Shown here one piece after another: positions 1 through 64,000 of a stretch of 64,000 nt of DNA (the first letter of the stretch is position 1; each line of letters opens with the position of its first letter). The DNA is taken from positions 11,395 to 75,394 of the forward strand of contig JAUWLW010000007.1 of NCBI GenBank assembly GCA_030613505.1, given 5' to 3'. The notes beneath the pieces are model-generated. The model ran no database searches. It worked only from the letters and a program-made list of their open reading frames with translations, and was not told the DNA's origin. The stretch comes from Candidatus Zixiibacteriota bacterium. GTDB taxonomy: Bacteria; RBG-13-66-14; B26-G2; WVWN01. Made by a program: the position numbers and the translations under genes.

Positions 1-1
1 A

Positions 2-463
2 CCGACGGAGCGGTTGGGTTTGTTTTTGTTTATCGAGGGTGCCGCGATCGGCGGCCTTATGTGGGATTGCGACAGTTTCAGGCGCGGCGACGAAGCGGCG
101 ACGGCTTTGGAGAAGGTCTTCGAACGAATAAAAGGGGAACTCGAGCTATTTAGCGCGGGCGAAGAGGTCGCGTCGGCGATAGCGGTGGCCTTTGCCGGTC
201 ATTTAGCCATCGCGCGGATGCCTTCGGCCGCTATTAATATGGAGGAATATCTGTCGTGGGCCCGTAAGGTCGGGCTCACCGGTTTGGTTTCGATTATCGC
301 CGGCGAAAAAGCCGCGAATATTTTGATAAAAAACGGCGACGTCCTCGGGGCCGTCGTCGCCCCCGACGCGACGGTCAACGCCGAGGCCGACGAGGCGTTG
401 GCGTTGTTTTATGCGCGGGAGGCAACCGTCGAGGCTTACGCCACAAAGGCCGGGATTATTTAA
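2..463 (+). CDS. C-terminal part of an unknown protein, possibly DUF4388-like
   Basis: The reading frame is open to the left edge of the window, so this is only the 3' part of a gene; a TTG at 14 is in frame but need not be the start. The visible product is about 153 residues. The second half has the pattern TGLVSI, then a hydrophobic strand, NGDVLGAVV, then an Ala-rich helix, which loosely resembles the DUF4388/PatA-type output domain seen in the complete gene at 13105. That likeness is by eye only. It converges on the transporter gene that ends at 500. No function can be assigned. Confidence 0.55.
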   Translation, partial: PTERLGLFLFIEGAAIGGLMWDCDSFRRGDEAATALEKVFERIKGELELFSAGEEVASAIAVAFAGHLAIARMPSAAINMEEYLSWARKVGLTGLVSIIAGEKAANILIKNGDVLGAVVAPDATVNAEADEALALFYAREATVEAYATKAGII

Positions 464-499
464 CATACGAACGCGGCTTATACCGGGAGGTTTCGTCGA

Positions 500-1354
500 C
501 TAAGCGAATGCCATAAAGACAACGCCCGCGGTTATGGCGAACGCGCCACCCATACGGCGCCACCGCCCTCCTTCCCCCAAGAATCGGGCACCGAAGAGTA
601 CGCTGAATATCATGCCGACGTTGCGCGCGGCGCCGACGTACGAGACGAACGTCATATTGAGCGCGACGAGCGCACACAGGAATCCGCCCATAGCGACGAC
701 GCCGACGGCCGCGACGAGCAGAAAGTGGCGGTATACATACCGGGCCGCGGCGAAGAGAGGGCGGGTAACCACACAATATACGCCCAGCGTAGCCGCGGCG
801 ACGAGCCACGCCATGTAGATAGCGGCGTACGGCGAGACGAAACCGATAGCCCATTTATAACAAATGTGATGGGCCGCGATGGCGGCGCCGGTCAACAGGG
901 AAAGTAGAACCGCGGCGGCGGTCACGCGCGCGCCGCGTCCGGGCCAGGCGACGGTACTTATCCCCGCTACGATTAGGGCGATGCCGACGTAACCCAGAAG
1001 CGTAACGTCTTCCGCAAGCAGGAATAAGCCGCCCGCGAGGATGAATAGCGGCGCCGAGCCCCGGCTCACCGGGTAAACAAGGGAGAGGTCGCCGCGGCGG
1101 TAAGTATACGTCAGCAGGATAAAATAGGTTCCTTCGATCAAACCTGCAAGCGTAGTCGCGACGAACGGCTCGAGGGAATGTGCGTCCAGATGAGGCGCGA
1201 CGAATATTACGAACGGGGGCGTATATATCGCGAGCGCCGACACGATGGCGCCGAGGAAGAATACCGACGGGTCCGCAGCCTTTTTAACCAGTAGGTTCCA
1301 TACGGCCAAAATGAGTCCGGAAGCGATTACCAAGAATATGGCTGCGACAGGCAT
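500..1354 (-). CDS. EamA/DMT-family membrane transporter
   Basis: The 284-residue product is almost entirely hydrophobic, with about ten membrane segments arranged as two EamA repeats of five helices, the normal size for a drug/metabolite transporter (DMT) superfamily permease. The first repeat opens with a helix carrying AVWNLLVKKA, and the repeat boundary carries VYPVSRGSAPLF, a motif typical of EamA proteins. The family exports or imports small metabolites across the inner membrane; the substrate cannot be told from sequence. It is read divergently from the lipoprotein that starts near 1437, so the roughly 80 bases between them must hold both promoters. A second, single-repeat relative lies at 4453. 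Confidence 0.85.
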   Translation of the reverse strand: MPVAAIFLVIASGLILAVWNLLVKKAADPSVFFLGAIVSALAIYTPPFVIFVAPHLDAHSLEPFVATTLAGLIEGTYFILLTYTYRRGDLSLVYPVSRGSAPLFILAGGLFLLAEDVTLLGYVGIALIVAGISTVAWPGRGARVTAAAVLLSLLTGAAIAAHHICYKWAIGFVSPYAAIYMAWLVAAATLGVYCVVTRPLFAAARYVYRHFLLVAAVGVVAMGGFLCALVALNMTFVSYVGAARNVGMIFSVLFGARFLGEGGRWRRMGGAFAITAGVVFMAFA

Positions 1355-1436
1355 AACGGCTCAAAGAATACCACCGCGGCCGCCTTGGGTCAACGCGAAA
1401 CCCAAATGTACGTATGCACCCGGTCGTACATCTCCA

Positions 1437-1952
1437 GTGCGTCTCCGGCCACGGGGCGTACGCTTGCCTTTCGTAATCGCGATGGCTTGTGTCACGGCCG
1501 CGGTTTTGTGCGCGTCGTGCGGCGACGACGGCGCCGGCCGCGGCGCGCCCGAAATACTCAAGGAGATCGCGCCCGAAGAATACGAAAAGCTCGTGGCCGC
1601 GGGCGACGTCCCTTCTCGGGATTACGACGAGATGGGTGGAGTTTCGGATGAAGGCCTCGGGAGAGAGGGAGAGCCGCGCAAAGAATACCGGCGCGCCGGT
1701 ACCCTTCGGGGAAAGGGGGACGCGGATTCGTTCGAAGTGTACGCTGGATACGATCAGGTCGACGTCGTATTCACGTGGCCCGAGGGGCAGGTAGATTTTT
1801 GGGTTAAAGTCTACGGCCGGGAAGGCGACGAGCTGGGCGACTTCGACTTGGATAAGGGCGAGATCATCCAGCTTTTAAACGGCGGGGAGTTTACGGTGGA
1901 GATATACTCGAAAGAAGGCGGCGGCTCTTGGTCCGCGACGTATCAGAACTAA
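1437..1952 (+). CDS. Putative lipoprotein, first of two tandem paralogues
   Basis: Read from a GTG at 1437 this gives about 171 residues starting with an Arg-rich n-region, a hydrophobic stretch and a cysteine in CASC, which looks like a lipoprotein signal with a weak lipobox. The frame stays open upstream to 1245, but that part overlaps the divergent transporter and encodes no plausible domain. The last ~95 residues (from about AGTLRGKGDADSFEVY) align by eye with the next gene: both share DSFEV/NKFDV, a WP turn, and GDELGDFDL followed by a Gly-rich strand and a final W-AATY-like end. This looks like a small beta-rich periplasmic domain of unknown function. The start is uncertain. Confidence 0.65.
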   Translation: MRLRPRGVRLPFVIAMACVTAAVLCASCGDDGAGRGAPEILKEIAPEEYEKLVAAGDVPSRDYDEMGGVSDEGLGREGEPRKEYRRAGTLRGKGDADSFEVYAGYDQVDVVFTWPEGQVDFWVKVYGREGDELGDFDLDKGEIIQLLNGGEFTVEIYSKEGGGSWSATYQN

Positions 1953-2020
1953 CGCCGGCGTGGCGGATAACGCGCGAAACGTAGCGCGCCGCATGAAAAA
2001 GGTCAATCGGAGAAAAAATC

Positions 2021-2049
2021 TTGACACCCGCCGTCATTATTGGTATTTT
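2021..2049 (+). promoter_or_regulatory. Sigma-70 type promoter for the second lipoprotein
   Basis: A perfect -35 box TTGACA (2021-2026) and a -10 box TATTTT (2044-2049) are separated by 17 bases. The promoter lies 55 bases before the lipoprotein start at 2105. Together with the terminator at 2564 it makes that gene a self-contained transcription unit. Confidence 0.75.
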
Positions 2050-2104
2050 CTCATCGGAGACAAGACGCTATCATTAGTAAATGATTAACTAGGAGGTTCG
2101 CTTC

Positions 2105-2542
2105 TTGAAAGTAAAGCTATTTATAACGTTGGCGACGGCGGCGGTGCTGTGCGCCGCGATCATCGCGTGCAGCTCTTTGAAGGGCGGCGAAGAAGAGAAA
2201 CCCGCCCCGACACCTACTCCCGCGCCCGCGCCTGAGCCGGAAGTCGGTAAAGTATCGAAAATCACGTCCGGAGACACAACAACGCTTTCCGGCATCCTGC
2301 GCGGCGCAAACGATTCCAATAAGTTCGATGTCTTCGCGGAAAGCGACTTAATCGAAGTCGAATTCGATTGGCCGGACGATACGTACTTCCACGTTAAAGT
2401 ACTCGGCATGGCCGGAGACGAGTTGGGCGACTTTGACTTGAGCGAAGGCGAGGTTATCGAACTTACAGGAGGCGGTAAGTTCACGCTGATAGTCTATTCC
2501 AGAGGCGGCGACGGCCCCTGGGCGGCGACTTATACCGATTAA
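2105..2542 (+). CDS. Small lipoprotein, second tandem paralogue
   Basis: The 145-residue product starts at TTG 2105, eight bases after a perfect AGGAGG ribosome binding site (2091-2096). It has a short basic n-region, a hydrophobic core and a cysteine after IIA at about residue 22 (lipobox IIAC), then a Pro/Thr-rich linker of repeated PTP/PAP units that would tether a domain to the membrane. The ~95-residue C-terminal domain is a paralogue of the preceding gene, sharing WPDD/WPEG and GDELGDFDL. Promoter, strong ribosome site and terminator all suggest good expression as a single gene. The fold and role are not recognised; it may be a structural or carbohydrate-binding lipoprotein, which is a guess. 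Confidence 0.8.
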   Translation: MKVKLFITLATAAVLCAAIIACSSLKGGEEEKPAPTPTPAPAPEPEVGKVSKITSGDTTTLSGILRGANDSNKFDVFAESDLIEVEFDWPDDTYFHVKVLGMAGDELGDFDLSEGEVIELTGGGKFTLIVYSRGGDGPWAATYTD

Positions 2543-2563
2543 TTACGTAAACCCCTCCTCCTT

Positions 2564-2598
2564 GGGCGTCGGCCTTCGCGGGTCGGCGCCCTTTCTTT
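2564..2598 (+). terminator. Intrinsic terminator after the lipoprotein gene
   Basis: An 11-bp GC-rich stem (2564-2574 with 2581-2591, two G-T wobbles) closes a six-base loop and is followed by TTTCTTT. It sits 22 bases after the lipoprotein stop codon and 15 bases before cdd. Confidence 0.8.
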
Positions 2599-2613
2599 AA
2601 CGAGGGTCGTTCT

Positions 2614-3015
2614 ATGGTTACGATAGATCTCGACAAACTATTGGCCGCGGCGAGCGCGGTCCGAGAGCGAGCGTACGCCCCGTATTCGCATTTCGCGGTC
2701 GGCGCCGCGGCGTTGGGAAGTGACGGCCGGGTCTACGCGGGAACGAACGTCGAGAACGCCTCGTACGGCTTAAGCCTTTGTGCCGAACGCGCCGCCGTGG
2801 CCGCGGCCGTTGCGGGCGGCGCGTCGGAGATACTCGCCGTAGCGGTAATCGCCGACCGTCCGGTACCGCCCTGCGGCGCGTGCCTTCAGGTGATCGCGGA
2901 ACTGGGGCCTACGGCTACCGTGGCCTGGGGGGACGGTACGGGCGGTTATAACGTTGCCGAAGTGGGCGAGCTCTTGACGAAGCCTTTCAGGCTCGAACGG
3001 GGCGAAGGTAGGTAG
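2614..3015 (+). CDS. cdd: Cytidine deaminase
   Basis: A 133-residue enzyme of the small homotetrameric cytidine deaminase class, which converts cytidine and deoxycytidine to uridine and deoxyuridine in pyrimidine salvage. The N-terminal AYAPYSHFAVGAAAL block binds substrate, CAER (about residue 54) carries the zinc cysteine and catalytic glutamate, and PPCGACLQV (about 88-96) carries the other two zinc cysteines. Length and motifs are normal for the family. The ATG at 2614 follows the terminator of the preceding gene, so it probably has its own weak promoter or relies on read-through. A matching salvage enzyme, pyrimidine-nucleoside phosphorylase, is encoded at 17179. Confidence 0.95.
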   Translation: MVTIDLDKLLAAASAVRERAYAPYSHFAVGAAALGSDGRVYAGTNVENASYGLSLCAERAAVAAAVAGGASEILAVAVIADRPVPPCGACLQVIAELGPTATVAWGDGTGGYNVAEVGELLTKPFRLERGEGR

Positions 3016-3203
3016 CAACGCCGTCGTGGGCTTAGCGGGCTGCGGCAAGCGGTTACGCGGGTCGTGTGGGCAGGATTACTCTGCCAGTATTTTATTTTCG
3101 GCCCGTTCGCGGCCGTAGAAGCGGCGTATATAAAATATACAAAAACAACGAACCGGGGGCCAAGCTTACCTTAACTATCTTTAAATCGCTTGAAATAGAG
3201 GAG

Positions 3204-4421
3204 GTGGTTTATTATAATGAAATAATCGAAAAATCGTACGAACATAAAAAAGAAGGCGACGACAGCGTTTTCGTCACGCGGGCCTCGTCGTACGAAGATA
3301 AAGAACTTCGCCGGGCAGTAGAAGCTATAGTGGACGCGGCGGGCGGTTGGGATGAGGTAAGCCCACCCGAACGTCCGGTACTAGTAAAGCCAAACCTTAT
3401 GGCCGCGCGGGAGCCGTCGCGCGCCGTTACGACGCACCCGGCGCTTATTAGAGTTTTAGGAGAGCTGCTGGCGGCCCGGGGCCGGGACGTGATAATAGGC
3501 GATAGCCCGGCCGGCGTCGCCAGAGGAATTAAACGCGTTTGGGAGATCACCGGCGCGGCCGAAGCGGCGCGCGCAGCTGGAGCGCGGCTAGTATCCTTCG
3601 AGGCAGAGGGGTCGGTACCGCGGCCGGTAAAAAGCCGCTTCGTCGAGGAAGTGCGAGTCACGCGTTTTTGCGACGAGGCGACGGTAATAGGTTTAGCAAA
3701 ACTCAAGACTCATTTTTTAACGATTTTGACGGGGGCCGTAAAAAATTGCTTGGGCGTAATTCCCGGCCTGGCGAAAGCCGAGTTGCACCGGCGCGCGCCA
3801 CACCCGGACGATTTCGCCGAGTTGCTGGTCGATTTAATCCCGGCGTTGGCGCCGAGGTTCAGCTTCGTGGACGGCGTCGTCGGCTTAGAGGGCGACGGTC
3901 CGGCGTCGGGTGACGCGCGTAATTTCGGCCTCGTCGTCGGCGGGTACAACGCCGCCGCCGTGGACGCGGTATTGGCACACATCGTGGGTTTTGCCCCGGA
4001 CGACGTACCGACGGTCAAGCTCAGCATCGAACGCGGCTTGACCCCTCGGGCGCCGGACATAATACTGCTTGACGCCAAGTACTCGGACTTGGTTTTCGAC
4101 GACGTCGCGACGCCCGGCAGCCTGTGGGTAAAGCACTTGCCCCGGCCTTTATTGCGTTTCGCTGGGCGGCAGTTCATAATTAAACCCGCGGTAAAGGCAG
4201 ATAAATGCACCGGGTGTGAACGCTGCGTTGAATCTTGCCCGGTAGGGGCGGCGCGCATGGTGGATGGCGTCGCCGAAATTGACGCGTCTAAATGCATCGA
4301 GTGTTTGTGTTGTTACGAAACTTGCGCGGACGACGCCGTATATTTAAAGCCGTCCCGCGTAGCCCGTTTATACTACGCGCTGCGCGATTTCAGACACCGC
4401 CGCCGGCGGTTACGCGCGTGA
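3204..4421 (+). CDS. DUF362 protein with C-terminal 2x[4Fe-4S] ferredoxin domain
   Basis: A DUF362 domain fills most of the protein: VLVKPNLM, then a TTHPALIRVL block, then a KTH and GAVKNCLGVIPG region typical of the family. The last ~80 residues are a bacterial ferredoxin domain with two clusters, CTGCERCVESCP and CIECLCCYETC. Such proteins are common in anaerobes and are thought to act in electron transfer or metal-cofactor chemistry, but the reaction is unknown. The frame is open from 3066, yet recognisable sequence begins only near 3250. GTG 3204 lies just downstream of a GAGGAGG-like site and is a compromise; the true start is unsure. The next gene follows after 31 bases. Confidence 0.85.
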   Translation: MVYYNEIIEKSYEHKKEGDDSVFVTRASSYEDKELRRAVEAIVDAAGGWDEVSPPERPVLVKPNLMAAREPSRAVTTHPALIRVLGELLAARGRDVIIGDSPAGVARGIKRVWEITGAAEAARAAGARLVSFEAEGSVPRPVKSRFVEEVRVTRFCDEATVIGLAKLKTHFLTILTGAVKNCLGVIPGLAKAELHRRAPHPDDFAELLVDLIPALAPRFSFVDGVVGLEGDGPASGDARNFGLVVGGYNAAAVDAVLAHIVGFAPDDVPTVKLSIERGLTPRAPDIILLDAKYSDLVFDDVATPGSLWVKHLPRPLLRFAGRQFIIKPAVKADKCTGCERCVESCPVGAARMVDGVAEIDASKCIECLCCYETCADDAVYLKPSRVARLYYALRDFRHRRRRLRA

Positions 4422-4452
4422 GTTCGTCGGACGCCTAATAGGCGGAGGTAAC

Positions 4453-4824
4453 GTGAAGACCATAGCTCTTATTCTGTTATCCGTGACGTTGGGCGTCACC
4501 GGCCAGATATTCCTGAAACAGGGCGTCTCGGCCGACGGACCTATAACCGGCTTGAACCGGGCTTTATTGGTCACGTTTTTTAGGCCGCTGGTCCTTTTGG
4601 GCCTATTTTGCTACGGCCTTTCGTCAATATCTTGGCTGGTCGTCTTGAGCCGAACCGAGCTCTCGTTCGCGTACCCCATGATCGCGCTCGGTTACGTCTT
4701 TGTGTTTTTCCTCTCGTGGTGGTTTTTCGGAGAACACGTGACGTGGATAAGAATAGCAGGCTTATTCCTTATATGCTTCGGCGTCGTGTTGGTGGCGATT
4801 ACGAAACCGCCGGGTACTCAATAA
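4453..4824 (+). CDS. Small four-helix EamA/SMR-type transporter
   Basis: A 123-residue protein with four predicted membrane helices, the size of one EamA repeat or a small multidrug resistance (SMR) subunit. The opening SVTLGVTGQIFLKQGV and the later SFAYPMIALGYVFVFFLSWW with GEHVTWIRIAGL are typical of ArnE/ArnF-like and SMR-like half transporters, which work as dimers. Translation starts at GTG 4453 after a GGCGGAGG ribosome site. It is followed after one base by the endonuclease V gene, so the two are surely co-transcribed, although no functional link is obvious. The substrate is unknown. Confidence 0.75.
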   Translation: MKTIALILLSVTLGVTGQIFLKQGVSADGPITGLNRALLVTFFRPLVLLGLFCYGLSSISWLVVLSRTELSFAYPMIALGYVFVFFLSWWFFGEHVTWIRIAGLFLICFGVVLVAITKPPGTQ

Positions 4825-4825
4825 T

Positions 4826-5509
4826 ATGGTTAAACCCTATTTCCCCAACGATATGAAAAAGGCTCTAGCTCTCCAGCGAGAATTAGCAGGGTTGGTAAAG
4901 CACGCGGGCCGGCCAAGACGTGTGCGTCGCGTGGCGGGCGTAGACGTCGCGTACCACCGCGGCCGGTCGCTGAACGTATGCGCCGTCGTCATTCTCTCGT
5001 ACCCGGGGCTTGAGACGGAGGAGATCGTCTGCCGGCAGGGTCCTACGCCGTTCCCGTACGTACCCAGTTTATTGAGCTTTCGCGAAGCGCCCTTGTGCTT
5101 CGATATTCTTGAGTCCCTCCGTAAGAAATTCGACATTCTTTTAGTAGACGGCCAGGGGATCGCCCACCCGCGCCGTTTCGGTATCGCTTCCCACCTCGGC
5201 GTCCTCCTCGACGTACCCACCATCGGCTGTGCGAAATCCCGCCTGATAGGCAAAGGACCGAAGAGATTGGGCAAAACTAAAGGCTCCCGCGGTTCGCTAA
5301 CCCACAACGACGAGCACGTAGGCACCGTGCTAAGGACTCGTACCGGCGTCAAACCGATGTACGTGTCCGTAGGCCACCGCAGCCGCCTCGATTGGGCTGA
5401 AGACCTGGTTCTCGAGCTAACCCCTCGCTTCCGCATCCCCGAACCTATCTCCCGCGCCCACAACGTCGTGACTAAGGAACGCCTAAGGATGGACATTGAA
5501 AATCATTAG
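4826..5509 (+). CDS. nfi: Endonuclease V (deoxyinosine 3' endonuclease)
   Basis: The 227-residue product matches endonuclease V, which cuts DNA (or RNA) one base 3' of inosine and so starts repair of deaminated adenine. All signature blocks are present: GVDVAY with the first metal-binding aspartate (about residue 38), PYVPSLLSFRE with the wedge and catalytic glutamate, DGQGIAHPRRFGIASHLG with the second aspartate, and the downstream CAKSRLIGK lysine region. The length is usual. Its ATG lies one base after the preceding stop. Confidence 0.95.
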   Translation: MVKPYFPNDMKKALALQRELAGLVKHAGRPRRVRRVAGVDVAYHRGRSLNVCAVVILSYPGLETEEIVCRQGPTPFPYVPSLLSFREAPLCFDILESLRKKFDILLVDGQGIAHPRRFGIASHLGVLLDVPTIGCAKSRLIGKGPKRLGKTKGSRGSLTHNDEHVGTVLRTRTGVKPMYVSVGHRSRLDWAEDLVLELTPRFRIPEPISRAHNVVTKERLRMDIENH

Positions 5510-5551
5510 TTTTGAGGTCGTTAACTATTACCAATTAATACGATTAATTAA

Positions 5552-6202
5552 GTGAGTATAACCGCGGAAGATTTCGTAAAATTAGTGAAAGGACGTCGCT
5601 CGGTACGGACGATGTCCCCTGAGCCTATTCCTCGAGAACATTTGGATGCGATCATCGAATGCGGTCTTTTTGCCCCATCCGGTTCGAACCAGCAACCTTG
5701 GCATTTTGCGGTTGTTACAGATAGAAAATTAATAAATAAGATGAAAGATGCTGCGGTGGCGAAAGTCGAATTAATAAAAAGTAGGATATCGTCCGCCAGC
5801 GCGCAACGGAGTTTCGACGGATATATTCAGTACATAACGTTCTTTGGTAACTCGTCGGCCGTAATCTGTTGTTTCTTCGAGCCTTACCGCGCGCTACTCG
5901 AGCGGCTACTAAACAGGTACGCGCCTGAAATATCGGTCAGTACGCGCGAAAACGCATCTATACAAAGCGTCGCCGCAGCGGTAGAGAATATGTTGTTGGC
6001 GGCGCACGCCTTCGGGTACGTGGGGTGTTGGATGACCGGGCTGCTAATAGCGAAGGAAGACATCGAGGCGCTGGTGAAACCGGAGGGAAAATGGGAACTT
6101 ATCGCGATGGTCGCGCTAGGCCACCGGCGCGAGGGCAAGGGTGCGCCGCAAGCGCCTGAAAGACGGCCTAGGGATGAAACGGTATCGTATTTCGGGGAAT
6201 GA
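5552..6202 (+). CDS. Nitroreductase-family flavoprotein
   Basis: A 216-residue protein of the FMN-dependent nitroreductase fold. The N-terminal GRRSVRTM motif binds FMN phosphate; LFAPSGSNQQPWHFAVV follows as in classic nitroreductases; the C-terminal half has AVENMLLAAHAFGYVGCWM and ALGHRREG, which form the second FMN contact. The family reduces nitro groups, quinones or other two-electron acceptors with NAD(P)H, and some members act in cofactor metabolism, so the substrate is open. Translation starts at GTG 5552. The stop lies four bases before the L,D-transpeptidase start. Confidence 0.88.
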   Translation: MSITAEDFVKLVKGRRSVRTMSPEPIPREHLDAIIECGLFAPSGSNQQPWHFAVVTDRKLINKMKDAAVAKVELIKSRISSASAQRSFDGYIQYITFFGNSSAVICCFFEPYRALLERLLNRYAPEISVSTRENASIQSVAAAVENMLLAAHAFGYVGCWMTGLLIAKEDIEALVKPEGKWELIAMVALGHRREGKGAPQAPERRPRDETVSYFGE

Positions 6203-6206
6203 CGCC

Positions 6207-6989
6207 GTGGTATACGTTATTTCGAAAAACGTAAAATTCGCGTTCGCGGCGTTAGCGATAGCGTATGCGGTCGCAGGTTGTAGCGGGTCGGCTGAAGACG
6301 CCCAAGGAACGCCCGCAGCGGTGCCTGAAGCGACGGTAGTGGTCCTTAACGGTGCCGGTAGAGCCGAGGTCTGCGAGGCGGTTGCCGCTCAGCTCGGCGC
6401 GGAATTACCGGGCGGCGTCGAGAATTATAGAAACGGCGACGAGTTGGACTATTCCGTTAGCGAAACGCTAATAAGGTGCGACGAACGTTATCGAGCGCAA
6501 GCCGAGGGTATACGGGGAAAATTGGGCTTCGGCGTTGTTTCGTATAAAAAAGGGCTGGATAGTATCGAAGTAGTCGTAGGCTGGGATGCGCCGCCCCCGT
6601 CGTTTGACGAGCCGCCGGCGAACGGGGTATATATCGATAAGTCGGAGAAGGCGGTGTATTCCTTCCAAGACGGCGACCTCGCAAATATTTGGCCGTGCGC
6701 CACCGGAAAGGCCGAGACGCCGACTCCCACCGGCCGCTTCGAAGTTACCGTGACGCTGGAAAAACCGACCTGGTATTGGGAGGGTAAAGCTATTCCGCCC
6801 GGGCCGGACAACGGCTTAGGTGATTGGTTCATCGGGATTAATAAGAAAGGTTACGGCCTTCACGGCACGAACGAACCACCCAGCATAGGTACCGCCGCTT
6901 CGCACGGTTGCGTGCGGATGTACAACGACGACGCGGGCGCCTTGGTTAAACTTGTTTCGCCCGGAACGCCGGTAGTCATCGTGGAATAA
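6207..6989 (+). CDS. Lipoprotein L,D-transpeptidase (YkuD) with LytR_C-like domain
   Basis: From GTG 6207 the 260-residue product begins with a lipoprotein signal ending in AVAGC, so it is anchored to a membrane facing the envelope. Residues ~35-115 (VVVLNGAGR, then a conserved-looking helix and SIEVVVGW) resemble the LytR C-terminal domain. The C-terminal ~130 residues are a YkuD L,D-transpeptidase domain: TPTPTGRF, GLHGTNEPPSIG, and the catalytic SHGCVRM with the active cysteine. Such enzymes make 3-3 peptidoglycan cross-links or attach proteins to peptidoglycan. An ATG at 6174 is also in frame and would overlap the nitroreductase gene; GTG 6207 gives the cleaner signal peptide. Confidence 0.85.
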   Translation: MVYVISKNVKFAFAALAIAYAVAGCSGSAEDAQGTPAAVPEATVVVLNGAGRAEVCEAVAAQLGAELPGGVENYRNGDELDYSVSETLIRCDERYRAQAEGIRGKLGFGVVSYKKGLDSIEVVVGWDAPPPSFDEPPANGVYIDKSEKAVYSFQDGDLANIWPCATGKAETPTPTGRFEVTVTLEKPTWYWEGKAIPPGPDNGLGDWFIGINKKGYGLHGTNEPPSIGTAASHGCVRMYNDDAGALVKLVSPGTPVVIVE

Positions 6990-7034
6990 GGTTGGCTGCG
7001 GGAACTTTTTGTTAAATTGGCGCGGAGGTCGAAG

Positions 7035-7970
7035 ATGCCGGAAGAAAAATGCCCCAATTGCGGTACGGCGTACGAGTCTGACGCGACGTTTTGCATAAAT
7101 TGCGGCGCGAAACGTGAGGAAGCGCCGAAAGACGAACAACCCGAAACCCCGGCGGCCGCGGCCCCCGCGGAACCGCCTGCGGAAGACGAGCCGCCGCCGG
7201 CGAAAGAAGCCGCGGACGCCGAAGCGCCGCCACCGTTACGTCCTCAGTCCGAAGAGAAAGTCCTGGAGCACGTCGACGACGAAATGGAAAAAGCGGTACC
7301 GGAAGAGCCGAAGAAAAAGAGTAAGAAGGGTTGTTGTGTCGTCGCGGTCATCGGCGGCGTAATCGTCTTATTGGCGGTGGCTTGCGGCCTGACCATATAC
7401 TTAAAGTATCCAGGCATGCTGGAGGAATGGGGCGTAGTCGTGGGCGGCGAGGGGTTCACTCACAACTTCGCGGTCGTTACGGAAGAAGATATCGCGGTAT
7501 GGCAAAAGGGCGAGGGTACGGTCGTCAAACAAGAAAAAGAGATGTTGAAGGTCCGGAACGCGCTGGTGGGCGTAAACTACGACCCCGGGACAAATTATTC
7601 GGCTTCGTGTACCGTCTTCGTCCAAAATGTCGAAAACGAGGAGGGGTGGGCCGGCCTCGTTATGCGCGTGAATCCGAAGGGCGGGGACCGGTACGCTTTC
7701 GGGATATTGCCCAAGAAAAAGCTCGCCCGTATTAATAAGATCGCGGGTGCGGGCGAGCCGCTGGTTCTCGCCAGCGCCCGCGTCGCCGCTTTGCGGGTTG
7801 GGATGCCGTTCACCGTAAACGCGACCGTTTCCGGCAACGACCTTACGATGGAAATAAACGGTACGGTGGTAGGCCAGGCCACGGACATCGGCTTACTCGA
7901 GGGCCCGATGGGCTTCGAGGTTCGCGGTGCTACGGCCTACTTCGACGATTTGAGAGTGCGGCCCGAATAA
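7035..7970 (+). CDS. Zinc-ribbon membrane protein with beta-sandwich C-terminal domain
   Basis: The 311-residue product starts at ATG 7035 a few bases after a GCGGAGG site. Residues 5-25 form a zinc ribbon with two CxNCG knuckles (CPNCG and CINCG). A charged Pro/Ala/Glu-rich linker follows to about residue 95, then KKKSKKGCC and one membrane helix of about 24 residues. The C-terminal ~190 residues look like a concanavalin-type/LamG or DUF1080-like sugar-binding sandwich (WAGLVMRVNP, YAFGIL, MEINGTVVG, GFEVRG, YFDDLRV). The layout implies a cytoplasmic zinc ribbon and an extracytoplasmic binding domain. Function unknown; the binding fold is inferred from pattern only. Confidence 0.7.
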   Translation: MPEEKCPNCGTAYESDATFCINCGAKREEAPKDEQPETPAAAAPAEPPAEDEPPPAKEAADAEAPPPLRPQSEEKVLEHVDDEMEKAVPEEPKKKSKKGCCVVAVIGGVIVLLAVACGLTIYLKYPGMLEEWGVVVGGEGFTHNFAVVTEEDIAVWQKGEGTVVKQEKEMLKVRNALVGVNYDPGTNYSASCTVFVQNVENEEGWAGLVMRVNPKGGDRYAFGILPKKKLARINKIAGAGEPLVLASARVAALRVGMPFTVNATVSGNDLTMEINGTVVGQATDIGLLEGPMGFEVRGATAYFDDLRVRPE

Positions 7971-8004
7971 AGTACTCGGGTCGCCGACTCGTGCGGAGGT
8001 AACT

Positions 8005-8844
8005 TTGCACCCCGTTGTTTGGAGAATTACCGACACGATGGCGATCAAGTCGTACGGCATCGCGATCGCGGTTGCGTTTGTTTTGGGTATCTTACTCACG
8101 GCCCGGCACGCCCGCAAAGTGGGCTTGAAGTTCAACGATTTCGTGGACATGGGTTTCTGGGTTGTTATCGCCGCCATAGTGGGCGGCCGCATTTTCTATA
8201 TCCTATTCAACCTGCAGGACTACATCCAAAGGCCGATCGCAATCGTGCAAATATGGCACGGCGGCCTTATATTCTACGGCGGCCTTTTCGCCGCCGTTTT
8301 AACCGCCATCATTTTCGCGAAGCGTCGCGGCATCCCGGTTTGGTTGGGCGGCGACTTGATAGCGCCCCAGATCGCGCTCGGCTACGCCATAACGCGCGTT
8401 GGCTGCTTCCTAAACGGATGCTGTTTCGGCAAGGCTACTTCTTTGCCGTGGGGCGTCGAATTCCCGCTGGGATGCGGGGCCGGCCGGTATATCGGCGAGC
8501 TCTCTTTCGCGGCGTTCTTCTCGGGCCAGGCCGACGCCGTCATCCGCCTCCATCCGGTGCAGCTATACGCCGCCGCGGCAAACCTCGTCATCTTCGCTTT
8601 GTTGCTAGTCGCCTGGCGGCGCCGCGGCTTCGACGGTCAGATCTTCTGGTATTATACGGTGTTATACGCCGTCTACCGGTTCGCGATCGAGTTTCTCCGT
8701 GGAGACAACCAACCTTTGGCGTTAAGCCTCACGACGGCGCAAATCATGAGCATAACGCTGTTCGCGTGCTCGCTCGTCGCGTGGTTCAATCTGCGCGCGC
8801 GAGGCGTGATACACGGCGCCGCGGCCGCTAAAATGACTAAATGA
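8005..8844 (+). CDS. lgt: Prolipoprotein diacylglyceryl transferase
   Basis: A 279-residue, seven-helix membrane enzyme that moves diacylglycerol from phosphatidylglycerol to the lipobox cysteine of prolipoproteins, the first step of lipoprotein maturation. Family motifs are clear: HGGLIFYGG (from residue 85), ITRVGCFLNGCCFG (from about 130, the essential Lgt arginine region), HPVQLYAA, and FLRGD near the end. Translation starts at TTG 8005 after GCGGAGG. The last four bases overlap asnS. The window encodes several lipoproteins that would be substrates, including those at 1437, 2105, 6207, 37094, 55657 and lptC. Confidence 0.95.
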   Translation: MHPVVWRITDTMAIKSYGIAIAVAFVLGILLTARHARKVGLKFNDFVDMGFWVVIAAIVGGRIFYILFNLQDYIQRPIAIVQIWHGGLIFYGGLFAAVLTAIIFAKRRGIPVWLGGDLIAPQIALGYAITRVGCFLNGCCFGKATSLPWGVEFPLGCGAGRYIGELSFAAFFSGQADAVIRLHPVQLYAAAANLVIFALLLVAWRRRGFDGQIFWYYTVLYAVYRFAIEFLRGDNQPLALSLTTAQIMSITLFACSLVAWFNLRARGVIHGAAAAKMTK

Positions 8845-10133
8845 CGCGTATATGGCTCGACGAGCTAGGCCGGCACGTCGGCGAAGAAGTCGAAGTCGGC
8901 GGTTGGGTTTTTAATTTCCGCAGCAGCGGGAAGATCCATTTTATCCAGCTCCGCGACGGTACGGCGCGCGTGCAGGCGGTATGCGCCGAGGATAACGTCT
9001 CCGACGATGTCTTCGCCCGGTGCGACGGGCTCGCGTTGGAATCGTCGGTGCGCGTCGTAGGCGCCGTCCGCGAAGACGCCCGGGCGCCGGGTGGCGTCGA
9101 ACTGGTTGTTAAAGACCTTGAGATATTATCGGCGGCGCTGGAATTTCCCATCCAGAAGAAAGAACACGGCGTCGACTTTTTATTGGACCGCCGGCACTTG
9201 TGGCTGCGTTCGCCGCGCCAGGAGGCTGTCCTCAAAGTGCGGTCGGCCGTCGAACGAGCCATAGCCGACTTCTTCGACGGGCGCGGTTTCGTGCGCGTGG
9301 ATGCCCCTATCCTGACGCCCACGTCGCCCGAGGGCACGACGACGCTGTTTCAAACGGACTACTTCGGCGAACCGGCCTTCCTGAGCCAGAGCGGCCAACT
9401 CTACATGGAGGCCGCGGCTGCGGCGTTCGGTAAGGTATATTGCGCCGGTCCGACCTTCCGCGCCGAGAAATCGAAGACCAGGCGCCACGTAATGGAATTT
9501 TGGATGATTGAGCCTGAGGTCGCGTTCCTCGACCACGAGGGAAACATATCGTTGGCGGAAGATTTGGTATCAGCGATCGTGAGTGGCGTATTAGCGCGGC
9601 GCCGAGCCGAGCTCGACGTCTTGGAGCGCGACGTCGCCGCGCTCGAGCGCGTCAAGCCGCCGTTCCCGCGCGTTACGTACGACGAGGCTCACAAACTCCT
9701 TGCGGCCAAAGGCTACGACTTCCCGTGGGGCGGGGACTTGGGCGGCGACGAGCAAACGGCCCTCGCGGAGGAGTACGACACGCCCTTTTTCGTCGAGAAG
9801 TTCCCGGTCTCGGCCAAGGCTTTTTATATGAAGAGGTGCGAAGACGACGCGCGTTTAACGTATTCCATAGACGTATTCGCGCCGGAGGGCTACGGCGAGA
9901 TAGTAGGGGGCTCGTGCCGCGAAGAGGATTTGGACAAGCTTATCGAAAACGTCGCAGCTCACAAGCTTCCGCCGGAACCTCTCGAGTGGTACCTGGACCT
10001 CAGGCGTTACGGCGCGGTTCCGATGGCGGGTTTCGGCCTCGGTTTGGGGCGGACCGTAATGTGGATCTGCGGCCTTAAGCACATACGAGAAGCCATACCT
10101 TTTCCGCGGATGTTGAACCGTTTTTATCCCTGA
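8841..10133 (+). CDS. asnS: Asparaginyl-tRNA synthetase
   Basis: A 430-residue class IIb synthetase that charges tRNA-Asn. An N-terminal OB-fold anticodon domain (EVGGWVFNFRSSGKIHFIQL) is followed by the catalytic domain with SQSGQLYMEA, motif 2 (FRAEKSKTRRHVMEFWMIE) and motif 3 (GFGLGLGRTVMWI). The HVMEFWMIEPE form of motif 2 favours AsnRS over AspRS, and the length fits AsnRS, which lacks the large bacterial AspRS insertion. The start codon overlaps the lgt stop by four bases, so the two are translationally coupled. A non-discriminating AspRS is unlikely but cannot be wholly excluded. Confidence 0.93.
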   Translation: MTRIWLDELGRHVGEEVEVGGWVFNFRSSGKIHFIQLRDGTARVQAVCAEDNVSDDVFARCDGLALESSVRVVGAVREDARAPGGVELVVKDLEILSAALEFPIQKKEHGVDFLLDRRHLWLRSPRQEAVLKVRSAVERAIADFFDGRGFVRVDAPILTPTSPEGTTTLFQTDYFGEPAFLSQSGQLYMEAAAAAFGKVYCAGPTFRAEKSKTRRHVMEFWMIEPEVAFLDHEGNISLAEDLVSAIVSGVLARRRAELDVLERDVAALERVKPPFPRVTYDEAHKLLAAKGYDFPWGGDLGGDEQTALAEEYDTPFFVEKFPVSAKAFYMKRCEDDARLTYSIDVFAPEGYGEIVGGSCREEDLDKLIENVAAHKLPPEPLEWYLDLRRYGAVPMAGFGLGLGRTVMWICGLKHIREAIPFPRMLNRFYP

Positions 10134-10233
10134 CGAAGCGCGCGTACGCCGAAAGGCCGACGCGCCGACTTCGGCGTTTCGCTTGCAAGATTCGGCGACG
10201 AACGGCGGTATACGCGTCACTCCGTTCAAACGG

Positions 10234-10572
10234 ATGGCGTACGTCCTCTCCGGCTTAGCGTACAACCGGCACGTGGGGCCGGTCGTGCTTGCCGTCGTAG
10301 TCGGCCTCGCCGCGATCGGCTTCCGCGAGCTGGTCCGTTTTTTCAATTTCATTTTACTGGAACGCGCCTGGGCCGAGGCTACGCCGCCGTACGGCCGCGC
10401 TACGTTGCCCGTGATTACCGGCGGCGGCGGATTGGTAGTCGGCCTACTCGTACACTATCTCGCCCCGGAGGCGAAAGGCTCGGGCATACCGGACGTTATA
10501 GGTGCCGCAAAACGGTGGGAATGTGGGCCGAAGGTCGCTAGCCCCGGCCGATCAACGGCCCTAATACTGTGA
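10234..10572 (+). pseudogene. Truncated ClC chloride channel remnant
   Basis: Only the first ~110 residues of a ClC-family chloride channel/antiporter are present: a first helix, a FRELVRFF segment, GGLVVGLLVHYLAPEAKGSGIPDVI (quoted here in two parts: GGLVVGLLVHYLAPE and GSGIPDVI), which contains the first selectivity-filter motif GSGIP. The reading then runs into about 20 unrelated residues and stops. The filter motif GREGP, the later helices and the CBS tail, together more than 300 residues, are missing, and the next gene starts inside the stop codon. I read it as a deletion remnant. The frame is open from 10183, and ATG 10234 is the likely old start. Confidence 0.7.
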
Positions 10573-11789
10573 GTAACGCCACGCTCAGCTTATTACTTTT
10601 AGCCGCCCTTTCGGCCGGCGCGTTGTTTTCCGTTGCCGAGAGCGCGTTGTTTTCTCTGGGAAGCGTCCGGTTGCGACGGATGAAGCTGCGCCGCAGGCTT
10701 ACGGCCCCTCTCGTGCGTTCTTTTCTGGTCCGGCCTCGCCAACTCCTCGTGACGGTGGTTATCGGCAATATGTTCGCGCTGGCCGCGGCCGCTTCTCTTG
10801 CGACGGCGTTGGGCGTCCGCGTTAATCCGCTGTACGGGCCGGCCATAGCCGCGGCCGTCACGACGGTCATAGTGTTCGTATTTGCCGAAACCCTTCCCAA
10901 AACGTTAGGCGTCGCCTGGCCTGAAAAAGGCGCGGCTTTAACCTCGCCGTTCCTCAAGCTCGTATTCTGGGTTTTATACCCGTTGAACCGGGCCGCGCTC
11001 GCCTTAACCGATTTCTTGGCAGGGCGGCCGCAACGGCGGAGTTTGGACCCGGGCGTAGAGGATATCTACGGCCTGCTCAGAGAGAGCGAGGCCGGAGGTA
11101 TTTTGGACGACGTCGAGAGAGAAATGATCGAGCGGGTGGTGGCGTTCGCGGACCGCACGGCGGGGGAGATTGCAACCCCCCGCACGAAGATATTCGCCCT
11201 CAACGCCGATACAACCTTTCAGGAGGCAGCGCGTACCGTCGCGGATTCGCCGTACGCCCGCATACCAGTTTACGAAGATAATCTCGAGAACGTAATCGGT
11301 ATTCTCTACGTCAAGGATATTTTGCTCGCCGGAGACGAGCCACCACCTAACCTCCGCGAGTCCGTGCGCCCCGCATATTTCGTGCCCGATAGCCAACCCG
11401 CGGTCGATCTTTTCGTCGATTTTATAAGGAACCGTACGCACATAGCGCTGGTCGTAGACGAGTACGGCTCGCTAGACGGTTTAGTAACGATGACGGACGT
11501 TCTCGGGGAGATAATCGGCGAACCGGCGCAACCCGTCAAGTACGTCGGCGCGAGGCGGTTTATCGTCGCGGCCGACACGGACCTCGACGATTTCAACGAT
11601 TTAACGGGTTCCAACCTCCAGGACGAAGATGCGGAGACTTTGGCCGGGTATCTATTGAACCGGTTCGGCCGCATACCGGCCGTAGGCGAGGAGTACCGCG
11701 AGGGCGACCTTAAATTTACGGTCGAGGCTGCGGAACCACATCGGTTAACCGAAGTTATGGTCGAAAAAGCCCGAGGGTTGGAGGCTTAG
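10569..11789 (+). CDS. CNNM/CorC-family transporter-like protein (DUF21, CBS pair), copy 1
   Basis: A 406-residue protein with the full CNNM/hemolysin-C layout: an N-terminal DUF21 membrane domain (about residues 1-150, with AESALFSL and FVFAETLPKTLG), a pair of CBS domains (about 180-310, with YARIPVYEDNLENVIGILYV and ALVVDEYGSLDGLVT), and a CorC_HlyC C-terminal domain (about 320-400). The family is linked to magnesium or cobalt efflux; bacterial members are often misnamed hemolysins. Its GTG start overlaps the stop of the chloride-channel remnant by four bases. The next gene is a paralogue beginning directly after the stop. Confidence 0.9.
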   Translation: MSNATLSLLLLAALSAGALFSVAESALFSLGSVRLRRMKLRRRLTAPLVRSFLVRPRQLLVTVVIGNMFALAAAASLATALGVRVNPLYGPAIAAAVTTVIVFVFAETLPKTLGVAWPEKGAALTSPFLKLVFWVLYPLNRAALALTDFLAGRPQRRSLDPGVEDIYGLLRESEAGGILDDVEREMIERVVAFADRTAGEIATPRTKIFALNADTTFQEAARTVADSPYARIPVYEDNLENVIGILYVKDILLAGDEPPPNLRESVRPAYFVPDSQPAVDLFVDFIRNRTHIALVVDEYGSLDGLVTMTDVLGEIIGEPAQPVKYVGARRFIVAADTDLDDFNDLTGSNLQDEDAETLAGYLLNRFGRIPAVGEEYREGDLKFTVEAAEPHRLTEVMVEKARGLEA

Positions 11790-13031
11790 TTGGGGATAAT
11801 CTACCTACTACTAGTAATAGCGTTATTGTTCGCCGCCGGGTTTTTTTCGTCGGCCGAGACGGCGGTCTTGGCGGCCAACCGTATGCGGTTGCGGCACCTC
11901 GCCGCCGTGGGCAACCGCCGCGCGGCCCGCGTCTTGTCGTTTCTGGAAAAACCAGACACCTTTCTCACGTCCATCCTATTTGGCAACAACGTTTCGTTGG
12001 TCGTCGCGACGTCGCTCTTAACCGTATTGATCGCCCGTTATTCGGGCGAGGCCGCGAGCGTCGTCGTTGCGACGCTCGCCATGACGGCCCTCCTAACCAT
12101 ATTTTCCGAAATTATCCCCAAATCGGTCGTCCTCGAGGACGCGGATTATTTCGCCATGTCCTTCGCGCCCGTCATCGGCTTTCTGGAGACGTTGTTTAAG
12201 CCCGTGGTTTGGGCCACCAACGTCGTCGCCGGCGGGTTGCTCGGCCTGGTGCGCGTTCGGGCGGAGCGGCTGCCGTTCGCGACGCGGGAGGAGCTGCGCG
12301 CCATACTCACGTCCCGGCAGCCGCGGACCAGGACCGAAATCGTCCAGCGCCGCATGATACGGCGCATCTTCGGTTTCGGCGAAACGACGGCGAAGGACGT
12401 TATGGTGCCGCTCGCCGACGTAGTCGCGTTACCGGAAACGGCGACCAAGAAGGACATCGTCGCGGCGTTGGGGCTAAGCGGCTTCTCGAGCTACCCCGTT
12501 TATAGAGTTCGCCGCGAGGATATCGTAGGCGTCGTCGTGGCGCGCGATTTCACCACGTCACCCGCGGATGCACCCGTAAAAACCAACCTATGGATGCCGT
12601 TGTTCGTTTCAACCGGGGCAAGTATCGAGACCCTCCTGCCGCGCCTGGCGAAGCGGCGAGTAGATATGGCCGTAGTCCGAAACGAGAGCGGCCGCGCGGT
12701 CGGCATAGTGACCGAGGAGGACATCGTCGAAGAGGTGGTAGGGGAGATCGAGGACGAATATAATTGGGGGTCGCAAGGGTTGATCCGTCACGGCGACGGT
12801 TATGCCGCGGACGCCCGCTTGGCGGTAAACTATTTTAATGAACGAATGCCGGTGCCGTTGCCGCGAGGGGATTATATTACGGTGGGCGGTTTTCTGGCCT
12901 CGCGGTTGGGGCGGGTGCCCAAATCCGGCGACGAATACGTTTGGCCGCCGTACCGTTTCCGGGTTTTGAGGGCTACGCCGCGGGCGGCGCGTCTTATCAG
13001 CGTTGAGACCCTTAAGGCGAACGGTAACTAG
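11790..13031 (+). CDS. CNNM/CorC-family transporter-like protein (DUF21, CBS pair), copy 2
   Basis: A 413-residue paralogue of the preceding gene with the same order: DUF21 membrane domain (AETAVLAANRMRLRHLA, then FSEIIPKSV), two CBS domains (SSYPVYRVRREDIVGVV and MAVVRNESGRAVGIVT), and a CorC_HlyC domain at the end (DARLAVNYFNERM, GGFLASRLGRVP). TTG 11790 follows the previous stop with no gap, so expression is coupled. Two unequal copies side by side may form a heterodimer, since CNNM proteins dimerise; that is inference. Transport of divalent cations such as Mg2+ is the likely role. Confidence 0.9.
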   Translation: MGIIYLLLVIALLFAAGFFSSAETAVLAANRMRLRHLAAVGNRRAARVLSFLEKPDTFLTSILFGNNVSLVVATSLLTVLIARYSGEAASVVVATLAMTALLTIFSEIIPKSVVLEDADYFAMSFAPVIGFLETLFKPVVWATNVVAGGLLGLVRVRAERLPFATREELRAILTSRQPRTRTEIVQRRMIRRIFGFGETTAKDVMVPLADVVALPETATKKDIVAALGLSGFSSYPVYRVRREDIVGVVVARDFTTSPADAPVKTNLWMPLFVSTGASIETLLPRLAKRRVDMAVVRNESGRAVGIVTEEDIVEEVVGEIEDEYNWGSQGLIRHGDGYAADARLAVNYFNERMPVPLPRGDYITVGGFLASRLGRVPKSGDEYVWPPYRFRVLRATPRAARLISVETLKANGN

Positions 13032-13045
13032 GCGGCTCAAAGGGG

Positions 13046-13074
13046 TTGCGAAAGGAAGCGGCGAAGGTTATACT
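13046..13074 (+). promoter_or_regulatory. Sigma-70 type promoter for the DUF4388/HD-GYP operon
   Basis: TTGCGA (13046-13051) and TATACT (13069-13074) are separated by exactly 17 bases, 31 bases before the start of the DUF4388 gene. The spacing and five-of-six -10 match are good; the -35 box matches four of six. Confidence 0.55.
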
Positions 13075-13104
13075 TCGACGTAAAGACCCCAGGTCGGTAC
13101 CGAT

Positions 13105-14298
13105 ATGGCATTAAAAGGCGATCTCGAGACTATCAACCTCCCGGACATACTTCAACTCCTTAGTTCGGCCAGGAAAACCGGCGCCCTTTCCATCCGGCGG
13201 GGCGCCGAAGAGAAGCGTTTATATTTCAGAGACGGGATGCTGGTTTACGCCTCGAGCACGGACGAGCGCGAGAAATTGGGCAGCGTTCTTGTACGGGAAG
13301 GTTATATCGAACAAGATACCGTCAAGGGGGCGAGGGTGTCGCAGAATAAGTCGGGGCGCCCGTTCGGCCTTTGCCTGTTGGAACAAGGCAAAATTCCGCA
13401 CGAAAAGCTCGTCGCCGGTTTGAAGACGCAAGGCCGGATGATTATTACCAACCTCTTCAACTGGTGGGGTGGCGAGTTCGAATTCTTGGAGGGCGACCAG
13501 GCCTGGCCGGAGGAGATCTCTATCGGTTTCGACGTCCAGGGGATAATCATGGACGCCGCAACCGCCGTCGATGAATGGAACCGCATCAAGGGAATGCTGC
13601 CCGACCTGGAAGTCGTACTGGAGGTCGTGCCCGCGCCGGCGCAGGGGAAAGGAGGGGTACAGTTCGACGCCGAGCAATGGCACGTACTCTCGCTGGTGAA
13701 CGGCCGCCGCTCGGTGGTCGACATCGCGGCCGCCAGTAACCTCTCCGACATCGAGACGTGCTCGGTCGCGTGTCGTTTGCTGGACGGGGGCTTCGTGCGT
13801 CCCGTAGGCGTCAAAGCTCGGGAGGCGACGGCGCCGGCCGCGGAGACCTCCGGCGCCGTGGCCTTGCTCGATATCTACAATGAGCTCTTCGCGCAAGTAA
13901 TATTCGCCGTGTCCGAAGAAGCGGGCGAGGAAGCGATCCGGAAGTTGAGCGAAGCCGCCGCGGCGAGATGCGACACCCTACCGCATTTGAGAGGTTGCTG
14001 GCAACTTACCCAGGGCGTCCTCAGTAAGCGTTGTGTTCTGAAGAACCTAGTCTTGGAGGACCCTGAGACGCGCGACGAAGAGCTGGCCGCATCCCTCTTC
14101 GAGTTATTTCGGTACGAGCTTTCATCTACCGCGCAAATCCTAACTAGGCCCCGCCAAGCCGCGCTTATACAAGACCTGCAACCGCTTGCGGCGACACTGC
14201 TCAAGAAACACGACTCGAAATTGGTGGATTCGGGCGTACGGCGCGTTCTGAGCCGTTTCCTTTCGCCCACCGAAGTATCATATGCCGAAGCTGAATGA
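13105..14298 (+). CDS. DUF4388 (PatA N-terminal-like) domain protein
   Basis: The 397-residue product begins with a DUF4388 domain (about 1-160): LPDILQLLSSARKTGALSI, LYFRDGMLVYASS, and LLEQGKIPHEKL with FNWWGGEFEF. This domain is common in Deltaproteobacteria and cyanobacterial PatA-type regulators, where it sits with receivers and signalling modules. A middle segment (about 185-235) looks like a winged-helix-type fold (EQWHVLSLVNGRRSVVDIA), and the helical C-terminal part is unknown. The stop overlaps the next gene, a GAF/HD-GYP protein, by 17 bases, so both probably belong to one signalling pathway, perhaps cyclic-di-GMP based. Confidence 0.8.
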   Translation: MALKGDLETINLPDILQLLSSARKTGALSIRRGAEEKRLYFRDGMLVYASSTDEREKLGSVLVREGYIEQDTVKGARVSQNKSGRPFGLCLLEQGKIPHEKLVAGLKTQGRMIITNLFNWWGGEFEFLEGDQAWPEEISIGFDVQGIIMDAATAVDEWNRIKGMLPDLEVVLEVVPAPAQGKGGVQFDAEQWHVLSLVNGRRSVVDIAAASNLSDIETCSVACRLLDGGFVRPVGVKAREATAPAAETSGAVALLDIYNELFAQVIFAVSEEAGEEAIRKLSEAAAARCDTLPHLRGCWQLTQGVLSKRCVLKNLVLEDPETRDEELAASLFELFRYELSSTAQILTRPRQAALIQDLQPLAATLLKKHDSKLVDSGVRRVLSRFLSPTEVSYAEAE

Positions 14299-15409
14299 CG
14301 ACGCGGCCGCGCCGCATTTGGAGTTAGCGGAGAAGCGGCTCCGTTCACTCGTAGATATCTCGCGCGCCTTTTCCAAGGAGGTGGAGCTCTCCGCCCTGTT
14401 GGCGGTAGTAGCTCGCAGAACTTCGGATGCTATCGGCACGGAACGTACGTCGGTATTCCTGCGCGACCCCGAATGCCGCGAACTTTGGACCGTCGTGGCC
14501 GAGGGCGAGCTGCGTGAAATCCGCATCCCCGAAGACGCCGGCATCGCCGGGTGGGTAGCGATGCGGGGCGAACCTGCCGTCGTCTCGGACGTTACTAACG
14601 ACCCGCGGTGGAACAAAGAGGTCGACCGCAAGACCGGGTATACTACGAGGAACATCCTCTGCGTTCCAATGGACGACGCCCAGGGCGAACGCTTGGGCGT
14701 CTTCCAGTGCCTCAACCGGACCCAAGGCAGCTTCACCGAAGACGACGTAAAGTTCCTTCAGGCCATAGCGTCCCAGGCCGCGATCTACATCCAGAACGCG
14801 CGCCTTTTAGAAGCCCGCAAACAGATGTTCGACAGCCTGGTCGATACCCTCGCCGAAACCATCGAATCCCGCGACCCGCTCACCGCCGGCCACAGCCGCG
14901 GCGTTATGCGATACGCGGTAGGCGCGGCCAAAAAAATGGGTTTGCAGGCCGACGACTTAGAGGTGATCCGTTACGCCGCGTTGCTGCACGACTACGGGAA
15001 GATCGGCGTCCCCGACCACATCTTGCGCAAACCGACGGTGCTGACGCCTGCGGAGTACGAGGTAATTAAAAAACACGTTCTACATACGCAACAGATACTG
15101 GCCCGGATACACTTCGAAGAGCGGTTGCGCGACGTACCGGCGGTGGCGGCCCACCATCACGAACGCCTCGACGGTTCCGGTTACCCCAAGGGGCTTCGCG
15201 GCGAAGACATATCGCCCGGGGGGAAGGTCATCGCCGTCGCCGACGTCTTCGACGCCATGACGTCCCGCCGCCACTACCGCGGCCCTATGAGCGTAAACCA
15301 AGCCGTGGAGCTCATCAGCGACGGCGCCGGTTCGCAATTCGATGCCGACGTAGTCGAGGCGCTTAAGCGTTATCTGGTCGAAGAGGGGACCCTATCGGCC
15401 GGAGATTAA
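14282..15409 (+). CDS. GAF domain / HD-GYP phosphodiesterase
   Basis: A 375-residue signalling protein. Residues ~20-175 are a GAF sensor domain (SVFLRDPECRELWT, GIAGWVAMRGEPAVVSDV, NILCVPM, FLQAIASQAAIYIQNA). Residues ~190-370 are an HD-GYP domain with every catalytic mark: ESRDPLTAGHS, LLHDYGKIGVPDHIL, HHHERLDGSGYPKGL, and DVFDAMTSRRHYR. HD-GYP enzymes hydrolyse cyclic-di-GMP (or cGAMP) using two or three metals. No membrane segment is visible, so the protein is cytosolic. It overlaps the DUF4388 gene and is followed by an unknown gene after one base. Confidence 0.93.
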   Translation: MPKLNDDAAAPHLELAEKRLRSLVDISRAFSKEVELSALLAVVARRTSDAIGTERTSVFLRDPECRELWTVVAEGELREIRIPEDAGIAGWVAMRGEPAVVSDVTNDPRWNKEVDRKTGYTTRNILCVPMDDAQGERLGVFQCLNRTQGSFTEDDVKFLQAIASQAAIYIQNARLLEARKQMFDSLVDTLAETIESRDPLTAGHSRGVMRYAVGAAKKMGLQADDLEVIRYAALLHDYGKIGVPDHILRKPTVLTPAEYEVIKKHVLHTQQILARIHFEERLRDVPAVAAHHHERLDGSGYPKGLRGEDISPGGKVIAVADVFDAMTSRRHYRGPMSVNQAVELISDGAGSQFDADVVEALKRYLVEEGTLSAGD

Positions 15410-15410
15410 G

Positions 15411-15980
15411 ATGGATACCAGCGTTTGGAAAGAAATCGTCGACCTACTCGAGGGCGGAGACGCCGCCGCGGCGCTCGAGCGGTGTCGTCTTTATTGGGAC
15501 GAAGCGGGCGGCCTGCCGCGCCGCGCATCGGGCGAGAACTCGTTGCGGGAGTTCAACCGCCGCCTTACGGTTTGGCAGCAAATAGAGCTTTACGTCGGCG
15601 AAGTCGACCGACGTCCCGAGAACCCTCGCTCGTGGAAGCTTTTAGGGTACGCGTACATGTGGAGCGGGTTATATATACCGGTATTGCTGCGGGCGGCCGA
15701 ACAAGCTTTGCTCGCGAGTGTCGCCCGCGAAGACGACGAAGCGTTGGTAGCCAACCTGGAAGAGAAAATGGAATTGTGCCGGCAGGCTCTCGCCGGCGGC
15801 AAAGAGGCCCGCACCGAGATCGCCGGGGGCGAAGGGCTTTTCGCCGAAACATTTGACGTTTTCCCGGCCGAGGTCCCTATGCCCGAGGCGTTCGTTAGCG
15901 CGCGTATAGTCGCGTTGCCGGCGTTGAAAGTTACGGCCGCGGTAATCGCGCCCGACCTTTTAGATGTCCTTGACCGTTGA
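15411..15980 (+). CDS. Unknown protein, 189 residues
   Basis: I do not recognise this product. It is mostly helical in character up to about residue 130, with a SWKLLGYAYMWSGLY stretch that resembles one tetratricopeptide-like helix pair, then an acidic tail. There is no signal peptide, membrane segment or cysteine pattern. ATG 15411 follows the HD-GYP stop after one base, so it is co-transcribed with the DUF4388 and HD-GYP genes and may be an adaptor of that signalling unit. That role is only an inference from position. Confidence 0.6.
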   Translation: MDTSVWKEIVDLLEGGDAAAALERCRLYWDEAGGLPRRASGENSLREFNRRLTVWQQIELYVGEVDRRPENPRSWKLLGYAYMWSGLYIPVLLRAAEQALLASVAREDDEALVANLEEKMELCRQALAGGKEARTEIAGGEGLFAETFDVFPAEVPMPEAFVSARIVALPALKVTAAVIAPDLLDVLDR

Positions 15981-15988
15981 GGTAGCCT

Positions 15989-16375
15989 ATGGACCGCAAA
16001 CTAGTAGGCCGATGTGGTAAATTTTGCGGCGAATGCCGGATTTATATTGCCGCTCACGCCGACGATCCCCAGACGGTCACCGAACTCGCCCGCGAAATGG
16101 GCGTCGAGCCCGAACGTATAAATTGCACTGGATGCCAGGGCCCCGCCGAAACTTGTTATAACGCCCAATGTAAGATCGCCGTCTGCCTCGACGAAAGGGG
16201 CTACCGTTATTGCGCGCAATGTGCCGAGATAAACGACTGTACCAAGTACGCCCAAAATAACGTTGAGTTCGACGGCCGTCCCAAAATCTACTCTAATCAA
16301 TTAAAGGCCTGGGGCGAGGAACGCTGGTTGAGGTTCCACCTCGGCGACGCCGGCGAAGGTCCCGACGAGGATTAG
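15989..16375 (+). CDS. DUF3795 cysteine-rich protein
   Basis: A 128-residue protein with ten or more cysteines. It opens with GRCGKFCGECRIY, continues with INCTGCQGPAETCYN, CKIAVC, YRYCAQC and NDCTKY, the usual DUF3795 pattern. Cysteine spacing suggests metal or iron-sulfur binding; no DUF3795 member has an agreed function that I know of. It is the first of three consecutive small cysteine-rich genes, the next of which repeats the GRCGxFCGxCxIY opening. The gene starts at ATG 15989, eight bases after the preceding stop. Confidence 0.8.
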   Translation: MDRKLVGRCGKFCGECRIYIAAHADDPQTVTELAREMGVEPERINCTGCQGPAETCYNAQCKIAVCLDERGYRYCAQCAEINDCTKYAQNNVEFDGRPKIYSNQLKAWGEERWLRFHLGDAGEGPDED

Positions 16376-16393
16376 CACCGAGGAGTTACAGGT

Positions 16394-16654
16394 TTGGCCC
16401 GCAACGCGGATGGGAACCAGGGGCCCGGCCTGGTTGGACGTTGTGGCCTATTTTGCGGAAGCTGCGCTATTTACGCCGATTTGGATGAAAGGTACACGGG
16501 TATAAAAAGCCGCAACTTAACGCGGCGGCGGGAGCTCGGCGACGCGGCGTGGCTGGCTGAGCAACGCGCCGAACGCGCGTGCAGCCGGTGCGGTCGGCCC
16601 TTAATATACGGCGACGACGAGTGCGCCTACTGCGGCGCGACGAGGACGGCGTAA
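16394..16654 (+). CDS. Short DUF3795-like / zinc-ribbon protein
   Basis: An 86-residue product starting at TTG 16394. Its first third carries GRCGLFCGSCAIYADL, matching the N-terminus of the DUF3795 protein just upstream, but the rest of that domain is missing. The C-terminus is instead a zinc-ribbon knuckle pair, CSRCGRP and CAYCGA. It could be a natural fusion of a DUF3795 amino end with a zinc ribbon, or a shortened duplicate that has kept a metal site. The selenoprotein gene starts two bases after its stop. Confidence 0.65.
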   Translation: MARNADGNQGPGLVGRCGLFCGSCAIYADLDERYTGIKSRNLTRRRELGDAAWLAEQRAERACSRCGRPLIYGDDECAYCGATRTA

Positions 16655-16656
16655 GA

Positions 16657-17130
16657 ATGTCAAGGCCGGGACGGGAAATTGAAGACGTCGACGCGCTCGC
16701 CAAAGCCGCCGTTAACCTCTTCTGCGAAGGTTTCAATTGAGCGGAAGCCGTGGCGACCGCGGTGAGCGGTTTCTTCGGCGCCGGCGAAAGTTGTTTACCC
16801 CGTGTCGCCACCTGCTTCGGTGCTGGTCTGGGCCGGCGGGGTGAGATATGCGGCGCCTTGGCCGGAGCGTTAATTGCGGTCGGTTTACGGCACGGGAGGC
16901 GTGAGGGCGAAGGGGACGAGGCGAAAGAACGGTCCTACGAGCGCGCCGCGTACGTGGTCGGGGCCTTCCGCGAACGCTTCGGCACGATCCTGTGCCGCGA
17001 GTTGATCGACCTGGATTTAAGCGAACCGGAAGGGCGGGAGACTTACCAGCGTAAAAATATCCGAGACAAGTACTGCGTCGATTACGTGACGGCCGCGGTA
17101 AAGGCGGCTTACGAGGCAATCGGCTCTTAA
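16657..17130 (+). CDS. C_GCAxxG_C_C family selenoprotein (in-frame TGA read as Sec)
   Basis: From ATG 16657 the frame runs 27 codons, meets TGA at 16738-16740, and continues without a break to the stop at 17130, giving 157 residues with residue 28 as selenocysteine. The first part, AVNLFCEGFN, followed by the TGA codon and AEAVATAV, is the normal start of the C_GCAxxG_C_C redox family, whose members have a cysteine just where the TGA lies. The other family marks follow in frame: ATCFGAGLGRRGEICGALAG, ILCREL and KYCVDYV. A hairpin follows the TGA (see 16741). Family members with Sec at this site are known. A simple gene finder would call only 16750-17130 or split it. Role: probable thiol/selenol redox protein; partner unknown. 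Confidence 0.85.
16741..16773 (+). promoter_or_regulatory. Possible bacterial SECIS hairpin
   Basis: Directly after the in-frame TGA, bases 16744-16750 (GAAGCCG) can pair with 16767-16773 (CGGTTTC), seven pairs with one G-U, around a 16-base loop rich in G. The position, a few bases to about 35 bases after UGA, is where bacterial SECIS elements lie so that SelB can deliver tRNA-Sec. The loop shape was judged by eye and not folded. Confidence 0.45.
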
Positions 17131-17151
17131 CGGTCGCACTTGAGCGCAAAT

Positions 17152-17172
17152 AGCCGCCGGGGGGCGGCTTTT
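17152..17172 (+). terminator. Terminator-like hairpin after the selenoprotein gene
   Basis: A perfect 7-bp GC-rich stem (17152-17158 with 17163-17169) closes a GGGG loop and runs into TTTT. It lies between the selenoprotein stop (17130) and ATG 17179 of the phosphorylase. Its place also argues against the TTG at 17140 as the phosphorylase start. Confidence 0.5.
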
Positions 17173-17178
17173 AAAATA

Positions 17179-18474
17179 ATGGTCGCCGCAAGCTTGTGGT
17201 TCACGGATTTAATCGTTCGCAAACGCGACGGCAAGGCCGTCGCCGACGACGATTGGCGCCGTTTCGTAGAAGCGCTCGGAGCCGGCGAGCTCCCCGATTA
17301 CCAGATATCAGCGCTTCTCATGGCCGTATACTTCCGGGGAATGACCGTCGAGGAAACGGCGGCGTTGACGGCGGCCATGGCCGCTTCGGGCGAACAATTA
17401 GTGCTCGACGAGGGACCGTACGTCGATAAACATTCGACAGGCGGCGTGGGCGATGCTGTAACGCTCGTTGCCGTGCCCTGGGCGGCGGCTTGCGGGGCAC
17501 GGATAGCTAAGCTCTCGGGCCGTAGCTTGGGACATACGGGCGGCACCGTCGACAAACTGGAAGCCATCCCCGGTATAAACCTATCGCTCACCGCCGAGGA
17601 GCTAAAAGAGCAAGCGAACCGCGTTGGGTGCGCCGTCGCCGAAGCGCACGCCGTTGCGCCCGCGGATGAAATCATCTACGCGCTCCGGGACGCCACGGCT
17701 ACGGTGGAGGCGTTACCCTTAATGGTCTCCAGCATATTGAGCAAAAAACTCGCCGGCGGAGCTCCCGCTTTCGTCTTCGACGTCAAAGCGGGTAGGGGAG
17801 CCTTCGCCAAAGAAGAGAATTACGCTCGCGAGCTCGGCGGTAGTTTGATCGCCGCGGCTAAAGCGTCCGGTCGGAAGGCCGTCGCCGTAATCACGTCCAT
17901 GGACCAGCCGTTGGGGCGCACCGTGGGTAACGCGCTCGAGGTCGCGGAGGCGGTTGAGACGTTACAGGGCCGGGGCCCCGACGACTTGCTCGAGGTTTCG
18001 GCTGTGATCGCCGCCGAGATGCTGACCGTGGCGGGCATCGCCGGCCCGGAAGAAGCGCGACGCCGCTTGGAAGCGACCCTTGAGAAAGGGGAGGCTTTCG
18101 CGAAGCTCGACGAGATGGCGCGCGCCCAGGGTGCCCCCGCCGAATGGTGGACTCGCCTTCCGGAAGCGGCGAAGACGGCTCCCGTGAAAGCCGAACGGGG
18201 AGGGTACGTATCGGGTTTGGACGCCTTCGCCGTAGCCCGGGCGGCCAACACGCTTGGGGCGGGCCGGCAGGTAAAAGAGGACGTCGTTGACCCGGCGGTC
18301 GGCGTCGTCCTGCACAAGAAGGCAGGGGAACCGGTATCGGCCGGCGACGTGTTGATGACCCTTCGCTACAACGACGACGAGCGCTTGCGCCGGTCCCTCG
18401 AATTCGCGCGAGTCGCCTTCGACGTCGGCGAAAAGCCTACGCCGCGTCCGTTAATACTCGGGGTATTGCGATAG
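17179..18474 (+). CDS. Pyrimidine-nucleoside / thymidine phosphorylase
   Basis: About 431 residues of the thymidine/pyrimidine-nucleoside phosphorylase family, which splits (deoxy)uridine or thymidine with phosphate to base and (deoxy)ribose-1-phosphate. Visible are DLIVRKRDGK at the start of the helical domain, DKHSTGGVGD (phosphate-binding loop), SGRSLGHTGGTVDKLEAIPG (substrate site), KKLAGGAPAFVFDVKAGRGA, and a C-terminal barrel-sandwich domain (GVVLHKKAGEPVSAGDVL). Length is normal for pdp or deoA; the two cannot be told apart here. The frame is open from TTG 17140, but a hairpin there makes ATG 17179 more likely. It would work with cytidine deaminase (2614) in salvage. Confidence 0.92.
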   Translation: MVAASLWFTDLIVRKRDGKAVADDDWRRFVEALGAGELPDYQISALLMAVYFRGMTVEETAALTAAMAASGEQLVLDEGPYVDKHSTGGVGDAVTLVAVPWAAACGARIAKLSGRSLGHTGGTVDKLEAIPGINLSLTAEELKEQANRVGCAVAEAHAVAPADEIIYALRDATATVEALPLMVSSILSKKLAGGAPAFVFDVKAGRGAFAKEENYARELGGSLIAAAKASGRKAVAVITSMDQPLGRTVGNALEVAEAVETLQGRGPDDLLEVSAVIAAEMLTVAGIAGPEEARRRLEATLEKGEAFAKLDEMARAQGAPAEWWTRLPEAAKTAPVKAERGGYVSGLDAFAVARAANTLGAGRQVKEDVVDPAVGVVLHKKAGEPVSAGDVLMTLRYNDDERLRRSLEFARVAFDVGEKPTPRPLILGVLR

Positions 18475-18498
18475 TGCCCACGGCGCTTTGGAAAGGCC

Positions 18499-20448
18499 AT
18501 GTTTAAATTACGCCCCATCCTAGTCGTAGCAGTTATCGGCGGCGGCTCGCTGGCTGCTTCTTTCACTTTCTTCTACCATCAAGAAGGACACCGCGAGGGT
18601 TTATTTGCTTTGGCGAGCCACGGCGTCCATCTCATTCTGTTCGCCGCGCTGGCTTGGTCGGCTTACTTCGTGGGCAGGGCGGCGTCCCGATACGTATTTC
18701 GCCAAAGCCGGACCTATTGGGAGGTCGACGTTGCGTTGGGGTTCGCCGTCTTCGGCACGGCCGCCTTTGCGTTGGCCGCAACCCACCTTCTTTACGCGTG
18801 GCTTGTCCGGGGCGTGGTATTACTTGTTATTACGCTGTCGGCGCCGCTATGGTGGCGCTACGTCCGCGACGTACCGGCTTCCGTACGACGGAAGTGGAGC
18901 GGCGCCTCGGCCGGCGTCGTCGCCGTGGTCGCCGCCTCCATTCCATTCGCGCTCGCGGTCTTGGTGCGGGTGGGTTTGCCGCCCGTTGAATGGGACGTTT
19001 TGGTTTACCATCTCTATTTACCCAAGGTCTTCGCCGAGGCTCACAGCTTCGTCTACCTGCCGCGCCTAGTATATGCGTCTATGCCGCTCGGCGCCGAGAT
19101 GATATTCACGTGGGCGTACCTGTGGGACGGCTTGGGCGCCGCGGCGGCCGTCGCGCCGCTCCTGAATATCTTATTAGTCGTAGCAACGTGGCGGTTGGCG
19201 CGCCGCTACGTTGACGACCTTTGGGCCGCGGCGGCGGCGGCCTTGCTTCTCTTCACTCCCAGCTTCGCAACCGCGGTCGGTTCGTCGTACGTAGACTTCG
19301 TCGTCGGCGCCTTCGTCGTAATGGCTTTAGTCGCTTATTTAAACGGCTTCCGGCGTTACGCCGACGCGGCCTTGGCGGGCGTATTACTCGGCGCGGCATT
19401 GGCCGTAAAGTATACTGGGATATACGCGGTCATCGCGCTTCTACCCGTAATCTTCGTGGACGTTATCAAGCGGAAGTTGCCGCTCCGTTACGCGGCGGCG
19501 TTTCTGATCACCGCCTTCGCCGTCGTCTCCCCGTGGCTCGTCAAGGCTCTAGTCGAACGCGGCAATCCTGTCTTCCCGGTTTTGTACGGCGTCTTCGGCG
19601 GCCACGACCTGTCGCCCGAGGCGGCGGCGGGAATCCTCCCAGCGTTACGGCGCATCGGCATGGGCCGCAGCGCGGCCGATTATCTACTGCTCCCATACCG
19701 CGTTTCGGCCCTCGGCGGCAGCGGCTACGGCCGTTTCGCCGGCAGCCTCTGGCCATTTAGTTTTCTTATCGTACCATTTGCGCTGGTCTGGTTCCGGCGA
19801 TGGCGGTTGCTGACCTTTACGGTCCTCTATTTCGCCGCGTGGGCTTTTATGTCACAGCAACTCCGTTTTTTAAGTGCGGCGTACGCGACGCTTGCCGTGT
19901 TGTCGGCGGGTGTTTTCGCCGCTGCAGCCGACGTCTTCAAAGGTCAGGCGCGCGCCGTAAGCCGCTTCGCATTCGTCGGTTTAATATTGATATTGGGTTA
20001 CGTACTTAACGTGCCGAACATCTTAACGGGTTTGGGGAGTTTACATTACTACGAGAAAGGCGGCGCCGAAGCGTACCTGCGCGAAAACGCGCCGTGCTAC
20101 GCGGCCGACGAGTTCGTCAACGATGAACTCCCCAAAGACGCAGTCATCCTGTTGCTGTTCGACAATTGCCTCTTATACCTGAAACGTCCTGCTATCTACG
20201 ACTCGTTTTTAGACGCGTCGGTAACGATATACGAAATCCAGAAGTTAAAAAGCCCGGCTGGGGTGGCGGCATACGTTGACGGGCTCGGCGCGACCCACAT
20301 TATGACCTATCGCGTCGGCGCGGCGTTCTTTTGGAATTATTACGAGCGGTCGACGCGGCGCTTATGGGAGGCGTACCTGGCGCGGTACACGACGGCCATA
20401 TACGACGACGGTTATTACGAAATACGCGCGCTCGAGCGCCGCGGGTGA
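18499..20448 (+). CDS. GT-C type membrane glycosyltransferase (GT39/ArnT-like), copy 1
   Basis: A 649-residue polytopic protein with about twelve membrane helices and a C-terminal extracytoplasmic tail of ~100 residues. The first large loop carries LPPVEWDVLVYHLYLPK, where the acidic residue fits the catalytic site of GT-C enzymes that use polyprenyl-phosphate sugars; YASMPLGAEMIFTWAYLW follows. Such enzymes add sugars to lipid A, proteins or glycans at the outer face of the inner membrane. The acceptor is unknown. A clear paralogue of similar length lies directly downstream, and the two share nearly every motif. It starts 25 bases after the phosphorylase stop. Confidence 0.8.
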   Translation: MFKLRPILVVAVIGGGSLAASFTFFYHQEGHREGLFALASHGVHLILFAALAWSAYFVGRAASRYVFRQSRTYWEVDVALGFAVFGTAAFALAATHLLYAWLVRGVVLLVITLSAPLWWRYVRDVPASVRRKWSGASAGVVAVVAASIPFALAVLVRVGLPPVEWDVLVYHLYLPKVFAEAHSFVYLPRLVYASMPLGAEMIFTWAYLWDGLGAAAAVAPLLNILLVVATWRLARRYVDDLWAAAAAALLLFTPSFATAVGSSYVDFVVGAFVVMALVAYLNGFRRYADAALAGVLLGAALAVKYTGIYAVIALLPVIFVDVIKRKLPLRYAAAFLITAFAVVSPWLVKALVERGNPVFPVLYGVFGGHDLSPEAAAGILPALRRIGMGRSAADYLLLPYRVSALGGSGYGRFAGSLWPFSFLIVPFALVWFRRWRLLTFTVLYFAAWAFMSQQLRFLSAAYATLAVLSAGVFAAAADVFKGQARAVSRFAFVGLILILGYVLNVPNILTGLGSLHYYEKGGAEAYLRENAPCYAADEFVNDELPKDAVILLLFDNCLLYLKRPAIYDSFLDASVTIYEIQKLKSPAGVAAYVDGLGATHIMTYRVGAAFFWNYYERSTRRLWEAYLARYTTAIYDDGYYEIRALERRG

Positions 20449-20561
20449 GCCGCATCGTTCCAAGCCGAGAAGAGCCGCGGCGTGTGCACGGCGGCCGTGA
20501 TGCTAAAACATTTAGACCCGTCCGCTCCGTGAAACGCGGGCGGTGTCGAACACGATGGGGC

Positions 20562-20590
20562 TTGATATCGCCCGACGTAATCGCTATAAT
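20562..20590 (+). promoter_or_regulatory. Sigma-70 type promoter for the second glycosyltransferase run
   Basis: TTGATA (20562-20567) and a perfect TATAAT (20585-20590) are 17 bases apart, within the 192-base gap between the two glycosyltransferase paralogues. The downstream gene starts at 20641 after an AGGAG site. Nothing else is recognised in this gap. This may also be the main promoter for the long lptB-rpoN-PTS run that follows. Confidence 0.7.
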
Positions 20591-20640
20591 CTTAACGCTG
20601 ACGTAAGTTTTTTTAAAACGGCGGTATTCGAGGAGAAGCG

Positions 20641-22611
20641 ATGTTGCGAAAATTGCAGGCTGTCGCCGCGGCGGTAGTCGTCACCGCGAGCGTGTTAGCG
20701 TCGGTGGCCGCGTTTTTCTACTATCACCAGAATCGCCTCGACATATTAACGGTTATCGCTAACGAGGTCGTGCACGTTTTCCTCTTCTTCGCGCTGGCAT
20801 GGGCGGCGTATTTCGTGGGTCGGCTTGTCTACCGCTCAGTCTTTCGCCAACGCCAACCGTATTGGGAAATCCAGCTCGCGCTGGGTTTTATAATATTCGG
20901 CTTGGCCGCTTTCGCCTTAGCCGCCGTCCATTTGCTATACCCTTGGGTCGTCCGTGGCATCGTTCTAGTCATACTCGGGTTATCGGCCCCCCTCTTTTGG
21001 CGTTACGTTAACGAATTCGGAAATTTTTTAAAGGACCGATTGTCGTCTTTAACCCTCGGGCCGCTCGTCGTCGCGGCCGCCGTAGCGCCGCTTGTCGCCG
21101 CAGCCCTTATACGCGTCGGCCTGCCGCCGTTCGAGTGGGACTCCCTCGTCTACCATATCTACGTTCCTAAAATTTACGCCGCGGCTCACGGCTTCGTGTA
21201 CTTACCGCGTCTAGCGTATTCGTCCATGCCGTTGGGCCCGGAGATGATGTTCACGTGGGCGTACGTATGGGACGGCGTCGGCTGCGCCGCCGCGGTGGCG
21301 CCGTTGATAAATTTCTTAATGGTCGTCGTGACTTGGCGGTTGGCGCGGCGGTATGTGGACAACCTATGGGCCACGGCCGCGGCCGCCTTTCTCTTTATTA
21401 CCCCCTCTTTTTTAGTTTATTTCTCCTCGGCGTACGTGGATATGATATTGGGCGCTTTTGCGTTAATGTCGTTCTTTATTTATTTACGGGGGTTTAGAAG
21501 TTATGGCGAAGCGGCGCTCGCGGGCGTCCTCTTGGGCGCCGCGTTGGGCGTAAAATATACCGGCGTGTACGCGTTGATCGGCTTGGCCCCCATTTTAATT
21601 ACCGATTTATTCCGTCGTCGCGCTTCTCTCCGCCACGTGGCCGTATTTCTCACCGTGGCCTTTTTTACGGTATTACCCTGGTTGGGGAAAGCGTTCGTAG
21701 AACGGGGAAACCCGGTATTCCCATCGCTTTACAATATTTTCGGCGGCCGGGACTTATCGCCCGTAGCCGCGGAAAAAGTCTTGGTATGGCAAAAATCGAT
21801 AGGAATGGGGCGCGACCCCATAGATTACGTACTTTTACCGTACCGCGTATCTTTCCAAGCTGACTCCGGCTACGAAAAGTTCGACGGCTTTCTGTTGCCC
21901 TTTAGCCTTGTCGGCGTATTGCTATCCTTAATTTGGTTCCGGCGGTGGCGGTTGATAACGTACACGGCTTTTTACTTCGTCGCGTGGGCGTTTTTAGCGT
22001 CTCAACAATTAAGGTTTTTAAGCGCGGCCTTCGCGACGTCCACGATTTTAACCGTGGGAGTTTTCGCACATATAACGGCGTCTTTTAGAAGCTCGGTGCG
22101 TTCGGCGTTGACGTTTATTTTGGTCGGTTCGGGAATAACCTTCGGATACGCCGTCACGGCGTTTGGGGTCTGTTACTACGTCCCTGACGCGTTGAAATAT
22201 CTCATGAGCCGCGACGTCGACAGTTATTTATTACGAACAGTACCCGTATATCCCGCAGACAAATTCGTGAACGAAAATTTACCCGAGGACGCCGTAATTT
22301 TGATGATTTTTAACGACCATTTGCTATACTTGGAAAGAAAGGCTATATACGACTCGTTTTTCGAGGCGTCTGAAACGTTGATCCACGTAGCGACGCTAAA
22401 CACGCCGTCAGAGGTCGCGGATTACGTCGACGAGCTGGGGGCAACGCACATTTTCACGGGCCAATTCGCCACGAGCTATTTCTGGAGTCATTACGATCCC
22501 GCAACGCGTGTCCTTTGGCAAGCGTACCTCAATGGGTATACCGACGTGATTTACGACGACGGCGAAATCGAGATTCGTGTCATAAAGAACCGCGCGGCGA
22601 CTCGTTTTTAA
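20641..22611 (+). CDS. GT-C type membrane glycosyltransferase (GT39/ArnT-like), copy 2
   Basis: The 656-residue paralogue of the preceding gene, with the same helix layout. LPPFEWDSLVYHIYVPK matches the presumed catalytic loop of copy 1, as do YSSMPLGPEMMFTWAYVWDG, the VERGNPVFPSLYNIFGG segment and the C-terminal tail with FVNENLPEDAVIL. Codon choice is a little more AT-rich than in copy 1 and its neighbours (many TTT, ATT, TTA codons). It has its own promoter, so the two copies can be regulated separately. Sugar donor and acceptor are unknown; lipid A or O-glycan modification is possible given the LPS genes downstream. Confidence 0.8.
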   Translation: MLRKLQAVAAAVVVTASVLASVAAFFYYHQNRLDILTVIANEVVHVFLFFALAWAAYFVGRLVYRSVFRQRQPYWEIQLALGFIIFGLAAFALAAVHLLYPWVVRGIVLVILGLSAPLFWRYVNEFGNFLKDRLSSLTLGPLVVAAAVAPLVAAALIRVGLPPFEWDSLVYHIYVPKIYAAAHGFVYLPRLAYSSMPLGPEMMFTWAYVWDGVGCAAAVAPLINFLMVVVTWRLARRYVDNLWATAAAAFLFITPSFLVYFSSAYVDMILGAFALMSFFIYLRGFRSYGEAALAGVLLGAALGVKYTGVYALIGLAPILITDLFRRRASLRHVAVFLTVAFFTVLPWLGKAFVERGNPVFPSLYNIFGGRDLSPVAAEKVLVWQKSIGMGRDPIDYVLLPYRVSFQADSGYEKFDGFLLPFSLVGVLLSLIWFRRWRLITYTAFYFVAWAFLASQQLRFLSAAFATSTILTVGVFAHITASFRSSVRSALTFILVGSGITFGYAVTAFGVCYYVPDALKYLMSRDVDSYLLRTVPVYPADKFVNENLPEDAVILMIFNDHLLYLERKAIYDSFFEASETLIHVATLNTPSEVADYVDELGATHIFTGQFATSYFWSHYDPATRVLWQAYLNGYTDVIYDDGEIEIRVIKNRAATRF

Positions 22612-22652
22612 GCGTCGAGTTGCCGCGACGTCGAGTTCATAAGACCCATATA

Positions 22653-23987
22653 ATGAATAGGTTAAACAAAGGATTTTTAAGTATATTGTTATTATCCTCT
22701 GGCGGGTTTTTACTTATGAACCCGGGTACCGGCCTTTGTGACGAAAAAACAGCGGTTGGAATAGAACCGGTGGAAACGGATGAACGCGGAGCTAAAATAA
22801 AAGAAGGGGCCGAGGAACCTTATCACGTCGAAGCGGACGTCACGGAAGGTTATTATACCGCCGGCGATCAGGTCCTGCACGGCATCGGCAACGTCGTTAT
22901 AGTACACGCCGGGACCACTATTACCTGCGACGAGGCATATTCGTACGAAGCGGATAAATTGGCGACGCTTCTCGGCAACGTGACGGTAAAGAACGACGTA
23001 AAGAAATATACGTTAACCTCCGGATACGCCGAATATCGGCGCGACGATAAGCTCTCGGTGGCTACCAAGAGCCCCAGGCTGGTCATAGAACGAGACCGGC
23101 CCATAACGATAACCGCGGATATAATGCGGATGTGGACGGACGAGGATTACAGCGAAGCCGCCGGCGACGTTAAAATAGTTTCTGAAGATGTGGAAGGTTA
23201 CGGCCAGAAATTAAAATACTTTGGTAAAGAGGATAGGGTAGAATTGAGCGGAAAGCCGGTGGTACGCCAGAAGGATAGCCGCCTGGCGGGCGACGTAATA
23301 ACGCTTTTCCTCGCGGAGGAGAAGTTGCGCCGCGCCGTCGCCGAAGGCTCCGCCCGTATTTTATATTTCTCCCGAAACGAAGAGAAAGAGGAAGAAGAAG
23401 GGACTGAGGAGGAAGCGGCTGGAGAACAAGGAGAAAGCGGGACGCCGGAACCGGCTGCGACCGCCGCCGAATCGAGTGAGGGGGCGCCGCCGACCGTCGC
23501 GACGGCCGAAGGCGAAGCGGGCGCGAGCACGGTTCCTACGGAAAAGACTGGGGTAGGCGCAGACGAAGAAGGAGAAGAACCCCCTTCCGGGCGGGTGGAG
23601 GCCGCCGGCCGGAGGATAGAAGGTTACTTCACGGACGGCATTCTCGAGCAGGTGGACATCGTCGGCGACGCAGAAGGCCACTATTGGCCTTTTGACGAGT
23701 TCGGCCGTGAGACAGGCGAACAGGTGGACGCTGTCGGCGACCTAATCCGAATAAAGATGGACGACGGCGAGGTCAAGAAAATTATCGTGGAAGGCAACGC
23801 GGAAGGCGTATACCGACCGGCTAAAGCCGAGGGGAGAAGCGGCGTGACGCAAATGGCGGGCGACCGGATCTCGGTCTTCGTTACGGAGCGCGAAGTACGG
23901 CGCATCGTCGTCTTCGGCCGCGCCCGAGGTTCGTACTTTACGGAGGAAACGCCCGCCGCCAAAGAACGCGAGGTTTCCGGTGGCTAG
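22653..23987 (+). CDS. LptA/OstA-like LPS transport protein with acidic insert
   Basis: From ATG 22653, 444 residues with a signal peptide ([14 protein letters not shown]). Residues ~45-215 carry repeated OstA/LptA strands ([64 protein letters not shown]). A low-complexity Glu/Ala/Gly-rich stretch follows at ~245-310, then three copies of a related beta unit ([53 protein letters not shown]). LptA bridges the periplasm for LPS; this product is over twice the normal length. It overlaps lptB by eight bases, as in classic lptA-lptB pairs. The longer upstream ORF start at 22515 is not credible because it overlaps the glycosyltransferase. Confidence 0.8.
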
Positions 23988-24777
23988 GGTCGCAACCGAA
24001 GATGGAATCAGGGAGGTTATTTCACCGTCGCGGGCGGCCGAAGCGAAAAAGGCCGACGCGGTTCTGAGGACCGACGACCTCGTAAAGATCTACTCCGGGC
24101 GGCGCGTGGTGGACCATGTATCAATCGACGTAAAACCGGGCGAGATCGTGGGTCTTTTGGGCCCAAACGGCGCCGGGAAGACGACTACGTTCTACATGAT
24201 CGTCGGCCTCATTAAACCCAACGCCGGCAGGATATTTCTCGGCCCGAAAGAATTAACCAATTTGCCGATGTACAAACGAGCGCGGCGGGGCGTGGGTTAT
24301 TTATCGCAAGAAGCGTCGATATTTAGAAAATTAAACGTCGAGGAAAACATCCTCGCCGTGCTGGAGGTCATGCATTGGAACGCTCGCGAGCGCAAACGGC
24401 GCGCTTTGGAATTGCTCAGCGTTATGGGCGTAGACCACCTGTCAAAAGCGAAAGCTTATACGCTTTCGGGCGGCGAACGCCGGCGAGTGGAAATCGCGCG
24501 TGCCCTCGCGTCGGAACCGTTGTACCTCTTGCTGGACGAACCGTTCGCCGGCATTGACCCTCTGGCCGTCGAAGACATCCAAAACATCGTTTTACAGTTG
24601 CAGAAGGCGGGGCTGGGGATCCTAATTACGGACCACAACGTCCGCGAAACCCTCGAGATAACGCACCGCGCTTATATAATGTTCGAAGGCCAAATACTGA
24701 TATCGGGCGACGCCGAAAAACTTATCAACGACCCGGAAGCTCGCAAGATTTACCTGGGCGAAAGGTTCCGTATGTAA
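23980..24777 (+). CDS. lptB: LPS export ABC transporter ATP-binding protein
   Basis: A 265-residue ABC ATPase that powers extraction of LPS from the inner membrane with LptF/LptG. Walker A is [11 protein letters not shown] (~residue 61), the signature is [15 protein letters not shown], and Walker B with its LptB-type tail is [19 protein letters not shown]. The ATTFYMI-like helix and [10 protein letters not shown] switch region also fit LptB. An N-terminal ~30-residue extension precedes the usual start. GTG 23980 overlaps the lptA-like gene. LptC is encoded far away at 60326; LptF/G are not in the window. Confidence 0.95.
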
Positions 24778-24801
24778 CGGCCCGGACGCTAAGCTGCCGA
24801 C

Positions 24802-26175
24802 ATGAAAATTATCCAGAGACTGGAACAACGCCAAATAATATCGCAACGACTCCAGCAGTCGCTCCGCCTCCTCACGTTGAACAATCTGGAAATAGAGGAT
24901 GCCATCGAAGAAGAATTGGAAACCAACCCGGTCTTGGAATGGGAACCGAGCCTCTCCGTCGGCGAGAGCGTTCGACCTTCTCTTGCTGAGCGCGTAGAGA
25001 ATATCGACTGGCAGGATTACTTCGAAAACGCGTCGCGGGGTGGATATTTTGCCGAGAGCGAAGATGAGTTCGACCAATTCGCGTCGGCCCCCGGCACGCC
25101 CGTTACGTTGGCCGAGTATCTCATGCTTCAACTCGAAGTCTCGGGCGTCACCGATTCGGACTTCGAACTGGCGGCGGGCATTATTTCGGCGCTCGACCTC
25201 GACGGATATTTACGCGTTCCAGTAGCGTCCGTCGCCGAGGAGATGGGTGTAGAGCCGAGCGAAGCAGCGCGTGTTTTAATCAAAATCGTCCAGAACCTCG
25301 AACCCCGCGGGGTGGGCGCGCGCGATCTTAGAGAAGCGCTATTCTTACAATACCAAGAGGTTAGCGACGAGGCGCCGCCGCTGGCAGGCGTAATAATCGA
25401 CAAATATTTAGAACAAACCGTAACCAAATCACCGTCGGAGCTAGCGGCCAAATTTAAGGTATCACAGCCGGAAGTGGAAGAAGCGATCGATTTCATAAAA
25501 AGCCTCGAGCCTCGCCCGGGCAGGGCTTTCGGCGGCGAGACAAACCCGTCCCTAATTCCCGACGTTCGCATCGAGCTTGTCGCGGGAAACGTCGAAATTA
25601 CGCTGTTGGACGACAGGGTCGGGCGCCTATACATAAGCCCACGCTACCGCGCGTTGCTGGCCGGCGACGGCGACCCGGACCAGGAAACCGTTCGCTTTTT
25701 AAAAAACCGTTTGACGGCCGCGGCGTCGTTCATCCGCGCCATCCACCAGCGACGCCGCACCCTTGAGCGGGTGGTCGCCGCTATATTTAAACGCCAACGC
25801 GAGTTCCTCGTCGTCGGCGAGCCCGGCCTTAAACCCCTTACGATGGAGGAAATAGCGGAACAAGTCGGTTTCCACGTCTCTACGGTCTCCCGGGCCGTCG
25901 CGCGAAAAGTGGCGGATACGCCCCCGGGCGTTTATCTCTTGAAGTACTTCTTTACGGGACGTGTTCAGGCGGCCGAAGGGCCGGTATCGGTGAAACGCGT
26001 CAAAGCCGTACTGGAAGATATTATCGAGGACGAGAATAAAAACACGCCGCTGTCGGACGAAGAATTGGCCGCGGAGCTATCCGAACGCGGCATACGCGTT
26101 GCGAGGCGGACGGTCGCGAAGTATCGCCGAGAGCTTAAAATCCCCGGAAAATATGGTAGGATGCAGAGAGTGTGA
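24802..26175 (+). CDS. rpoN: RNA polymerase sigma-54 factor
   Basis: A 457-residue sigma-54. The N-terminal activator-binding region is QRLQQSLRLLTLNNLEIE, followed by an acidic linker, the core-binding domain (two related DGYL/ALDLDGYLR-type repeats), the helix-turn-helix (HVSTVSRAV), and the C-terminal RpoN box ARRTVAKYRREL, which contacts the -24 promoter element. Sigma-54 needs ATP-driven enhancer-binding proteins, none of which is seen in this window. The lptB-rpoN-hpf-ptsN order is conserved in many proteobacteria, but here lpd and lipA sit between rpoN and hpf. The lpd start overlaps the last 23 bases. Confidence 0.97.
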   Translation: MKIIQRLEQRQIISQRLQQSLRLLTLNNLEIEDAIEEELETNPVLEWEPSLSVGESVRPSLAERVENIDWQDYFENASRGGYFAESEDEFDQFASAPGTPVTLAEYLMLQLEVSGVTDSDFELAAGIISALDLDGYLRVPVASVAEEMGVEPSEAARVLIKIVQNLEPRGVGARDLREALFLQYQEVSDEAPPLAGVIIDKYLEQTVTKSPSELAAKFKVSQPEVEEAIDFIKSLEPRPGRAFGGETNPSLIPDVRIELVAGNVEITLLDDRVGRLYISPRYRALLAGDGDPDQETVRFLKNRLTAAASFIRAIHQRRRTLERVVAAIFKRQREFLVVGEPGLKPLTMEEIAEQVGFHVSTVSRAVARKVADTPPGVYLLKYFFTGRVQAAEGPVSVKRVKAVLEDIIEDENKNTPLSDEELAAELSERGIRVARRTVAKYRRELKIPGKYGRMQRV

Positions 26176-27496
26176 CGTAGCCATTGTGGGCGGCGGCCCG
26201 GCGGGTTACCCGGCCGCGGTACGTGCCGCCCGGCTCGGCGCCGACGTCGTTTTAGTGGAGACGGGTCGTTTGGGCGGGACTTGCCTTAACGTCGGCTGTA
26301 TTCCAACGAAGTTTTATTGCCGGCGCAGCGCTACCGATACCCGTCCCTGGCGCGACGTCGTCGCCGATAAGGACAAACTGGTCGACGAGCTCGTCGCGGG
26401 AATTGAATTCCTGTTCGCAAAGCGCGGCGTAGAGTTCGTACGTGGGCGGGGTCGTCTGGCCGGCGACGGCGAGGTTGCCGTCGACGGCGACGCGAATTTC
26501 GTAATAAAAGCGCGGAAAGGGATATTGTACGCGCCCGGTTCCGTGACGCTGTCTCTTCCGGTGATGCCGGTCGACCACCGGCTCGTCCTGGAGAGCGACG
26601 ACCTTGTCGATTCGCCGCTCGATTTTAAAAGCCTCGTAGTCGTAGGCGGCGGCGCCATAGGGCTCGAGTGGGCTACTATATGCCGACGGCGCGGCGTCGA
26701 AGTGACCGTGGTAGAGATGATGCCTCAGGTTCTACCGGGGCTCGACGCGGACGTCGCGCGGCGCCTTGCCGGCCTTATGAAACGCGCAGGCGTCAAGATA
26801 ATGTTGGACGCCAAAGTAGAGAAGCTGGAAAAGCGCGGCGACGGCGTCGCCGTCTGCCTATCGGACGGCCGGGTGCTGGAGGCGGAAAGGGCGCTGTTCG
26901 CCGTGGGCCGGCAGGCGAATATCGACGAAGAGGAACTTCGGTCGGTAGGCGTAGAGAGCGACTGTCGCCGCATCAAAACGACACCGGCGATGGCGACCAC
27001 GGCCGAAGGCATCTGGGCCGCGGGCGACGCCGCCGGCGTCGGGCCGATGTTGGCGCACGTCGCCACTCGGCAAGGCTTAGCGGCGGTGGAGAATATGCTG
27101 GGCGGCCACAAAGAGATGGACTACGACCGCGTACCTTGGGCCGTCTTCTCGGACCCGGAGGCGGCGGGCGTGGGTTTGAACGCGAACCACGCCCGGGAAC
27201 GCGGCATCGCCGCGCGGGAGGGGAAGGCCGACTACCGGGCGTTGGGGCGCCCGCGCGCCGACGGTTTCGTCGACGGCTTTTTTAAAATCCTGGCGGTGGA
27301 AGAGGACGGTAAGATATTGGGCGCCCACGCCGTCGGCCACGACGCCGCGGAAATCGTCCAAATCGTGTCCGCGGCTATGGCGTGCAACGCGAGCGTGACT
27401 GAGCTTGGTGAATTCATAGCCATACACCCAACGTACGCCGAGCTGGTCGCGGAAGCCTTGGAGGACTGGCAGGGCTTGGCGACGCATAAGCCTTAA
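26153..27496 (+). CDS. lpd: Dihydrolipoyl dehydrogenase
   Basis: From ATG 26153, 447 residues of the class I pyridine nucleotide-disulfide oxidoreductase family. Marks: FAD-binding VAIVGGGPAGYPAA, the redox-active disulfide GGTCLNVGCIPTKF, the NAD-binding VVVGGGAIGLEWA, the GDAAGVGPMLAHVA FAD contact and the C-terminal catalytic HPTYAE. It re-oxidises dihydrolipoamide in 2-oxoacid dehydrogenase or glycine cleavage complexes. No E1, E2 or H-protein gene is nearby; only lipoyl synthase follows, three bases later. A GTG- or ATG-started longer form from 26099 would overlap rpoN further and is unlikely. Confidence 0.93.
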   Translation: MVGCRECDVAIVGGGPAGYPAAVRAARLGADVVLVETGRLGGTCLNVGCIPTKFYCRRSATDTRPWRDVVADKDKLVDELVAGIEFLFAKRGVEFVRGRGRLAGDGEVAVDGDANFVIKARKGILYAPGSVTLSLPVMPVDHRLVLESDDLVDSPLDFKSLVVVGGGAIGLEWATICRRRGVEVTVVEMMPQVLPGLDADVARRLAGLMKRAGVKIMLDAKVEKLEKRGDGVAVCLSDGRVLEAERALFAVGRQANIDEEELRSVGVESDCRRIKTTPAMATTAEGIWAAGDAAGVGPMLAHVATRQGLAAVENMLGGHKEMDYDRVPWAVFSDPEAAGVGLNANHARERGIAAREGKADYRALGRPRADGFVDGFFKILAVEEDGKILGAHAVGHDAAEIVQIVSAAMACNASVTELGEFIAIHPTYAELVAEALEDWQGLATHKP

Positions 27497-27499
27497 ACT

Positions 27500-28384
27500 T
27501 TGCGAACGTACGAGAGCGAACGTATTCCCGCGTGGTTGCGACGGCCCGTAACCGACCGCGTCGGCCGGGGGCCCGCGCGCCGCGCCGTTGCGGAGGTGAA
27601 CACCGTATGCCAGGAAGCCCGGTGTCCGAACCGCGGCCGGTGTATGGGGGAGGATAGAACGGCTGCTTTTCTGCTAATGGGGCCCGGTTGTTCGCGCGAT
27701 TGCCGGTTTTGCTCGGTGTCGCACGGCCCTAAATTCCTTGACCCGGGGGAGCCGGAGAAAGTCGCCCGGGCCGCGGCCGCACTCGAGCTGGAGTACGTCG
27801 TCCTCACCTCCACTACCCGCGACGACCTGGCCGACGGCGGCGCGGACCACGTAACCGCGACCGTCGAAGCCGTCCGCGCTACGGTGGCCGACGCCGACGT
27901 CGAAGTATTGGCGCCGGACTTCGCGGGGACTCGCCGCTCCGTAAACCGGGTGGCGTCGGCGCCGATAGCGGTGTTCGGCCACAACGTCGAGACCGTACCG
28001 CGTTTGTACGGCGGCGTTCGGCCGGGAGCCGAATACAAACGGTCGCTAAACGTATTAGCGTGGGCGGCGGAAGCCGGCGCGTTGACGAAGTCGGCCTTGC
28101 TAGTAGGTCTGGGCGAAGAGAAGGATGAAGTTTGCGCCGTTTTACGGGATTTACGGTCGGTCGGCGTTTCGATCGTCGCGATAGGGCAGTACTTCAGGCC
28201 GACCACGCGCCAACTAGCGGTAGCTCGCTTCTGGGGACCTCGAGCTTTCGAGGAACTCGAGGCGACGGCACGCACGATGGGCTTCTTGGACGCGGCTTGC
28301 GCTCCGTACGTTCGTTCCTCGTACCAGGCCGGTAGCATATATCGCCGCGTAAACGGCGCCCGCCCGAAATCCGCCGCCGCTTGA
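27500..28384 (+). CDS. lipA: Lipoyl synthase
   Basis: A 294-residue radical-SAM enzyme that inserts two sulfurs into octanoyl chains on lipoyl domains. Both [4Fe-4S] sets are intact: the auxiliary cluster in VCQEARCPNRGRC (C-x4-C-x5-C) and the SAM cluster in CSRDCRFC (C-x3-C-x2-C), plus the C-terminal VRSSYQA serine that ligates the auxiliary cluster. STTRDDLADGGA and FGHNVET are further LipA marks. It follows lpd by three bases, so lipoylation and lipoamide recycling are co-expressed. The gene starts with TTG 27500. No octanoyltransferase (lipB) or ligase is in the window. Confidence 0.95.
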   Translation: MRTYESERIPAWLRRPVTDRVGRGPARRAVAEVNTVCQEARCPNRGRCMGEDRTAAFLLMGPGCSRDCRFCSVSHGPKFLDPGEPEKVARAAAALELEYVVLTSTTRDDLADGGADHVTATVEAVRATVADADVEVLAPDFAGTRRSVNRVASAPIAVFGHNVETVPRLYGGVRPGAEYKRSLNVLAWAAEAGALTKSALLVGLGEEKDEVCAVLRDLRSVGVSIVAIGQYFRPTTRQLAVARFWGPRAFEELEATARTMGFLDAACAPYVRSSYQAGSIYRRVNGARPKSAAA

Positions 28385-28410
28385 AAATAATACCGTGGCT
28401 ATGTTAAACT
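28381..28410 (+). promoter_or_regulatory. Possible promoter before hpf
   Basis: TTGAAA (28381-28386), an 18-base spacer and TAAACT (28405-28410) with TG one base upstream (extended -10) lie 69 bases before the GTG start of hpf, overlapping the lipA stop. The spacing is acceptable and the boxes are moderate matches. Confidence 0.4.
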
Positions 28411-28478
28411 AGGTTCCGGTGACGCCGATTTTTACCCTTTGCCACCGTAATATTTAGCATTAGATGGAGGTCGTACAC

Positions 28479-29018
28479 GTGGGGTTGCAGATTACCGGGA
28501 AGCGCGTCGACGTTACGGACGCGATGAAAATTTATATCGGTAAAAAGATAGGTAAAATTACGAAAAGGCTTAGGGAAGTCCAGGATGTCATCGTAACGTT
28601 GAGGATAGAGAGGTACCATCATATCGCCGAGATTACTATCGTGGCCGACTATTTGACGATAAGGGGCGAGGGCAATACCGCCGACATGTATTCGTCCATA
28701 GATATAGCTTCCAACAAGATCGAAAAACAGATAAGGAAGTACCGCAGTAGGATCCAGAGCCGCCGCGTTGCACGTCCCGAAAAAATACGCGAGGCCGTTA
28801 TGACGGTATACGACCATCAGGCCATGGCGAGGGAACAGGACACGCGCGTTATCGTCAGCGTTGATAAGATACCGGTGAAACCTATGACCGTGGAGGAAGC
28901 GGTCATGGAAATGGATCTAATGAGCCAGGATTTTTTAGTATTTAAAAACGCAGAAACGGATGAGGTAAGCGTTATCTACCACCGCCGCGACGGCAACATC
29001 GGCTTAATTGAACCTTAA
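28479..29018 (+). CDS. hpf: Ribosome hibernation promoting factor, long form
   Basis: About 179 residues, the long HPF type: an N-terminal S30AE/RaiA domain (~1-100, with QITGKRVDVTDAMKIYIGKKI and EITIVADYLTIRGEG) and a C-terminal dimerisation domain (~120-179, with KPMTVEEAVMEMDLMSQDFLVFKN and VIYHRRDGNIGLIEP). Long HPF dimers join two 70S ribosomes into inactive 100S particles when growth stops. GTG 28479 is chosen because TGGAGG lies eight bases upstream; ATG 28464 overlaps that site. The hpf-ptsN-hprK order is conserved in many bacteria. Confidence 0.93.
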   Translation: MGLQITGKRVDVTDAMKIYIGKKIGKITKRLREVQDVIVTLRIERYHHIAEITIVADYLTIRGEGNTADMYSSIDIASNKIEKQIRKYRSRIQSRRVARPEKIREAVMTVYDHQAMAREQDTRVIVSVDKIPVKPMTVEEAVMEMDLMSQDFLVFKNAETDEVSVIYHRRDGNIGLIEP

Positions 29019-29078
29019 GGCCGGGACGCTGCCGTCGATGCGCCCTTCGGGCGTACTGAAATGTGAGGTGACTTAGCC

Positions 29079-29537
29079 GTGAAGATTTCGGATTTCGTCG
29101 ATCCAAGTGGTATAAAATTGGAGATAGCAGCCCAGGATAAAGACGGTGTCCTCCGTGAGCTCGTCGCGCTAGCTGCCGAAACCGGCAAAATAAACGACGA
29201 ATTAGCGATCTTGAAAGCGGTGCGGGAGAGGGAAAACCTGTGCAGTACCGGGTTTGAGAACGGCGCCGCGATACCGCACCCGCGCCAAGGCCATCCCGAC
29301 GTCGTCAAAGAATTGGTCGCCGTGTTCGCCCGCTCGTCAGAGGGAATCGACTTCGAAGCGCTCGACGAGAAGCCCGTACATTTATTCTTTCTCCTCTGCG
29401 CGCCCACTGACAGCGAACATCTCCGGGCGCTGGCTAAGCTTTCGCGCTTCCTCAAAAAGGAAGCCGTTCGCAAAAGGCTCTTGGAGGCGAAAACGCCGGA
29501 CGATATATTGGCGGCAATAAAAGAGGAAGAGGTCTAA
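29079..29537 (+). CDS. ptsN: PTS EIIA-Ntr / fructose-type IIA protein
   Basis: A 152-residue IIA domain of the fructose/nitrogen PTS class. The phosphorylated histidine is His67 in GAAIPHP, and the C-terminal LLEAKTPDDILAAI matches the family. In other bacteria EIIA-Ntr is a regulator rather than a sugar carrier, affecting potassium transport and sigma-54 or envelope functions. It lies between hpf and hprK. Its usual partners NPr and EI-Ntr are not here, so the HPr and enzyme I encoded at 35 kb may serve it, which is inferred. Confidence 0.92.
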   Translation: MKISDFVDPSGIKLEIAAQDKDGVLRELVALAAETGKINDELAILKAVRERENLCSTGFENGAAIPHPRQGHPDVVKELVAVFARSSEGIDFEALDEKPVHLFFLLCAPTDSEHLRALAKLSRFLKKEAVRKRLLEAKTPDDILAAIKEEEV

Positions 29538-29544
29538 GGTCCGG

Positions 29545-30570
29545 ATGGCGAGACGCCGGAAGGAGATCGTCAACGTCGAAGAATTATCTCTGGGCGGCAC
29601 GAAGCCGCCCGTCGGCGTAACGGTCGGCGAAATGTTCGCCGAGATGGAGGCGACCCTCAAGTTATCCTCGGTCGAGGACAATGGCGGGTTCGACCGGCGC
29701 GTGCGCGGCACGGAAATTAACCGGCCGGGTTTGGCCATTGCGGGTTACTTCGATCGTTTTTCGCATCGCCAGGTGCAGGTCCTCGGCATGACGGAGCTCT
29801 CGTACTTGGCCAGTATAACCGAAAGAAAACGCTCGGATATATTCAACAAAATCACGTCGTACGACGGTTTACCTTGCTTCGTTGTCGCGCGCGGACGGAG
29901 GCCGCCGCCGGCCCTAAAAGTCTCCGCACGTAATCGGGGAATACCCGTAGCCGTGTCGGGGCGACGCACCACTGACGTAATAGCACTCCTCTCCGACCAC
30001 CTCCGCGACAAGTTCGCCCCCCGGCTGGCCTTTCACGGCGATTTGCTCGACGTCTACGGCGTCGGCGTTCTTATCCTCGGCCCCGCCGCGGTCGGTAAAA
30101 GCGAATGCGCCTTGGATCTAATCGGCCGCGGCCATCGCATCGTTGCCGACGACGTGGTGTACGTGCGACGCCGCATAACGGGAGAACTCGTCGGCGATAC
30201 CAAGGAGAGTATTCGCGAACATATAGAAATACGCGGTTTAGGCGTACTGAACGTCAAGCAATTATTCGGCATCCGTGCCGTCCGCAAGTCGAAGAACGTG
30301 GAGCTTATCGTAAAGATCGAATTGCTGGACCCCAAAGAGGATTACGACCGTACGGGGCTCGACAGGACGGTCGTCAACATCCTCGGCATTGAAGCCCCTT
30401 TCATCGTTATTCCAGTGGTACCGGGTAAAAGCATTTCGTCGCTCGTAGAAGTCGCGGCGCTGGACTATCTATTGAAGCGTTACGGCTTCGACGCCGCCCG
30501 CGTTTTTAACGAAAAACTACGCGCCGAAATCGCCACCAACTACCAGCCGGATAAAAAAGGAAAACCATGA
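29545..30570 (+). CDS. hprK: HPr kinase/phosphorylase
   Basis: A 341-residue HprK that phosphorylates HPr on its regulatory serine and also removes that phosphate. The C-terminal kinase domain has the P-loop GPAAVGKSECALDLIGRGH (~residue 175), LVADDVVYVRR-like strand IVADDVVYV, and the HprK signature IRGLGVLNVKQLFG. The N-terminal domain (~1-150) is the variable HprK_N fold. It would act on HPr Ser48 (gene at 35079). The stop overlaps the next gene by four bases. In Gram-negative bacteria HprK gates the PTS rather than CcpA. Confidence 0.95.
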   Translation: MARRRKEIVNVEELSLGGTKPPVGVTVGEMFAEMEATLKLSSVEDNGGFDRRVRGTEINRPGLAIAGYFDRFSHRQVQVLGMTELSYLASITERKRSDIFNKITSYDGLPCFVVARGRRPPPALKVSARNRGIPVAVSGRRTTDVIALLSDHLRDKFAPRLAFHGDLLDVYGVGVLILGPAAVGKSECALDLIGRGHRIVADDVVYVRRRITGELVGDTKESIREHIEIRGLGVLNVKQLFGIRAVRKSKNVELIVKIELLDPKEDYDRTGLDRTVVNILGIEAPFIVIPVVPGKSISSLVEVAALDYLLKRYGFDAARVFNEKLRAEIATNYQPDKKGKP

Positions 30571-30989
30571 CCGGAATCATAATCGTCGCCCACGGCGAGT
30601 TGGCCGGCGAGCTAGTAAATTCGGTCGCAATGATAATGGGACGCGTTCCCTTGTTGCGGGCCGTAGGTCTCGGCAGCGACCAGAGCCTGGACGACTTAAA
30701 GCGCGAAATTGAAGAGGCGTGGCAAGAGCTCGAGCGCGGAGGCGCCCGACAGATCCTGGTCTTGGTCGACATGTTCGGCGGCTCTTGCTCGAACGTAGCG
30801 GCGCGTCTCGTCTGCGACAGCGAACCGGGGCAAATCGCCGTCGTAACGGGCGTTAACCTTCCCATGGTTTTGGAGGCGTCCATCGACCGCGACCTGTATC
30901 AATTGAAGGATTTAGTGGATAAGGTAGTGAAAGCCGGTAGGAAATCCATCGTCGACGTCCGGGCCGTTCTGGCCGAAAAACTCCGTTAA
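30567..30989 (+). CDS. PTS mannose-type EIIA component
   Basis: A 140-residue IIA domain of the mannose/fructose/sorbose family. The phosphorylated histidine is His9 in IVAHGELAGEL; VLVDMFGGSCSNVAARL and VTGVNLPMVLEA are family blocks. It takes phosphate from HPr and passes it to the IIB protein of the next gene. A stand-alone IIA next to hprK is common in Deltaproteobacteria and similar groups. Here a complete IIB, IIC and IID set follows, so it probably works in a real sugar transporter. It starts inside the hprK stop. Confidence 0.92.
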   Translation: MTGIIIVAHGELAGELVNSVAMIMGRVPLLRAVGLGSDQSLDDLKREIEEAWQELERGGARQILVLVDMFGGSCSNVAARLVCDSEPGQIAVVTGVNLPMVLEASIDRDLYQLKDLVDKVVKAGRKSIVDVRAVLAEKLR

Positions 30990-31012
30990 GTGACGTCGAG
31001 CGTCCGTTAAAG

Positions 31013-31498
31013 ATGGGCGTCTTATTGTACAGGGTAGACGACCGTTTGATACACGGCCAGGTCGTCGTCGGTTGGGGGCGTTTTCTAAAGATCAATTCTA
31101 TACTGGTATGCAGTGAACGGGTAGCGGACGACGAATTGGCTCGTACGATGATGGAGATGGGCGCGCCGGCGGACGTCAAGGTAGAGGTGCTACGGCCGAA
31201 GGAGGCCGCGGCGAAGCTCAACCGCGACGCCTTCGCCGAGCGCGACGCCATCGTACTTTTCGAAACGCCGGCCGACGCCCTCTACCTTTTAAATATGAAC
31301 GTAAAAATCGAGAAGTTAAACATCGGCGGTATGCACTTCCGCCCCGGGAAACGGCAGATAATGGAAAGCGTTTCGGTGGACAAAGAAGACTGCCGGGCGC
31401 TCCACGAACTCTCCGCCCGGAACGTCGAGGTTTACTTCCAGATGGTACCGCAAGCCCGGCCGGTAGAGATCATTTCGAAGCTGCCGTGCGACCTATGA
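31013..31498 (+). CDS. PTS mannose-type EIIB component
   Basis: A 161-residue IIB protein of the mannose/sorbose family, with the classic YRVDDRLIHGQVVVGW opening in which His14 is phosphorylated, then ILVCSERVADDELARTMM and a C-terminal VEVYFQMVP. It would transfer phosphate from the IIA protein to the sugar entering through IIC/IID. ATG 31013 follows the IIA stop by 23 bases. The IIC gene does not follow directly: a GH57 enzyme gene is interposed and overlaps this stop. Confidence 0.93.
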   Translation: MGVLLYRVDDRLIHGQVVVGWGRFLKINSILVCSERVADDELARTMMEMGAPADVKVEVLRPKEAAAKLNRDAFAERDAIVLFETPADALYLLNMNVKIEKLNIGGMHFRPGKRQIMESVSVDKEDCRALHELSARNVEVYFQMVPQARPVEIISKLPCDL

Positions 31499-33576
31499 AC
31501 GGCCCGCCGTCGAGGCTGAGCGAAACGTTTGGAGAGCGGGACGGGCGGTTAATATTCGCCTTCGCGGTACACGACCATCAACCCGTCGGCAACTTCCCGG
31601 AAGTCGTAGCGCGCGTTCACGAACGTGCGTACGCACCCTTCTTCGAAGTCGTAAAGCGGCACCCCTGCGTCAAGTTCTCGCTTCATATATCGGGGGCCTT
31701 ATTAGAGTGGATGGAGAGCGAAGCGCCGGACGCGGTTACCGCGATCAGGGAAATGGTGGCGGAAGGACAGTGCGAAATACTGACGGGCACGTATTACGAA
31801 GCCCTTGCGCCGGTGGCACCCGAGCACGACGTTAAAAGCTCGATCGTCGCGTACGCCGCCAAATTAGCGAACGTTTTCGGCGCTGAAACCGGGGGAATGT
31901 GGCTTGCCGAAAGGGTTTACGAGCCGCACTTGCCGAGCATCTTGGCCGACGCCAACGTACGCTATACGGCCTTGGACGATTGGCATTTTCGGACCGCGGG
32001 GATCGCGCCCGACGAGCTCGACCGTCCGTGGTTGGCCGAGCACCAGGGCGCGACCGTGACGGCGTGCCCCATATCGGAACGCTTGCGGTACTCGGTACCG
32101 TTCGCACCGGCGGGCGAAGTTATCGGTTACCTCAGAGAATTATACGAAGCGGGGGCGCGGATGGCGTGCCTCGCCGACGACGGCGAAAAATTCGGCGAGT
32201 GGCCCGGCACTCATAAACTCTGCTACGAGGACGGTTGGTTGGACGCATTCTTCGCGGCGCTAGCTGACAACGGCGATTGGCTGCGCGTAACAACGTTGGG
32301 AGAGGCGGTCGCCGCCGTACCCGCCGCGGGCCCCGCGTACCTTCCGGCAACCTCATACCGAGAGATGACGCGTTGGGCCTTGCCGACCGAAACGCAGCGG
32401 CGCCTCGAGCGATTGGGGCCCGACTTTGCCGCCAGCGACCTGGTTACGGGGGGCGGGTTCCGCTCTTTCTTCCAGAAGTACGCCGAAGTTAACTTCTTCC
32501 ACAAGCGAGTCCAAGAAGTTAGTCGGCGTTTGGAAGAGGTAGACGACCGCCCCGATATGCAAGCGGACCGGATCCGGCGCCACCTTTGGCGGGCGGAAGC
32601 CAACGATGCCTATTGGCACGGTGTCTTCGGCGGCTTCTACTTACCGCATCTCCGCCGGGGCGTTAAAAACGAACTCGTCCGCGCCGAAGAGATGCTCGAC
32701 CATTATTTAGGAACTTCGGCGAGCGAGCAAATAGGCGACTTGGACGCAGACGGCGTGGCCGAAATCACGTTGAAGAACGAAAACGTCGTGGCTGTGCTTA
32801 CGGCACAGGGTTTAGCGGCGGTGGAATTCACGCGGCGTTCGCCGCCGGCCGTTCTGACCGACGTTCCGGCCAGGCGCCCCGAACCTTATCACGATAAGCT
32901 GGTAGCGCTCGAAGACGGCGGCGACGGCGCGCCGAAGACAATACACGCGCCGCACCGTGTCAAAGAATCCGGCCTTGAAAATTACCTCATTTACGACCGG
33001 CATCCTAAAAGGTTATTCCTGGAGCGCCTGTTCGAAGGCGATGCGGACGCCGAGGCGTACGCGCGCGAGGATGCGGCTGAGTTCGTACCGTTTTCGTGGG
33101 GTAGGCCTGTTCGAGACGCCGGCGGTTGGCGCGTCCGCGGCGCGCTTAACGCCAGGCCGCGCGCGACGGTAGAAGTGGATAAAAAAATCGCGCTATCCGA
33201 ACGGGGCCTTGCTTTGAACTACCTATTTTCCACGAAACTCTCTAAGCCGACGATCCTTGGGATAGAATTAACTTTAAATATTAGGTCCGAATCGCCTGGT
33301 CACGCGTTTCTTAGAAGCCGTGGCGAGTTCGGGTGTAACGACGTTTTCGCGGCTCCCGAAGAGACAGCGTTCGTGATAGCCGACCGCCTCGCCGAATGGG
33401 AGATAACTTTAACGCTCGAGCCCGCCTACGCGCTGTGGCACGCGCCGATATATACCGTCAATCGTTCAGAGTGCGGTTTCGAAAAGGTTTACCAAGGGTC
33501 GTCTTTTTTCTTTTGGCGGCGGCAACCGGAAGGCGATAGCAGCTTCGAAAGTAGCATCGCATTAAAGGTCAGCTGA
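31495..33576 (+). CDS. GH57 4-alpha-glucanotransferase / amylase-like enzyme
   Basis: A 693-residue glycoside hydrolase family 57 protein with DUF1925/DUF1926-type C-terminal domains. The GH57 blocks are clear: HDHQPVGNFPEV, the GTYYEAL strand, MWLAERVYEPHLPSIL with the nucleophile glutamate, and LADDGEKFGEWPGTH with the acid/base aspartate. The family rearranges or cleaves alpha-1,4-glucans; the DUF1925/1926 pair favours 4-alpha-glucanotransferase or alpha-amylase. No signal peptide is seen, so it acts in the cytosol on stored glucan. It sits between PTS IIB and IIC and overlaps IIB by four bases. Glycogen synthase is at 57324. Confidence 0.9.
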   Translation: MNGPPSRLSETFGERDGRLIFAFAVHDHQPVGNFPEVVARVHERAYAPFFEVVKRHPCVKFSLHISGALLEWMESEAPDAVTAIREMVAEGQCEILTGTYYEALAPVAPEHDVKSSIVAYAAKLANVFGAETGGMWLAERVYEPHLPSILADANVRYTALDDWHFRTAGIAPDELDRPWLAEHQGATVTACPISERLRYSVPFAPAGEVIGYLRELYEAGARMACLADDGEKFGEWPGTHKLCYEDGWLDAFFAALADNGDWLRVTTLGEAVAAVPAAGPAYLPATSYREMTRWALPTETQRRLERLGPDFAASDLVTGGGFRSFFQKYAEVNFFHKRVQEVSRRLEEVDDRPDMQADRIRRHLWRAEANDAYWHGVFGGFYLPHLRRGVKNELVRAEEMLDHYLGTSASEQIGDLDADGVAEITLKNENVVAVLTAQGLAAVEFTRRSPPAVLTDVPARRPEPYHDKLVALEDGGDGAPKTIHAPHRVKESGLENYLIYDRHPKRLFLERLFEGDADAEAYAREDAAEFVPFSWGRPVRDAGGWRVRGALNARPRATVEVDKKIALSERGLALNYLFSTKLSKPTILGIELTLNIRSESPGHAFLRSRGEFGCNDVFAAPEETAFVIADRLAEWEITLTLEPAYALWHAPIYTVNRSECGFEKVYQGSSFFFWRRQPEGDSSFESSIALKVS

Positions 33577-33580
33577 GGAA

Positions 33581-34297
33581 ATGTTAGAGGGGTTCGTATT
33601 ATTGGCGTGCGCGGAACGGGCGATTTGCGTCGCGTTCGTCGGCGCTCTATTAGGGTTGGATAACATCGCCATAGGCCAATTTATGTTGGCGCAACCGGCG
33701 GTAGGCGCCGTTTTAGTCGGCTATATGGTGGGCGAGCCGTTGTTGGGCGTGTGGGCGGCGTTAACGTTCCAACTTCTATGGTTGGGCCAGATCCCCGTCG
33801 GCGCATACGTTCCGCCAAGCGCACCGATTACGGCCATTGCCGCGGTCGGTTTGGCCGGGCCCTCGGCGGCGCCGTTGCCGGCTCGAGCGGTCGCGGCGGC
33901 GTTCCTCGCTATACCGGTCGGCGTATTGGCGGGCAAGCTGGATTTTTGGATTAAAAGCCGAAACGTCGGCATTTTGCACCGGAGCGAGAACGATTTGCTA
34001 GACGGTAGGCCGCTCGCGCTCGGCGGCGCGGTTATAAAAGGCGTGGCGAATTTTTTCTTGAAAGACTTTTTCCTCCTGCTTGTGGCAATCTTCGTCGGCT
34101 CGGCGTTGCTCACGTTGGCGTTAAGGCACATAACGCCGGGTTGGTACCCCGGCTTGGAGCTCGCGTTCGTAATTTCGCCCGCCGTGGGCATCGGCGCCGC
34201 GTTGAAGGTTTACTGGAAGGCCCGGAACCTGGCGGCTTTCGGCGTCGGCGCCGTAGTCGCGGCCGCCGTCGCCTTTATATTCTCGTTCTTAATATGA
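33581..34297 (+). CDS. PTS mannose-type EIIC component
   Basis: A 238-residue hydrophobic protein of the mannose-family IIC class with about seven membrane segments. The opening AERAICVAFVGALLGLDNIAIGQFMLAQPAV and the LWLGQIPVGAYVPPSAPITAIAAV loop (quoted in part: LWLGQIPVGAYVPPS) are typical of IIC. With IID it forms the sugar channel. The start ATG 33581 follows the GH57 stop by four bases, and the last four bases overlap IID. The sugar cannot be predicted: this family carries mannose, fructose, sorbose, N-acetylgalactosamine and others. Confidence 0.9.
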   Translation: MLEGFVLLACAERAICVAFVGALLGLDNIAIGQFMLAQPAVGAVLVGYMVGEPLLGVWAALTFQLLWLGQIPVGAYVPPSAPITAIAAVGLAGPSAAPLPARAVAAAFLAIPVGVLAGKLDFWIKSRNVGILHRSENDLLDGRPLALGGAVIKGVANFFLKDFFLLLVAIFVGSALLTLALRHITPGWYPGLELAFVISPAVGIGAALKVYWKARNLAAFGVGAVVAAAVAFIFSFLI

Positions 34298-35073
34298 AAC
34301 GCACGAGACAGCAGGGTGACCCGCCGTTGCCGCGCCGCACGCGCGCGGAGATGATAATCCGTTCGTTGTTCATCCAGGCTACGAACAATTTCGAGCGTAT
34401 GCTGTCGTTGGGATTTTTATTCGCGCTATGGCCGGTGGTGAAGAGGTTATACCGTACACCCGAAAAGCGTCGAGAAGTCGTGATCAGGCATCTATCTTTT
34501 TTTAATACGCAGCCGTACTTCGCGAATTGTATTTTGGGCGTCGTAGCACATGTCGAGCTCGACCGCGGCGAGAACTTGAACGTTGAGGTTGCGAATATAA
34601 AAAACGCCATGATGGGTGCTCTCGGCGCTCTGGGCGACGACTTGTTCTGGACGGGCCTGATGCCTGCGGCGGCTTTATTAGCGCTGGTTTTTTACGGCGC
34701 TCTGCCGGGCTACGCCCTCGTCGGCGCGATCTCGGCGCTAGTTGTATATAACGTCTTCCATTTTTGGGCGAGGATAAAGCTCTTTAACGTGGGCCTGAGA
34801 CTCGGTCGCAGGGTAACGAGTTATCTGAAAATGCTTCGCCTTCCTCGTTTTGCCGTGAGCGTCAAAGTAGTCGCTTCATTTCTTTTGGGGGCGTTTACGG
34901 TGGCCGTAATGTGGCGTGCAATACAAACCGGCTTCGGAGGTTTCGGAGCCGCGGCGGCGGTGGGCGGCGCCGTGCTCGCGTCGGTAGTCGTCCAAAGTTT
35001 AGGCGTTAAGCCGGGGCTGTGTTGGTACCTGGTGGCCGCGGCCGCGACGGTCGTGGGAGTGCTGACGGCGTAG
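34294..35073 (+). CDS. PTS mannose-type EIID component
   Basis: From ATG 34294, about 259 residues. The N-terminal part has the IID pattern LFIQATNNFERMLSLGF, then HLSFFNTQPYFANCILGVV and KNAMMGALGALGDDLFW, then several membrane helices. IID pairs with IIC in the membrane. The larger frame from 34141 is not used because the start overlaps the IIC stop by four bases, as is usual. HPr follows after five bases. Some IID-like proteins are orphan regulators; the complete IIA-IIB-IIC-IID set here makes transport likely. Confidence 0.9.
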   Translation: MKRTRQQGDPPLPRRTRAEMIIRSLFIQATNNFERMLSLGFLFALWPVVKRLYRTPEKRREVVIRHLSFFNTQPYFANCILGVVAHVELDRGENLNVEVANIKNAMMGALGALGDDLFWTGLMPAAALLALVFYGALPGYALVGAISALVVYNVFHFWARIKLFNVGLRLGRRVTSYLKMLRLPRFAVSVKVVASFLLGAFTVAVMWRAIQTGFGGFGAAAAVGGAVLASVVVQSLGVKPGLCWYLVAAAATVVGVLTA

Positions 35074-35078
35074 GTCTT

Positions 35079-35348
35079 ATGGCGGCGATTCGTAAAAAGG
35101 TTACGGTTCAGCAAAAGTACGGCTTACACGCGCGCCCGGCGTCGTCGTTCGTGAAGCTTGCCCGTGTATTCGAAGCCGACATAATACTGGAAAAGAATGG
35201 CGAGCGCGTCAACGGCAAATCTATTATGGGCGTCATGATGTTGGCCGTGTCCCGGGGCGAAACGGTATACCTGGAAGTGGATGGTCCCGACAGGGAGCGC
35301 GCGTGCGAACGGCTTAAATCATTTCTGGAAGACGGTACCGACGAGTAA
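35079..35348 (+). CDS. ptsH: HPr phosphocarrier protein
   Basis: An 89-residue HPr. His17 in GLHARPASSF is the catalytic site for enzyme I, and Ser48 in NGKSIMGVMML is the HprK target; both are intact, so the regulatory loop with the hprK product at 29545 is complete. ATG 35079 is the proper start; the frame opened at 35019 overlaps IID. Enzyme I follows after six bases. Confidence 0.95.
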   Translation: MAAIRKKVTVQQKYGLHARPASSFVKLARVFEADIILEKNGERVNGKSIMGVMMLAVSRGETVYLEVDGPDRERACERLKSFLEDGTDE

Positions 35349-35354
35349 CTAGAC

Positions 35355-37106
35355 GTGAGAGAGTTTACAGGCATTCCGGCAAGTGGCGGCGTAGCGCTTG
35401 GTAGAGCGTTCGTCGTAGCCCCGCGCGAGCTGACGGTCGAGCGGCGCGATATAGCCCTCGACGAGGTCGAGGCGGAACAAATGCGGCTGGAGCGGGCGCT
35501 CGCCGTAACGCGCGACGAGTTCGCGTCGCTGCGGGACGAGGTCAAAAAACACGAGGCGTCGATACGGGCCGAGATATTGGACGCGTACATGTTGGTACTG
35601 GACGACGAAATGCTGACCGAAAAAGCTCGCGATATGATCCGCGAAGATAGGGTATCGGCCGAGTACGCGTTCAAAACGACGCTCGACGAAATGCTCGTGG
35701 TCTTTGAGGCTATGGAAGACCCGTACTTCCGCGAGCGCGCCGTAGATTTGCGGGGCGTCGGCAACCGCGTCGTAATGAACCTTCTGGGCGTGGCCTACCG
35801 TCTTTTCGAGGACGTTAGTGATAATTCGATACTCGTGGCCCACGACCTGCCGCCCTCCGACGCGGCCGCGCTGCCGCGCGAAAAAGTCGGCGCCATCGTT
35901 ACCGAAGTCGGTAGCCGGACATCCCACACCGCGATTATAGCCCGCAGCATGGAGGTGCCGGCGGTAGTAGGCGCCGACGGCGTCGTTGGTTACGTCCGCG
36001 CGGGAGACAGTTTGGTCGTGGACGGCATAAACGGGCGCGTTGTCGTAAACCCGACCGACGAGGTCGAGGCGAGCTACGAGGAATTGGGGCGCGAACTATT
36101 GGCGGAAGAAAAACGCCGCGCCCGAGTGGCAGAACTCCCCGCAACGACGCTCGACGGATACCGGATAGAGCTCTCGGCTAATATCGAACTCTTAGCCGAA
36201 CTCGAAGCCGTAGCACGCCACGGCTGCGACGGCGTCGGCTTGTACCGTACGGAGTTCTTATTCCTGCACCGGAGCGACTTGCCGTCCGAAGAGGAACAAC
36301 TGGACGCGTATCGGAAAGTAGCCGAGGCCTCCTTTCCGCACTCCTGCATTATCAGAACCATCGACATCGGCGGCGATAAGTTTTTATCTTTTCCCGAGGT
36401 GGCTCGTGAGATCAACCCTTTCCTCGGCTTACGCGCGATACGGTTTTGCCTCAAGCGCCGGGATATATTCCGGACGCAACTTCGCGCTATCTTGCGAACT
36501 ACCGCGTACGGGAAAGTAAAGATTATGTTTCCCATGATTTCCGACGTGGAGGAACTGCGCACCGCCAAAGAAATTCTGGCGGACGTTAAGCGCGAGCTCG
36601 AGCGGGAAGGGCGTTTCGTCGACGAAGCGCTCGAAGTGGGCATTATGGTCGAGGTCCCGTCGGCGGCGCTCAGCGCCGACTTATTGGCCCAGGAGTGCGA
36701 CTTCTTCAGCTTGGGTACCAACGACTTAATCCAATACACTTTGGCGGTCGACCGGGGCAACGAAAAAATCGCCTATCTATACGAGCCCTTTCACCCCGCG
36801 GTACTGAAGCTTATAAAAACAACCGCCGACGCCGCCCATCGTAATAGTATATGGATAGGTATATGCGGCGAAATGATCGCGGACCCCAAAGCGGCCATAC
36901 TTTTGTTGGGCCTGTCCTTCGACGAATTCAGCGCGAGCCCGGCTTCCGTTCCGGATATCAAGATAGCCTTGAGGGCTGCGCGGTACGTCGACGCGCGCCG
37001 GGTCGCCGAACGGGCAGTCACAATGACGTCAGCTTCTGAGATTCGGTCTTTTTTAACCCGCGAGCTAGCCGAAATGGGCGTACCGGCGGTTCGATGCCAA
37101 TGGTAA
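35355..37106 (+). CDS. ptsI: PTS enzyme I (phosphoenolpyruvate-protein phosphotransferase)
   Basis: A 583-residue enzyme I that takes phosphate from phosphoenolpyruvate and gives it to HPr. The HPr-binding helical domain and swivelling histidine domain precede His191 in GSRTSHTAIIARSMEVPAVV, and the C-terminal PEP-binding barrel has GVGLYRTEFLF, FPMISDVEEL and ICGEMIADP near the end. The length is normal, with no GAF domain, so this is the sugar-type enzyme I and not PtsP. It starts at GTG 35355. Confidence 0.96.
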   Translation: MREFTGIPASGGVALGRAFVVAPRELTVERRDIALDEVEAEQMRLERALAVTRDEFASLRDEVKKHEASIRAEILDAYMLVLDDEMLTEKARDMIREDRVSAEYAFKTTLDEMLVVFEAMEDPYFRERAVDLRGVGNRVVMNLLGVAYRLFEDVSDNSILVAHDLPPSDAAALPREKVGAIVTEVGSRTSHTAIIARSMEVPAVVGADGVVGYVRAGDSLVVDGINGRVVVNPTDEVEASYEELGRELLAEEKRRARVAELPATTLDGYRIELSANIELLAELEAVARHGCDGVGLYRTEFLFLHRSDLPSEEEQLDAYRKVAEASFPHSCIIRTIDIGGDKFLSFPEVAREINPFLGLRAIRFCLKRRDIFRTQLRAILRTTAYGKVKIMFPMISDVEELRTAKEILADVKRELEREGRFVDEALEVGIMVEVPSAALSADLLAQECDFFSLGTNDLIQYTLAVDRGNEKIAYLYEPFHPAVLKLIKTTADAAHRNSIWIGICGEMIADPKAAILLLGLSFDEFSASPASVPDIKIALRAARYVDARRVAERAVTMTSASEIRSFLTRELAEMGVPAVRCQW

Positions 37107-38056
37107 ATAAAGCTCTATATATTTCGTTGGCGTTGGCCGCTTTGGCCTGCCGCAGCGACCTGCTCTTGGGCAAGGTCGAGGGCGTGGCTGCCAATATTTA
37201 CGCCCCCAACGGCCGGACGCCGGCTTACCGCGCGGAAGTCGCGGTCGCCGACGTCAAGCCGGGTGGCTACTACGGCGAGGCCGTTACGTCGGCCAGCGGT
37301 TATTTCACTATAACTGTCATACCCGACGGGTCATACCGCGCTAACGTAACCTCGCCGAACGGCTTGTTAAAAAGCAATTTCCACGCCGACGTCGTCGACG
37401 GCTATTCGGCGGGCGGCGTCGAAGTGTTACTGGCGCCGGCGAGAGCCGGTACGTTCGTTAACGTCCCTGGCCGTTATGACGATATGGGGACGATCTTCGT
37501 AGACCTCGGCTACCGATATAAAACCCTCGGCGTAGAAGCGCTCGCCCAAAAGCAAAACCCGTTGCGGGGCGCGGACATAGTGTGCCTCAACAGCGGCGTC
37601 GATACGACGTGGGCTCAGAACGAGACGGTTATTAAGAACTTAAAATCGTTCGTGGAAAAGGGAGGGCGCCTGATAGCGACGGATCAAGCGTGGCCGTTTG
37701 TCAAGGCTTCGTGGCCGGGGAAAGTAACCTGGCCGACCGACCCGGCCGTAGGGAGTCCGTATCAAGACGTCGAGGGGGCATTCGTCGACGCCGACCTAAA
37801 AAGATGCGCTGCGGTTCCGAGGTGGCGGTTAAGGTACGACCTGGGGAACTGGGCCGTCCCGACCGATACGACAGGTACGGTTTTCGTTCGCGGCGACGTC
37901 GAAACGACGTCCGGCAAAAGGGCCAACGCGCCGTTGCTCATCGGATTTGGATACGGCCGCGGCTTCGTCTCCTTCGGCACGTTCGATTGGCGAACGCAAT
38001 ATCGGCATGGCCGGCTGGCGACCCGCGTCTTTAACTATCTTATAACTAATAAGTAA
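37094..38056 (+). CDS. Lipoprotein with carboxypeptidase-regulatory-like domain
   Basis: A 320-residue product whose N-terminus gives a lipoprotein signal ending in LAALAC. Residues ~30-115 look like a carboxypeptidase-regulatory or CarboxypepD_reg-like beta domain (PNGRTPAYRAEVAVADV, SGYFTITVIPDGSYRANV). The middle and C-terminal part (DIVCLNSGVDTTWAQN, KSFVEKGGRLIATDQAWPF, GFGYGRGFVSFGTFDWRTQ) resembles DUF4350 or glutamine-amidotransferase-like lipid-facing domains of unknown role. The gene overlaps the enzyme I stop by 13 bases, a link that may be chance. ATG 37100 is an alternative start. Confidence 0.65.
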   Translation: MPMVNKALYISLALAALACRSDLLLGKVEGVAANIYAPNGRTPAYRAEVAVADVKPGGYYGEAVTSASGYFTITVIPDGSYRANVTSPNGLLKSNFHADVVDGYSAGGVEVLLAPARAGTFVNVPGRYDDMGTIFVDLGYRYKTLGVEALAQKQNPLRGADIVCLNSGVDTTWAQNETVIKNLKSFVEKGGRLIATDQAWPFVKASWPGKVTWPTDPAVGSPYQDVEGAFVDADLKRCAAVPRWRLRYDLGNWAVPTDTTGTVFVRGDVETTSGKRANAPLLIGFGYGRGFVSFGTFDWRTQYRHGRLATRVFNYLITNK

Positions 38057-38077
38057 TATTGAGAATACGTCAATTGT

Positions 38078-38096
38078 GCCGCCGCGTCCCGGCGGC
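38078..38096 (+). other. GC-rich hairpin in the gap before DUF4416
   Basis: A perfect 7-bp stem (GCCGCCG with CGGCGGC) around a five-base loop lies 22 bases after the lipoprotein stop. No clear U-tract follows, so it is at best a weak terminator or an mRNA-stabilising hairpin. The rest of this 78-base gap holds no recognisable gene. Confidence 0.35.
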
Positions 38097-38134
38097 CTAT
38101 ACGGGCGCGTCGAGCGGCGCGCTCTTCGTGTACC

Positions 38135-38659
38135 ATGAAAAAAGAACCTGGGGTTCTTCCAATTTTAGGAGTGATAGCCGCCCCCGGCGTATCGCTGGAA
38201 GACGTCGTCCGGGCGGCGAACGACGAACTCTTCGAAACGGCGCAAAGTACCGAACCGGTACCCTTCTGCTTGACCGACTACTACCAACAGGAGATGGGGA
38301 CGGGACTTATACGCCTTTGGCGCGCCGGCACACGGCTGGTCCCACCTTCGGCGCTCGCCGACCACAAGTTGACCGGAGCAGCGCTGGAAGACCGGTGGCG
38401 TCAGGGGGGCGACAGGCGAGTTAACCTCGACCCGGGGTACGTTTCGGCGCTGCAAATGGTGCTCGCGACGACTAAGCCGCTGCCGCAAGCGATTTACCTC
38501 CGCGACGGCATCTACGCGGTCGTCGAGCTTATTTATCGTGACCGGGCTTTCGCAGCGTTGCCGTGGACGTACCCCGACTACCGGAAAGCCGCGGCGGAAA
38601 ACCTGTTCGAACCTTTCCGGTCGCACTTTTTAAAGCTACGGCGGGAAAAGGAGAAGTAA
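38135..38659 (+). CDS. DUF4416 family protein
   Basis: A 174-residue member of DUF4416, an uncharacterised family from deep-branching and sulfate-reducing bacteria. Marks include FCLTDYYQQEMG, RRVNLDPGYVSALQMVLATTK, the IYLRDGIYAVVELIYRD strand and ALPWTYPDYR near the C-terminus. No catalytic motif is known to me and no signal peptide or membrane segment is present. It lies five bases before tsaE and may be co-transcribed with the tRNA-modification genes. Confidence 0.85.
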   Translation: MKKEPGVLPILGVIAAPGVSLEDVVRAANDELFETAQSTEPVPFCLTDYYQQEMGTGLIRLWRAGTRLVPPSALADHKLTGAALEDRWRQGGDRRVNLDPGYVSALQMVLATTKPLPQAIYLRDGIYAVVELIYRDRAFAALPWTYPDYRKAAAENLFEPFRSHFLKLRREKEK

Positions 38660-38664
38660 GCACC

Positions 38665-39129
38665 TTGCGAGTGACGGTTACCGATTCTCCCCAAGCGACG
38701 GCGGTGCTAGGCGAAAAGCTCGCGGGTGCATTACCGCCGGGTGCCGTTATCCTACTGAACGGCGACCTGGGAGGTGGCAAGACGACTTTCGTAGGAGGCT
38801 TGGCGCGGGGTTTAAAAGCAGCGCAGGAGGCACGGAGCCCGAGCTTCACGCTCGTGCGGGAATACGGCCCGCTAGTACACGTGGACTTGTACCGGCTCGA
38901 CGCGGCGGAAGCCGCCGGCCTCGGCTGGGAAGACTATCTCGACGACAAGCGAATCGTCGCCGTGGAATGGAGCTCGCACCTACCTCCCGGCTTTTGGGGC
39001 AAAGGTTCCTTTTTAATAAAGCTATATTTCGAAATTGTAGACGAGAAACGCCGGCGGATAGTTTTGAAATGCGGCGAATCGGCCGCGGCGAAGCTCCGGC
39101 GGCGGCTCGAGCGTTTATTTTGCGTGTAG
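38665..39129 (+). CDS. tsaE: tRNA threonylcarbamoyladenosine biosynthesis ATPase TsaE
   Basis: About 154 residues from TTG 38665, placed after a GGAGAAG site; GTG 38671 is the alternative. The P-loop is LNGDLGGGKTTFVGGLARGL (GGGKTT in place of the usual GAGKTT), then SPSFTLVREY, HVDLYRLD and a VEWSSHLP motif, as in TsaE. TsaE is the ATPase that resets the TsaBDE complex making t6A37 on ANN-decoding tRNAs. Its stop overlaps tsaB by ten bases. TsaD and TsaC are not in the window. Confidence 0.93.
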   Translation: MRVTVTDSPQATAVLGEKLAGALPPGAVILLNGDLGGGKTTFVGGLARGLKAAQEARSPSFTLVREYGPLVHVDLYRLDAAEAAGLGWEDYLDDKRIVAVEWSSHLPPGFWGKGSFLIKLYFEIVDEKRRRIVLKCGESAAAKLRRRLERLFCV

Positions 39130-39758
39130 TCGCATTAGAGACTTCTACTACTCGGGCCTCCGTAGCGTTCGTGGATGCTGCGTCGTCTTTCGAGGCGGCT
39201 CGCCGCATAGACGCGAAAGGGCGTTTGTCGCGCGTTTTAATACCGGCCCTCCGAGAGTTGGGAAAGGAGGCGTGGCCGGTGGCGGAAGCGGATTTGATAG
39301 TGACGGCGAGCGGGCCCGGGTCGTTCACGGGCCTCAGGGTCGGCATGGCCGCGGCCAAGGGTTTGGCGTTCGTCACCGGTTTGCCGCTCGTAGCCGTGTC
39401 CTCGCTCGCCGCCGTCGCGGCGGCGGCCCGCGACGACGGCGTCGTGGTAACGGCGTTGGACGCCCGGGGCGGTTATTATTTCTACGCCGCTTACGACAAC
39501 ACGGGTTCTTATCCGGAGGAAATCCTGGCCGCCGATATTGGAGACGAGGCTGCCTTAGCGAGTTTGCCGTACGACGTGTACGCCGGCCCGGTGACGCCGC
39601 CGGCCTGGCTCAGACCGGGCCGGCCGGCGGGCCGCTGGCTCGAGGTATGGCCCGACGCCGCGGTATTAGGTCGGTTGGGCGCTCGGGCGTTCGACCGCCG
39701 TGGCCCCGACGACGTAGCGACGCTTCGGCCTTATTACCTTAAAAGAGGGCAAGTGTGA
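39120..39758 (+). CDS. tsaB: tRNA threonylcarbamoyladenosine biosynthesis protein TsaB
   Basis: About 212 residues from TTG 39120. The ASKHA-fold opening RVVALETSTTRASVAF and the TASGPGSFTGLRVGMAAAKGL block define TsaB, the scaffold partner of TsaD in t6A synthesis. A catalytic site is absent, as normal for TsaB. The larger frame from 38967 overlaps tsaE and is not used. rimI starts inside the stop, giving the common tsaE-tsaB-rimI order. Confidence 0.92.
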   Translation: MRVVALETSTTRASVAFVDAASSFEAARRIDAKGRLSRVLIPALRELGKEAWPVAEADLIVTASGPGSFTGLRVGMAAAKGLAFVTGLPLVAVSSLAAVAAAARDDGVVVTALDARGGYYFYAAYDNTGSYPEEILAADIGDEAALASLPYDVYAGPVTPPAWLRPGRPAGRWLEVWPDAAVLGRLGARAFDRRGPDDVATLRPYYLKRGQV

Positions 39759-40225
39759 AAGTTACGTTAAGGTCCGCGGAACCGGGTGACGTGCCGGCGA
39801 TAAGCACCATCGAAAAGACGGCGTTTCCTTGTCCCTGGCCCGAGCGCGCCCTCTACGGCGAAATCGAAAACGACTTGGCTACGTTCAAAGTCTTATCGCT
39901 CGAGGGAAAGGTGATAGGCTACTACGACTTGTGGATATGCGCCGACGAGGCCCATCTACTAAACGTTGCCGTCGCGCCGCGGGCGCGGCGCCGAGGATAC
40001 GGTACGGTATTAGTAAAGGACGCGATCGGCGAAGCTGAAAGCCGCGGCTGCCGCCGGATCGTTTTGGAGGTACGACCCGGCAACTGCGCTGCGATTTGCC
40101 TCTACGGAGAATTTGGTTTCAAAACCGTAGCGCGCTGGCCGCGTTATTACGCGAACGGCGAAGACGCCGACGTTATGTTAAAAGACCTTGGGGCCGCCCC
40201 CAATACGTCGAAAGGCGCCCGCTGA
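39755..40225 (+). CDS. rimI: Ribosomal-protein alanine N-acetyltransferase-like GNAT
   Basis: A 156-residue GNAT acetyltransferase with LRSAEPGDVPAISTIEKTAFPCPW at the start (a classic RimI beginning, quoted in part as FPCPWPER), the acetyl-CoA loop NVAVAPRARRRGYGTVL, and LEVRPGNCAAICLYGEFGFK. RimI acetylates the N-terminus of ribosomal protein S18 and perhaps others. GTG 39755 overlaps the tsaB stop by four bases. The gene converges with queE across a 31-base gap. Confidence 0.92.
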   Translation: MKVTLRSAEPGDVPAISTIEKTAFPCPWPERALYGEIENDLATFKVLSLEGKVIGYYDLWICADEAHLLNVAVAPRARRRGYGTVLVKDAIGEAESRGCRRIVLEVRPGNCAAICLYGEFGFKTVARWPRYYANGEDADVMLKDLGAAPNTSKGAR

Positions 40226-40256
40226 CCGGCCTCTTTATTAAATTACCGGTTTGGAT

Positions 40257-40985
40257 TTACCTCAATCTCAGAACGCGGTGAACCTGCGGTATAAGCCGCA
40301 CGTCCGGGAGGATCGTCGTGAGTTGGGTAGTGAGGACAAGTAGCCGCTCCGCTTCGCCGGGAGGAGGAGGTTTTTCGTCGTAACGCGGTTGGACGATGAA
40401 GGGAATATGGCCCCCCACGTCCGCGACGAGGCGGGCCGCTTCCATAACTTCTCTCTCTCCGGTGTCCGGGCCCACGACGACCTTAACGTAGCAAGTTTTT
40501 TGCATGGCGATCGTGAGGAAGTTTTTAGTTGCGTTAACCGGCAAACGCCGTTCCGAGAACGACGGGAGCTTTACGTCTACGGCGACGACGTCGATCCTCG
40601 GTATCACCTCCGCCAACTCGCGGTGATGGTAACCCCGCGTTTCGAGTAAAACGTGTTTACCCGTTTCGGAAAGACGGGTCAGGAGGAGGGACAAAAAACC
40701 GGGTTGCTCCAGCGGCTCGCCACCCGTGATCGCGAGGAACGGGAGACCTCGCAGGAGGGGCGTCGCGTGTGCCGTTAGGTCGACGACCTTCACCGGGTTG
40801 GCAACGACTTTGGCGGTGGGGCCGTGAATGGGGAATTGCGACATTTGCGTCCGCGCGCGGGGCGTATCGCAACGCTCGCATGCCGCCTGGCACCCGCCGA
40901 ACCGAATGAACAACATCGGCGTGCCGACCAGCGGCCCCTCGCCCTGGACGCTTATAAATACTTCGTCAATATACCCTTTCAGCAT
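40257..40985 (-). CDS. queE: 7-carboxy-7-deazaguanine synthase
   Basis: A 242-residue radical-SAM enzyme making the 7-deazaguanine ring of queuosine. SVQGEGPLVGTPMLFIRFGG binds substrate and SAM, and the cluster cysteines lie at 32, 36 and 39 in CQAACERC, a C-x3-C-x2-C pattern. AITGGEPLEQPG is the SAM GGE motif. It is the last gene of the minus-strand run coaE, queD, queC, DUF366, queE and overlaps DUF366 by seven bases. Confidence 0.93.
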   Translation of the reverse strand: MLKGYIDEVFISVQGEGPLVGTPMLFIRFGGCQAACERCDTPRARTQMSQFPIHGPTAKVVANPVKVVDLTAHATPLLRGLPFLAITGGEPLEQPGFLSLLLTRLSETGKHVLLETRGYHHRELAEVIPRIDVVAVDVKLPSFSERRLPVNATKNFLTIAMQKTCYVKVVVGPDTGEREVMEAARLVADVGGHIPFIVQPRYDEKPPPPGEAERLLVLTTQLTTILPDVRLIPQVHRVLRLR

Positions 40986-41539
40986 ACGCCCCTGACTTTA
41001 CCAAGCGCTTCGACGAAACGTTCCACTTCGTCAACATATCTGGACATCACGACCGCGGCCAGTTCCTCGGCGTCAACGCCCAGCCGTCCCAGGTCGGAGA
41101 CCTCTACCGGCGCGCCGGTACCGTCTACGTTGACGCCGAAGTGTATGATCGCCGACGTAGGCGACGACGTGGCTATGGAGACCGTCAACTTGCCGTCCCC
41201 CGCGTAAACGTCGTCCCCTTCGCGCCGAAGCGGCGCTTGCGGCGCCCGCCGCCGCACTTCCTCCAGGATGATGGCGGCCAACAGGCGTTGTCGCCATATG
41301 GCTTCCGCCAGCGCCAAGCCGAAGTGTTCGACGATGAAATGCAGCATCCGCGCGGCGACGATCTTCGCGCCGGCGTGCCGGTCCGCCAGGTCCACAAGGT
41401 TTTCCGTGGGAACGTCGCAGGGCCCGACGAAAGCGACGATGGCGTCGCCCGCGACGCCGAAGTTCTTCAACGCGAAATGGCCGTACAGCTCGGTATAGGG
41501 CCGTTCGGTACGTTCGAAATAAGTTTTTAGGGATACCAC
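40979..41539 (-). CDS. DUF366 family protein
   Basis: A 186-residue DUF366 protein. GVAGDAIVAFVGPCDVPTEN, MLHFIVEHFGLALAEAIWRQR (quoted in part as MLHFIVEHF and RQRLLAA) and a C-terminal SATSSPTSAIIHFGVNV are family blocks. I know no proven function. It lies inside a queuosine-precursor operon, between queC and queE, and overlaps queE by seven bases, so a role in 7-deazaguanine metabolism is a fair inference. A 53-base gap separates it from queC. Confidence 0.85.
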   Translation of the reverse strand: MVSLKTYFERTERPYTELYGHFALKNFGVAGDAIVAFVGPCDVPTENLVDLADRHAGAKIVAARMLHFIVEHFGLALAEAIWRQRLLAAIILEEVRRRAPQAPLRREGDDVYAGDGKLTVSIATSSPTSAIIHFGVNVDGTGAPVEVSDLGRLGVDAEELAAVVMSRYVDEVERFVEALGKVRGVC

Positions 41540-41592
41540 GTTGCCATTTAAAATCGATAATCAAACCGTTTTAAAACCAATAGTTCTGTAAA

Positions 41593-42285
41593 TCATTTCT
41601 TTCGCAACGGCCCGCCGAATATTTCCTCGCGCAGCTCGGGATAACCCGCCGCTTCCACCGCCGCCGCGGTACGCCGGCAGGAGGCGCAACGCCCACAAGG
41701 CCGCGGCCCCTCGCCGTAACACGGATATACGTACCTCAGCGGTACGCCCATACGAACCGCTCTTTTCACTATAGCAGCTTTTCCCAGCGAGCTCGTATAC
41801 GACACGAGCTTGACCTTGCCGGCCGTAGAGTAGCCAAGCGCGCGGTTCGCGGCCTTCACGAACGCCGCCGAGTTATCGGGGAAGTAAGCCGCCTCGTCGG
41901 CGTTGAAGCCGGCTACCACTACGTGGGCGCCGAGAGCTTCGGCGAACGCCGCGCCAACGGCCACGAAGACGCCGTTCCTGTTCGGCACCCAAACCGCATC
42001 TACGTCCGAAAGGCGAGAGGGGAGGGGCGCGCCTACTTCGCCTAGTCGTCGCGGCAATAGGTCGCGAAACCACGGCAACGGAACGAGCCGCCGGTCGATG
42101 CCGTAATAAGCGCATAGTTTCTTTGCCGCGCGGGCCTCTGCCCGGGCCGCCCGGTGGCCGTAGTCGAAGGTCAGCGCCAGTGCCGGCGCGCGGTAACGCC
42201 GGGCGAGCGCCAGGTTGAGGGCGGAATCGAGGCCTCCGGATAGCAGGACAACGGCGTTATAGGTCCGGGACGAACGACGCGGCAT
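41593..42285 (-). CDS. queC: 7-cyano-7-deazaguanine synthase
   Basis: A 230-residue QueC that turns 7-carboxy-7-deazaguanine into preQ0 with ATP and ammonia. The PP-loop is VVLLSGGLDSALNLALA, and the C-terminal zinc site is CYGEGPRPCGRCASC with four cysteines. Domain order and length are normal. It overlaps queD by 29 bases. Start ATG 42285 is chosen because it gives the usual short N-terminus before the PP-loop. Confidence 0.95.
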   Translation of the reverse strand: MPRRSSRTYNAVVLLSGGLDSALNLALARRYRAPALALTFDYGHRAARAEARAAKKLCAYYGIDRRLVPLPWFRDLLPRRLGEVGAPLPSRLSDVDAVWVPNRNGVFVAVGAAFAEALGAHVVVAGFNADEAAYFPDNSAAFVKAANRALGYSTAGKVKLVSYTSSLGKAAIVKRAVRMGVPLRYVYPCYGEGPRPCGRCASCRRTAAAVEAAGYPELREEIFGGPLRKK

Positions 42286-42634
42286 ATTTCGGCGACTCCT
42301 CGACCGTTACGCGGCGCAACGTCGCGCCCAGCGCTTTGACCTTCGGCGCCAATTTCTCATAAACGAAGGCCGCGACGTTTTCCGCGGTGGCGTTGCGGGC
42401 CGAAAACGCGGGTAACTCGTTCAAATTCCGGTGGTCCAAAACTTCCAGCACGTCGCCAAGGTGCTTGCTTAATTCCTTGAAGTCTACGGCGATTCCTATT
42501 TCGTTCAAGGTGGCAGCTTCGGCGACGACGGTTACGGCGAAGTTATGGCCGTGCAGCCTTTCGCACGAGCCGTCATACCCGCGAACCGCGTGCGCGGCCG
42601 CGAACCGACCCTCGACCTTAACTAGATAAGCCAT
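42257..42634 (-). CDS. queD: 6-carboxy-5,6,7,8-tetrahydropterin synthase
   Basis: A 125-residue QueD that makes the pterin precursor of 7-deazaguanine from dihydroneopterin triphosphate. FAAAHAVRG holds one zinc histidine and CERLHGHNFAVTV the other two plus the catalytic cysteine region; LDHRNLNELPAF and NATAENVAAFV are family blocks. GTP cyclohydrolase, which makes its substrate, is not in the window. It follows coaE by six bases. Confidence 0.95.
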   Translation of the reverse strand: MAYLVKVEGRFAAAHAVRGYDGSCERLHGHNFAVTVVAEAATLNEIGIAVDFKELSKHLGDVLEVLDHRNLNELPAFSARNATAENVAAFVYEKLAPKVKALGATLRRVTVEESPKYAASFVPDL

Positions 42635-42640
42635 AACTTA

Positions 42641-43282
42641 TTAAATCTCCAAAGGTTTGGTTTCGAGCATCCTCCCGTGAGCCATTTCTAATAATAGCCC
42701 GTACAAAAGGTCCACCTTCTTTGCCAGTTCGGCTAAGGGCCCAGAGTTGTCGACTATAACGTCCGCCCGAGCACGCTTGCGTTGGTCGTCGAATTGGCGG
42801 GATTGGCGGGCGTGGAAATTTTCCTCGCCGTACTTGCTCCACGACCGTTGCTTGCGAACCTCCTCGGGAGCGTCCACCACGACGACGACGTCGACCGGCA
42901 ACGCCGTACCCCATTCTACTATAAGAGCCGCGTCTATGACAACCACGTCGGCGTCTTCGTGGGCCGCCACCTCGCGCTTTATGCGTTCCCACAACGGCGG
43001 GTGGACTACGGCATTCAGTCGCTCCGCCGCCTCCTCGGACGCGAACGCTGCTCTAGCTAAAGCGTTCCTGTCGACGTCGCCGCAAGCCATGAATATGGAT
43101 GGTCCGAACGCTGCTCGTAGTTCTTTTTTTACGCGGCTCGACGTCGCCAAAACTTCCCGGCCCAAGGCGTCCGCGTCAATAATCGGAACCCCCTTCTTGG
43201 ATAATAACTCGGCGACGGTACTCTTCCCGGCGCCGATTAACCCCGTAAGACCTACTACCAGCGTTTTGGACGACGTAACCAC
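42641..43282 (-). CDS. coaE: Dephospho-CoA kinase
   Basis: A 213-residue kinase for the last step of coenzyme A synthesis. The P-loop is VGLTGLIGAGKSTVAELL, followed by VPIIDADALGREV, the aspartate motif for CoA recognition, and VVVIDAALIVEWGTALPVD. Length and motifs are usual. It is the first gene of the minus-strand que run. The gap to the divergent CAP-domain gene (43283-43362) is AT-rich with TATAAT-like boxes on both strands, but I could not define a full promoter there. Confidence 0.94.
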   Translation of the reverse strand: MVTSSKTLVVGLTGLIGAGKSTVAELLSKKGVPIIDADALGREVLATSSRVKKELRAAFGPSIFMACGDVDRNALARAAFASEEAAERLNAVVHPPLWERIKREVAAHEDADVVVIDAALIVEWGTALPVDVVVVVDAPEEVRKQRSWSKYGEENFHARQSRQFDDQRKRARADVIVDNSGPLAELAKKVDLLYGLLLEMAHGRMLETKPLEI

Positions 43283-43362
43283 GTATAATTTCTAACATTA
43301 TATAAAACGAAACGCAAGTTTTTTCCTTGCTTTTATGGTAGTTACGTGATAATGTCCTTTAA

Positions 43363-44487
43363 GTGGAGAATAGTTTAGTCTGTTACGTTATTCGGAATTT
43401 AATAGTCGTTTTAGCCTTAGCTACGGCCGCCGCGCTGGCCGCCGACGAGATTCACCTACAAAAGGATCTCTTTTCCGAAATACGAGGGATACCGGAAGTT
43501 GAAAGAGCGATGTTTAAAGAGGTTAACCGGGTTAGGGAAGAGCAAGGGTTACCTCCCCTTACGCACGACGACGGTTTGACGGCCGCGGCGCGTCAGCACT
43601 CCGACGAGATGACACGGCTTTATTATTTTGCTCACGATTCGCCGACCCCCGGTTTAAAAAACGTTTTGGGCCGCGTCTACAGCGCCGGCCTTACGGATAT
43701 ATCGGTCGCGGAGAACCTGGCCTCCGAGAACAGCGTGCCCCCTTCCGCCGACGCGGAAGAGGTGGGCCGCAAACTCACCAAGCTATTCCTCGCGAGCGAA
43801 TATCATCGCGAAAACATCCTCGACCGCCGTTTCACGCATTCGGGTATCGGGTGCGTGGCCTCCGAAGAAGGGACGCTTTTCTGTACCCAGGTCTTCTCTA
43901 AACGCTCCATAAAATTTAAAAAGATAAAACTCAAAAAGGAAACTGCTAACGTCCTGAAAGTGACCTTAACGCTAAAAACAGACGATTTGGTCGGCGTATG
44001 GTTAGACGAAGTTAATACCCGCATATTCGAACCCGAAAACGGTTCCGTAGCGGTCGACCTGTGGTTCCGCGTTGCCGGCGGCCCGCACAAAGTTGTCTTC
44101 GCGAGCCGACCTGCGGACGAATTCGGTACCATGAAAGGCTTCTTTATGGGCAAATTCGACCCGGCGAAACCGTTCGACTTCAGCGCCGGGATAACCGACG
44201 TTGACGTTACTTCGGAGAACCGAGAGCACGGAGAATCGACCATCTACGTCCTGGAGACCGAGGGGGAACTATTGACGAACGCCGAAGGCTTAAAAATAGC
44301 AGACGGCAACGTCCAAAACATTATTAAATTGAGGGGTAAAAAATTCAAAACGAAATACCCTATATTGGCCGGGTCCGGCTTGCACGAAATATATTTCGTA
44401 ACGGGTAACGAAACGGCCCACGGCCTAAAAGTAGACGCCGACCGCCCGCTCGCCGAGGCTTTCCGTCAAACGGTACCGGGAGATTAA
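43363..44487 (+). CDS. Secreted CAP/SCP (PR-1-like) domain protein
   Basis: A 374-residue product with an N-terminal hydrophobic stretch (LIVVLALATAAALA) that serves as a signal peptide. Residues ~45-165 are a CAP/SCP domain like YkwD: FKEVNRVREEQGLPPLTHD, AARQHSDEM, FAHDSPT, VAENLA, and FTHSGIGCVASE. The C-terminal ~200 residues are beta-rich and not recognised. CAP proteins are secreted and bind lipids or act as peptidases in other organisms; the bacterial role is unclear. Translation is read from GTG 43363 without a good ribosome site, so the start may lie a little later. Confidence 0.78.
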   Translation: MENSLVCYVIRNLIVVLALATAAALAADEIHLQKDLFSEIRGIPEVERAMFKEVNRVREEQGLPPLTHDDGLTAAARQHSDEMTRLYYFAHDSPTPGLKNVLGRVYSAGLTDISVAENLASENSVPPSADAEEVGRKLTKLFLASEYHRENILDRRFTHSGIGCVASEEGTLFCTQVFSKRSIKFKKIKLKKETANVLKVTLTLKTDDLVGVWLDEVNTRIFEPENGSVAVDLWFRVAGGPHKVVFASRPADEFGTMKGFFMGKFDPAKPFDFSAGITDVDVTSENREHGESTIYVLETEGELLTNAEGLKIADGNVQNIIKLRGKKFKTKYPILAGSGLHEIYFVTGNETAHGLKVDADRPLAEAFRQTVPGD

Positions 44488-44494
44488 CGTTATT

Positions 44495-45442
44495 ATGAAG
44501 GTAGTTACGGCCGCCGAACGTACGAGCGAAGTGCTCGCCCAGATAGCGGACTTAAAAAAAGCTAAGAACGCGGCCTTCCTGGTGCACAATTACCAGATCG
44601 CCGAAGTCCAAGACATAGGGGATTTCGTCGGCGATTCCTTGGGGTTGGCTCAGGTCGCGGCCCAAACCGACGCCGACGTCATCGTCTTATGCGGCGTTAG
44701 GTTTATGGCCGAGACAGCGAAGTTACTCAATCCGGAAAAGGCGATACTCTTACCGGAACAAGATGCAAATTGCCCTATGGCGCAGATGGTCCGCCCTGGA
44801 GACGTTTTGGCGCTCAAAGAGAAACACCCCGGCGCGGTCGTCGTATCGTACGTAAACACGACCGCGGCGACGAAAGCCGTGACCGACGTTTGTTGCACAT
44901 CGGCCAACGCCGTAAAAGTCGTTTCTTCCATCCCGGAGGACCGCGAGATAATATTTACCCCCGACCAACACCTGGGCGCGTTTGTGCGCAAAATGACCGG
45001 GCGCGACTTGATTATTTGGCCGGGGTGTTGCCCCACCCACGCCCGCGTTACCGCGGAGATGGTCCTGGAGGTCAAGGGTGAACACCCGGGCGCCGAAGTC
45101 GTGGTACACCCGGAATGCCGTATGGAGGTAATCGAGCTCGCGGACGCCGTGCGTTCCACGAGCGGTATGCTCAAGTACTGCGCAGAGTCGGCTGCCTCCG
45201 ACTTCTTAATAGGTACCGAGAAGGGGATGCTGTACCCGTTGAAGAAACGCTGCCCCGGGAAAAAATTCTGGCCCGTGGCCGAGGAGATGGTCTGCCCGAA
45301 CATGAAGCTGACCAATCTCGAAAGCGTCCGTGCCGCGCTCGAGGATATGCAATACGAGATAACGGTGCCGCCGGATATCGCCGAACCCGCCCGACGGGCG
45401 ATAGACCGCATGTTGGAGATAGGGCGGGAAAGCGGGAACTGA
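44495..45442 (+). CDS. nadA: Quinolinate synthase
   Basis: A 315-residue NadA that condenses iminoaspartate with dihydroxyacetone phosphate to quinolinate in NAD synthesis. Its single [4Fe-4S] cluster needs three cysteines, which lie in VLCGVRFMAE, WPGCCPTHARV and MVCPNMKLTNLE. LLPEQDANCPMAQM and VVHPECRMEV are also conserved. ATG 44495 follows the CAP gene by seven bases; nadC follows after six. The L-aspartate oxidase or dehydrogenase that feeds it is not in the window. Confidence 0.96.
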   Translation: MKVVTAAERTSEVLAQIADLKKAKNAAFLVHNYQIAEVQDIGDFVGDSLGLAQVAAQTDADVIVLCGVRFMAETAKLLNPEKAILLPEQDANCPMAQMVRPGDVLALKEKHPGAVVVSYVNTTAATKAVTDVCCTSANAVKVVSSIPEDREIIFTPDQHLGAFVRKMTGRDLIIWPGCCPTHARVTAEMVLEVKGEHPGAEVVVHPECRMEVIELADAVRSTSGMLKYCAESAASDFLIGTEKGMLYPLKKRCPGKKFWPVAEEMVCPNMKLTNLESVRAALEDMQYEITVPPDIAEPARRAIDRMLEIGRESGN

Positions 45443-45448
45443 GGAACG

Positions 45449-46291
45449 TTGGCCGTGCCGGCCGATTCGGATTGGGATGACGTCATATCTCGGGCTCTCC
45501 AAGAGGACGTGGGCACAGGAGATCTGACGACTACTTTGCTCGGCGTCGGCGACGTACAGGCGCGAGCCGCGGTCGTCGCCCGCGACGACGGCGTCCTTTT
45601 CGGGATGGAAGTTGCGCACCGCGTCTTTCGTGCGTTAGACCGCCGGGTAATATTCAGAACCGTGGTAGAGGACGGTCGTAAATTTTCCGCGGGCCGGGCC
45701 GTGGCGAGGTTACAGGGGCCGGCCGGGCCGATATTGGCCGGCGAAAGGGTGGCGCTAAACTTTATACAACGGCTCTCGGGCATCGCGACGTTGACGGCGG
45801 CGTTCGTCGCGCGCGCCGATAACGTAACGGTGACGATACTAGATACGCGGAAGACGACGCCTGGCCTACGTTCGCTCGAGAAGGCCGCAGTACGGGCGGG
45901 AGGCGGCGAAAACCACCGCCTCGGCCTTTACGACGGCATCATGGTGAAGGACAGCCACAAATGGTTATGCGGCGGCGTTGCGGAAGCGGTTAAAAAAGCG
46001 CAAGAGAAACGCGGCCGCGGTATGCCGATTTATGTCGAGGTTGAAACCGCCGCGGAGGCGGAAGAGGCTGCAGCGGCTGGAGCCGACGTTATTATGCTCG
46101 ATAACTTCGACCCCGACGCCGCGAGCGATGCATGCATCGCTATTGAAGGCCGCGCCGTCGTAGAGGTCTCGGGCGGCGTCACGTTGTCGAACGTAGCGGC
46201 GTACGCCCGCACGGGCGCGACACGCATATCCGTGGGCGCCCTGACCCATTCTGCGCCGGCGCTCGATTTCTCCTTGGAAGTGGAGATTTAA
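45449..46291 (+). CDS. nadC: Nicotinate-nucleotide pyrophosphorylase (quinolinate phosphoribosyltransferase)
   Basis: A 280-residue NadC that turns quinolinate and PRPP into nicotinate mononucleotide. ALQEDVGTGDLTT, LNFIQRLSGIATLT, LDTRKTTPGLRSLEKAAVRAG (quoted in part as DTRKTTPGLR) and VSGGVTLSNV are diagnostic blocks. It begins at TTG 45449, six bases after nadA, and is co-transcribed with it. A MerR-type regulator follows after 18 bases. Confidence 0.95.
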   Translation: MAVPADSDWDDVISRALQEDVGTGDLTTTLLGVGDVQARAAVVARDDGVLFGMEVAHRVFRALDRRVIFRTVVEDGRKFSAGRAVARLQGPAGPILAGERVALNFIQRLSGIATLTAAFVARADNVTVTILDTRKTTPGLRSLEKAAVRAGGGENHRLGLYDGIMVKDSHKWLCGGVAEAVKKAQEKRGRGMPIYVEVETAAEAEEAAAAGADVIMLDNFDPDAASDACIAIEGRAVVEVSGGVTLSNVAAYARTGATRISVGALTHSAPALDFSLEVEI

Positions 46292-46309
46292 GCCGCCGGG
46301 GGTAACGTC

Positions 46310-46663
46310 ATGGTTGAAGATTTTCTAAGCGACCGCCACAAGATATTTTACTCCATCGGCGAGGTCTCGGCGCTCACCGGCCTTAAAAGTCATATCCTCC
46401 GGTACTGGGAATCGGAGTTCCCGACGCTGAAGCCAGAGAAAAGGTCCAACGGCCGGCGCGCGTATCGCAAGGCCGATATCCTGTTGATATTAGCCATAAA
46501 GAAATTGTTGTACAAAGAAGGCTACACCATCGCCGGAGCCCGCAAGAAACTCGCCGCCGCGCGCCGGCGGCCGAGCCAGGACAAGGATATGCTCGCCCAG
46601 CTCCGCGACGACCTCGAAAACTTGTTGGGCGTTCTCCGCGCCGAGAAGCGAAAGAAGCGGTAA
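46310..46663 (+). CDS. MerR-family transcriptional regulator
   Basis: A 117-residue regulator with an N-terminal MerR winged helix: YSIGEVSALTGLKSHILRYWE, then the wing NGRRAYRKAD and the second helix pair ending in YTIAGARKKLA. The short C-terminal tail has no cysteine pattern, so no metal sensor is implied; it is the compact MerR type seen next to ihfA/tRNA-Pro genes in some bacteria. Here it is followed by two tRNA-Pro genes. Its target is unknown, and it may be independent of nadA-nadC. Confidence 0.88.
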   Translation: MVEDFLSDRHKIFYSIGEVSALTGLKSHILRYWESEFPTLKPEKRSNGRRAYRKADILLILAIKKLLYKEGYTIAGARKKLAAARRRPSQDKDMLAQLRDDLENLLGVLRAEKRKKR

Positions 46664-46686
46664 CCGCTCGGGGGGCGGGAAGCAAC

Positions 46687-46715
46687 TTGCATTTAAAGAG
46701 CCTATTTATTATAAT
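46687..46715 (+). promoter_or_regulatory. Promoter of tRNA-Pro(CGG)
   Basis: TTGCAT (46687-46692) and a perfect TATAAT (46710-46715) are 17 bases apart, 36 bases before the tRNA. Confidence 0.75.
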
Positions 46716-46750
46716 AAACGGTCGCACGTCTACCGTGCGGCCGCGAATAT

Positions 46751-46824
<74 letters not shown>

Positions 46825-46831
46825 AAAATGT

Positions 46832-46862
46832 AAAGGAGACTCTCCAGGGAGCCTCCTTTTTT
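46832..46862 (+). terminator. Intrinsic terminator after tRNA-Pro(CGG)
   Basis: An 11-base arm (46832-46842) pairs with 46849-46859 with one mismatch around a six-base loop, ending in six T. It lies seven bases after the tRNA. Confidence 0.82.
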
Positions 46863-46964
46863 ATGGTATACGCCAAAACGAACGACGTAAGGAAGTCCGG
46901 AAAATCGCCCTGGTCGCGCAAGGCCGTCGCCGAACGAAACGCCGCCGCGAGACGAATTTTTAGG

Positions 46965-46993
46965 TTGCCGCGCCGGCTCTTTTCATATATTAT
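46965..46993 (+). promoter_or_regulatory. Promoter of tRNA-Pro(GGG)
   Basis: TTGCCG (46965-46970), a 17-base spacer and TATTAT (46988-46993) in an AT-rich run; the tRNA starts 13 bases downstream. The stretch 46863-46964 between the terminator and this promoter holds nothing I recognise. Confidence 0.6.
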
Positions 46994-47005
46994 ATTAATA
47001 GCCTT

Positions 47006-47079
47006 GGGGGCGTAGCGCAGTCCGGTAGCGCACCTGTATGGGGGGCAGGTGGTCGGAGGTTCAAATCCTCTCGCCCCCA
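47006..47079 (+). tRNA. tRNA-Pro (anticodon GGG)
   Basis: A full cloverleaf with acceptor stem 47006-47012 and 47072-47078, anticodon stem CCTGT/GCAGG (one wobble) and loop ATGGGGG (anticodon GGG, reads CCC and CCT). It shares the D-arm sequence with the tRNA-Pro(CGG) 181 bases upstream. CCA is not encoded. No terminator follows; a protein gene begins 48 bases later. Confidence 0.93.
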
Positions 47080-47127
47080 AATTACCGCCACCGCGGCCCG
47101 CCGGGATCGCGCGTCGGCAATTTTTAT

Positions 47128-47580
47128 ATGTCAATACAAGTAAGCGTAATCGGCGACGCGGCCGCCGAGCCGGGGCTCGCCGAGACCGCCTACGAAGTCG
47201 GCCGTCGAGCCGCCGAACGCGGATGGGTCGTAATCACAGGCGGCCTGGGGGGTGCTATGGAAGCCGCGAGCAGGGGAGCCAAGGAAGCGGGGGGCACGAC
47301 CGTAGGCATCCTTCCGACGTACGACGCCGCAGCCGCCAACGAATACGTCGAAATAATTATCCCCACCGGATTGGGCCACGCGCGGAACGCAATGGTCGTC
47401 GCCGCGGCCGCCGGCGTGATAGCCGTTGGGGGTCGATACGGTACGCTCTCCGAAATCGCGCTGGCCTTAAAACTCGGCAAACCAGTAGTAGGAATAAATA
47501 CCTGGCCCGGCATAGAGGGGGTATGGCCGGCACCGGATGCCGAACGCGCGATAAATAAGCTCGCGTCGTTATTAGAGTAA
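47128..47580 (+). CDS. LOG-like Rossmann protein (TIGR00725 type)
   Basis: From ATG 47128, 150 residues. ITGGLGGAMEAASRGAKEAGG (quoted in part as GGLGGAMEAASRGA), VGILP and AVGGRYGTLSEIALALKLGKPV are the nucleotide-binding marks of the TIGR00725/DprA-like, LOG-related family. These are often annotated as putative lysine decarboxylases, but LOG relatives act as nucleoside-monophosphate phosphoribohydrolases; which applies here is unknown. The gene follows tRNA-Pro(GGG) without a visible terminator. Confidence 0.82.
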   Translation: MSIQVSVIGDAAAEPGLAETAYEVGRRAAERGWVVITGGLGGAMEAASRGAKEAGGTTVGILPTYDAAAANEYVEIIIPTGLGHARNAMVVAAAAGVIAVGGRYGTLSEIALALKLGKPVVGINTWPGIEGVWPAPDAERAINKLASLLE

Positions 47581-47586
47581 ACGAAG

Positions 47587-47874
47587 ATGCCTTCTGCCGA
47601 TGTCGTTAGGCGCAGGTTATTATTTTCGGGTATAGTCCAAGGGGTGGGGTTCCGCTATTGGGCGGTGCGCGAATCGGCGGCCTTTAGCGTGACCGGCTAC
47701 GTGCGGAACTTGTACGACGGCTCGGTGGAGGCCGTTCTGGAAGGGCCGCGCGACGACGTGACGAACTTCGAACGGGTTCTCCGAGAAGGGCCGCCCTACG
47801 GTCGCATCCGTCGCGTGGACGGGATGGATGAGGAGCCGAGGGGAAAATTCGCATCGTTCGACGTTAAATTTTGA
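47587..47874 (+). CDS. acyP: Acylphosphatase
   Basis: A 95-residue acylphosphatase. GIVQGVGFRYWA contains the phosphate-binding arginine and GYVRNLYDGSVEAVLEG the catalytic asparagine. The enzyme hydrolyses carboxyl-phosphates such as acetyl phosphate or 1,3-bisphosphoglycerate. It starts six bases after the LOG-like gene, and the peptidase gene at 47889 follows 14 bases later. Confidence 0.93.
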   Translation: MPSADVVRRRLLFSGIVQGVGFRYWAVRESAAFSVTGYVRNLYDGSVEAVLEGPRDDVTNFERVLREGPPYGRIRRVDGMDEEPRGKFASFDVKF

Positions 47875-47888
47875 AAGGGGTGAAAATA

Positions 47889-49721
47889 ATGTTTAGGTAT
47901 AGACTATGCGCGGTTGCATTTTGCGTTGTTTTACTGTGCCCCGCGGTTACTGGCGCGACTCTCGAAGAGTTCGACGAAGTGCCGGTTACGCGTTGGGTTG
48001 ACGGCGGCGGCGCAGAGCTAAAAACGCTCGAGCAAGTAAGGGCTTCGTGGTCGTCCAATTCGCCCTTCTTCATCGTACCCGTAAGACCTCCTCAACGGCG
48101 CGGGAACGTATGTTGTATCGTCGTCAACGACTCGCTTTACCCGAAAGTCGAACAAAAACTGGCGCGCGATTTCGTCGGCGCACTCGAGCGCGAGGGGTAC
48201 ACCGTAAATATATACCGTACGGCAGGCGGCGAGCCCAAAGACCTTCGCGATTTCTTAATCGGGCGATATAACCAAGCCAGCGGGGAATTCACTGCCATAT
48301 TCGTCGGCGACCTGCCGGTAGCCATGTTCGAGATCGAGGGCGGTTTTGAAAACGGTAAGCCGTTCCCCTGTGACCTCTTCTACATGGACCTCGACGGCGT
48401 ATGGAAGGACGAGGGTTACGAGGAGGGCGTCTACGACGTACACGAGGGCGCGGTGGAAGCCGACATCCGGTTCGGACGCTTGACCGCTGGCCCGCTGTCG
48501 TACGGTAGCTCCGTAGAAGCCGACCTCGTAAACCATTATATCGACAAGGTTTTGGCTTGCCGCGCCGGCGAACTCCGTTGCCTGGACAAAGCGCTATGTT
48601 ACGTAGACGACGATTGGGAGCCGTGGGGACTCGAGTGGGCGAATAATTTACGTCTCGCTTATCCCGACGCCGACGCCGTGTACGACCCATACACAACGTG
48701 GGATACCGACTACGAAACCCGCCTTCGTCACGACTACGAATTCATTCAAGTTTGCGTGCACTCTAATCCTCTCCTCCACCAATTCTTGCGCCCGGGCAGC
48801 CGCTCGAGCTATACGTATATGAGCGAACTCCACACCATCAAACCCTTGGCTCTTTTCTACAATCTATTCGCGTGCTACAACGCCCGTTTCACCGAGACCG
48901 ACTACATGGCCGGGTGGTACGCTTTTATGAACAACGACTACGGCCTAGCGGCGGTAGGCTCGACCAAAAGCGGGGGGATGTTGCACTTCGACGACTTCTA
49001 CCGCCCCCTCGGCGGCGGAAAGACGCTCGGCGAAGCCTTCCGCTATTGGCTCGCGAAATGGGCGGACGCCAACGGCAAAACGAGCCGTGACTGGCACTAC
49101 GGCATGACCGTCGTCGGCGACCCGACGTTGCGTATAAGGCCGGACTATATCCCCGTCCTCATCCGCGGCTTCTCGGCCCGGAACGTTGGCGACGCCGTAG
49201 CGTTGGCGTGGGATTACGACCGCTTTTTTCCGGTACGCGGTTTTAACCTTTATCGCGCGTCGGGTGTGAGCGGACTTTCGGACTACAACCGCGTTAACCG
49301 CGCCCTGATCACCGGAACGCCGCCCATGCGGTACGTCGACGAAGGCGTATCGTCGGGGAGGACTTATACGTACGAACTCGAAGCCATTAAGGGTACTGCC
49401 CGGCGAATAGTGGCGTCGGTCGACGTCGACGTAAAGGGGAAAAGGCCGCTGTCATTCGCTCTCGCACCACCTAGCCCCAACCCGGCCTACCATCAGACGA
49501 CGATAAGGTTCGCCGTCCGGGGCCCCGGCGCCACGCTGGCCGTTTACGACGTCAAAGGACGTAAAATCAAGCAGTTCGACATATCGTCGGCAGGCCCGGG
49601 CCTCGTTACGTGGCAATTGAACGGCGGCGACGGTCGGCCCCTGGCGCCGGGCATATACATCATAAGGCTCCAAAACGGCCTTGACGTCGCCGCAGCCAGG
49701 CTCGTCGTGGTCCGCCGTTGA
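47889..49721 (+). CDS. C25 (gingipain)-like secreted cysteine peptidase with T9SS-like sorting domain
   Basis: About 610 residues from ATG 47889 after GAAAGGGG. A signal peptide (CAVAFCVVLLCPAVTGA) leads into a C25-like catalytic region: CCIVVNDSLYP, IFVGDLPVAMF, IQVCVHSNPLLH with the histidine, and LFYNLFACYNARFTETDYMAG with the putative catalytic cysteine. A fibronectin-like linker (GFNLYRASGVSGLSDYN) and a FlgD-like/type IX secretion sorting domain (APPSPNPAYHQTTIRFAV to GIYIIRLQNG) end it. In Bacteroidota such tails direct export through T9SS; no T9SS gene lies here. Whether it is active is not known. Confidence 0.8.
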   Translation: MFRYRLCAVAFCVVLLCPAVTGATLEEFDEVPVTRWVDGGGAELKTLEQVRASWSSNSPFFIVPVRPPQRRGNVCCIVVNDSLYPKVEQKLARDFVGALEREGYTVNIYRTAGGEPKDLRDFLIGRYNQASGEFTAIFVGDLPVAMFEIEGGFENGKPFPCDLFYMDLDGVWKDEGYEEGVYDVHEGAVEADIRFGRLTAGPLSYGSSVEADLVNHYIDKVLACRAGELRCLDKALCYVDDDWEPWGLEWANNLRLAYPDADAVYDPYTTWDTDYETRLRHDYEFIQVCVHSNPLLHQFLRPGSRSSYTYMSELHTIKPLALFYNLFACYNARFTETDYMAGWYAFMNNDYGLAAVGSTKSGGMLHFDDFYRPLGGGKTLGEAFRYWLAKWADANGKTSRDWHYGMTVVGDPTLRIRPDYIPVLIRGFSARNVGDAVALAWDYDRFFPVRGFNLYRASGVSGLSDYNRVNRALITGTPPMRYVDEGVSSGRTYTYELEAIKGTARRIVASVDVDVKGKRPLSFALAPPSPNPAYHQTTIRFAVRGPGATLAVYDVKGRKIKQFDISSAGPGLVTWQLNGGDGRPLAPGIYIIRLQNGLDVAAARLVVVRR

Positions 49722-49729
49722 GGAAGAAA

Positions 49730-50707
49730 GTGGCAAAAAAACCACGCCCGGACAAAAGTCCCGAAAAACCGGACCGTCTCGACGAAAAGGCGGAAGCCGA
49801 AGAAGAAGACGCCCTCGGCCCCGACCAGATCTCCGAGGTCATAGACGAGCTCGAGTCGGAGAAGGAATACGAGGCCAACCTCGTGCGGGCATACCTGTCG
49901 GATATCTGCAAGATCTCCATTCTAACTAAAGAGGAAGAAATCGAGCTGGCTCGGAAGATAGAGAAGGGCGACGCCGACGCCAGGGCGAAGATGATCGTCT
50001 CCAACTTGCGCCTCGTCGTAAACGTAGCGAAGCAGTTTATCGGCCGGGGGATGTTTTTCCTAGACCTCATAGAGGAAGGGAACCTAGGGCTCATCCGCGC
50101 GGTAGAGAAATTCTCTTACCATAAAGGTTTTCGGTTCAGCACGTACGCGACGTGGTGGATTCGGCAGACTATTAACCGAGCGCTGATAAACCAGGGTAGA
50201 ACGATAAGGGTACCGGTACACGTCGTCGACCTCACCAAGAAATATTTCCGTACTTTGCAAAGACTGGCTCACGAGCTGGAACGGGAACCCGCGCCGGCGG
50301 AAGTAGCAACTGTCATGGGTATCTCGCAGGAACAGGTTGAACGGATCCTCTTATCGTCGCGAAGGACCTACAAACTGGACGCGGATTTACCGGGGGCCGA
50401 GAGGTCCCTCTTGGAGAAAGTCGAGGACGACAAGGCCGAGGCGCCGTACGCCACGGCTTATTTGCTCGTGCGGTACGGCAGACTAGCCGAATTAATGAAA
50501 CGTCTCAGCAAACGTGAACAGGAAGTTTTACGGATGAGGTTCGGCCTTGACGGTTACGAACAACTTACCTTGAAAAAGACCGGCGAGAAATTGGGGATAA
50601 CGCGCGAACGCGTACGGCAAATCGAGAAAGAGGCTTTGAATAAATTACGTCAAATGGCCAAGGCCGAGGGGGGAGTAACCGACGGTTTGTTCGGCGACGT
50701 TACATAA
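49730..50707 (+). CDS. RpoD-type sigma-70 factor
   Basis: About 325 residues from GTG 49730 behind a GAGGAAG site; TTG 49718 is an alternative. After an acidic N-terminal ~45 residues comes region 1.2 (YLSDICKISILTKEEEIELA), region 2 (SNLRLVVNVAKQFIGRG, then RFSTYATWWIRQTINRAL), region 3, and region 4 (TGEKLGITRERVRQIEKEALNKLR). It lacks the large non-conserved region of E. coli RpoD. It could be the principal sigma or a group 2 (RpoS-like) sigma; the 2.4 and 4.2 motifs fit both. It overlaps nothing and precedes apt by 27 bases. Confidence 0.88.
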   Translation: MAKKPRPDKSPEKPDRLDEKAEAEEEDALGPDQISEVIDELESEKEYEANLVRAYLSDICKISILTKEEEIELARKIEKGDADARAKMIVSNLRLVVNVAKQFIGRGMFFLDLIEEGNLGLIRAVEKFSYHKGFRFSTYATWWIRQTINRALINQGRTIRVPVHVVDLTKKYFRTLQRLAHELEREPAPAEVATVMGISQEQVERILLSSRRTYKLDADLPGAERSLLEKVEDDKAEAPYATAYLLVRYGRLAELMKRLSKREQEVLRMRFGLDGYEQLTLKKTGEKLGITRERVRQIEKEALNKLRQMAKAEGGVTDGLFGDVT

Positions 50708-50734
50708 CGTCGTGCCGGCCGAAAGGAGCGTTAA

Positions 50735-51259
50735 GTGGTCGAAGAGAAGTTGAAAAGTCGTATCCGGGACGTTCCCGATTGGCCTAAAGAAGGGATCATA
50801 TTTAAAGACATAACGACCCTGCTGCGAGATCCGGAGGCTTTCAAGCTCGCCGTAGACGCCTTGGCCGATAGATATCGCGACCGCGATATTAACTGCGTGG
50901 CTTCCGTAGAAGCCAGGGGTTTTATCTTGGGCGCTCCCGTAGCTTACCTCCTTGACGTAGGTTTCGTGCCCATACGCAAACCGGGCAAATTGCCCTGCGA
51001 AACGCGGCGCGAAGAATACGAACTGGAATACGGGACCGACGCCGTAGAAGTGCATGCCGACGCTTTCGACGCCGGCGACCGAGTACTGGTATGTGACGAC
51101 CTCCTGGCGACGGGCGGCACGGCGCTCGCTACGGCGAGGCTGGTGGAATCTTGCGACGCGACCGTGGAAGCTTTCGTATTCCTAGTCGAACTTGACTTTT
51201 TGTCGGGGCGCGATAAGATCCGCGACTACGAAGTGTTTTCGATAATCCATTACGACTAG
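50735..51259 (+). CDS. apt: Adenine phosphoribosyltransferase
   Basis: A 174-residue type I phosphoribosyltransferase converting adenine and PRPP to AMP. DWPKEGIIFKDITTLLRDP and VASVEARGFILGAPVAYLL are Apt marks, the PRPP loop is RVLVCDDLLATGGTALA, and FLVELDFLSGRDKI is the C-terminal block. GTG 50735 follows the sigma factor gene. No terminator is seen before the tRNA-Arg promoter. Confidence 0.95.
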   Translation: MVEEKLKSRIRDVPDWPKEGIIFKDITTLLRDPEAFKLAVDALADRYRDRDINCVASVEARGFILGAPVAYLLDVGFVPIRKPGKLPCETRREEYELEYGTDAVEVHADAFDAGDRVLVCDDLLATGGTALATARLVESCDATVEAFVFLVELDFLSGRDKIRDYEVFSIIHYD

Positions 51260-51273
51260 TTTAGCACGCAATA

Positions 51274-51302
51274 TTGCACGAAACGCTTTATTATGTTATA
51301 TA
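51274..51302 (+). promoter_or_regulatory. Promoter of tRNA-Arg(CCT)
   Basis: TTGCAC (51274-51279) and TATATA (51297-51302) with a 17-base spacer, 20 bases before the tRNA. Spacing matches the two tRNA-Pro promoters. Confidence 0.65.
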
Positions 51303-51322
51303 TTATATTCGGAGAGCCGGAA

Positions 51323-51396
51323 GCGCCCGTAGCTCAGCCGGATAGAGCGGTGGTTTCCTAAACCATAGGTCGGAGGTTCGAATCCTCTCGGGCGCA
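51323..51396 (+). tRNA. tRNA-Arg (anticodon CCT)
   Basis: A full cloverleaf: acceptor stem 51323-51329 with 51389-51395, D-arm AGCTCAGCCGGATAGAGC, anticodon loop TTCCTAA (anticodon CCT, reads AGG) and T-arm GGTTCGAATCC. CCA is not encoded. The next protein gene begins 22 bases later with no terminator. Confidence 0.95.
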
Positions 51397-51418
51397 AAAG
51401 GCCGTCCTTGGAGCCGAT

Positions 51419-52909
51419 ATGGAATTTTACCTAAATATCAACGGGAACCAACGCGGGCCGCTAGACGAAGCCGAATTCCGCGAACTGGTGCGGAACAAGG
51501 CCGTGTCGCAGGAAGACTACGTTTGGGAAGCGAAGCAGGGTAGGTGGATTAAAATCAAATTCTACGCGGAGCTGGCCGCGGTTTTCGAAGAGGAAACGAC
51601 CGCCCCGCCCGCGGAGGAAGAAGGATATTTTATCAACGTCGAAGGCAAAACCGGCGGCCCGTTCCTCAAGGATGCCATAATCAAAGAAATTGAAAGAGGC
51701 CGTTTCCAACGTTCCCATTTCGTCTGGGACGCCGAATCTAACCGATGGTTAAAAGCCTCGGAACACGCCGTATTCGCGGAATTACTTACCGAAGCCACGC
51801 CCCCGAAGGCCGTAAAAAAATATTACCTCAGTAAAGAAGGTGCGCGTTACGGCCCATTCGAATTCGGAGAAGTCGAAGAAAAGATTTTGAGCGGCGAGTT
51901 CGACCGGAGCCACTACGCTTGGGAACCGCAACTGAAGAAGTGGGTGGAACTCGCCGAGGTAGCCGACTTCGCGGATATATTCGCCGATTTAGCGGCTCCG
52001 GAACCGGAAGTTCCCCCGCCCATGCCGGTCCCGGAACCGACGACGCCGGCGCCGCCTGGCCCGGTCGCACCGCCGGAAAGGGCACCTCCGGAACCCATGC
52101 CGGCCCCGCCCGCCGAGGCGGGTTTAGCTCCGCCGCTCGAGTTGGCCGCTCCGCCTACGGAGCCAAAACCCCCCCCGGGACCGGTAGGGGTCCAACCTTT
52201 AGCCCCAGGCGCGGAACCGGCGATTACGCCGCCGGGAAGAGGTATCCCGGAGCCCCAAGTGGGAGATCTGGTTTCGATTTCCATACCCCCTCCTACGGCC
52301 GACGATAAACCGCCGCCACCCGACGTGTCGAAAGTCTCGGTCGACGAGGTCGAGTTTAAGAAAGTATCAGCTGAGGAAGAAGAAGTTGCGTTGGGGAAGG
52401 GTAAAGACGTAAAGATCGACCGCACGGTCGTATTGGATCTCTCGCGGCCTTCGTTTATCAGGCGCTTCGCAGCGCAATTGGTAGACCTATTCTTTATAAG
52501 CCTTTCTTATTTCGCCGTCGCTCTTATATTCAGCTTTTTGGAGATGAACCCGTACCTGCCGGGGCCCGACAGGTACTATTACCAACAATGGTTTTGGGGC
52601 GTGATAGTGGGCATAGGCCTCTTCTATTTCCTCGTCCGCGACGGGGGCGGCGCCAGTATCGGTAAGCGGATTATGGGGTTGCGGGTCGTTAAATATGGCG
52701 ATTACGACCGGCCGGCGAACGTGGTTAACTCGATAATGCGTAATATTACGCTACTCATACCGCTCTTAAACATATTGGACGTAGTATACGCGTATACGGA
52801 CCCTAAAGGCCGTAGGGTCGGCGATCGCGCGGCCGGTACGATATTGACGGAGTCTCACGAAATGAATTACCTCCGGGAGCAACGCGCGATTCTCGATGAA
52901 ATCTACTAA
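51419..52909 (+). CDS. Triple GYF-domain protein with RDD membrane domain
   Basis: A 496-residue protein with three GYF_2-type repeats at about 1-56, 66-123 and 133-190, each with Y/F-x-N/S, GPLDEAEF / GPFLKDAI / GPFEFGEV and a W-W pair (for instance YVWEAKQGRWIKI). A proline-rich linker (193-310) follows, then an RDD domain (~340-490) with about three membrane helices, beginning RPSFIRRFAAQLVDLF. GYF domains bind proline-rich peptides in eukaryotes, and GYF_2-RDD proteins of bacteria have no proven role. It may be a scaffold; the Pro-rich linker could be bound by the GYF repeats. The gene lies 22 bases after tRNA-Arg. Confidence 0.85.
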   Translation: MEFYLNINGNQRGPLDEAEFRELVRNKAVSQEDYVWEAKQGRWIKIKFYAELAAVFEEETTAPPAEEEGYFINVEGKTGGPFLKDAIIKEIERGRFQRSHFVWDAESNRWLKASEHAVFAELLTEATPPKAVKKYYLSKEGARYGPFEFGEVEEKILSGEFDRSHYAWEPQLKKWVELAEVADFADIFADLAAPEPEVPPPMPVPEPTTPAPPGPVAPPERAPPEPMPAPPAEAGLAPPLELAAPPTEPKPPPGPVGVQPLAPGAEPAITPPGRGIPEPQVGDLVSISIPPPTADDKPPPPDVSKVSVDEVEFKKVSAEEEEVALGKGKDVKIDRTVVLDLSRPSFIRRFAAQLVDLFFISLSYFAVALIFSFLEMNPYLPGPDRYYYQQWFWGVIVGIGLFYFLVRDGGGASIGKRIMGLRVVKYGDYDRPANVVNSIMRNITLLIPLLNILDVVYAYTDPKGRRVGDRAAGTILTESHEMNYLREQRAILDEIY

Positions 52910-53447
52910 CACCGATATCCTATTACGGAACCGGAGAGTGTTCGCCAACGCCAGGGATGCGGCGTTTGCGAATGCCGGTAGCTTAATCGACGAAATCCTT
53001 GCCCGTTACGGCGAAAACGGCGCCGAGTTAATGGACCCGGATGAACTAAAAAACTTAATGGCGGCGCTTGTCGACCGCCTTTACCACGCCCGATATTTCG
53101 CTAGGTTATCGGCCGGGGGTAACAACCTGCATCCTCCGCCGGAAATCGATTACGTTGAGCAAGCCTATTTAGACCACGTCGAGACGACCTATTCCTACTC
53201 GCGTTCTATTAACCGTTTCGTACATCACGAACTACTCATCGATTCCTTTGTGCGCGAGCACCCGGACGTTTCAGAGGACTTTAAAACTTACCTCGCGGAG
53301 ATACGTAAAAGCGACGCGAACTTAATATACATAAATCTTCGGAGTTTAAGGGAACGTATGCGCGTCTTCGCCCGTTATGTGGACCGTCCGGCCGCCGTCG
53401 CGGCCGAATACTTCAAACACCCTCTCGGCGTCGAGCAAGGAGAATAA
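52896..53447 (+). CDS. Unknown helical protein
   Basis: A 183-residue product that I do not recognise. It is mostly charged alpha-helix without signal peptide or membrane segment; a SYSRSINRFVHHELLIDSFV region and LRSLRERMRVFARYV could be coiled or helical-bundle surfaces. ATG 52896 overlaps the last 14 bases of the GYF/RDD gene, and the next gene follows after no gap, so it belongs to the same transcript as the CsgG-like and TPR genes. Confidence 0.6.
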   Translation: MKSTNTDILLRNRRVFANARDAAFANAGSLIDEILARYGENGAELMDPDELKNLMAALVDRLYHARYFARLSAGGNNLHPPPEIDYVEQAYLDHVETTYSYSRSINRFVHHELLIDSFVREHPDVSEDFKTYLAEIRKSDANLIYINLRSLRERMRVFARYVDRPAAVAAEYFKHPLGVEQGE

Positions 53448-53921
53448 ATGGCCAAGTACGTCTTCCGCATTATATGCCTGCTTTCGGCGTTGACCTTATT
53501 ATACCCGTCGGTATCGCCGGCCAAAACGGCCAAACCCGTAATAGCGGTTTTTAATTTCGAAACCGTAAATACAACCGACTACCTGGGTCCGGTAACCGCT
53601 CGTTACCTGATGACGGCGCTAGCCTATTTGGGTAAATATAAGGTTATCGAACCGGAAAAAATCGAAAAGGTTTTGGAGGGCGCCGGTATCGGCGAGGGCG
53701 AAGCCATCGAGACAGGGACGGCCGCAACGTTGGGAAAGAAGTTGGGGGCTATGGTGGCGTGCCGCGGCAAAGTAACAAAAAAAGGCAATAAATATACTAT
53801 TACCGTTGATTTTATAAGTACGGCCAACGCCGCCGTCATTACCTCTAATAGCGCGAACGTAACGGGCGAAGCAAACCTATCAAAAGGTATCGACCGTATA
53901 GTTGGTCTAACGAAAGATTGA
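53448..53921 (+). CDS. CsgG/FlgO-like secreted protein
   Basis: A 157-residue protein with an N-terminal signal peptide (FRIICLLSALTLLYPSVSPA). The mature part, IAVFNFETVNTTDYLGPVTARYLMTAL, YKVIEPEKIEKVL, ATLGKKLGAMVACRGKVTKKG and an alternating beta strand, resembles the CsgG or FlgO-type N-terminal domain that binds peptidoglycan-linked complexes. It is not a full CsgG pore, being too short. The TPR gene downstream overlaps its stop by four bases. Confidence 0.7.
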   Translation: MAKYVFRIICLLSALTLLYPSVSPAKTAKPVIAVFNFETVNTTDYLGPVTARYLMTALAYLGKYKVIEPEKIEKVLEGAGIGEGEAIETGTAATLGKKLGAMVACRGKVTKKGNKYTITVDFISTANAAVITSNSANVTGEANLSKGIDRIVGLTKD

Positions 53922-54604
53922 GGTCGCTACTAGCCAGGCGGAACTCTTTTTTTACCGTGGCCGCGGCGGCTTTTTTATTAAACGCTGTGGCCGCTCGGGG
54001 CCAAAGCGATACTGCAGCCTTCGCCGAGGTGTTGGATGAAGCCGTCGGTTTCGCCCGGGGCGGCGACCGCGAGAAGGCGAGCGAGGTTTTTTTGGAGCTC
54101 GCGTCCGAATACCCGGGTGAAGCCGCTATACTGTATAACCTCGCTTTAACGTACGAATTCGACGCAGACGGGAACCGGTACAAAGGTGAAAACCTAAACC
54201 TGGCCGCGTCGTATTACGAGGAGGCGTTGGCAGCAGATCCGCGCTTCAGCCCCGCTCGATTCAACGTCGCGGTCGTATGGCATAAACTGGGTTATTTAGA
54301 AGAAGCCGCGCGCAAGTACCGCCTTATTGCGAAGGGTGGAGGGGAATTAGGTCGTCGCGCGGAATATAACCTGGCCTTGGTATTGAGGGAGAGGGGCCTA
54401 ACCGAAGAAGCTGCCGATATCTTAAAACAAGGTGAGGGAGTTTACGACGACGTATCGCGCGTACGGTTGTTGGCGCTGTTGGCCGAAGACGCCGGCGAGG
54501 TGGGGAGAGCCATCCGCCTTTGGAAACGAGCGTTAGCGCTGGGCGACAACGCCGTTTTGAACGCGCTGGCCGTAAAACACCTTCAGGCCCTTCGGGGTTA
54601 CTGA
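53918..54604 (+). CDS. Secreted TPR-repeat protein
   Basis: A 228-residue protein with an N-terminal signal peptide (FFTVAAAAFLLNAVAARG) and tetratricopeptide repeats: AVGFARGGDREKASEVFLELA, LYNLALTYEFD, AASYYEEALAADPRFSPARF and NVAVVWHKLGYLEEAARKYR among others. TPRs act as protein-binding scaffolds, here in the periplasm or outer membrane. Translation starts at TTG 53918, four bases before the stop of the CsgG-like gene, suggesting the two work together. Partner unknown. Confidence 0.78.
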   Translation: MRSLLARRNSFFTVAAAAFLLNAVAARGQSDTAAFAEVLDEAVGFARGGDREKASEVFLELASEYPGEAAILYNLALTYEFDADGNRYKGENLNLAASYYEEALAADPRFSPARFNVAVVWHKLGYLEEAARKYRLIAKGGGELGRRAEYNLALVLRERGLTEEAADILKQGEGVYDDVSRVRLLALLAEDAGEVGRAIRLWKRALALGDNAVLNALAVKHLQALRGY

Positions 54605-54626
54605 ATATGCGATGAGGAGGCGTTAA

Positions 54627-55577
54627 TTGGGCATGTCTTCTAAAAGATGGTGGCTAATGGGCGGAGGAGCGGCCTTATTCGCGCTGCTCATGATAATCGT
54701 CGCTTTGGCCGTACTCTGCCGCGTTCTGCCCGAGGTCAAAGCTTATTCCCCGTTAGGCAAGAAGATCGCGGTATTGGACATACGAGGGTCGATTATATCA
54801 TCAGAGGATACCATCAAGATAATCCACTCGTACCGGGACGACCCGACGGTCGCCGCCGTCGTCCTTTACATCGATAGCCCGGGGGGCGGGGTAGCGCCGT
54901 CTCAGGAGATCTACACTGAATTACTACAGTTAAAAGAGAAAGATAAAAAAGTATACGCGTATATGTCCAACCTCGGCGCTTCGGGAGGGTATTACGTCGC
55001 GTGCGCGAGCGATAAAATTTACGCCTCGCCCGGTACCCTTACCGGGTCCATCGGCGTTATTTTAACCTTCACTAACGTGGAGGGCCTTTTCGGTAAGATA
55101 GGCCTCTCGAGCAAAACCATCAAGAGCGGCCGCTATAAGGATATCGGCTCGCCGTTCCGGCCCATGACGCCCGAAGAAGAAGCCTTGCTAGGCGAAACGG
55201 TGGACGACGTATACGAGCAGTTCCTCGATACGGTAATCGAGGCGCGGCGGGACGCCATATCCGATAAGCTCGAAGACGCAGGCGTCGAGAAACCCACGAA
55301 ATACCGCGTGCGCCGGTACGTCATGGAATATGCCGACGGCCGGATATTCTCGGGCCGGCAAGCCCAAGAGCTTGGGTTTGTCGATGAGCTGGGTAATTTC
55401 CAAAAATGTCTGAAAGACGTCGCGCGGGAGATCGGCGTCAAGGGACGTCCTACTATCGTGAGGAAAAAGACCAAGGAGAGATCTCTTTACGACGTACTCT
55501 TCGGGCGCGTTCGCGCCGAACTCCTGGGTTTGGGCGAACCAACAACCCGTGTAGAATTGAAATACTCTCTCTATTAA
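54627..55577 (+). CDS. sppA: Signal peptide peptidase SppA, short type
   Basis: A 316-residue membrane serine peptidase of the S49 family. One N-terminal helix (GGGAALFALLMIIVALAVL) anchors it. SPGGGVAPSQEIYTEL, the nucleophile serine in NLGASGGYYVACASD, GTLTGSIGV and the lysine general base region TIKSGRYKDIGSP fit the short SppA. It digests cleaved signal peptides in the membrane. TTG 54627 sits behind a GATGAGGAGG site; ATG 54633 is an alternative. Confidence 0.93.
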   Translation: MGMSSKRWWLMGGGAALFALLMIIVALAVLCRVLPEVKAYSPLGKKIAVLDIRGSIISSEDTIKIIHSYRDDPTVAAVVLYIDSPGGGVAPSQEIYTELLQLKEKDKKVYAYMSNLGASGGYYVACASDKIYASPGTLTGSIGVILTFTNVEGLFGKIGLSSKTIKSGRYKDIGSPFRPMTPEEEALLGETVDDVYEQFLDTVIEARRDAISDKLEDAGVEKPTKYRVRRYVMEYADGRIFSGRQAQELGFVDELGNFQKCLKDVAREIGVKGRPTIVRKKTKERSLYDVLFGRVRAELLGLGEPTTRVELKYSLY

Positions 55578-55656
55578 AGAGGGGGTCGGTCGCCGTCGAC
55601 CAAGAGGGCCGGCGTTACGCAAGGGAAGTTAAACCGTTAACTCAGGGAGTCGCGAC

Positions 55657-56622
55657 GTGCGTAAATCAGCTATATTATTATCCTGCTTTACCCTAGTCCT
55701 CGTAATCGGTTGTGCTAAACAAGCCGAGGAAGCCCCCCTAGTCGGCGAAAAAGAACTCTACGAAGAGAAAGCCGCCCCCGAGGCCGCACCCACCGCGCCC
55801 GGCGAAGACCTGAAATACAAACGGGCCGAGGGCGAAATGCCGGCCAGAGGAGCTACCGACGCGGCCGAAGGTGAACGGGCCGACCTAACCGATGTCTTAG
55901 GAGGCGTGGCTGAAGCCGCAGACGTCGCCGGCGAATTAAAACTCATAAAAACAGCCGACCTAACGTGCGAGATCGACGACGTCGATGAGGGCTTCGAACA
56001 GGTGTATGCCGTCGCGGCGGCCGAGAGAGCGCTCGTCGTCGGCACCAACCGTGCCGTAGCCGAAGAAGGTTACGTATTCGGTTCGGTGACGTTAAAAGTC
56101 CATCCGTCGAAGTTCGACGAAACGGTGAGGGCTTTACGGGAAATAGGGCGGCTGGTGTCGGAGAGTAGTACGACGGAAGACGTTACACAGGAATACGTAG
56201 ACGTCCAAGCGCGCCTCGAAAACGCCGAAGCGACGCGCGCCCGTTACCTGGAGATCCTGGCGATACGCGCCGGCACGGTACCCGACATCCTGGAAGTGGA
56301 GCGGGAGATCGAACGCGTAACTGAAAATATCGAACGTTTCAAAGGCCAAATCCGCTACTTCGACGCTCAAATAGGATTGTCTACTATCACCATCCACTTC
56401 GAACAACCTCACGCCGCCGTTCCTACCGGTTACAGCTTCGTAAAAGCCGTAAAAGACGCGTTCCGTATCGCGGTCCGCATCTGTATTTTCTTAGTCCAAG
56501 CCGTTATCGTATTGCTGCCTTTTATAATATTATTAATAATTATGGTATTGGTAATCAGGCTCATCGTATGGTCTATACAACGGCGTAGGCGTAAGGCTAA
56601 ACAAGCGGCTATAGACGCCTAA
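55657..56622 (+). CDS. DUF4349 lipoprotein
   Basis: A 321-residue product with a lipoprotein signal ending LVIGC. After a Glu/Ala-rich linker comes the DUF4349 domain (~95-260): IKTADLTCEIDDVDEGFEQVYAVA, GSVTLKVHPSKFDETVRAL and a coiled-coil segment with YVDVQARLENAEATRARYLE and VERVT-like repeats. A C-terminal membrane helix and a basic tail (QRRRRKAKQ) finish it. DUF4349 is found in surface or envelope proteins of many bacteria, with no fixed function. It starts at GTG 55657. Confidence 0.85.
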   Translation: MRKSAILLSCFTLVLVIGCAKQAEEAPLVGEKELYEEKAAPEAAPTAPGEDLKYKRAEGEMPARGATDAAEGERADLTDVLGGVAEAADVAGELKLIKTADLTCEIDDVDEGFEQVYAVAAAERALVVGTNRAVAEEGYVFGSVTLKVHPSKFDETVRALREIGRLVSESSTTEDVTQEYVDVQARLENAEATRARYLEILAIRAGTVPDILEVEREIERVTENIERFKGQIRYFDAQIGLSTITIHFEQPHAAVPTGYSFVKAVKDAFRIAVRICIFLVQAVIVLLPFIILLIIMVLVIRLIVWSIQRRRRKAKQAAIDA

Positions 56623-56717
56623 GGGTACAGCTCCTTCGGCTAACATTCGACCTAAAAGGTCGACTACCGTTCGGGAACGGGTCAAGGCGTGCGTCGATAG
56701 CGCGGAGGTTATACGAA

Positions 56718-57044
56718 ATGACTAAAGCGGATTTAGCCCGTTCGATAGCGAAAAAACACAACCTAACGCAAAAAGAAGCGGTAAGCGTCGTAGACGCCGT
56801 CCTCGAAACTATAACCGACGCTCTGGCACAGGGCGATAAAGTTGAGCTTCGTGGTTTCGGTTCTTTCGCAGTTAAAAACCGACCCGCACGTACAGCGCGA
56901 AATCCGAAAACAGGTGAACGAGTCTCCGTACCTCCGAAAGTTACTCCGGCTTTTAAGGCTTCTAAAGCATTAAAAAAACTACTAGCGGAAGAGCGGTACG
57001 AGGTAGAGGTACCGTCCGAACAACAAACCGAGAATATGAGGTGA
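56718..57044 (+). CDS. HU-family DNA-binding protein
   Basis: A 108-residue HU/IHF-type histone-like protein: MTKADLARSIAKKHNLTQKEA, VELRGFGSFAVKNRPARTARNPKTGE with the DNA-contact arm and proline, and a C-terminal extension of about 18 residues. It bends and packs DNA, and the basic region is intact. ATG 56718 follows a GCGGAGG site. The small basic protein gene at 57048 follows three bases after its stop. Confidence 0.93.
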   Translation: MTKADLARSIAKKHNLTQKEAVSVVDAVLETITDALAQGDKVELRGFGSFAVKNRPARTARNPKTGERVSVPPKVTPAFKASKALKKLLAEERYEVEVPSEQQTENMR

Positions 57045-57047
57045 AAT

Positions 57048-57137
57048 ATGGGTTGTCCTAGAAAAAGGAAACGCAAGAAAATAGCAAAGCACAAGAGAAA
57101 GAAGAAATCTCGGGCGAATAGGCATAAAAAGAAGTAA
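57048..57137 (+). CDS. 29-residue basic COX24/bS22-like protein
   Basis: ATG 57048 opens a 90-base frame ending TAA at 57137, coding 29 residues that are about two thirds Lys and Arg. The pattern PRKRKRKKIAKHKRKKKS followed by RANRHKKK is close to the AURKAIP1/COX24-domain proteins of Bacteroidota and to mycobacterial bS22, which bind the small ribosomal subunit. It lies three bases after the HU stop and so is translated from the same message. It is shorter than usual gene-finder limits. Recognition is by motif only; it could instead be a nucleoid-associated peptide. Confidence 0.7.
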   Translation: MGCPRKRKRKKIAKHKRKKKSRANRHKKK

Positions 57138-57292
57138 GAGGCCGGTGGCTATATTAACATAATATGTATTATCAGACATTTACCTATATCCTTGTTTGAC
57201 CTTTTTATAGTCTTTTTTATCCTTATTTCCCAATCGTTTAAATCCCCATATTTAATATTATCCTTCACCATCGCGAACTTATTTATATGATT

Positions 57293-57316
57293 AAGCTCCC
57301 TTTCTCAGGGAGCTTT
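57293..57316 (+). terminator. Hairpin between converging genes
   Basis: A perfect 9-bp stem (AAGCTCCCT with AGGGAGCTT) around a five-base loop ends in a short T-run. It lies between the HU-small protein operon and the glgA stop codon, so it may terminate transcripts from either side. The upstream stretch 57138-57292 is AT-rich and has no gene I can see. Confidence 0.55.
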
Positions 57317-57323
57317 AACGCTA

Positions 57324-58799
57324 CTAGCGTTTTCGCCGTGCCCCTAACTTTTTCCTCTTCGCTAACCGGTAAAGCTTCATGTATTCCCTGGCCGAACGTT
57401 CCCAAGAAAAATCTTTTCCCATACCGCGCCGCATAATATTCCGCCACCGCCGCGGCCTCGAGTACGCCGCTAAGGCCCTTTCTAACGCTTCTACCATGGC
57501 TCGCCCGGTATAGCGTTCGAACGCGAAGCCCACGCCCTCCCGCTTACTCTCGTCAGCATCTCTTACGGTATCGGCTAAACCGCCTGTCGCTCTAACTACC
57601 GGTACGGTACCGTAAGCTAAAGCAATCATTTGCCCCAAACCGCACGGTTCGTAACGTGACGGCATCAAAATCATATCGGAGCCGGCGTATATGCGGTGGG
57701 CCATCGCGTCGTCGAACATTAAGTGCGACGAGAATTTCTTGGGATGTCGCTTAGCTACTTCTTTAAAAAGGCGGTGATATTTTCGGTCCCCCGTACCTAA
57801 CAAGATGTAGCGACACGGCAGCTGCAAGATACTATCGATTCCGTCCACTAGGATATCAAAACCTTTTTGATCGGCGAGCCGCGAAACTATACTTACCAGC
57901 GCCTTTTTATTTTCTTGGGCGAAACCATTCTCCTTCTCGAGCACCTGCTTACACAAAACCTTGCCTTTGAGATTTTCCGCACGGTAATTAGCCGCTATAT
58001 GGGGATCTTTTTTCGGATTCCAAATCGTATAATCGATGCCGTTTAGTACGCCGTGCAAATCGGCGCGCCGCTGGCGGAGAACGCCGTCCATCACGAAGCC
58101 GAATTCAGGCGTTTGGATCTCTTCGCAGTATCTTTCGCTGACGGTACTAATCAAGTCCGCGTGAAGGATACCCGCTTTGAGAAATGAGAATTGGCCGAAG
58201 AATTCCAAGTCATTCATCACGAAGCGGTCCCAGCTAACGTTCGTAATCGGAAAATATTTCTTATCGAAGTTCCCCTGATACCCGGTGTTATGTATAGTAA
58301 ATAACGTCCCGGTACCGGCGAATTCTTCAGCATAATGGTCTTTGACGTACACCGGAACCAAGCCCGTCTGCCAGTCGTGCGCGTTTATGCAGGCGGGATT
58401 TATTTTTTCGGCGAGGATGAGTTCCAGCGCGCCGCGGCATAATAACGTGAAGCGTTCCGCGTTGTCGGGATAATCGATTCCCTTTTCCTGATATAAACCG
58501 TCCCGGTAGAAGTAGGGGTCGTAGGCTAAAAAGAAAGCCGTTATATCCGTATCCGGTATATTAGTCGCGTAGACGGTAGTCGTTATTGTGTTGACGCCCA
58601 CCGGCACCGTTAAACGCCCTACCCTCTTCTCGCCAAAGCCTCCCCGGGCCACCTCTTTGTAGTAAGGCATTATGAGCGTCGGCTTGGCGCCTACTTTTGC
58701 TAACGCTTTAGGAAGAGAACCGGCGACGTCGGCCAAACCACCCGTTTTAGCGAACGGTACGGCTTCCGAAACGACCAGAACAACTTTCAACCTAGCCAT
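57324..58799 (-). CDS. glgA: Glycogen synthase (ADP-glucose type)
   Basis: A 491-residue GT5 enzyme that builds alpha-1,4-glucan from ADP-glucose. The N-terminal VSEAVPFAKTGGLADVAGSLPKALAK (quoted in part as KTGGLADV) binds ADP-glucose, HDWQTGLVPVYV and FTIHNTGYQGNF follow, and the C-terminal PSRYEPCGLGQMIALAYGTV with RATGGLADTV is the donor site. It follows galT by seven bases on the minus strand. The substrate enzyme glgC is not in the window, but the GH57 gene at 31495 could act on the product. Confidence 0.96.
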   Translation of the reverse strand: MARLKVVLVVSEAVPFAKTGGLADVAGSLPKALAKVGAKPTLIMPYYKEVARGGFGEKRVGRLTVPVGVNTITTTVYATNIPDTDITAFFLAYDPYFYRDGLYQEKGIDYPDNAERFTLLCRGALELILAEKINPACINAHDWQTGLVPVYVKDHYAEEFAGTGTLFTIHNTGYQGNFDKKYFPITNVSWDRFVMNDLEFFGQFSFLKAGILHADLISTVSERYCEEIQTPEFGFVMDGVLRQRRADLHGVLNGIDYTIWNPKKDPHIAANYRAENLKGKVLCKQVLEKENGFAQENKKALVSIVSRLADQKGFDILVDGIDSILQLPCRYILLGTGDRKYHRLFKEVAKRHPKKFSSHLMFDDAMAHRIYAGSDMILMPSRYEPCGLGQMIALAYGTVPVVRATGGLADTVRDADESKREGVGFAFERYTGRAMVEALERALAAYSRPRRWRNIMRRGMGKDFSWERSAREYMKLYRLAKRKKLGARRKR

Positions 58800-58806
58800 A
58801 AAAACC

Positions 58807-59820
58807 TCAGTCGGTACGGTGAGTCCGCAAACATTCCGCCACTTGTTCGGGGACGGTAGGGTTTATATAAAAACCGGTCCCCCACTCGAAACCCGCAACC
58901 TTCGCCAATTTCGGTATTATTTCGATGTGCCAATGGTAGTGTTCCAGCTCGTCCATGCCGCACGGCGCGGTATGAAGCACCAGGTTGTACGGCGGCGTGC
59001 GGAGCACCCCGTCCACCTTCCCCATAACTAGTTTGATATGATTCGCTAAATGTTTGACCTCTTCCTCTGCGACGTTTTTGAATGACGAGACGTGTCGCCT
59101 GGGCATAACCTGAATCTCGAACGGGAAGCGCGACGCGTACGGGACGAACGACACGATTAGATCGTCGGCGAACACCAACCGCGCGCCGTCGTCGTATTCC
59201 TGCCTTAAGGTGTCGCAGAAGATGCAACGCTGCTTATACCCGAAATGGGCCAGGCCACCGGCTAATTCTTCCGCAATGCGCTTGGGGACCACGGGCGTGG
59301 CGATGAGTTGGCAGTGAGGATGTTCCAAACTGGCCCCCGCTGCTTCGCCCACGTTTTTAAAAATTTGTATGTATTTAAACCGGGTATCTTTTTCGAGGTC
59401 GGCCGCACGGTCGACGAACGCGTGCAACATCGCTTCTAATTGTTGCAGCGGCATCGTAGCTAACGTAGCGTTGTGGTCGGGCGTCTCGATAATGACCTCG
59501 TGCGCGCCGATGCCGTTCATGCGGTCGTATATTCCCTCGGCGCGCGCGTCGAGTTCCCCTTCGATTTGGAGCGCCGGGTACTTATTGGGAACTACGCGCA
59601 CGGTCCAATCCGGCGAGTTGGGAGGCGATTCCGCGGGCCGGTAGGCCATAATCTCGGGCGGCGTCTGGTCCTCGCGGCCGGGGCAAAAAGGGCAATTACG
59701 CTCACCCTCCGCCGTGGTGTGCGCATTCTCTATAGGCGCGACATCCTGCGGCCTTTTCGCCCGCTCGACCGCGATAATTACCCACCGGCCTACGACCGGA
59801 TCTCTCCTCAGCTCGGGCAC
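58807..59820 (-). CDS. galT: Galactose-1-phosphate uridylyltransferase
   Basis: A 337-residue GalT that swaps UMP between UDP-glucose and galactose-1-phosphate. RDPVVGRWVIIAVERAKRP, CPFCPGREDQTPPEI (zinc site) and the catalytic LEHPHCQLIATP are present, as is a second zinc-site set near the C-terminus (HYHWHIEIIPKL). Length is normal. Some GalT-like proteins act on ADP-sugars; that is possible next to glgA. It is preceded by nrdR two bases upstream in the same operon. Confidence 0.94.
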   Translation of the reverse strand: MPELRRDPVVGRWVIIAVERAKRPQDVAPIENAHTTAEGERNCPFCPGREDQTPPEIMAYRPAESPPNSPDWTVRVVPNKYPALQIEGELDARAEGIYDRMNGIGAHEVIIETPDHNATLATMPLQQLEAMLHAFVDRAADLEKDTRFKYIQIFKNVGEAAGASLEHPHCQLIATPVVPKRIAEELAGGLAHFGYKQRCIFCDTLRQEYDDGARLVFADDLIVSFVPYASRFPFEIQVMPRRHVSSFKNVAEEEVKHLANHIKLVMGKVDGVLRTPPYNLVLHTAPCGMDELEHYHWHIEIIPKLAKVAGFEWGTGFYINPTVPEQVAECLRTHRTD

Positions 59821-59822
59821 CG

Positions 59823-60329
59823 TTACCTCTTAACCTCGTTCTTCGAACGTCGCGGGGCAACGGCTCCCTTTCCCTCCGCCGGCCCCATCAATTTATGAAG
59901 TTCGTCCATGAACTCGCCAACGTCGCGGAACGACCTGTAAACGGAAGCGAACCTTATATATGCCACCTCGTCCAGCTCTTTGAGGGCCGCCATTACGCGT
60001 TCTCCTATGGCGCGACTCGGGATCTCTCCCTCGTACGTCCCGCCCAGGTCGCGTTCAATTTTCGTCACGAGGGCGACTATGTCGTCGTGCGATACCGGCC
60101 TCTTCTCGCAAGCCGTCACGATGCCCTTGATGATCTTCTCGCGGCTGAACGGTTGACGCGTCCCATCCTTTTTAATAACCAGCACGGGGACTTCTTCGCG
60201 CCGCTCGTAGGTCGTAAAACGACGGCCGCAAGACCGGCACTCGCGGCGGCGCCGAATCACGTGGCCGTCGTCGACCGCCCGCGAATCGACTACCCTATCC
60301 TCCGGTTTGCCGCAGTAGGGACACCTCAT
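59823..60329 (-). CDS. nrdR: Transcriptional repressor NrdR
   Basis: A 168-residue NrdR. The N-terminal zinc ribbon [21 protein letters not shown] and [13 protein letters not shown] lead into an ATP-cone ([24 protein letters not shown]). It represses ribonucleotide reductase genes when dATP is bound, through NrdR boxes; no such gene is in the window. It overlaps the lptC stop by four bases. Confidence 0.96.
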
Positions 60330-60940
60330 TTCGGCCCTTCGCCCGGCTTTTCACCGGTTCCGGCTTCGGCTCCCCATTTCCTTCCGGCTCCCAAGCCGCG
60401 CATTTCCTTGTCGAGAATGTCGGCGTCGAGTTCGTGGGTGGAGAAGGACTCGAGGCCGGGCGTAGCTCTAAACCCTTGGCCCCGGATAATGCTGCGGCCC
60501 CGTTCCAGCGTGCAGTACGCGTCGGAATATATACGGCTCGCGTCCGCGTCCCAATTGAGCTCTTCTGTCTTCAGTACGGCGCCGTCCTTACGCGATACCA
60601 GTACGACGTCGCCGTGGGCTCGCATGTTGTGGCGTAACATGTCGATGGTGCCCTCGCGAGAGGTGAGCGTCGAGCTGTAAGTCCCCTCCTCGTAGAAATC
60701 CACGTGTACGACGAATATTTTAGCCTCGTTGGCGTAGTCGTATATATCCGCCCGTTCGGCCTTTAAGCGCCAAGAGACGTACTCGCCGTCCATCTCCGTA
60801 AGGGTGAAGTTATCGATGACCTGGGTAGGCATGTTCTTGGGCGGCGGCGGCAACTCCTCGTCGCCGTAGCGGCATCCGCCCGTCGCCCACGCTGCGACGA
60901 TTGCCGAGCAGACAACAACTAGTATTTTCCGTCTTCCCAT
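60326..60940 (-). CDS. lptC: LPS export protein LptC
   Basis: A 204-residue LptC with an N-terminal anchor and an apparent lipoprotein cysteine (ATGGC). The LptC fold is shown by [49 protein letters not shown] and [16 protein letters not shown]. LptC couples the LptBFG transporter to LptA. In many bacteria it lies with lptA and lptB; here it is with kdsA and kdsD, while lptB and the LptA-like gene are at 22-24 kb. Confidence 0.9.
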
Positions 60941-61923
60941 CAGTCGAAATTCGCGGTTGCGGCGCCGCGCCCTAAGATATCGTGAATATGTATAATCGCC
61001 GTCGGCCGACGCTCGCCGTCCAACGCGAACAGAGCCGTAATCTGGTACTTCTCCATAAAGTGAAGCGTGCGGGCGGCCGTAGCGTCGAACTCGATGGTTT
61101 TGGGGTCCTTGGTCATTACGTCGGCCGCGGTATGGTCGTCCGTAGCGAGGCCCCGCTCGTACGCGCGCCGCACGTCGCCGTCCGTAATCACGCCTACCAA
61201 GCGGCGCTCGTCGTCCAAGACGGCGGTGACGCCGAACGTCTTAGCGCTCATTTCCGCTACGGCCTGGGTGAACGTAGCGGCCGCGCTAACTCGTGGGATT
61301 TCGTCGCCGGTGTGTCCCAATTCCGACACTTTGGATAGCAACCGCCGGCCCAACGTACCGCCCGGGTGGACGGCGGCGAAATCCTCCTCCCTAAAACCGC
61401 GTTTGCGCATAACGCACACCGCAAGCGCGTCACCCATAACGAGAGCGGCGGTGGTGCTGGCAGTGGGAACGAGCCCCAAAGGGCAAGCCTCGCGGTCTAC
61501 CACCGTCTTTATAACGTAATCTGCTTCGCGCGCGAGCGACGAGCCGGGATTTCCCGTCATAGCCACTAGCGTCGCCCCTAACGCTTTGAGCGCCGGCACC
61601 AGGGACAATATTTCGGGCGTCTCGCCGCTGTAAGAGACGGCTACGGCGACGTCCCCCGGGCGGACCATGCCCAGGTCGCCGTGCGCTCCCTCCGCCGGGT
61701 GGAGGAAAAAAGAGGCCGTACCGGTGGACGAGAGCGTGGCCGCGACCTTCTGCGCGATTATACCGGACTTCCCTATTCCCAACAGGATCGCCCGGCCCTC
61801 GGAGGACAGTATCGCCTCCACGGCGCCGGCGAAGCCGTCGTCGATATGCTCGGCCAAGGCACGTACCGCCTCGGCTTCGATGGTTACGACGCGGCGGGCG
61901 TCTTTTTTTACGTCGTCGGCCAT
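60940..61923 (-). CDS. kdsD: Arabinose-5-phosphate isomerase
   Basis: A 327-residue enzyme with an N-terminal SIS domain (ILLGIGKSGIIAQKVAATLSSTG, HGDLGMVRPGDVAVAVSYSGET, then AVHPGGTLGRRLL) and two C-terminal CBS domains. It makes arabinose-5-phosphate, the first committed sugar of Kdo. It shares one base with kdsA and one with lptC. KpsF-type paralogues are similar, but the kdsA neighbour favours kdsD. Confidence 0.93.
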   Translation of the reverse strand: MADDVKKDARRVVTIEAEAVRALAEHIDDGFAGAVEAILSSEGRAILLGIGKSGIIAQKVAATLSSTGTASFFLHPAEGAHGDLGMVRPGDVAVAVSYSGETPEILSLVPALKALGATLVAMTGNPGSSLAREADYVIKTVVDREACPLGLVPTASTTAALVMGDALAVCVMRKRGFREEDFAAVHPGGTLGRRLLSKVSELGHTGDEIPRVSAAATFTQAVAEMSAKTFGVTAVLDDERRLVGVITDGDVRRAYERGLATDDHTAADVMTKDPKTIEFDATAARTLHFMEKYQITALFALDGERRPTAIIHIHDILGRGAATANFD

Positions 61924-62759
61924 CAGCTATCCGGCCATCCTTTCACGCGCGAGTGGACTTCTAAACATTGTCGTAGTATCTCGCCCAGCCGTGCCATAGG
62001 CAGCATGCTCGCGGCGTCGCACAACGCCCGTTCCGGCTCGGGATGGAACTCGAGGAAAAGGCCGTCTATGCCGGCGGCGCAAGCCGCACGCGCCAACGGA
62101 AAGATGTAATCGCGCAAACCTCCCGCCGGGTCGTCGCTGGTCGTACCGGGCAACCGGACTACGTGCGTTACGTCGAAGAAAACGGGGTAACCGAAACGCC
62201 GCAGCGCAACGAGCGAACGGGGGTCGAAGACGATGTCGCCGTACCCGAAAACCGAACCTCGCTCCGTTATCAGGATTTCGCGGTTTCCCGTGGATTCGAT
62301 CTTTCGGAGCGGTATCGCGACTTGTTCAGGTTTAAAGAATTGAGCTTTTTTGACGTTTATCGGCTTACCCGCCGCGGCCAAAGCCAACGTAAGTTGCGTT
62401 TGCTTCGACAAGTAAGCCGGCAGTTGGAGACAGTCCAAGGCTACGCCGGCCGCGGCGGCCTCGGCAGGCGTATGCACGTCCGAGAGGACCGGAACGCCCA
62501 CCTCCTCGCGGACGCGGGAGAGGACGGCCAGCCCCTTTTCGGGACCCGGGCCCTGGTACGTCTCGTGGCTCGAGCGATTATCTTTGAGGTACGACGACTT
62601 GTAGATGTACGGAATGCCCAGCTCGGCGCAAACGCCCGCGGCGTACCGGGCCGTCTCGAGCGCGAGTGCCTCAGTCTCTATGACGCAAGGGCCGCCGATA
62701 AGCGCGAACACGCCGCCGCCTACGGTCACGTTACCTATTTTTACGGTCTTTGTTTGCAT
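61923..62759 (-). CDS. kdsA: 3-deoxy-8-phosphooctulonate synthase
   Basis: A 278-residue Kdo-8-phosphate synthase that joins PEP and arabinose-5-phosphate. LIGGPCVIETEALALE, YKSSYLKDNRSSHETYQGPG, PVLSDVHTPAEA, LQLPAYLSKQTQL and FFDVTHVVRLPG are diagnostic. The Kdo it makes links lipid A to the core of LPS, confirming an LPS-bearing outer membrane. It overlaps kdsD by one base; a 21-base gap separates it from the peptidase gene. Confidence 0.95.
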   Translation of the reverse strand: MQTKTVKIGNVTVGGGVFALIGGPCVIETEALALETARYAAGVCAELGIPYIYKSSYLKDNRSSHETYQGPGPEKGLAVLSRVREEVGVPVLSDVHTPAEAAAAGVALDCLQLPAYLSKQTQLTLALAAAGKPINVKKAQFFKPEQVAIPLRKIESTGNREILITERGSVFGYGDIVFDPRSLVALRRFGYPVFFDVTHVVRLPGTTSDDPAGGLRDYIFPLARAACAAGIDGLFLEFHPEPERALCDAASMLPMARLGEILRQCLEVHSRVKGWPDS

Positions 62760-62780
62760 CGCCCCGGCGGTAAAAGCACG

Positions 62781-64000
62781 TTAGAGTTCCAGCCCTACGA
62801 CCGCTAATTTCTCCTTCCACGTACGCAGGGCGCCGTCGGCGTAAAACCGGTCCACTAAGAAATCAAACGCCTTGGGTTCACCCAACGGTTCGCCGTATTC
62901 GCGCTCGAGGTGACCGTATACGGCGCGCTGGATTACCCTGGCGAGCATATAATTCTTACTGTACATCGGGTACAGGAGCGGGAAGTACTGCTCCGCCCAC
63001 ATCTCGTCGTCGTCGTAGCGGTAGCCGAGGAAACGTTCTGCATAGTCGTCCAGCATCGAGGCCAGATCGCCGTCGGCGTTCCTGTATGCTTCGATTTCGA
63101 AACTTTGCGCCGCCATAAAACGGCGTACCCGGGCCGCGAACGACTTCTCCGCCGCGTCCGCCACGCGGGAAACTTCATCTTCCGACATCTTCGTAAACTT
63201 CCGCAACCAGGCGGGCCTATCCACTAATAATCCCCACGTGTCGGCCATCGCTTCCGCGAAGAAGCCGGCGTCGCCGACTTTCAGGGAGAAATCCTCGGCC
63301 GCCGTAAATTTACGGTGAACGGCGTGGCCGAACTCGTGATACAGAACGCGCAAATCGGACATACCGTCTTTCAAGTTGAGGAGTATGCGGACGTCGTCGG
63401 GTACGCGGATGGCGAAGCACAGGCCGCCGTACGGAATATCGGCGTCGGCGTGTAGGGCGATGCCCAGCGACTCGAGGTCCCGGCCGAACCCCTTGACGAC
63501 CTCGGCCAACGAGGGTAAGCCGACTTCGCCGGGGAAATATTTATCGTCGGCGGCGCAGAGCCGGTCGGTAATAAAATATACGTCCCAAGGTTCGACTTTA
63601 TCCAATTGAAAACGGTCGACCCCCTCCGCCAATAGCTCTTCGTACGATTGCCTCGTAATACTCTCGTATTTATCGATTAATACCTTTAACTCCGCGACCG
63701 TAAGTTCCTCTCCCTTCAACGCTAAAGACGGGTAATCTTCGTAACCCAAGGCTTGCGCCGCGTCGTTCCGTAAGCGGTAAAGCCGCCTCGCGCGCTCAAA
63801 TAACTCCTCCCTGAGTTTACCCTCCGATCGGAATGCCCGCCGGCGTACGTCCCGGTCGGCCTCCTTCAAAAGTATATTCGTCTTTAAATGGCGCGGAATT
63901 TCTTCTCCGTCAAGCGTCGGCTTGACGTCTATTACTATTTTCTGAATCTCTTCTTTGAGGTCGATGATCTCATCGGTTTCCGCGCGCGCCAACGTTACCC
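62781..64000 (-). CDS. M3/M2-like zinc metallopeptidase, N-terminus outside window
   Basis: The last ~403 residues of a larger peptidase; the frame is open to the window edge, so the true start is outside. The zinc motif HEFGH lies in LYHEFGHAVHRKF and the third-ligand region is GFFAEAMADTWG. Helical architecture and motif spacing fit a gluzincin of the M3 (oligopeptidase) or M2 type; GFFAEAMAD is nearer to M2. Oligopeptidase activity is likely. It precedes kdsA with a 21-base gap. Confidence 0.85.
   Translation of the reverse strand, partial: VTLARAETDEIIDLKEEIQKIVIDVKPTLDGEEIPRHLKTNILLKEADRDVRRRAFRSEGKLREELFERARRLYRLRNDAAQALGYEDYPSLALKGEELTVAELKVLIDKYESITRQSYEELLAEGVDRFQLDKVEPWDVYFITDRLCAADDKYFPGEVGLPSLAEVVKGFGRDLESLGIALHADADIPYGGLCFAIRVPDDVRILLNLKDGMSDLRVLYHEFGHAVHRKFTAAEDFSLKVGDAGFFAEAMADTWGLLVDRPAWLRKFTKMSEDEVSRVADAAEKSFAARVRRFMAAQSFEIEAYRNADGDLASMLDDYAERFLGYRYDDDEMWAEQYFPLLYPMYSKNYMLARVIQRAVYGHLEREYGEPLGEPKAFDFLVDRFYADGALRTWKEKLAVVGLEL

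Follow-up and report, generated by a model that had tools for sequence, protein, structure and literature searches.

The locus raises the question of whether a TGA in the middle of an otherwise open reading frame ends the gene or is read as selenocysteine (Sec). In the window, by which we mean the whole stretch of 64,000 nucleotides that was analysed, the frame running on the forward strand from ATG 16657 to TAA 17130 encodes 157 amino acids when the internal TGA at 16738-16740 is counted as a residue. The codon usage around every TGA of the window was scored on both strands, and only this one was flanked by coding signal in both directions. The read-through protein matched PF09719 over residues 26-153 (E 6.6e-25, 87.9 bits against a cut-off of 27) and TIGR01909, which carries the NCBI name "C-GCAxxG-C-C family (seleno)protein" (E 2.2e-16, 60 bits against a curated cut-off of 47.4), and both curated cut-offs for the C_GCAxxG_C_C family were thus passed. 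When the protein was aligned with 20 relatives, C28(U), C65, C113 and C140 were invariant and the TGA occupied the first of these four positions. The window protein therefore has the family pattern C, C-G-A-x-x-G, C, C with its first Cys as a predicted Sec, which lies in the context ...EGFN-U-AEAVATAVSGFF..., and two further cysteines adjoining the motif, Cys46 and Cys53, were conserved in members of the genus. A scan of viral contigs gave no relative. The preliminary description of this DNA had read the frame as open on both sides of the TGA, the two halves as one C_GCAxxG_C_C protein and the TGA as falling on the conserved first cysteine, and all three readings were borne out.

The genomes that were compared are labelled G000 for the source, with G000-G003 forming one genus, G004 belonging to the same order and G005 to the same class. 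The gene and its key codons are listed here.

16657..17130, forward strand: predicted selenoprotein gene of the C_GCAxxG_C_C family, from ATG to TAA, 157 aa, with a single UGA inside the frame; orthologues with the same TGA in G001, G002, G004 and G005
16738..16740, forward strand: UGA codon predicted to be read as selenocysteine (Sec28) at the first invariant Cys of the family, from frame, alignment, coding scan and tree
16849..16851, forward strand: Cys65 codon (C-G-A motif), invariant in the alignment
16993..16995, forward strand: Cys113 codon, invariant in the alignment
17074..17076, forward strand: Cys140 codon, invariant in the alignment

Within the phylum, the Sec28 column held a TGA in G000, G001, G002, G004 and G005, a TGC in the congener G003 and a Cys in G007, G009, G010 and G013. 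Outside the phylum, a TGA occurred in the same column in G037, G322 and G184, which belong to one family, and in G160 and G223; five distant Sec-labelled rows of the tree (L043, L045, L049 and two in L050) were excluded from this count of five unrelated genomes. The in-frame UGA is thus aligned with a Cys of homologues, and the alternation of TGA and Cys in one column, which the preliminary description had proposed as a check, was found. When 72 members of the family were placed on a maximum-likelihood tree, with those five distant rows taken as labelled, nine exchanges of Sec and Cys were required, and well-supported branches forced at least five of them. In this tree, whose bootstrap had not fully settled, the Cys form of G003 branched within its own genus, surrounded by Sec forms, at a fork with support 96/59. 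The closest named genomes with the gene were those of Candidatus Coatesbacteria (CP070633.1 and JAUVZD010000008.1), and the source is taken to be an uncultivated bacterium of this group. One record titled Candidatus Zixiibacteriota (L052, WVWN01000062.1) was identical in sequence to G003, a member of the Coatesbacteria genus, and is probably misnamed.

These distributions bear on two explanations in which no Sec is inserted. The assembly is unfinished, with 100 contigs, and the congener G003 has TGC, which would fit a true TGC or TGT misread as TGA through a sequencing or assembly error. The same-column TGA recurred in four more Coatesbacteria, each assembled separately, and in five or more unrelated genomes, and this independent recurrence refutes such an error, which had been named beforehand as one of the findings that would overturn the proposal and which we regard as extremely improbable. 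The other explanation is a nonsense mutation in a decaying gene, whose product would be either nothing or the 126-aa protein of the GTG-start frame that directly follows the TGA (16750-17130). This is very improbable, since coding signal was kept on both sides of the TGA, the stretch LFCEGFN before the TGA was conserved among relatives and the TGA itself was conserved across species. In addition, a comparison between G000 and G001 placed 48 of the 69 differences in codons 42-158 at third positions, and no frameshifts or other stops were seen in the orthologues. The conservation and the pattern of TGA and Cys on the tree thus exclude both a misread base and the decay of the gene.

The machinery for Sec was then considered in the source genome (2.86 Mb, 93% complete, spread over 100 contigs). 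A tRNA-Sec scored 66.7 bits against the Rfam cut-off of 47 and was called as tRNA-SeC with anticodon TCA by ARAGORN, and SelA (403 bits; L017, G000:C95:11982-13136), SelB (319 bits) and SelD (344 bits) all exceeded their curated cut-offs. All four components that the preliminary description had suggested looking for were therefore present, with SelA short at its N terminus, and its other refuting condition, a genome devoid of Sec machinery, is excluded. The selD gene (L019, G000:C23:20762-21685, minus strand) has an in-frame TGA of its own in the active-site motif G-U-A-A-K (TTAAG-TGA-AAK), and thus a second gene of this genome needs Sec. Besides the source genome, SelB was found in all eight TGA-carrying genomes that were tested.

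Two observations on the machinery stand apart from this. Across the phylum, the alignment of SelA (L017, L078-L085) to its model began at about position 66-73, and the lack of about 68 N-terminal positions is a point against Sec insertion; in the source genome a stop lies directly upstream of the start, so that the N-terminal region is missing or replaced. This region binds tRNA in other bacteria, and its shortfall coexists with a tRNA-Sec in the source genome. In G004, from the same order, the TGA gene, SelA and SelB were present and the best tRNA-Sec match reached 46.7 bits, below the Rfam cut-off, so selC is either divergent or missing there.

Two genes with an in-frame UGA, the selenoprotein gene and selD, could also suggest that UGA is reassigned throughout the genome to Trp or Gly, as in genetic codes 4 and 25. 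However, TGA was the terminator of 18 of the 43 long ORFs in the window, and the genome has RF2 (prfB, 446 bits). Since the release factor is present and TGA is used as a stop, this reading is refuted and its probability is negligible. Both in-frame TGAs were moreover located at Cys positions, and the window contained no other TGA flanked by coding signal.

The RNA that follows the TGA could fold into a hairpin of the kind that directs Sec insertion in bacteria.

16742..16783, forward strand: putative bacterial SECIS hairpin, -23.9 kcal/mol as the minimum-energy fold
16761..16765, forward strand: GGUGA loop at the apex of the putative SECIS, beginning 20 nt after the UGA

The apical stem has 6 bp, formed by 16755-16760 paired with 16766-16771. 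The preliminary description had also placed a SECIS hairpin after the TGA, and a hairpin that conforms to the bacterial model is indeed found there; the version it drew, with seven pairs (16744-16750 with 16767-16773) and a 16-base loop, reached -6.2 kcal/mol and was out-competed by the fold at 16742-16783. A published account gives the limits of a bSECIS as a loop of 3-9 nt with a G in the first two places, a stem of 4-16 bp, a spacing of 16-37 nt and a minimum free energy of at most -7.5 (PMC13188914). The hairpin lies within all of these limits, with GGUGA, 6 bp, 20 nt and -23.9 kcal/mol. In the G+C-rich window, however, a loose bSECIS model was passed by 39% of the TGA triplets, and a bSECIS-like hairpin is by itself weak evidence here. 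For this reason, the hairpin of each Sec gene was compared with those of 300 synonymous recodings of that gene. The window hairpin was more stable than all 300 (p 0.003), and the corresponding values were p 0.007 for G002 and p 0.04-0.07 for the other Coatesbacteria, G037 and G160. The hairpin of G322 was not more stable than its 300 recodings (p 0.40). In the congener G001, the apical stem and loop were identical to those of the window, and a search of Rfam gave no matching family at the hairpin. We also considered whether the lack of synonymous change in the apical stem, when G000 is compared with G001, reveals a constraint on the RNA; this was dropped because other parts of the gene have unchanged stretches of the same length. 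In the Cys congener G003 (L052), a fairly stable hairpin with a GGUG loop was observed 20 nt downstream of TGC 6049-6051 (p 0.037), which weakens the hairpin as evidence for Sec. It could be a relic SECIS left after a recent change from Sec to Cys, or an effect of the shared amino acids.

Taken together, the frame, the homology, the residue column, the machinery, the conservation and the hairpin are the sequence evidence from which we infer that the cell very probably reads UGA 16738-16740 as Sec and makes a true selenoprotein, as the preliminary description had proposed. In the pathway that we suggest, SelA would use selenophosphate from SelD to convert seryl-tRNA(Sec) to Sec-tRNA(Sec), which SelB would bring to UGA 16738, guided by the hairpin that follows this codon. 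The product would be an all-helical protein of 157 residues with Sec28, Cys65, Cys113 and Cys140.

The neighbours of the gene are the following.

15989..16375, forward strand: DUF3795 (PF12675) cysteine-rich protein, upstream, conserved in the genus, possible operon partner
16394..16654, forward strand: small cysteine-rich ORF of 86 aa without a family, ending 2 nt before the start of the selenoprotein gene
17140..18474, forward strand: pyrimidine-nucleoside phosphorylase (PF00591/PF02885/PF07831), downstream, conserved neighbour

The neighbours conserved in the genus, namely a GAF-HD protein, a protein without a family, the DUF3795 protein and the pyrimidine-nucleoside phosphorylase, gave no hint of a substrate. 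The small ORF contains a GRCGLFCGSC motif that resembles the start of its DUF3795 neighbour. It is absent from this place in the congener G001, and one congener has at most a short trace of it.

A further question is what Sec28 and the three invariant cysteines may do together. The AlphaFold model was all-helical (pLDDT 92.7, pTM 0.89), and its best structural match by VIA-align was split-Soret cytochrome c (1h21), with Z 13.1 across 134 residues and the next match at Z 6.5, although this match joins two all-helical proteins at a Z value that helical bundles may reach by chance. Foldseek returned no significant PDB or viral match for the model. The title of the 1h21 entry refers to "a novel iron centre". 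A weak sequence link pointed to the same protein (NF047622, E 4e-4; profile E 0.016), and in the profile alignment with 1h21 the cysteine of the C-G-A motif (Cys65) and a C-terminal Cys at the position of Cys140 were shared; a Cys is lacking in 1h21 where the window protein has Sec28. From this likeness in fold, we propose that the Sec and the three Cys together make up a redox-active centre. An Fe-S or metal-thiolate site would be its most likely kind, and to this metal part we give about an even chance. Cys65, Cys113 and Cys140 would then bind the metal, and Sec28 would either serve as its fourth ligand or act as the reactive residue of the open site. A likeness to the L-cysteine desulfidase CyuA, whose [4Fe-4S] cluster is held by three conserved Cys (PMC12647591), was set aside at Z 6.5, which is the level of chance, and was kept only as a lead.

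Alternatively, Sec could be inserted into a metal-free thiol/selenol oxidoreductase in which Sec28 forms a selenenylsulfide with a Cys, a reading that competes only with the metal part of the proposal. In favour of it, thiol oxidoreductases are common among the selenoproteins of bacteria, the name of the family is "putative redox-active protein", and the genus members have the additional conserved Cys46 and Cys53. However, the fold was all-helical and not thioredoxin-like, the closest structure contains an iron centre, and the window protein has no CxxU or UxxC motif; a metal-free enzyme is therefore possible but somewhat doubtful. Returning to the Fe-S or metal-thiolate centre, a more specific form of it is that selenium is a ligand of an Fe-S cluster or acts directly beside one, at a site where Sec and Cys were swapped repeatedly (at least five forced changes, one of them apparently within the genus). 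We regard this as rather unlikely; if true, the family would be a natural series for studying the contribution of selenium to such a centre.

A comparison with known systems showed where the window protein belongs. It resembles other C_GCAxxG_C_C proteins (PF09719/TIGR01909) in exceeding both cut-offs and in the four Cys positions, and differs in that the first Cys is a predicted Sec. Its domain corresponds to the N-terminal part of the HUGP/GUXX-star fusion selenoprotein NF045501 (E 1.4e-18, model positions 11-154 of 236), but the second domain is lacking and the score was 67.3 bits against a cut-off of 325, which places it outside that family. With split-Soret cytochrome c it has in common a similar predicted fold and the C-G-A cysteine, but it has no CxxCH heme motif and reached 19.9 bits against the 400 required for NF047622. 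It shares with the SECIS-directed selenoproteins of bacteria the UGA, the hairpin immediately downstream and SelA/B/C/D, with no apparent difference in mechanism. The decoding mechanism is thus the ordinary bacterial one, and the family is already known to contain selenoproteins: C_GCAxxG_C_C is listed as a selenoprotein family in a 2022 review (PMC9312934) and, as "form 1" and "form 2", in a 2026 review (PMC13188914).

No mention of selenocysteine or a selenoprotein for Candidatus Coatesbacteria turned up in the open-access papers that were searched. The present analysis adds for this group a selenoprotein that is well supported by comparison, together with a complete Sec system that includes a Sec-containing SelD. 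Standard gene callers end the gene at the TGA, and the Sec residue is thereby lost. In the C_GCAxxG_C_C family, the repeated exchange in one column, with a Cys form amid Sec forms of the same genus, would provide a clean comparison of what selenium does.
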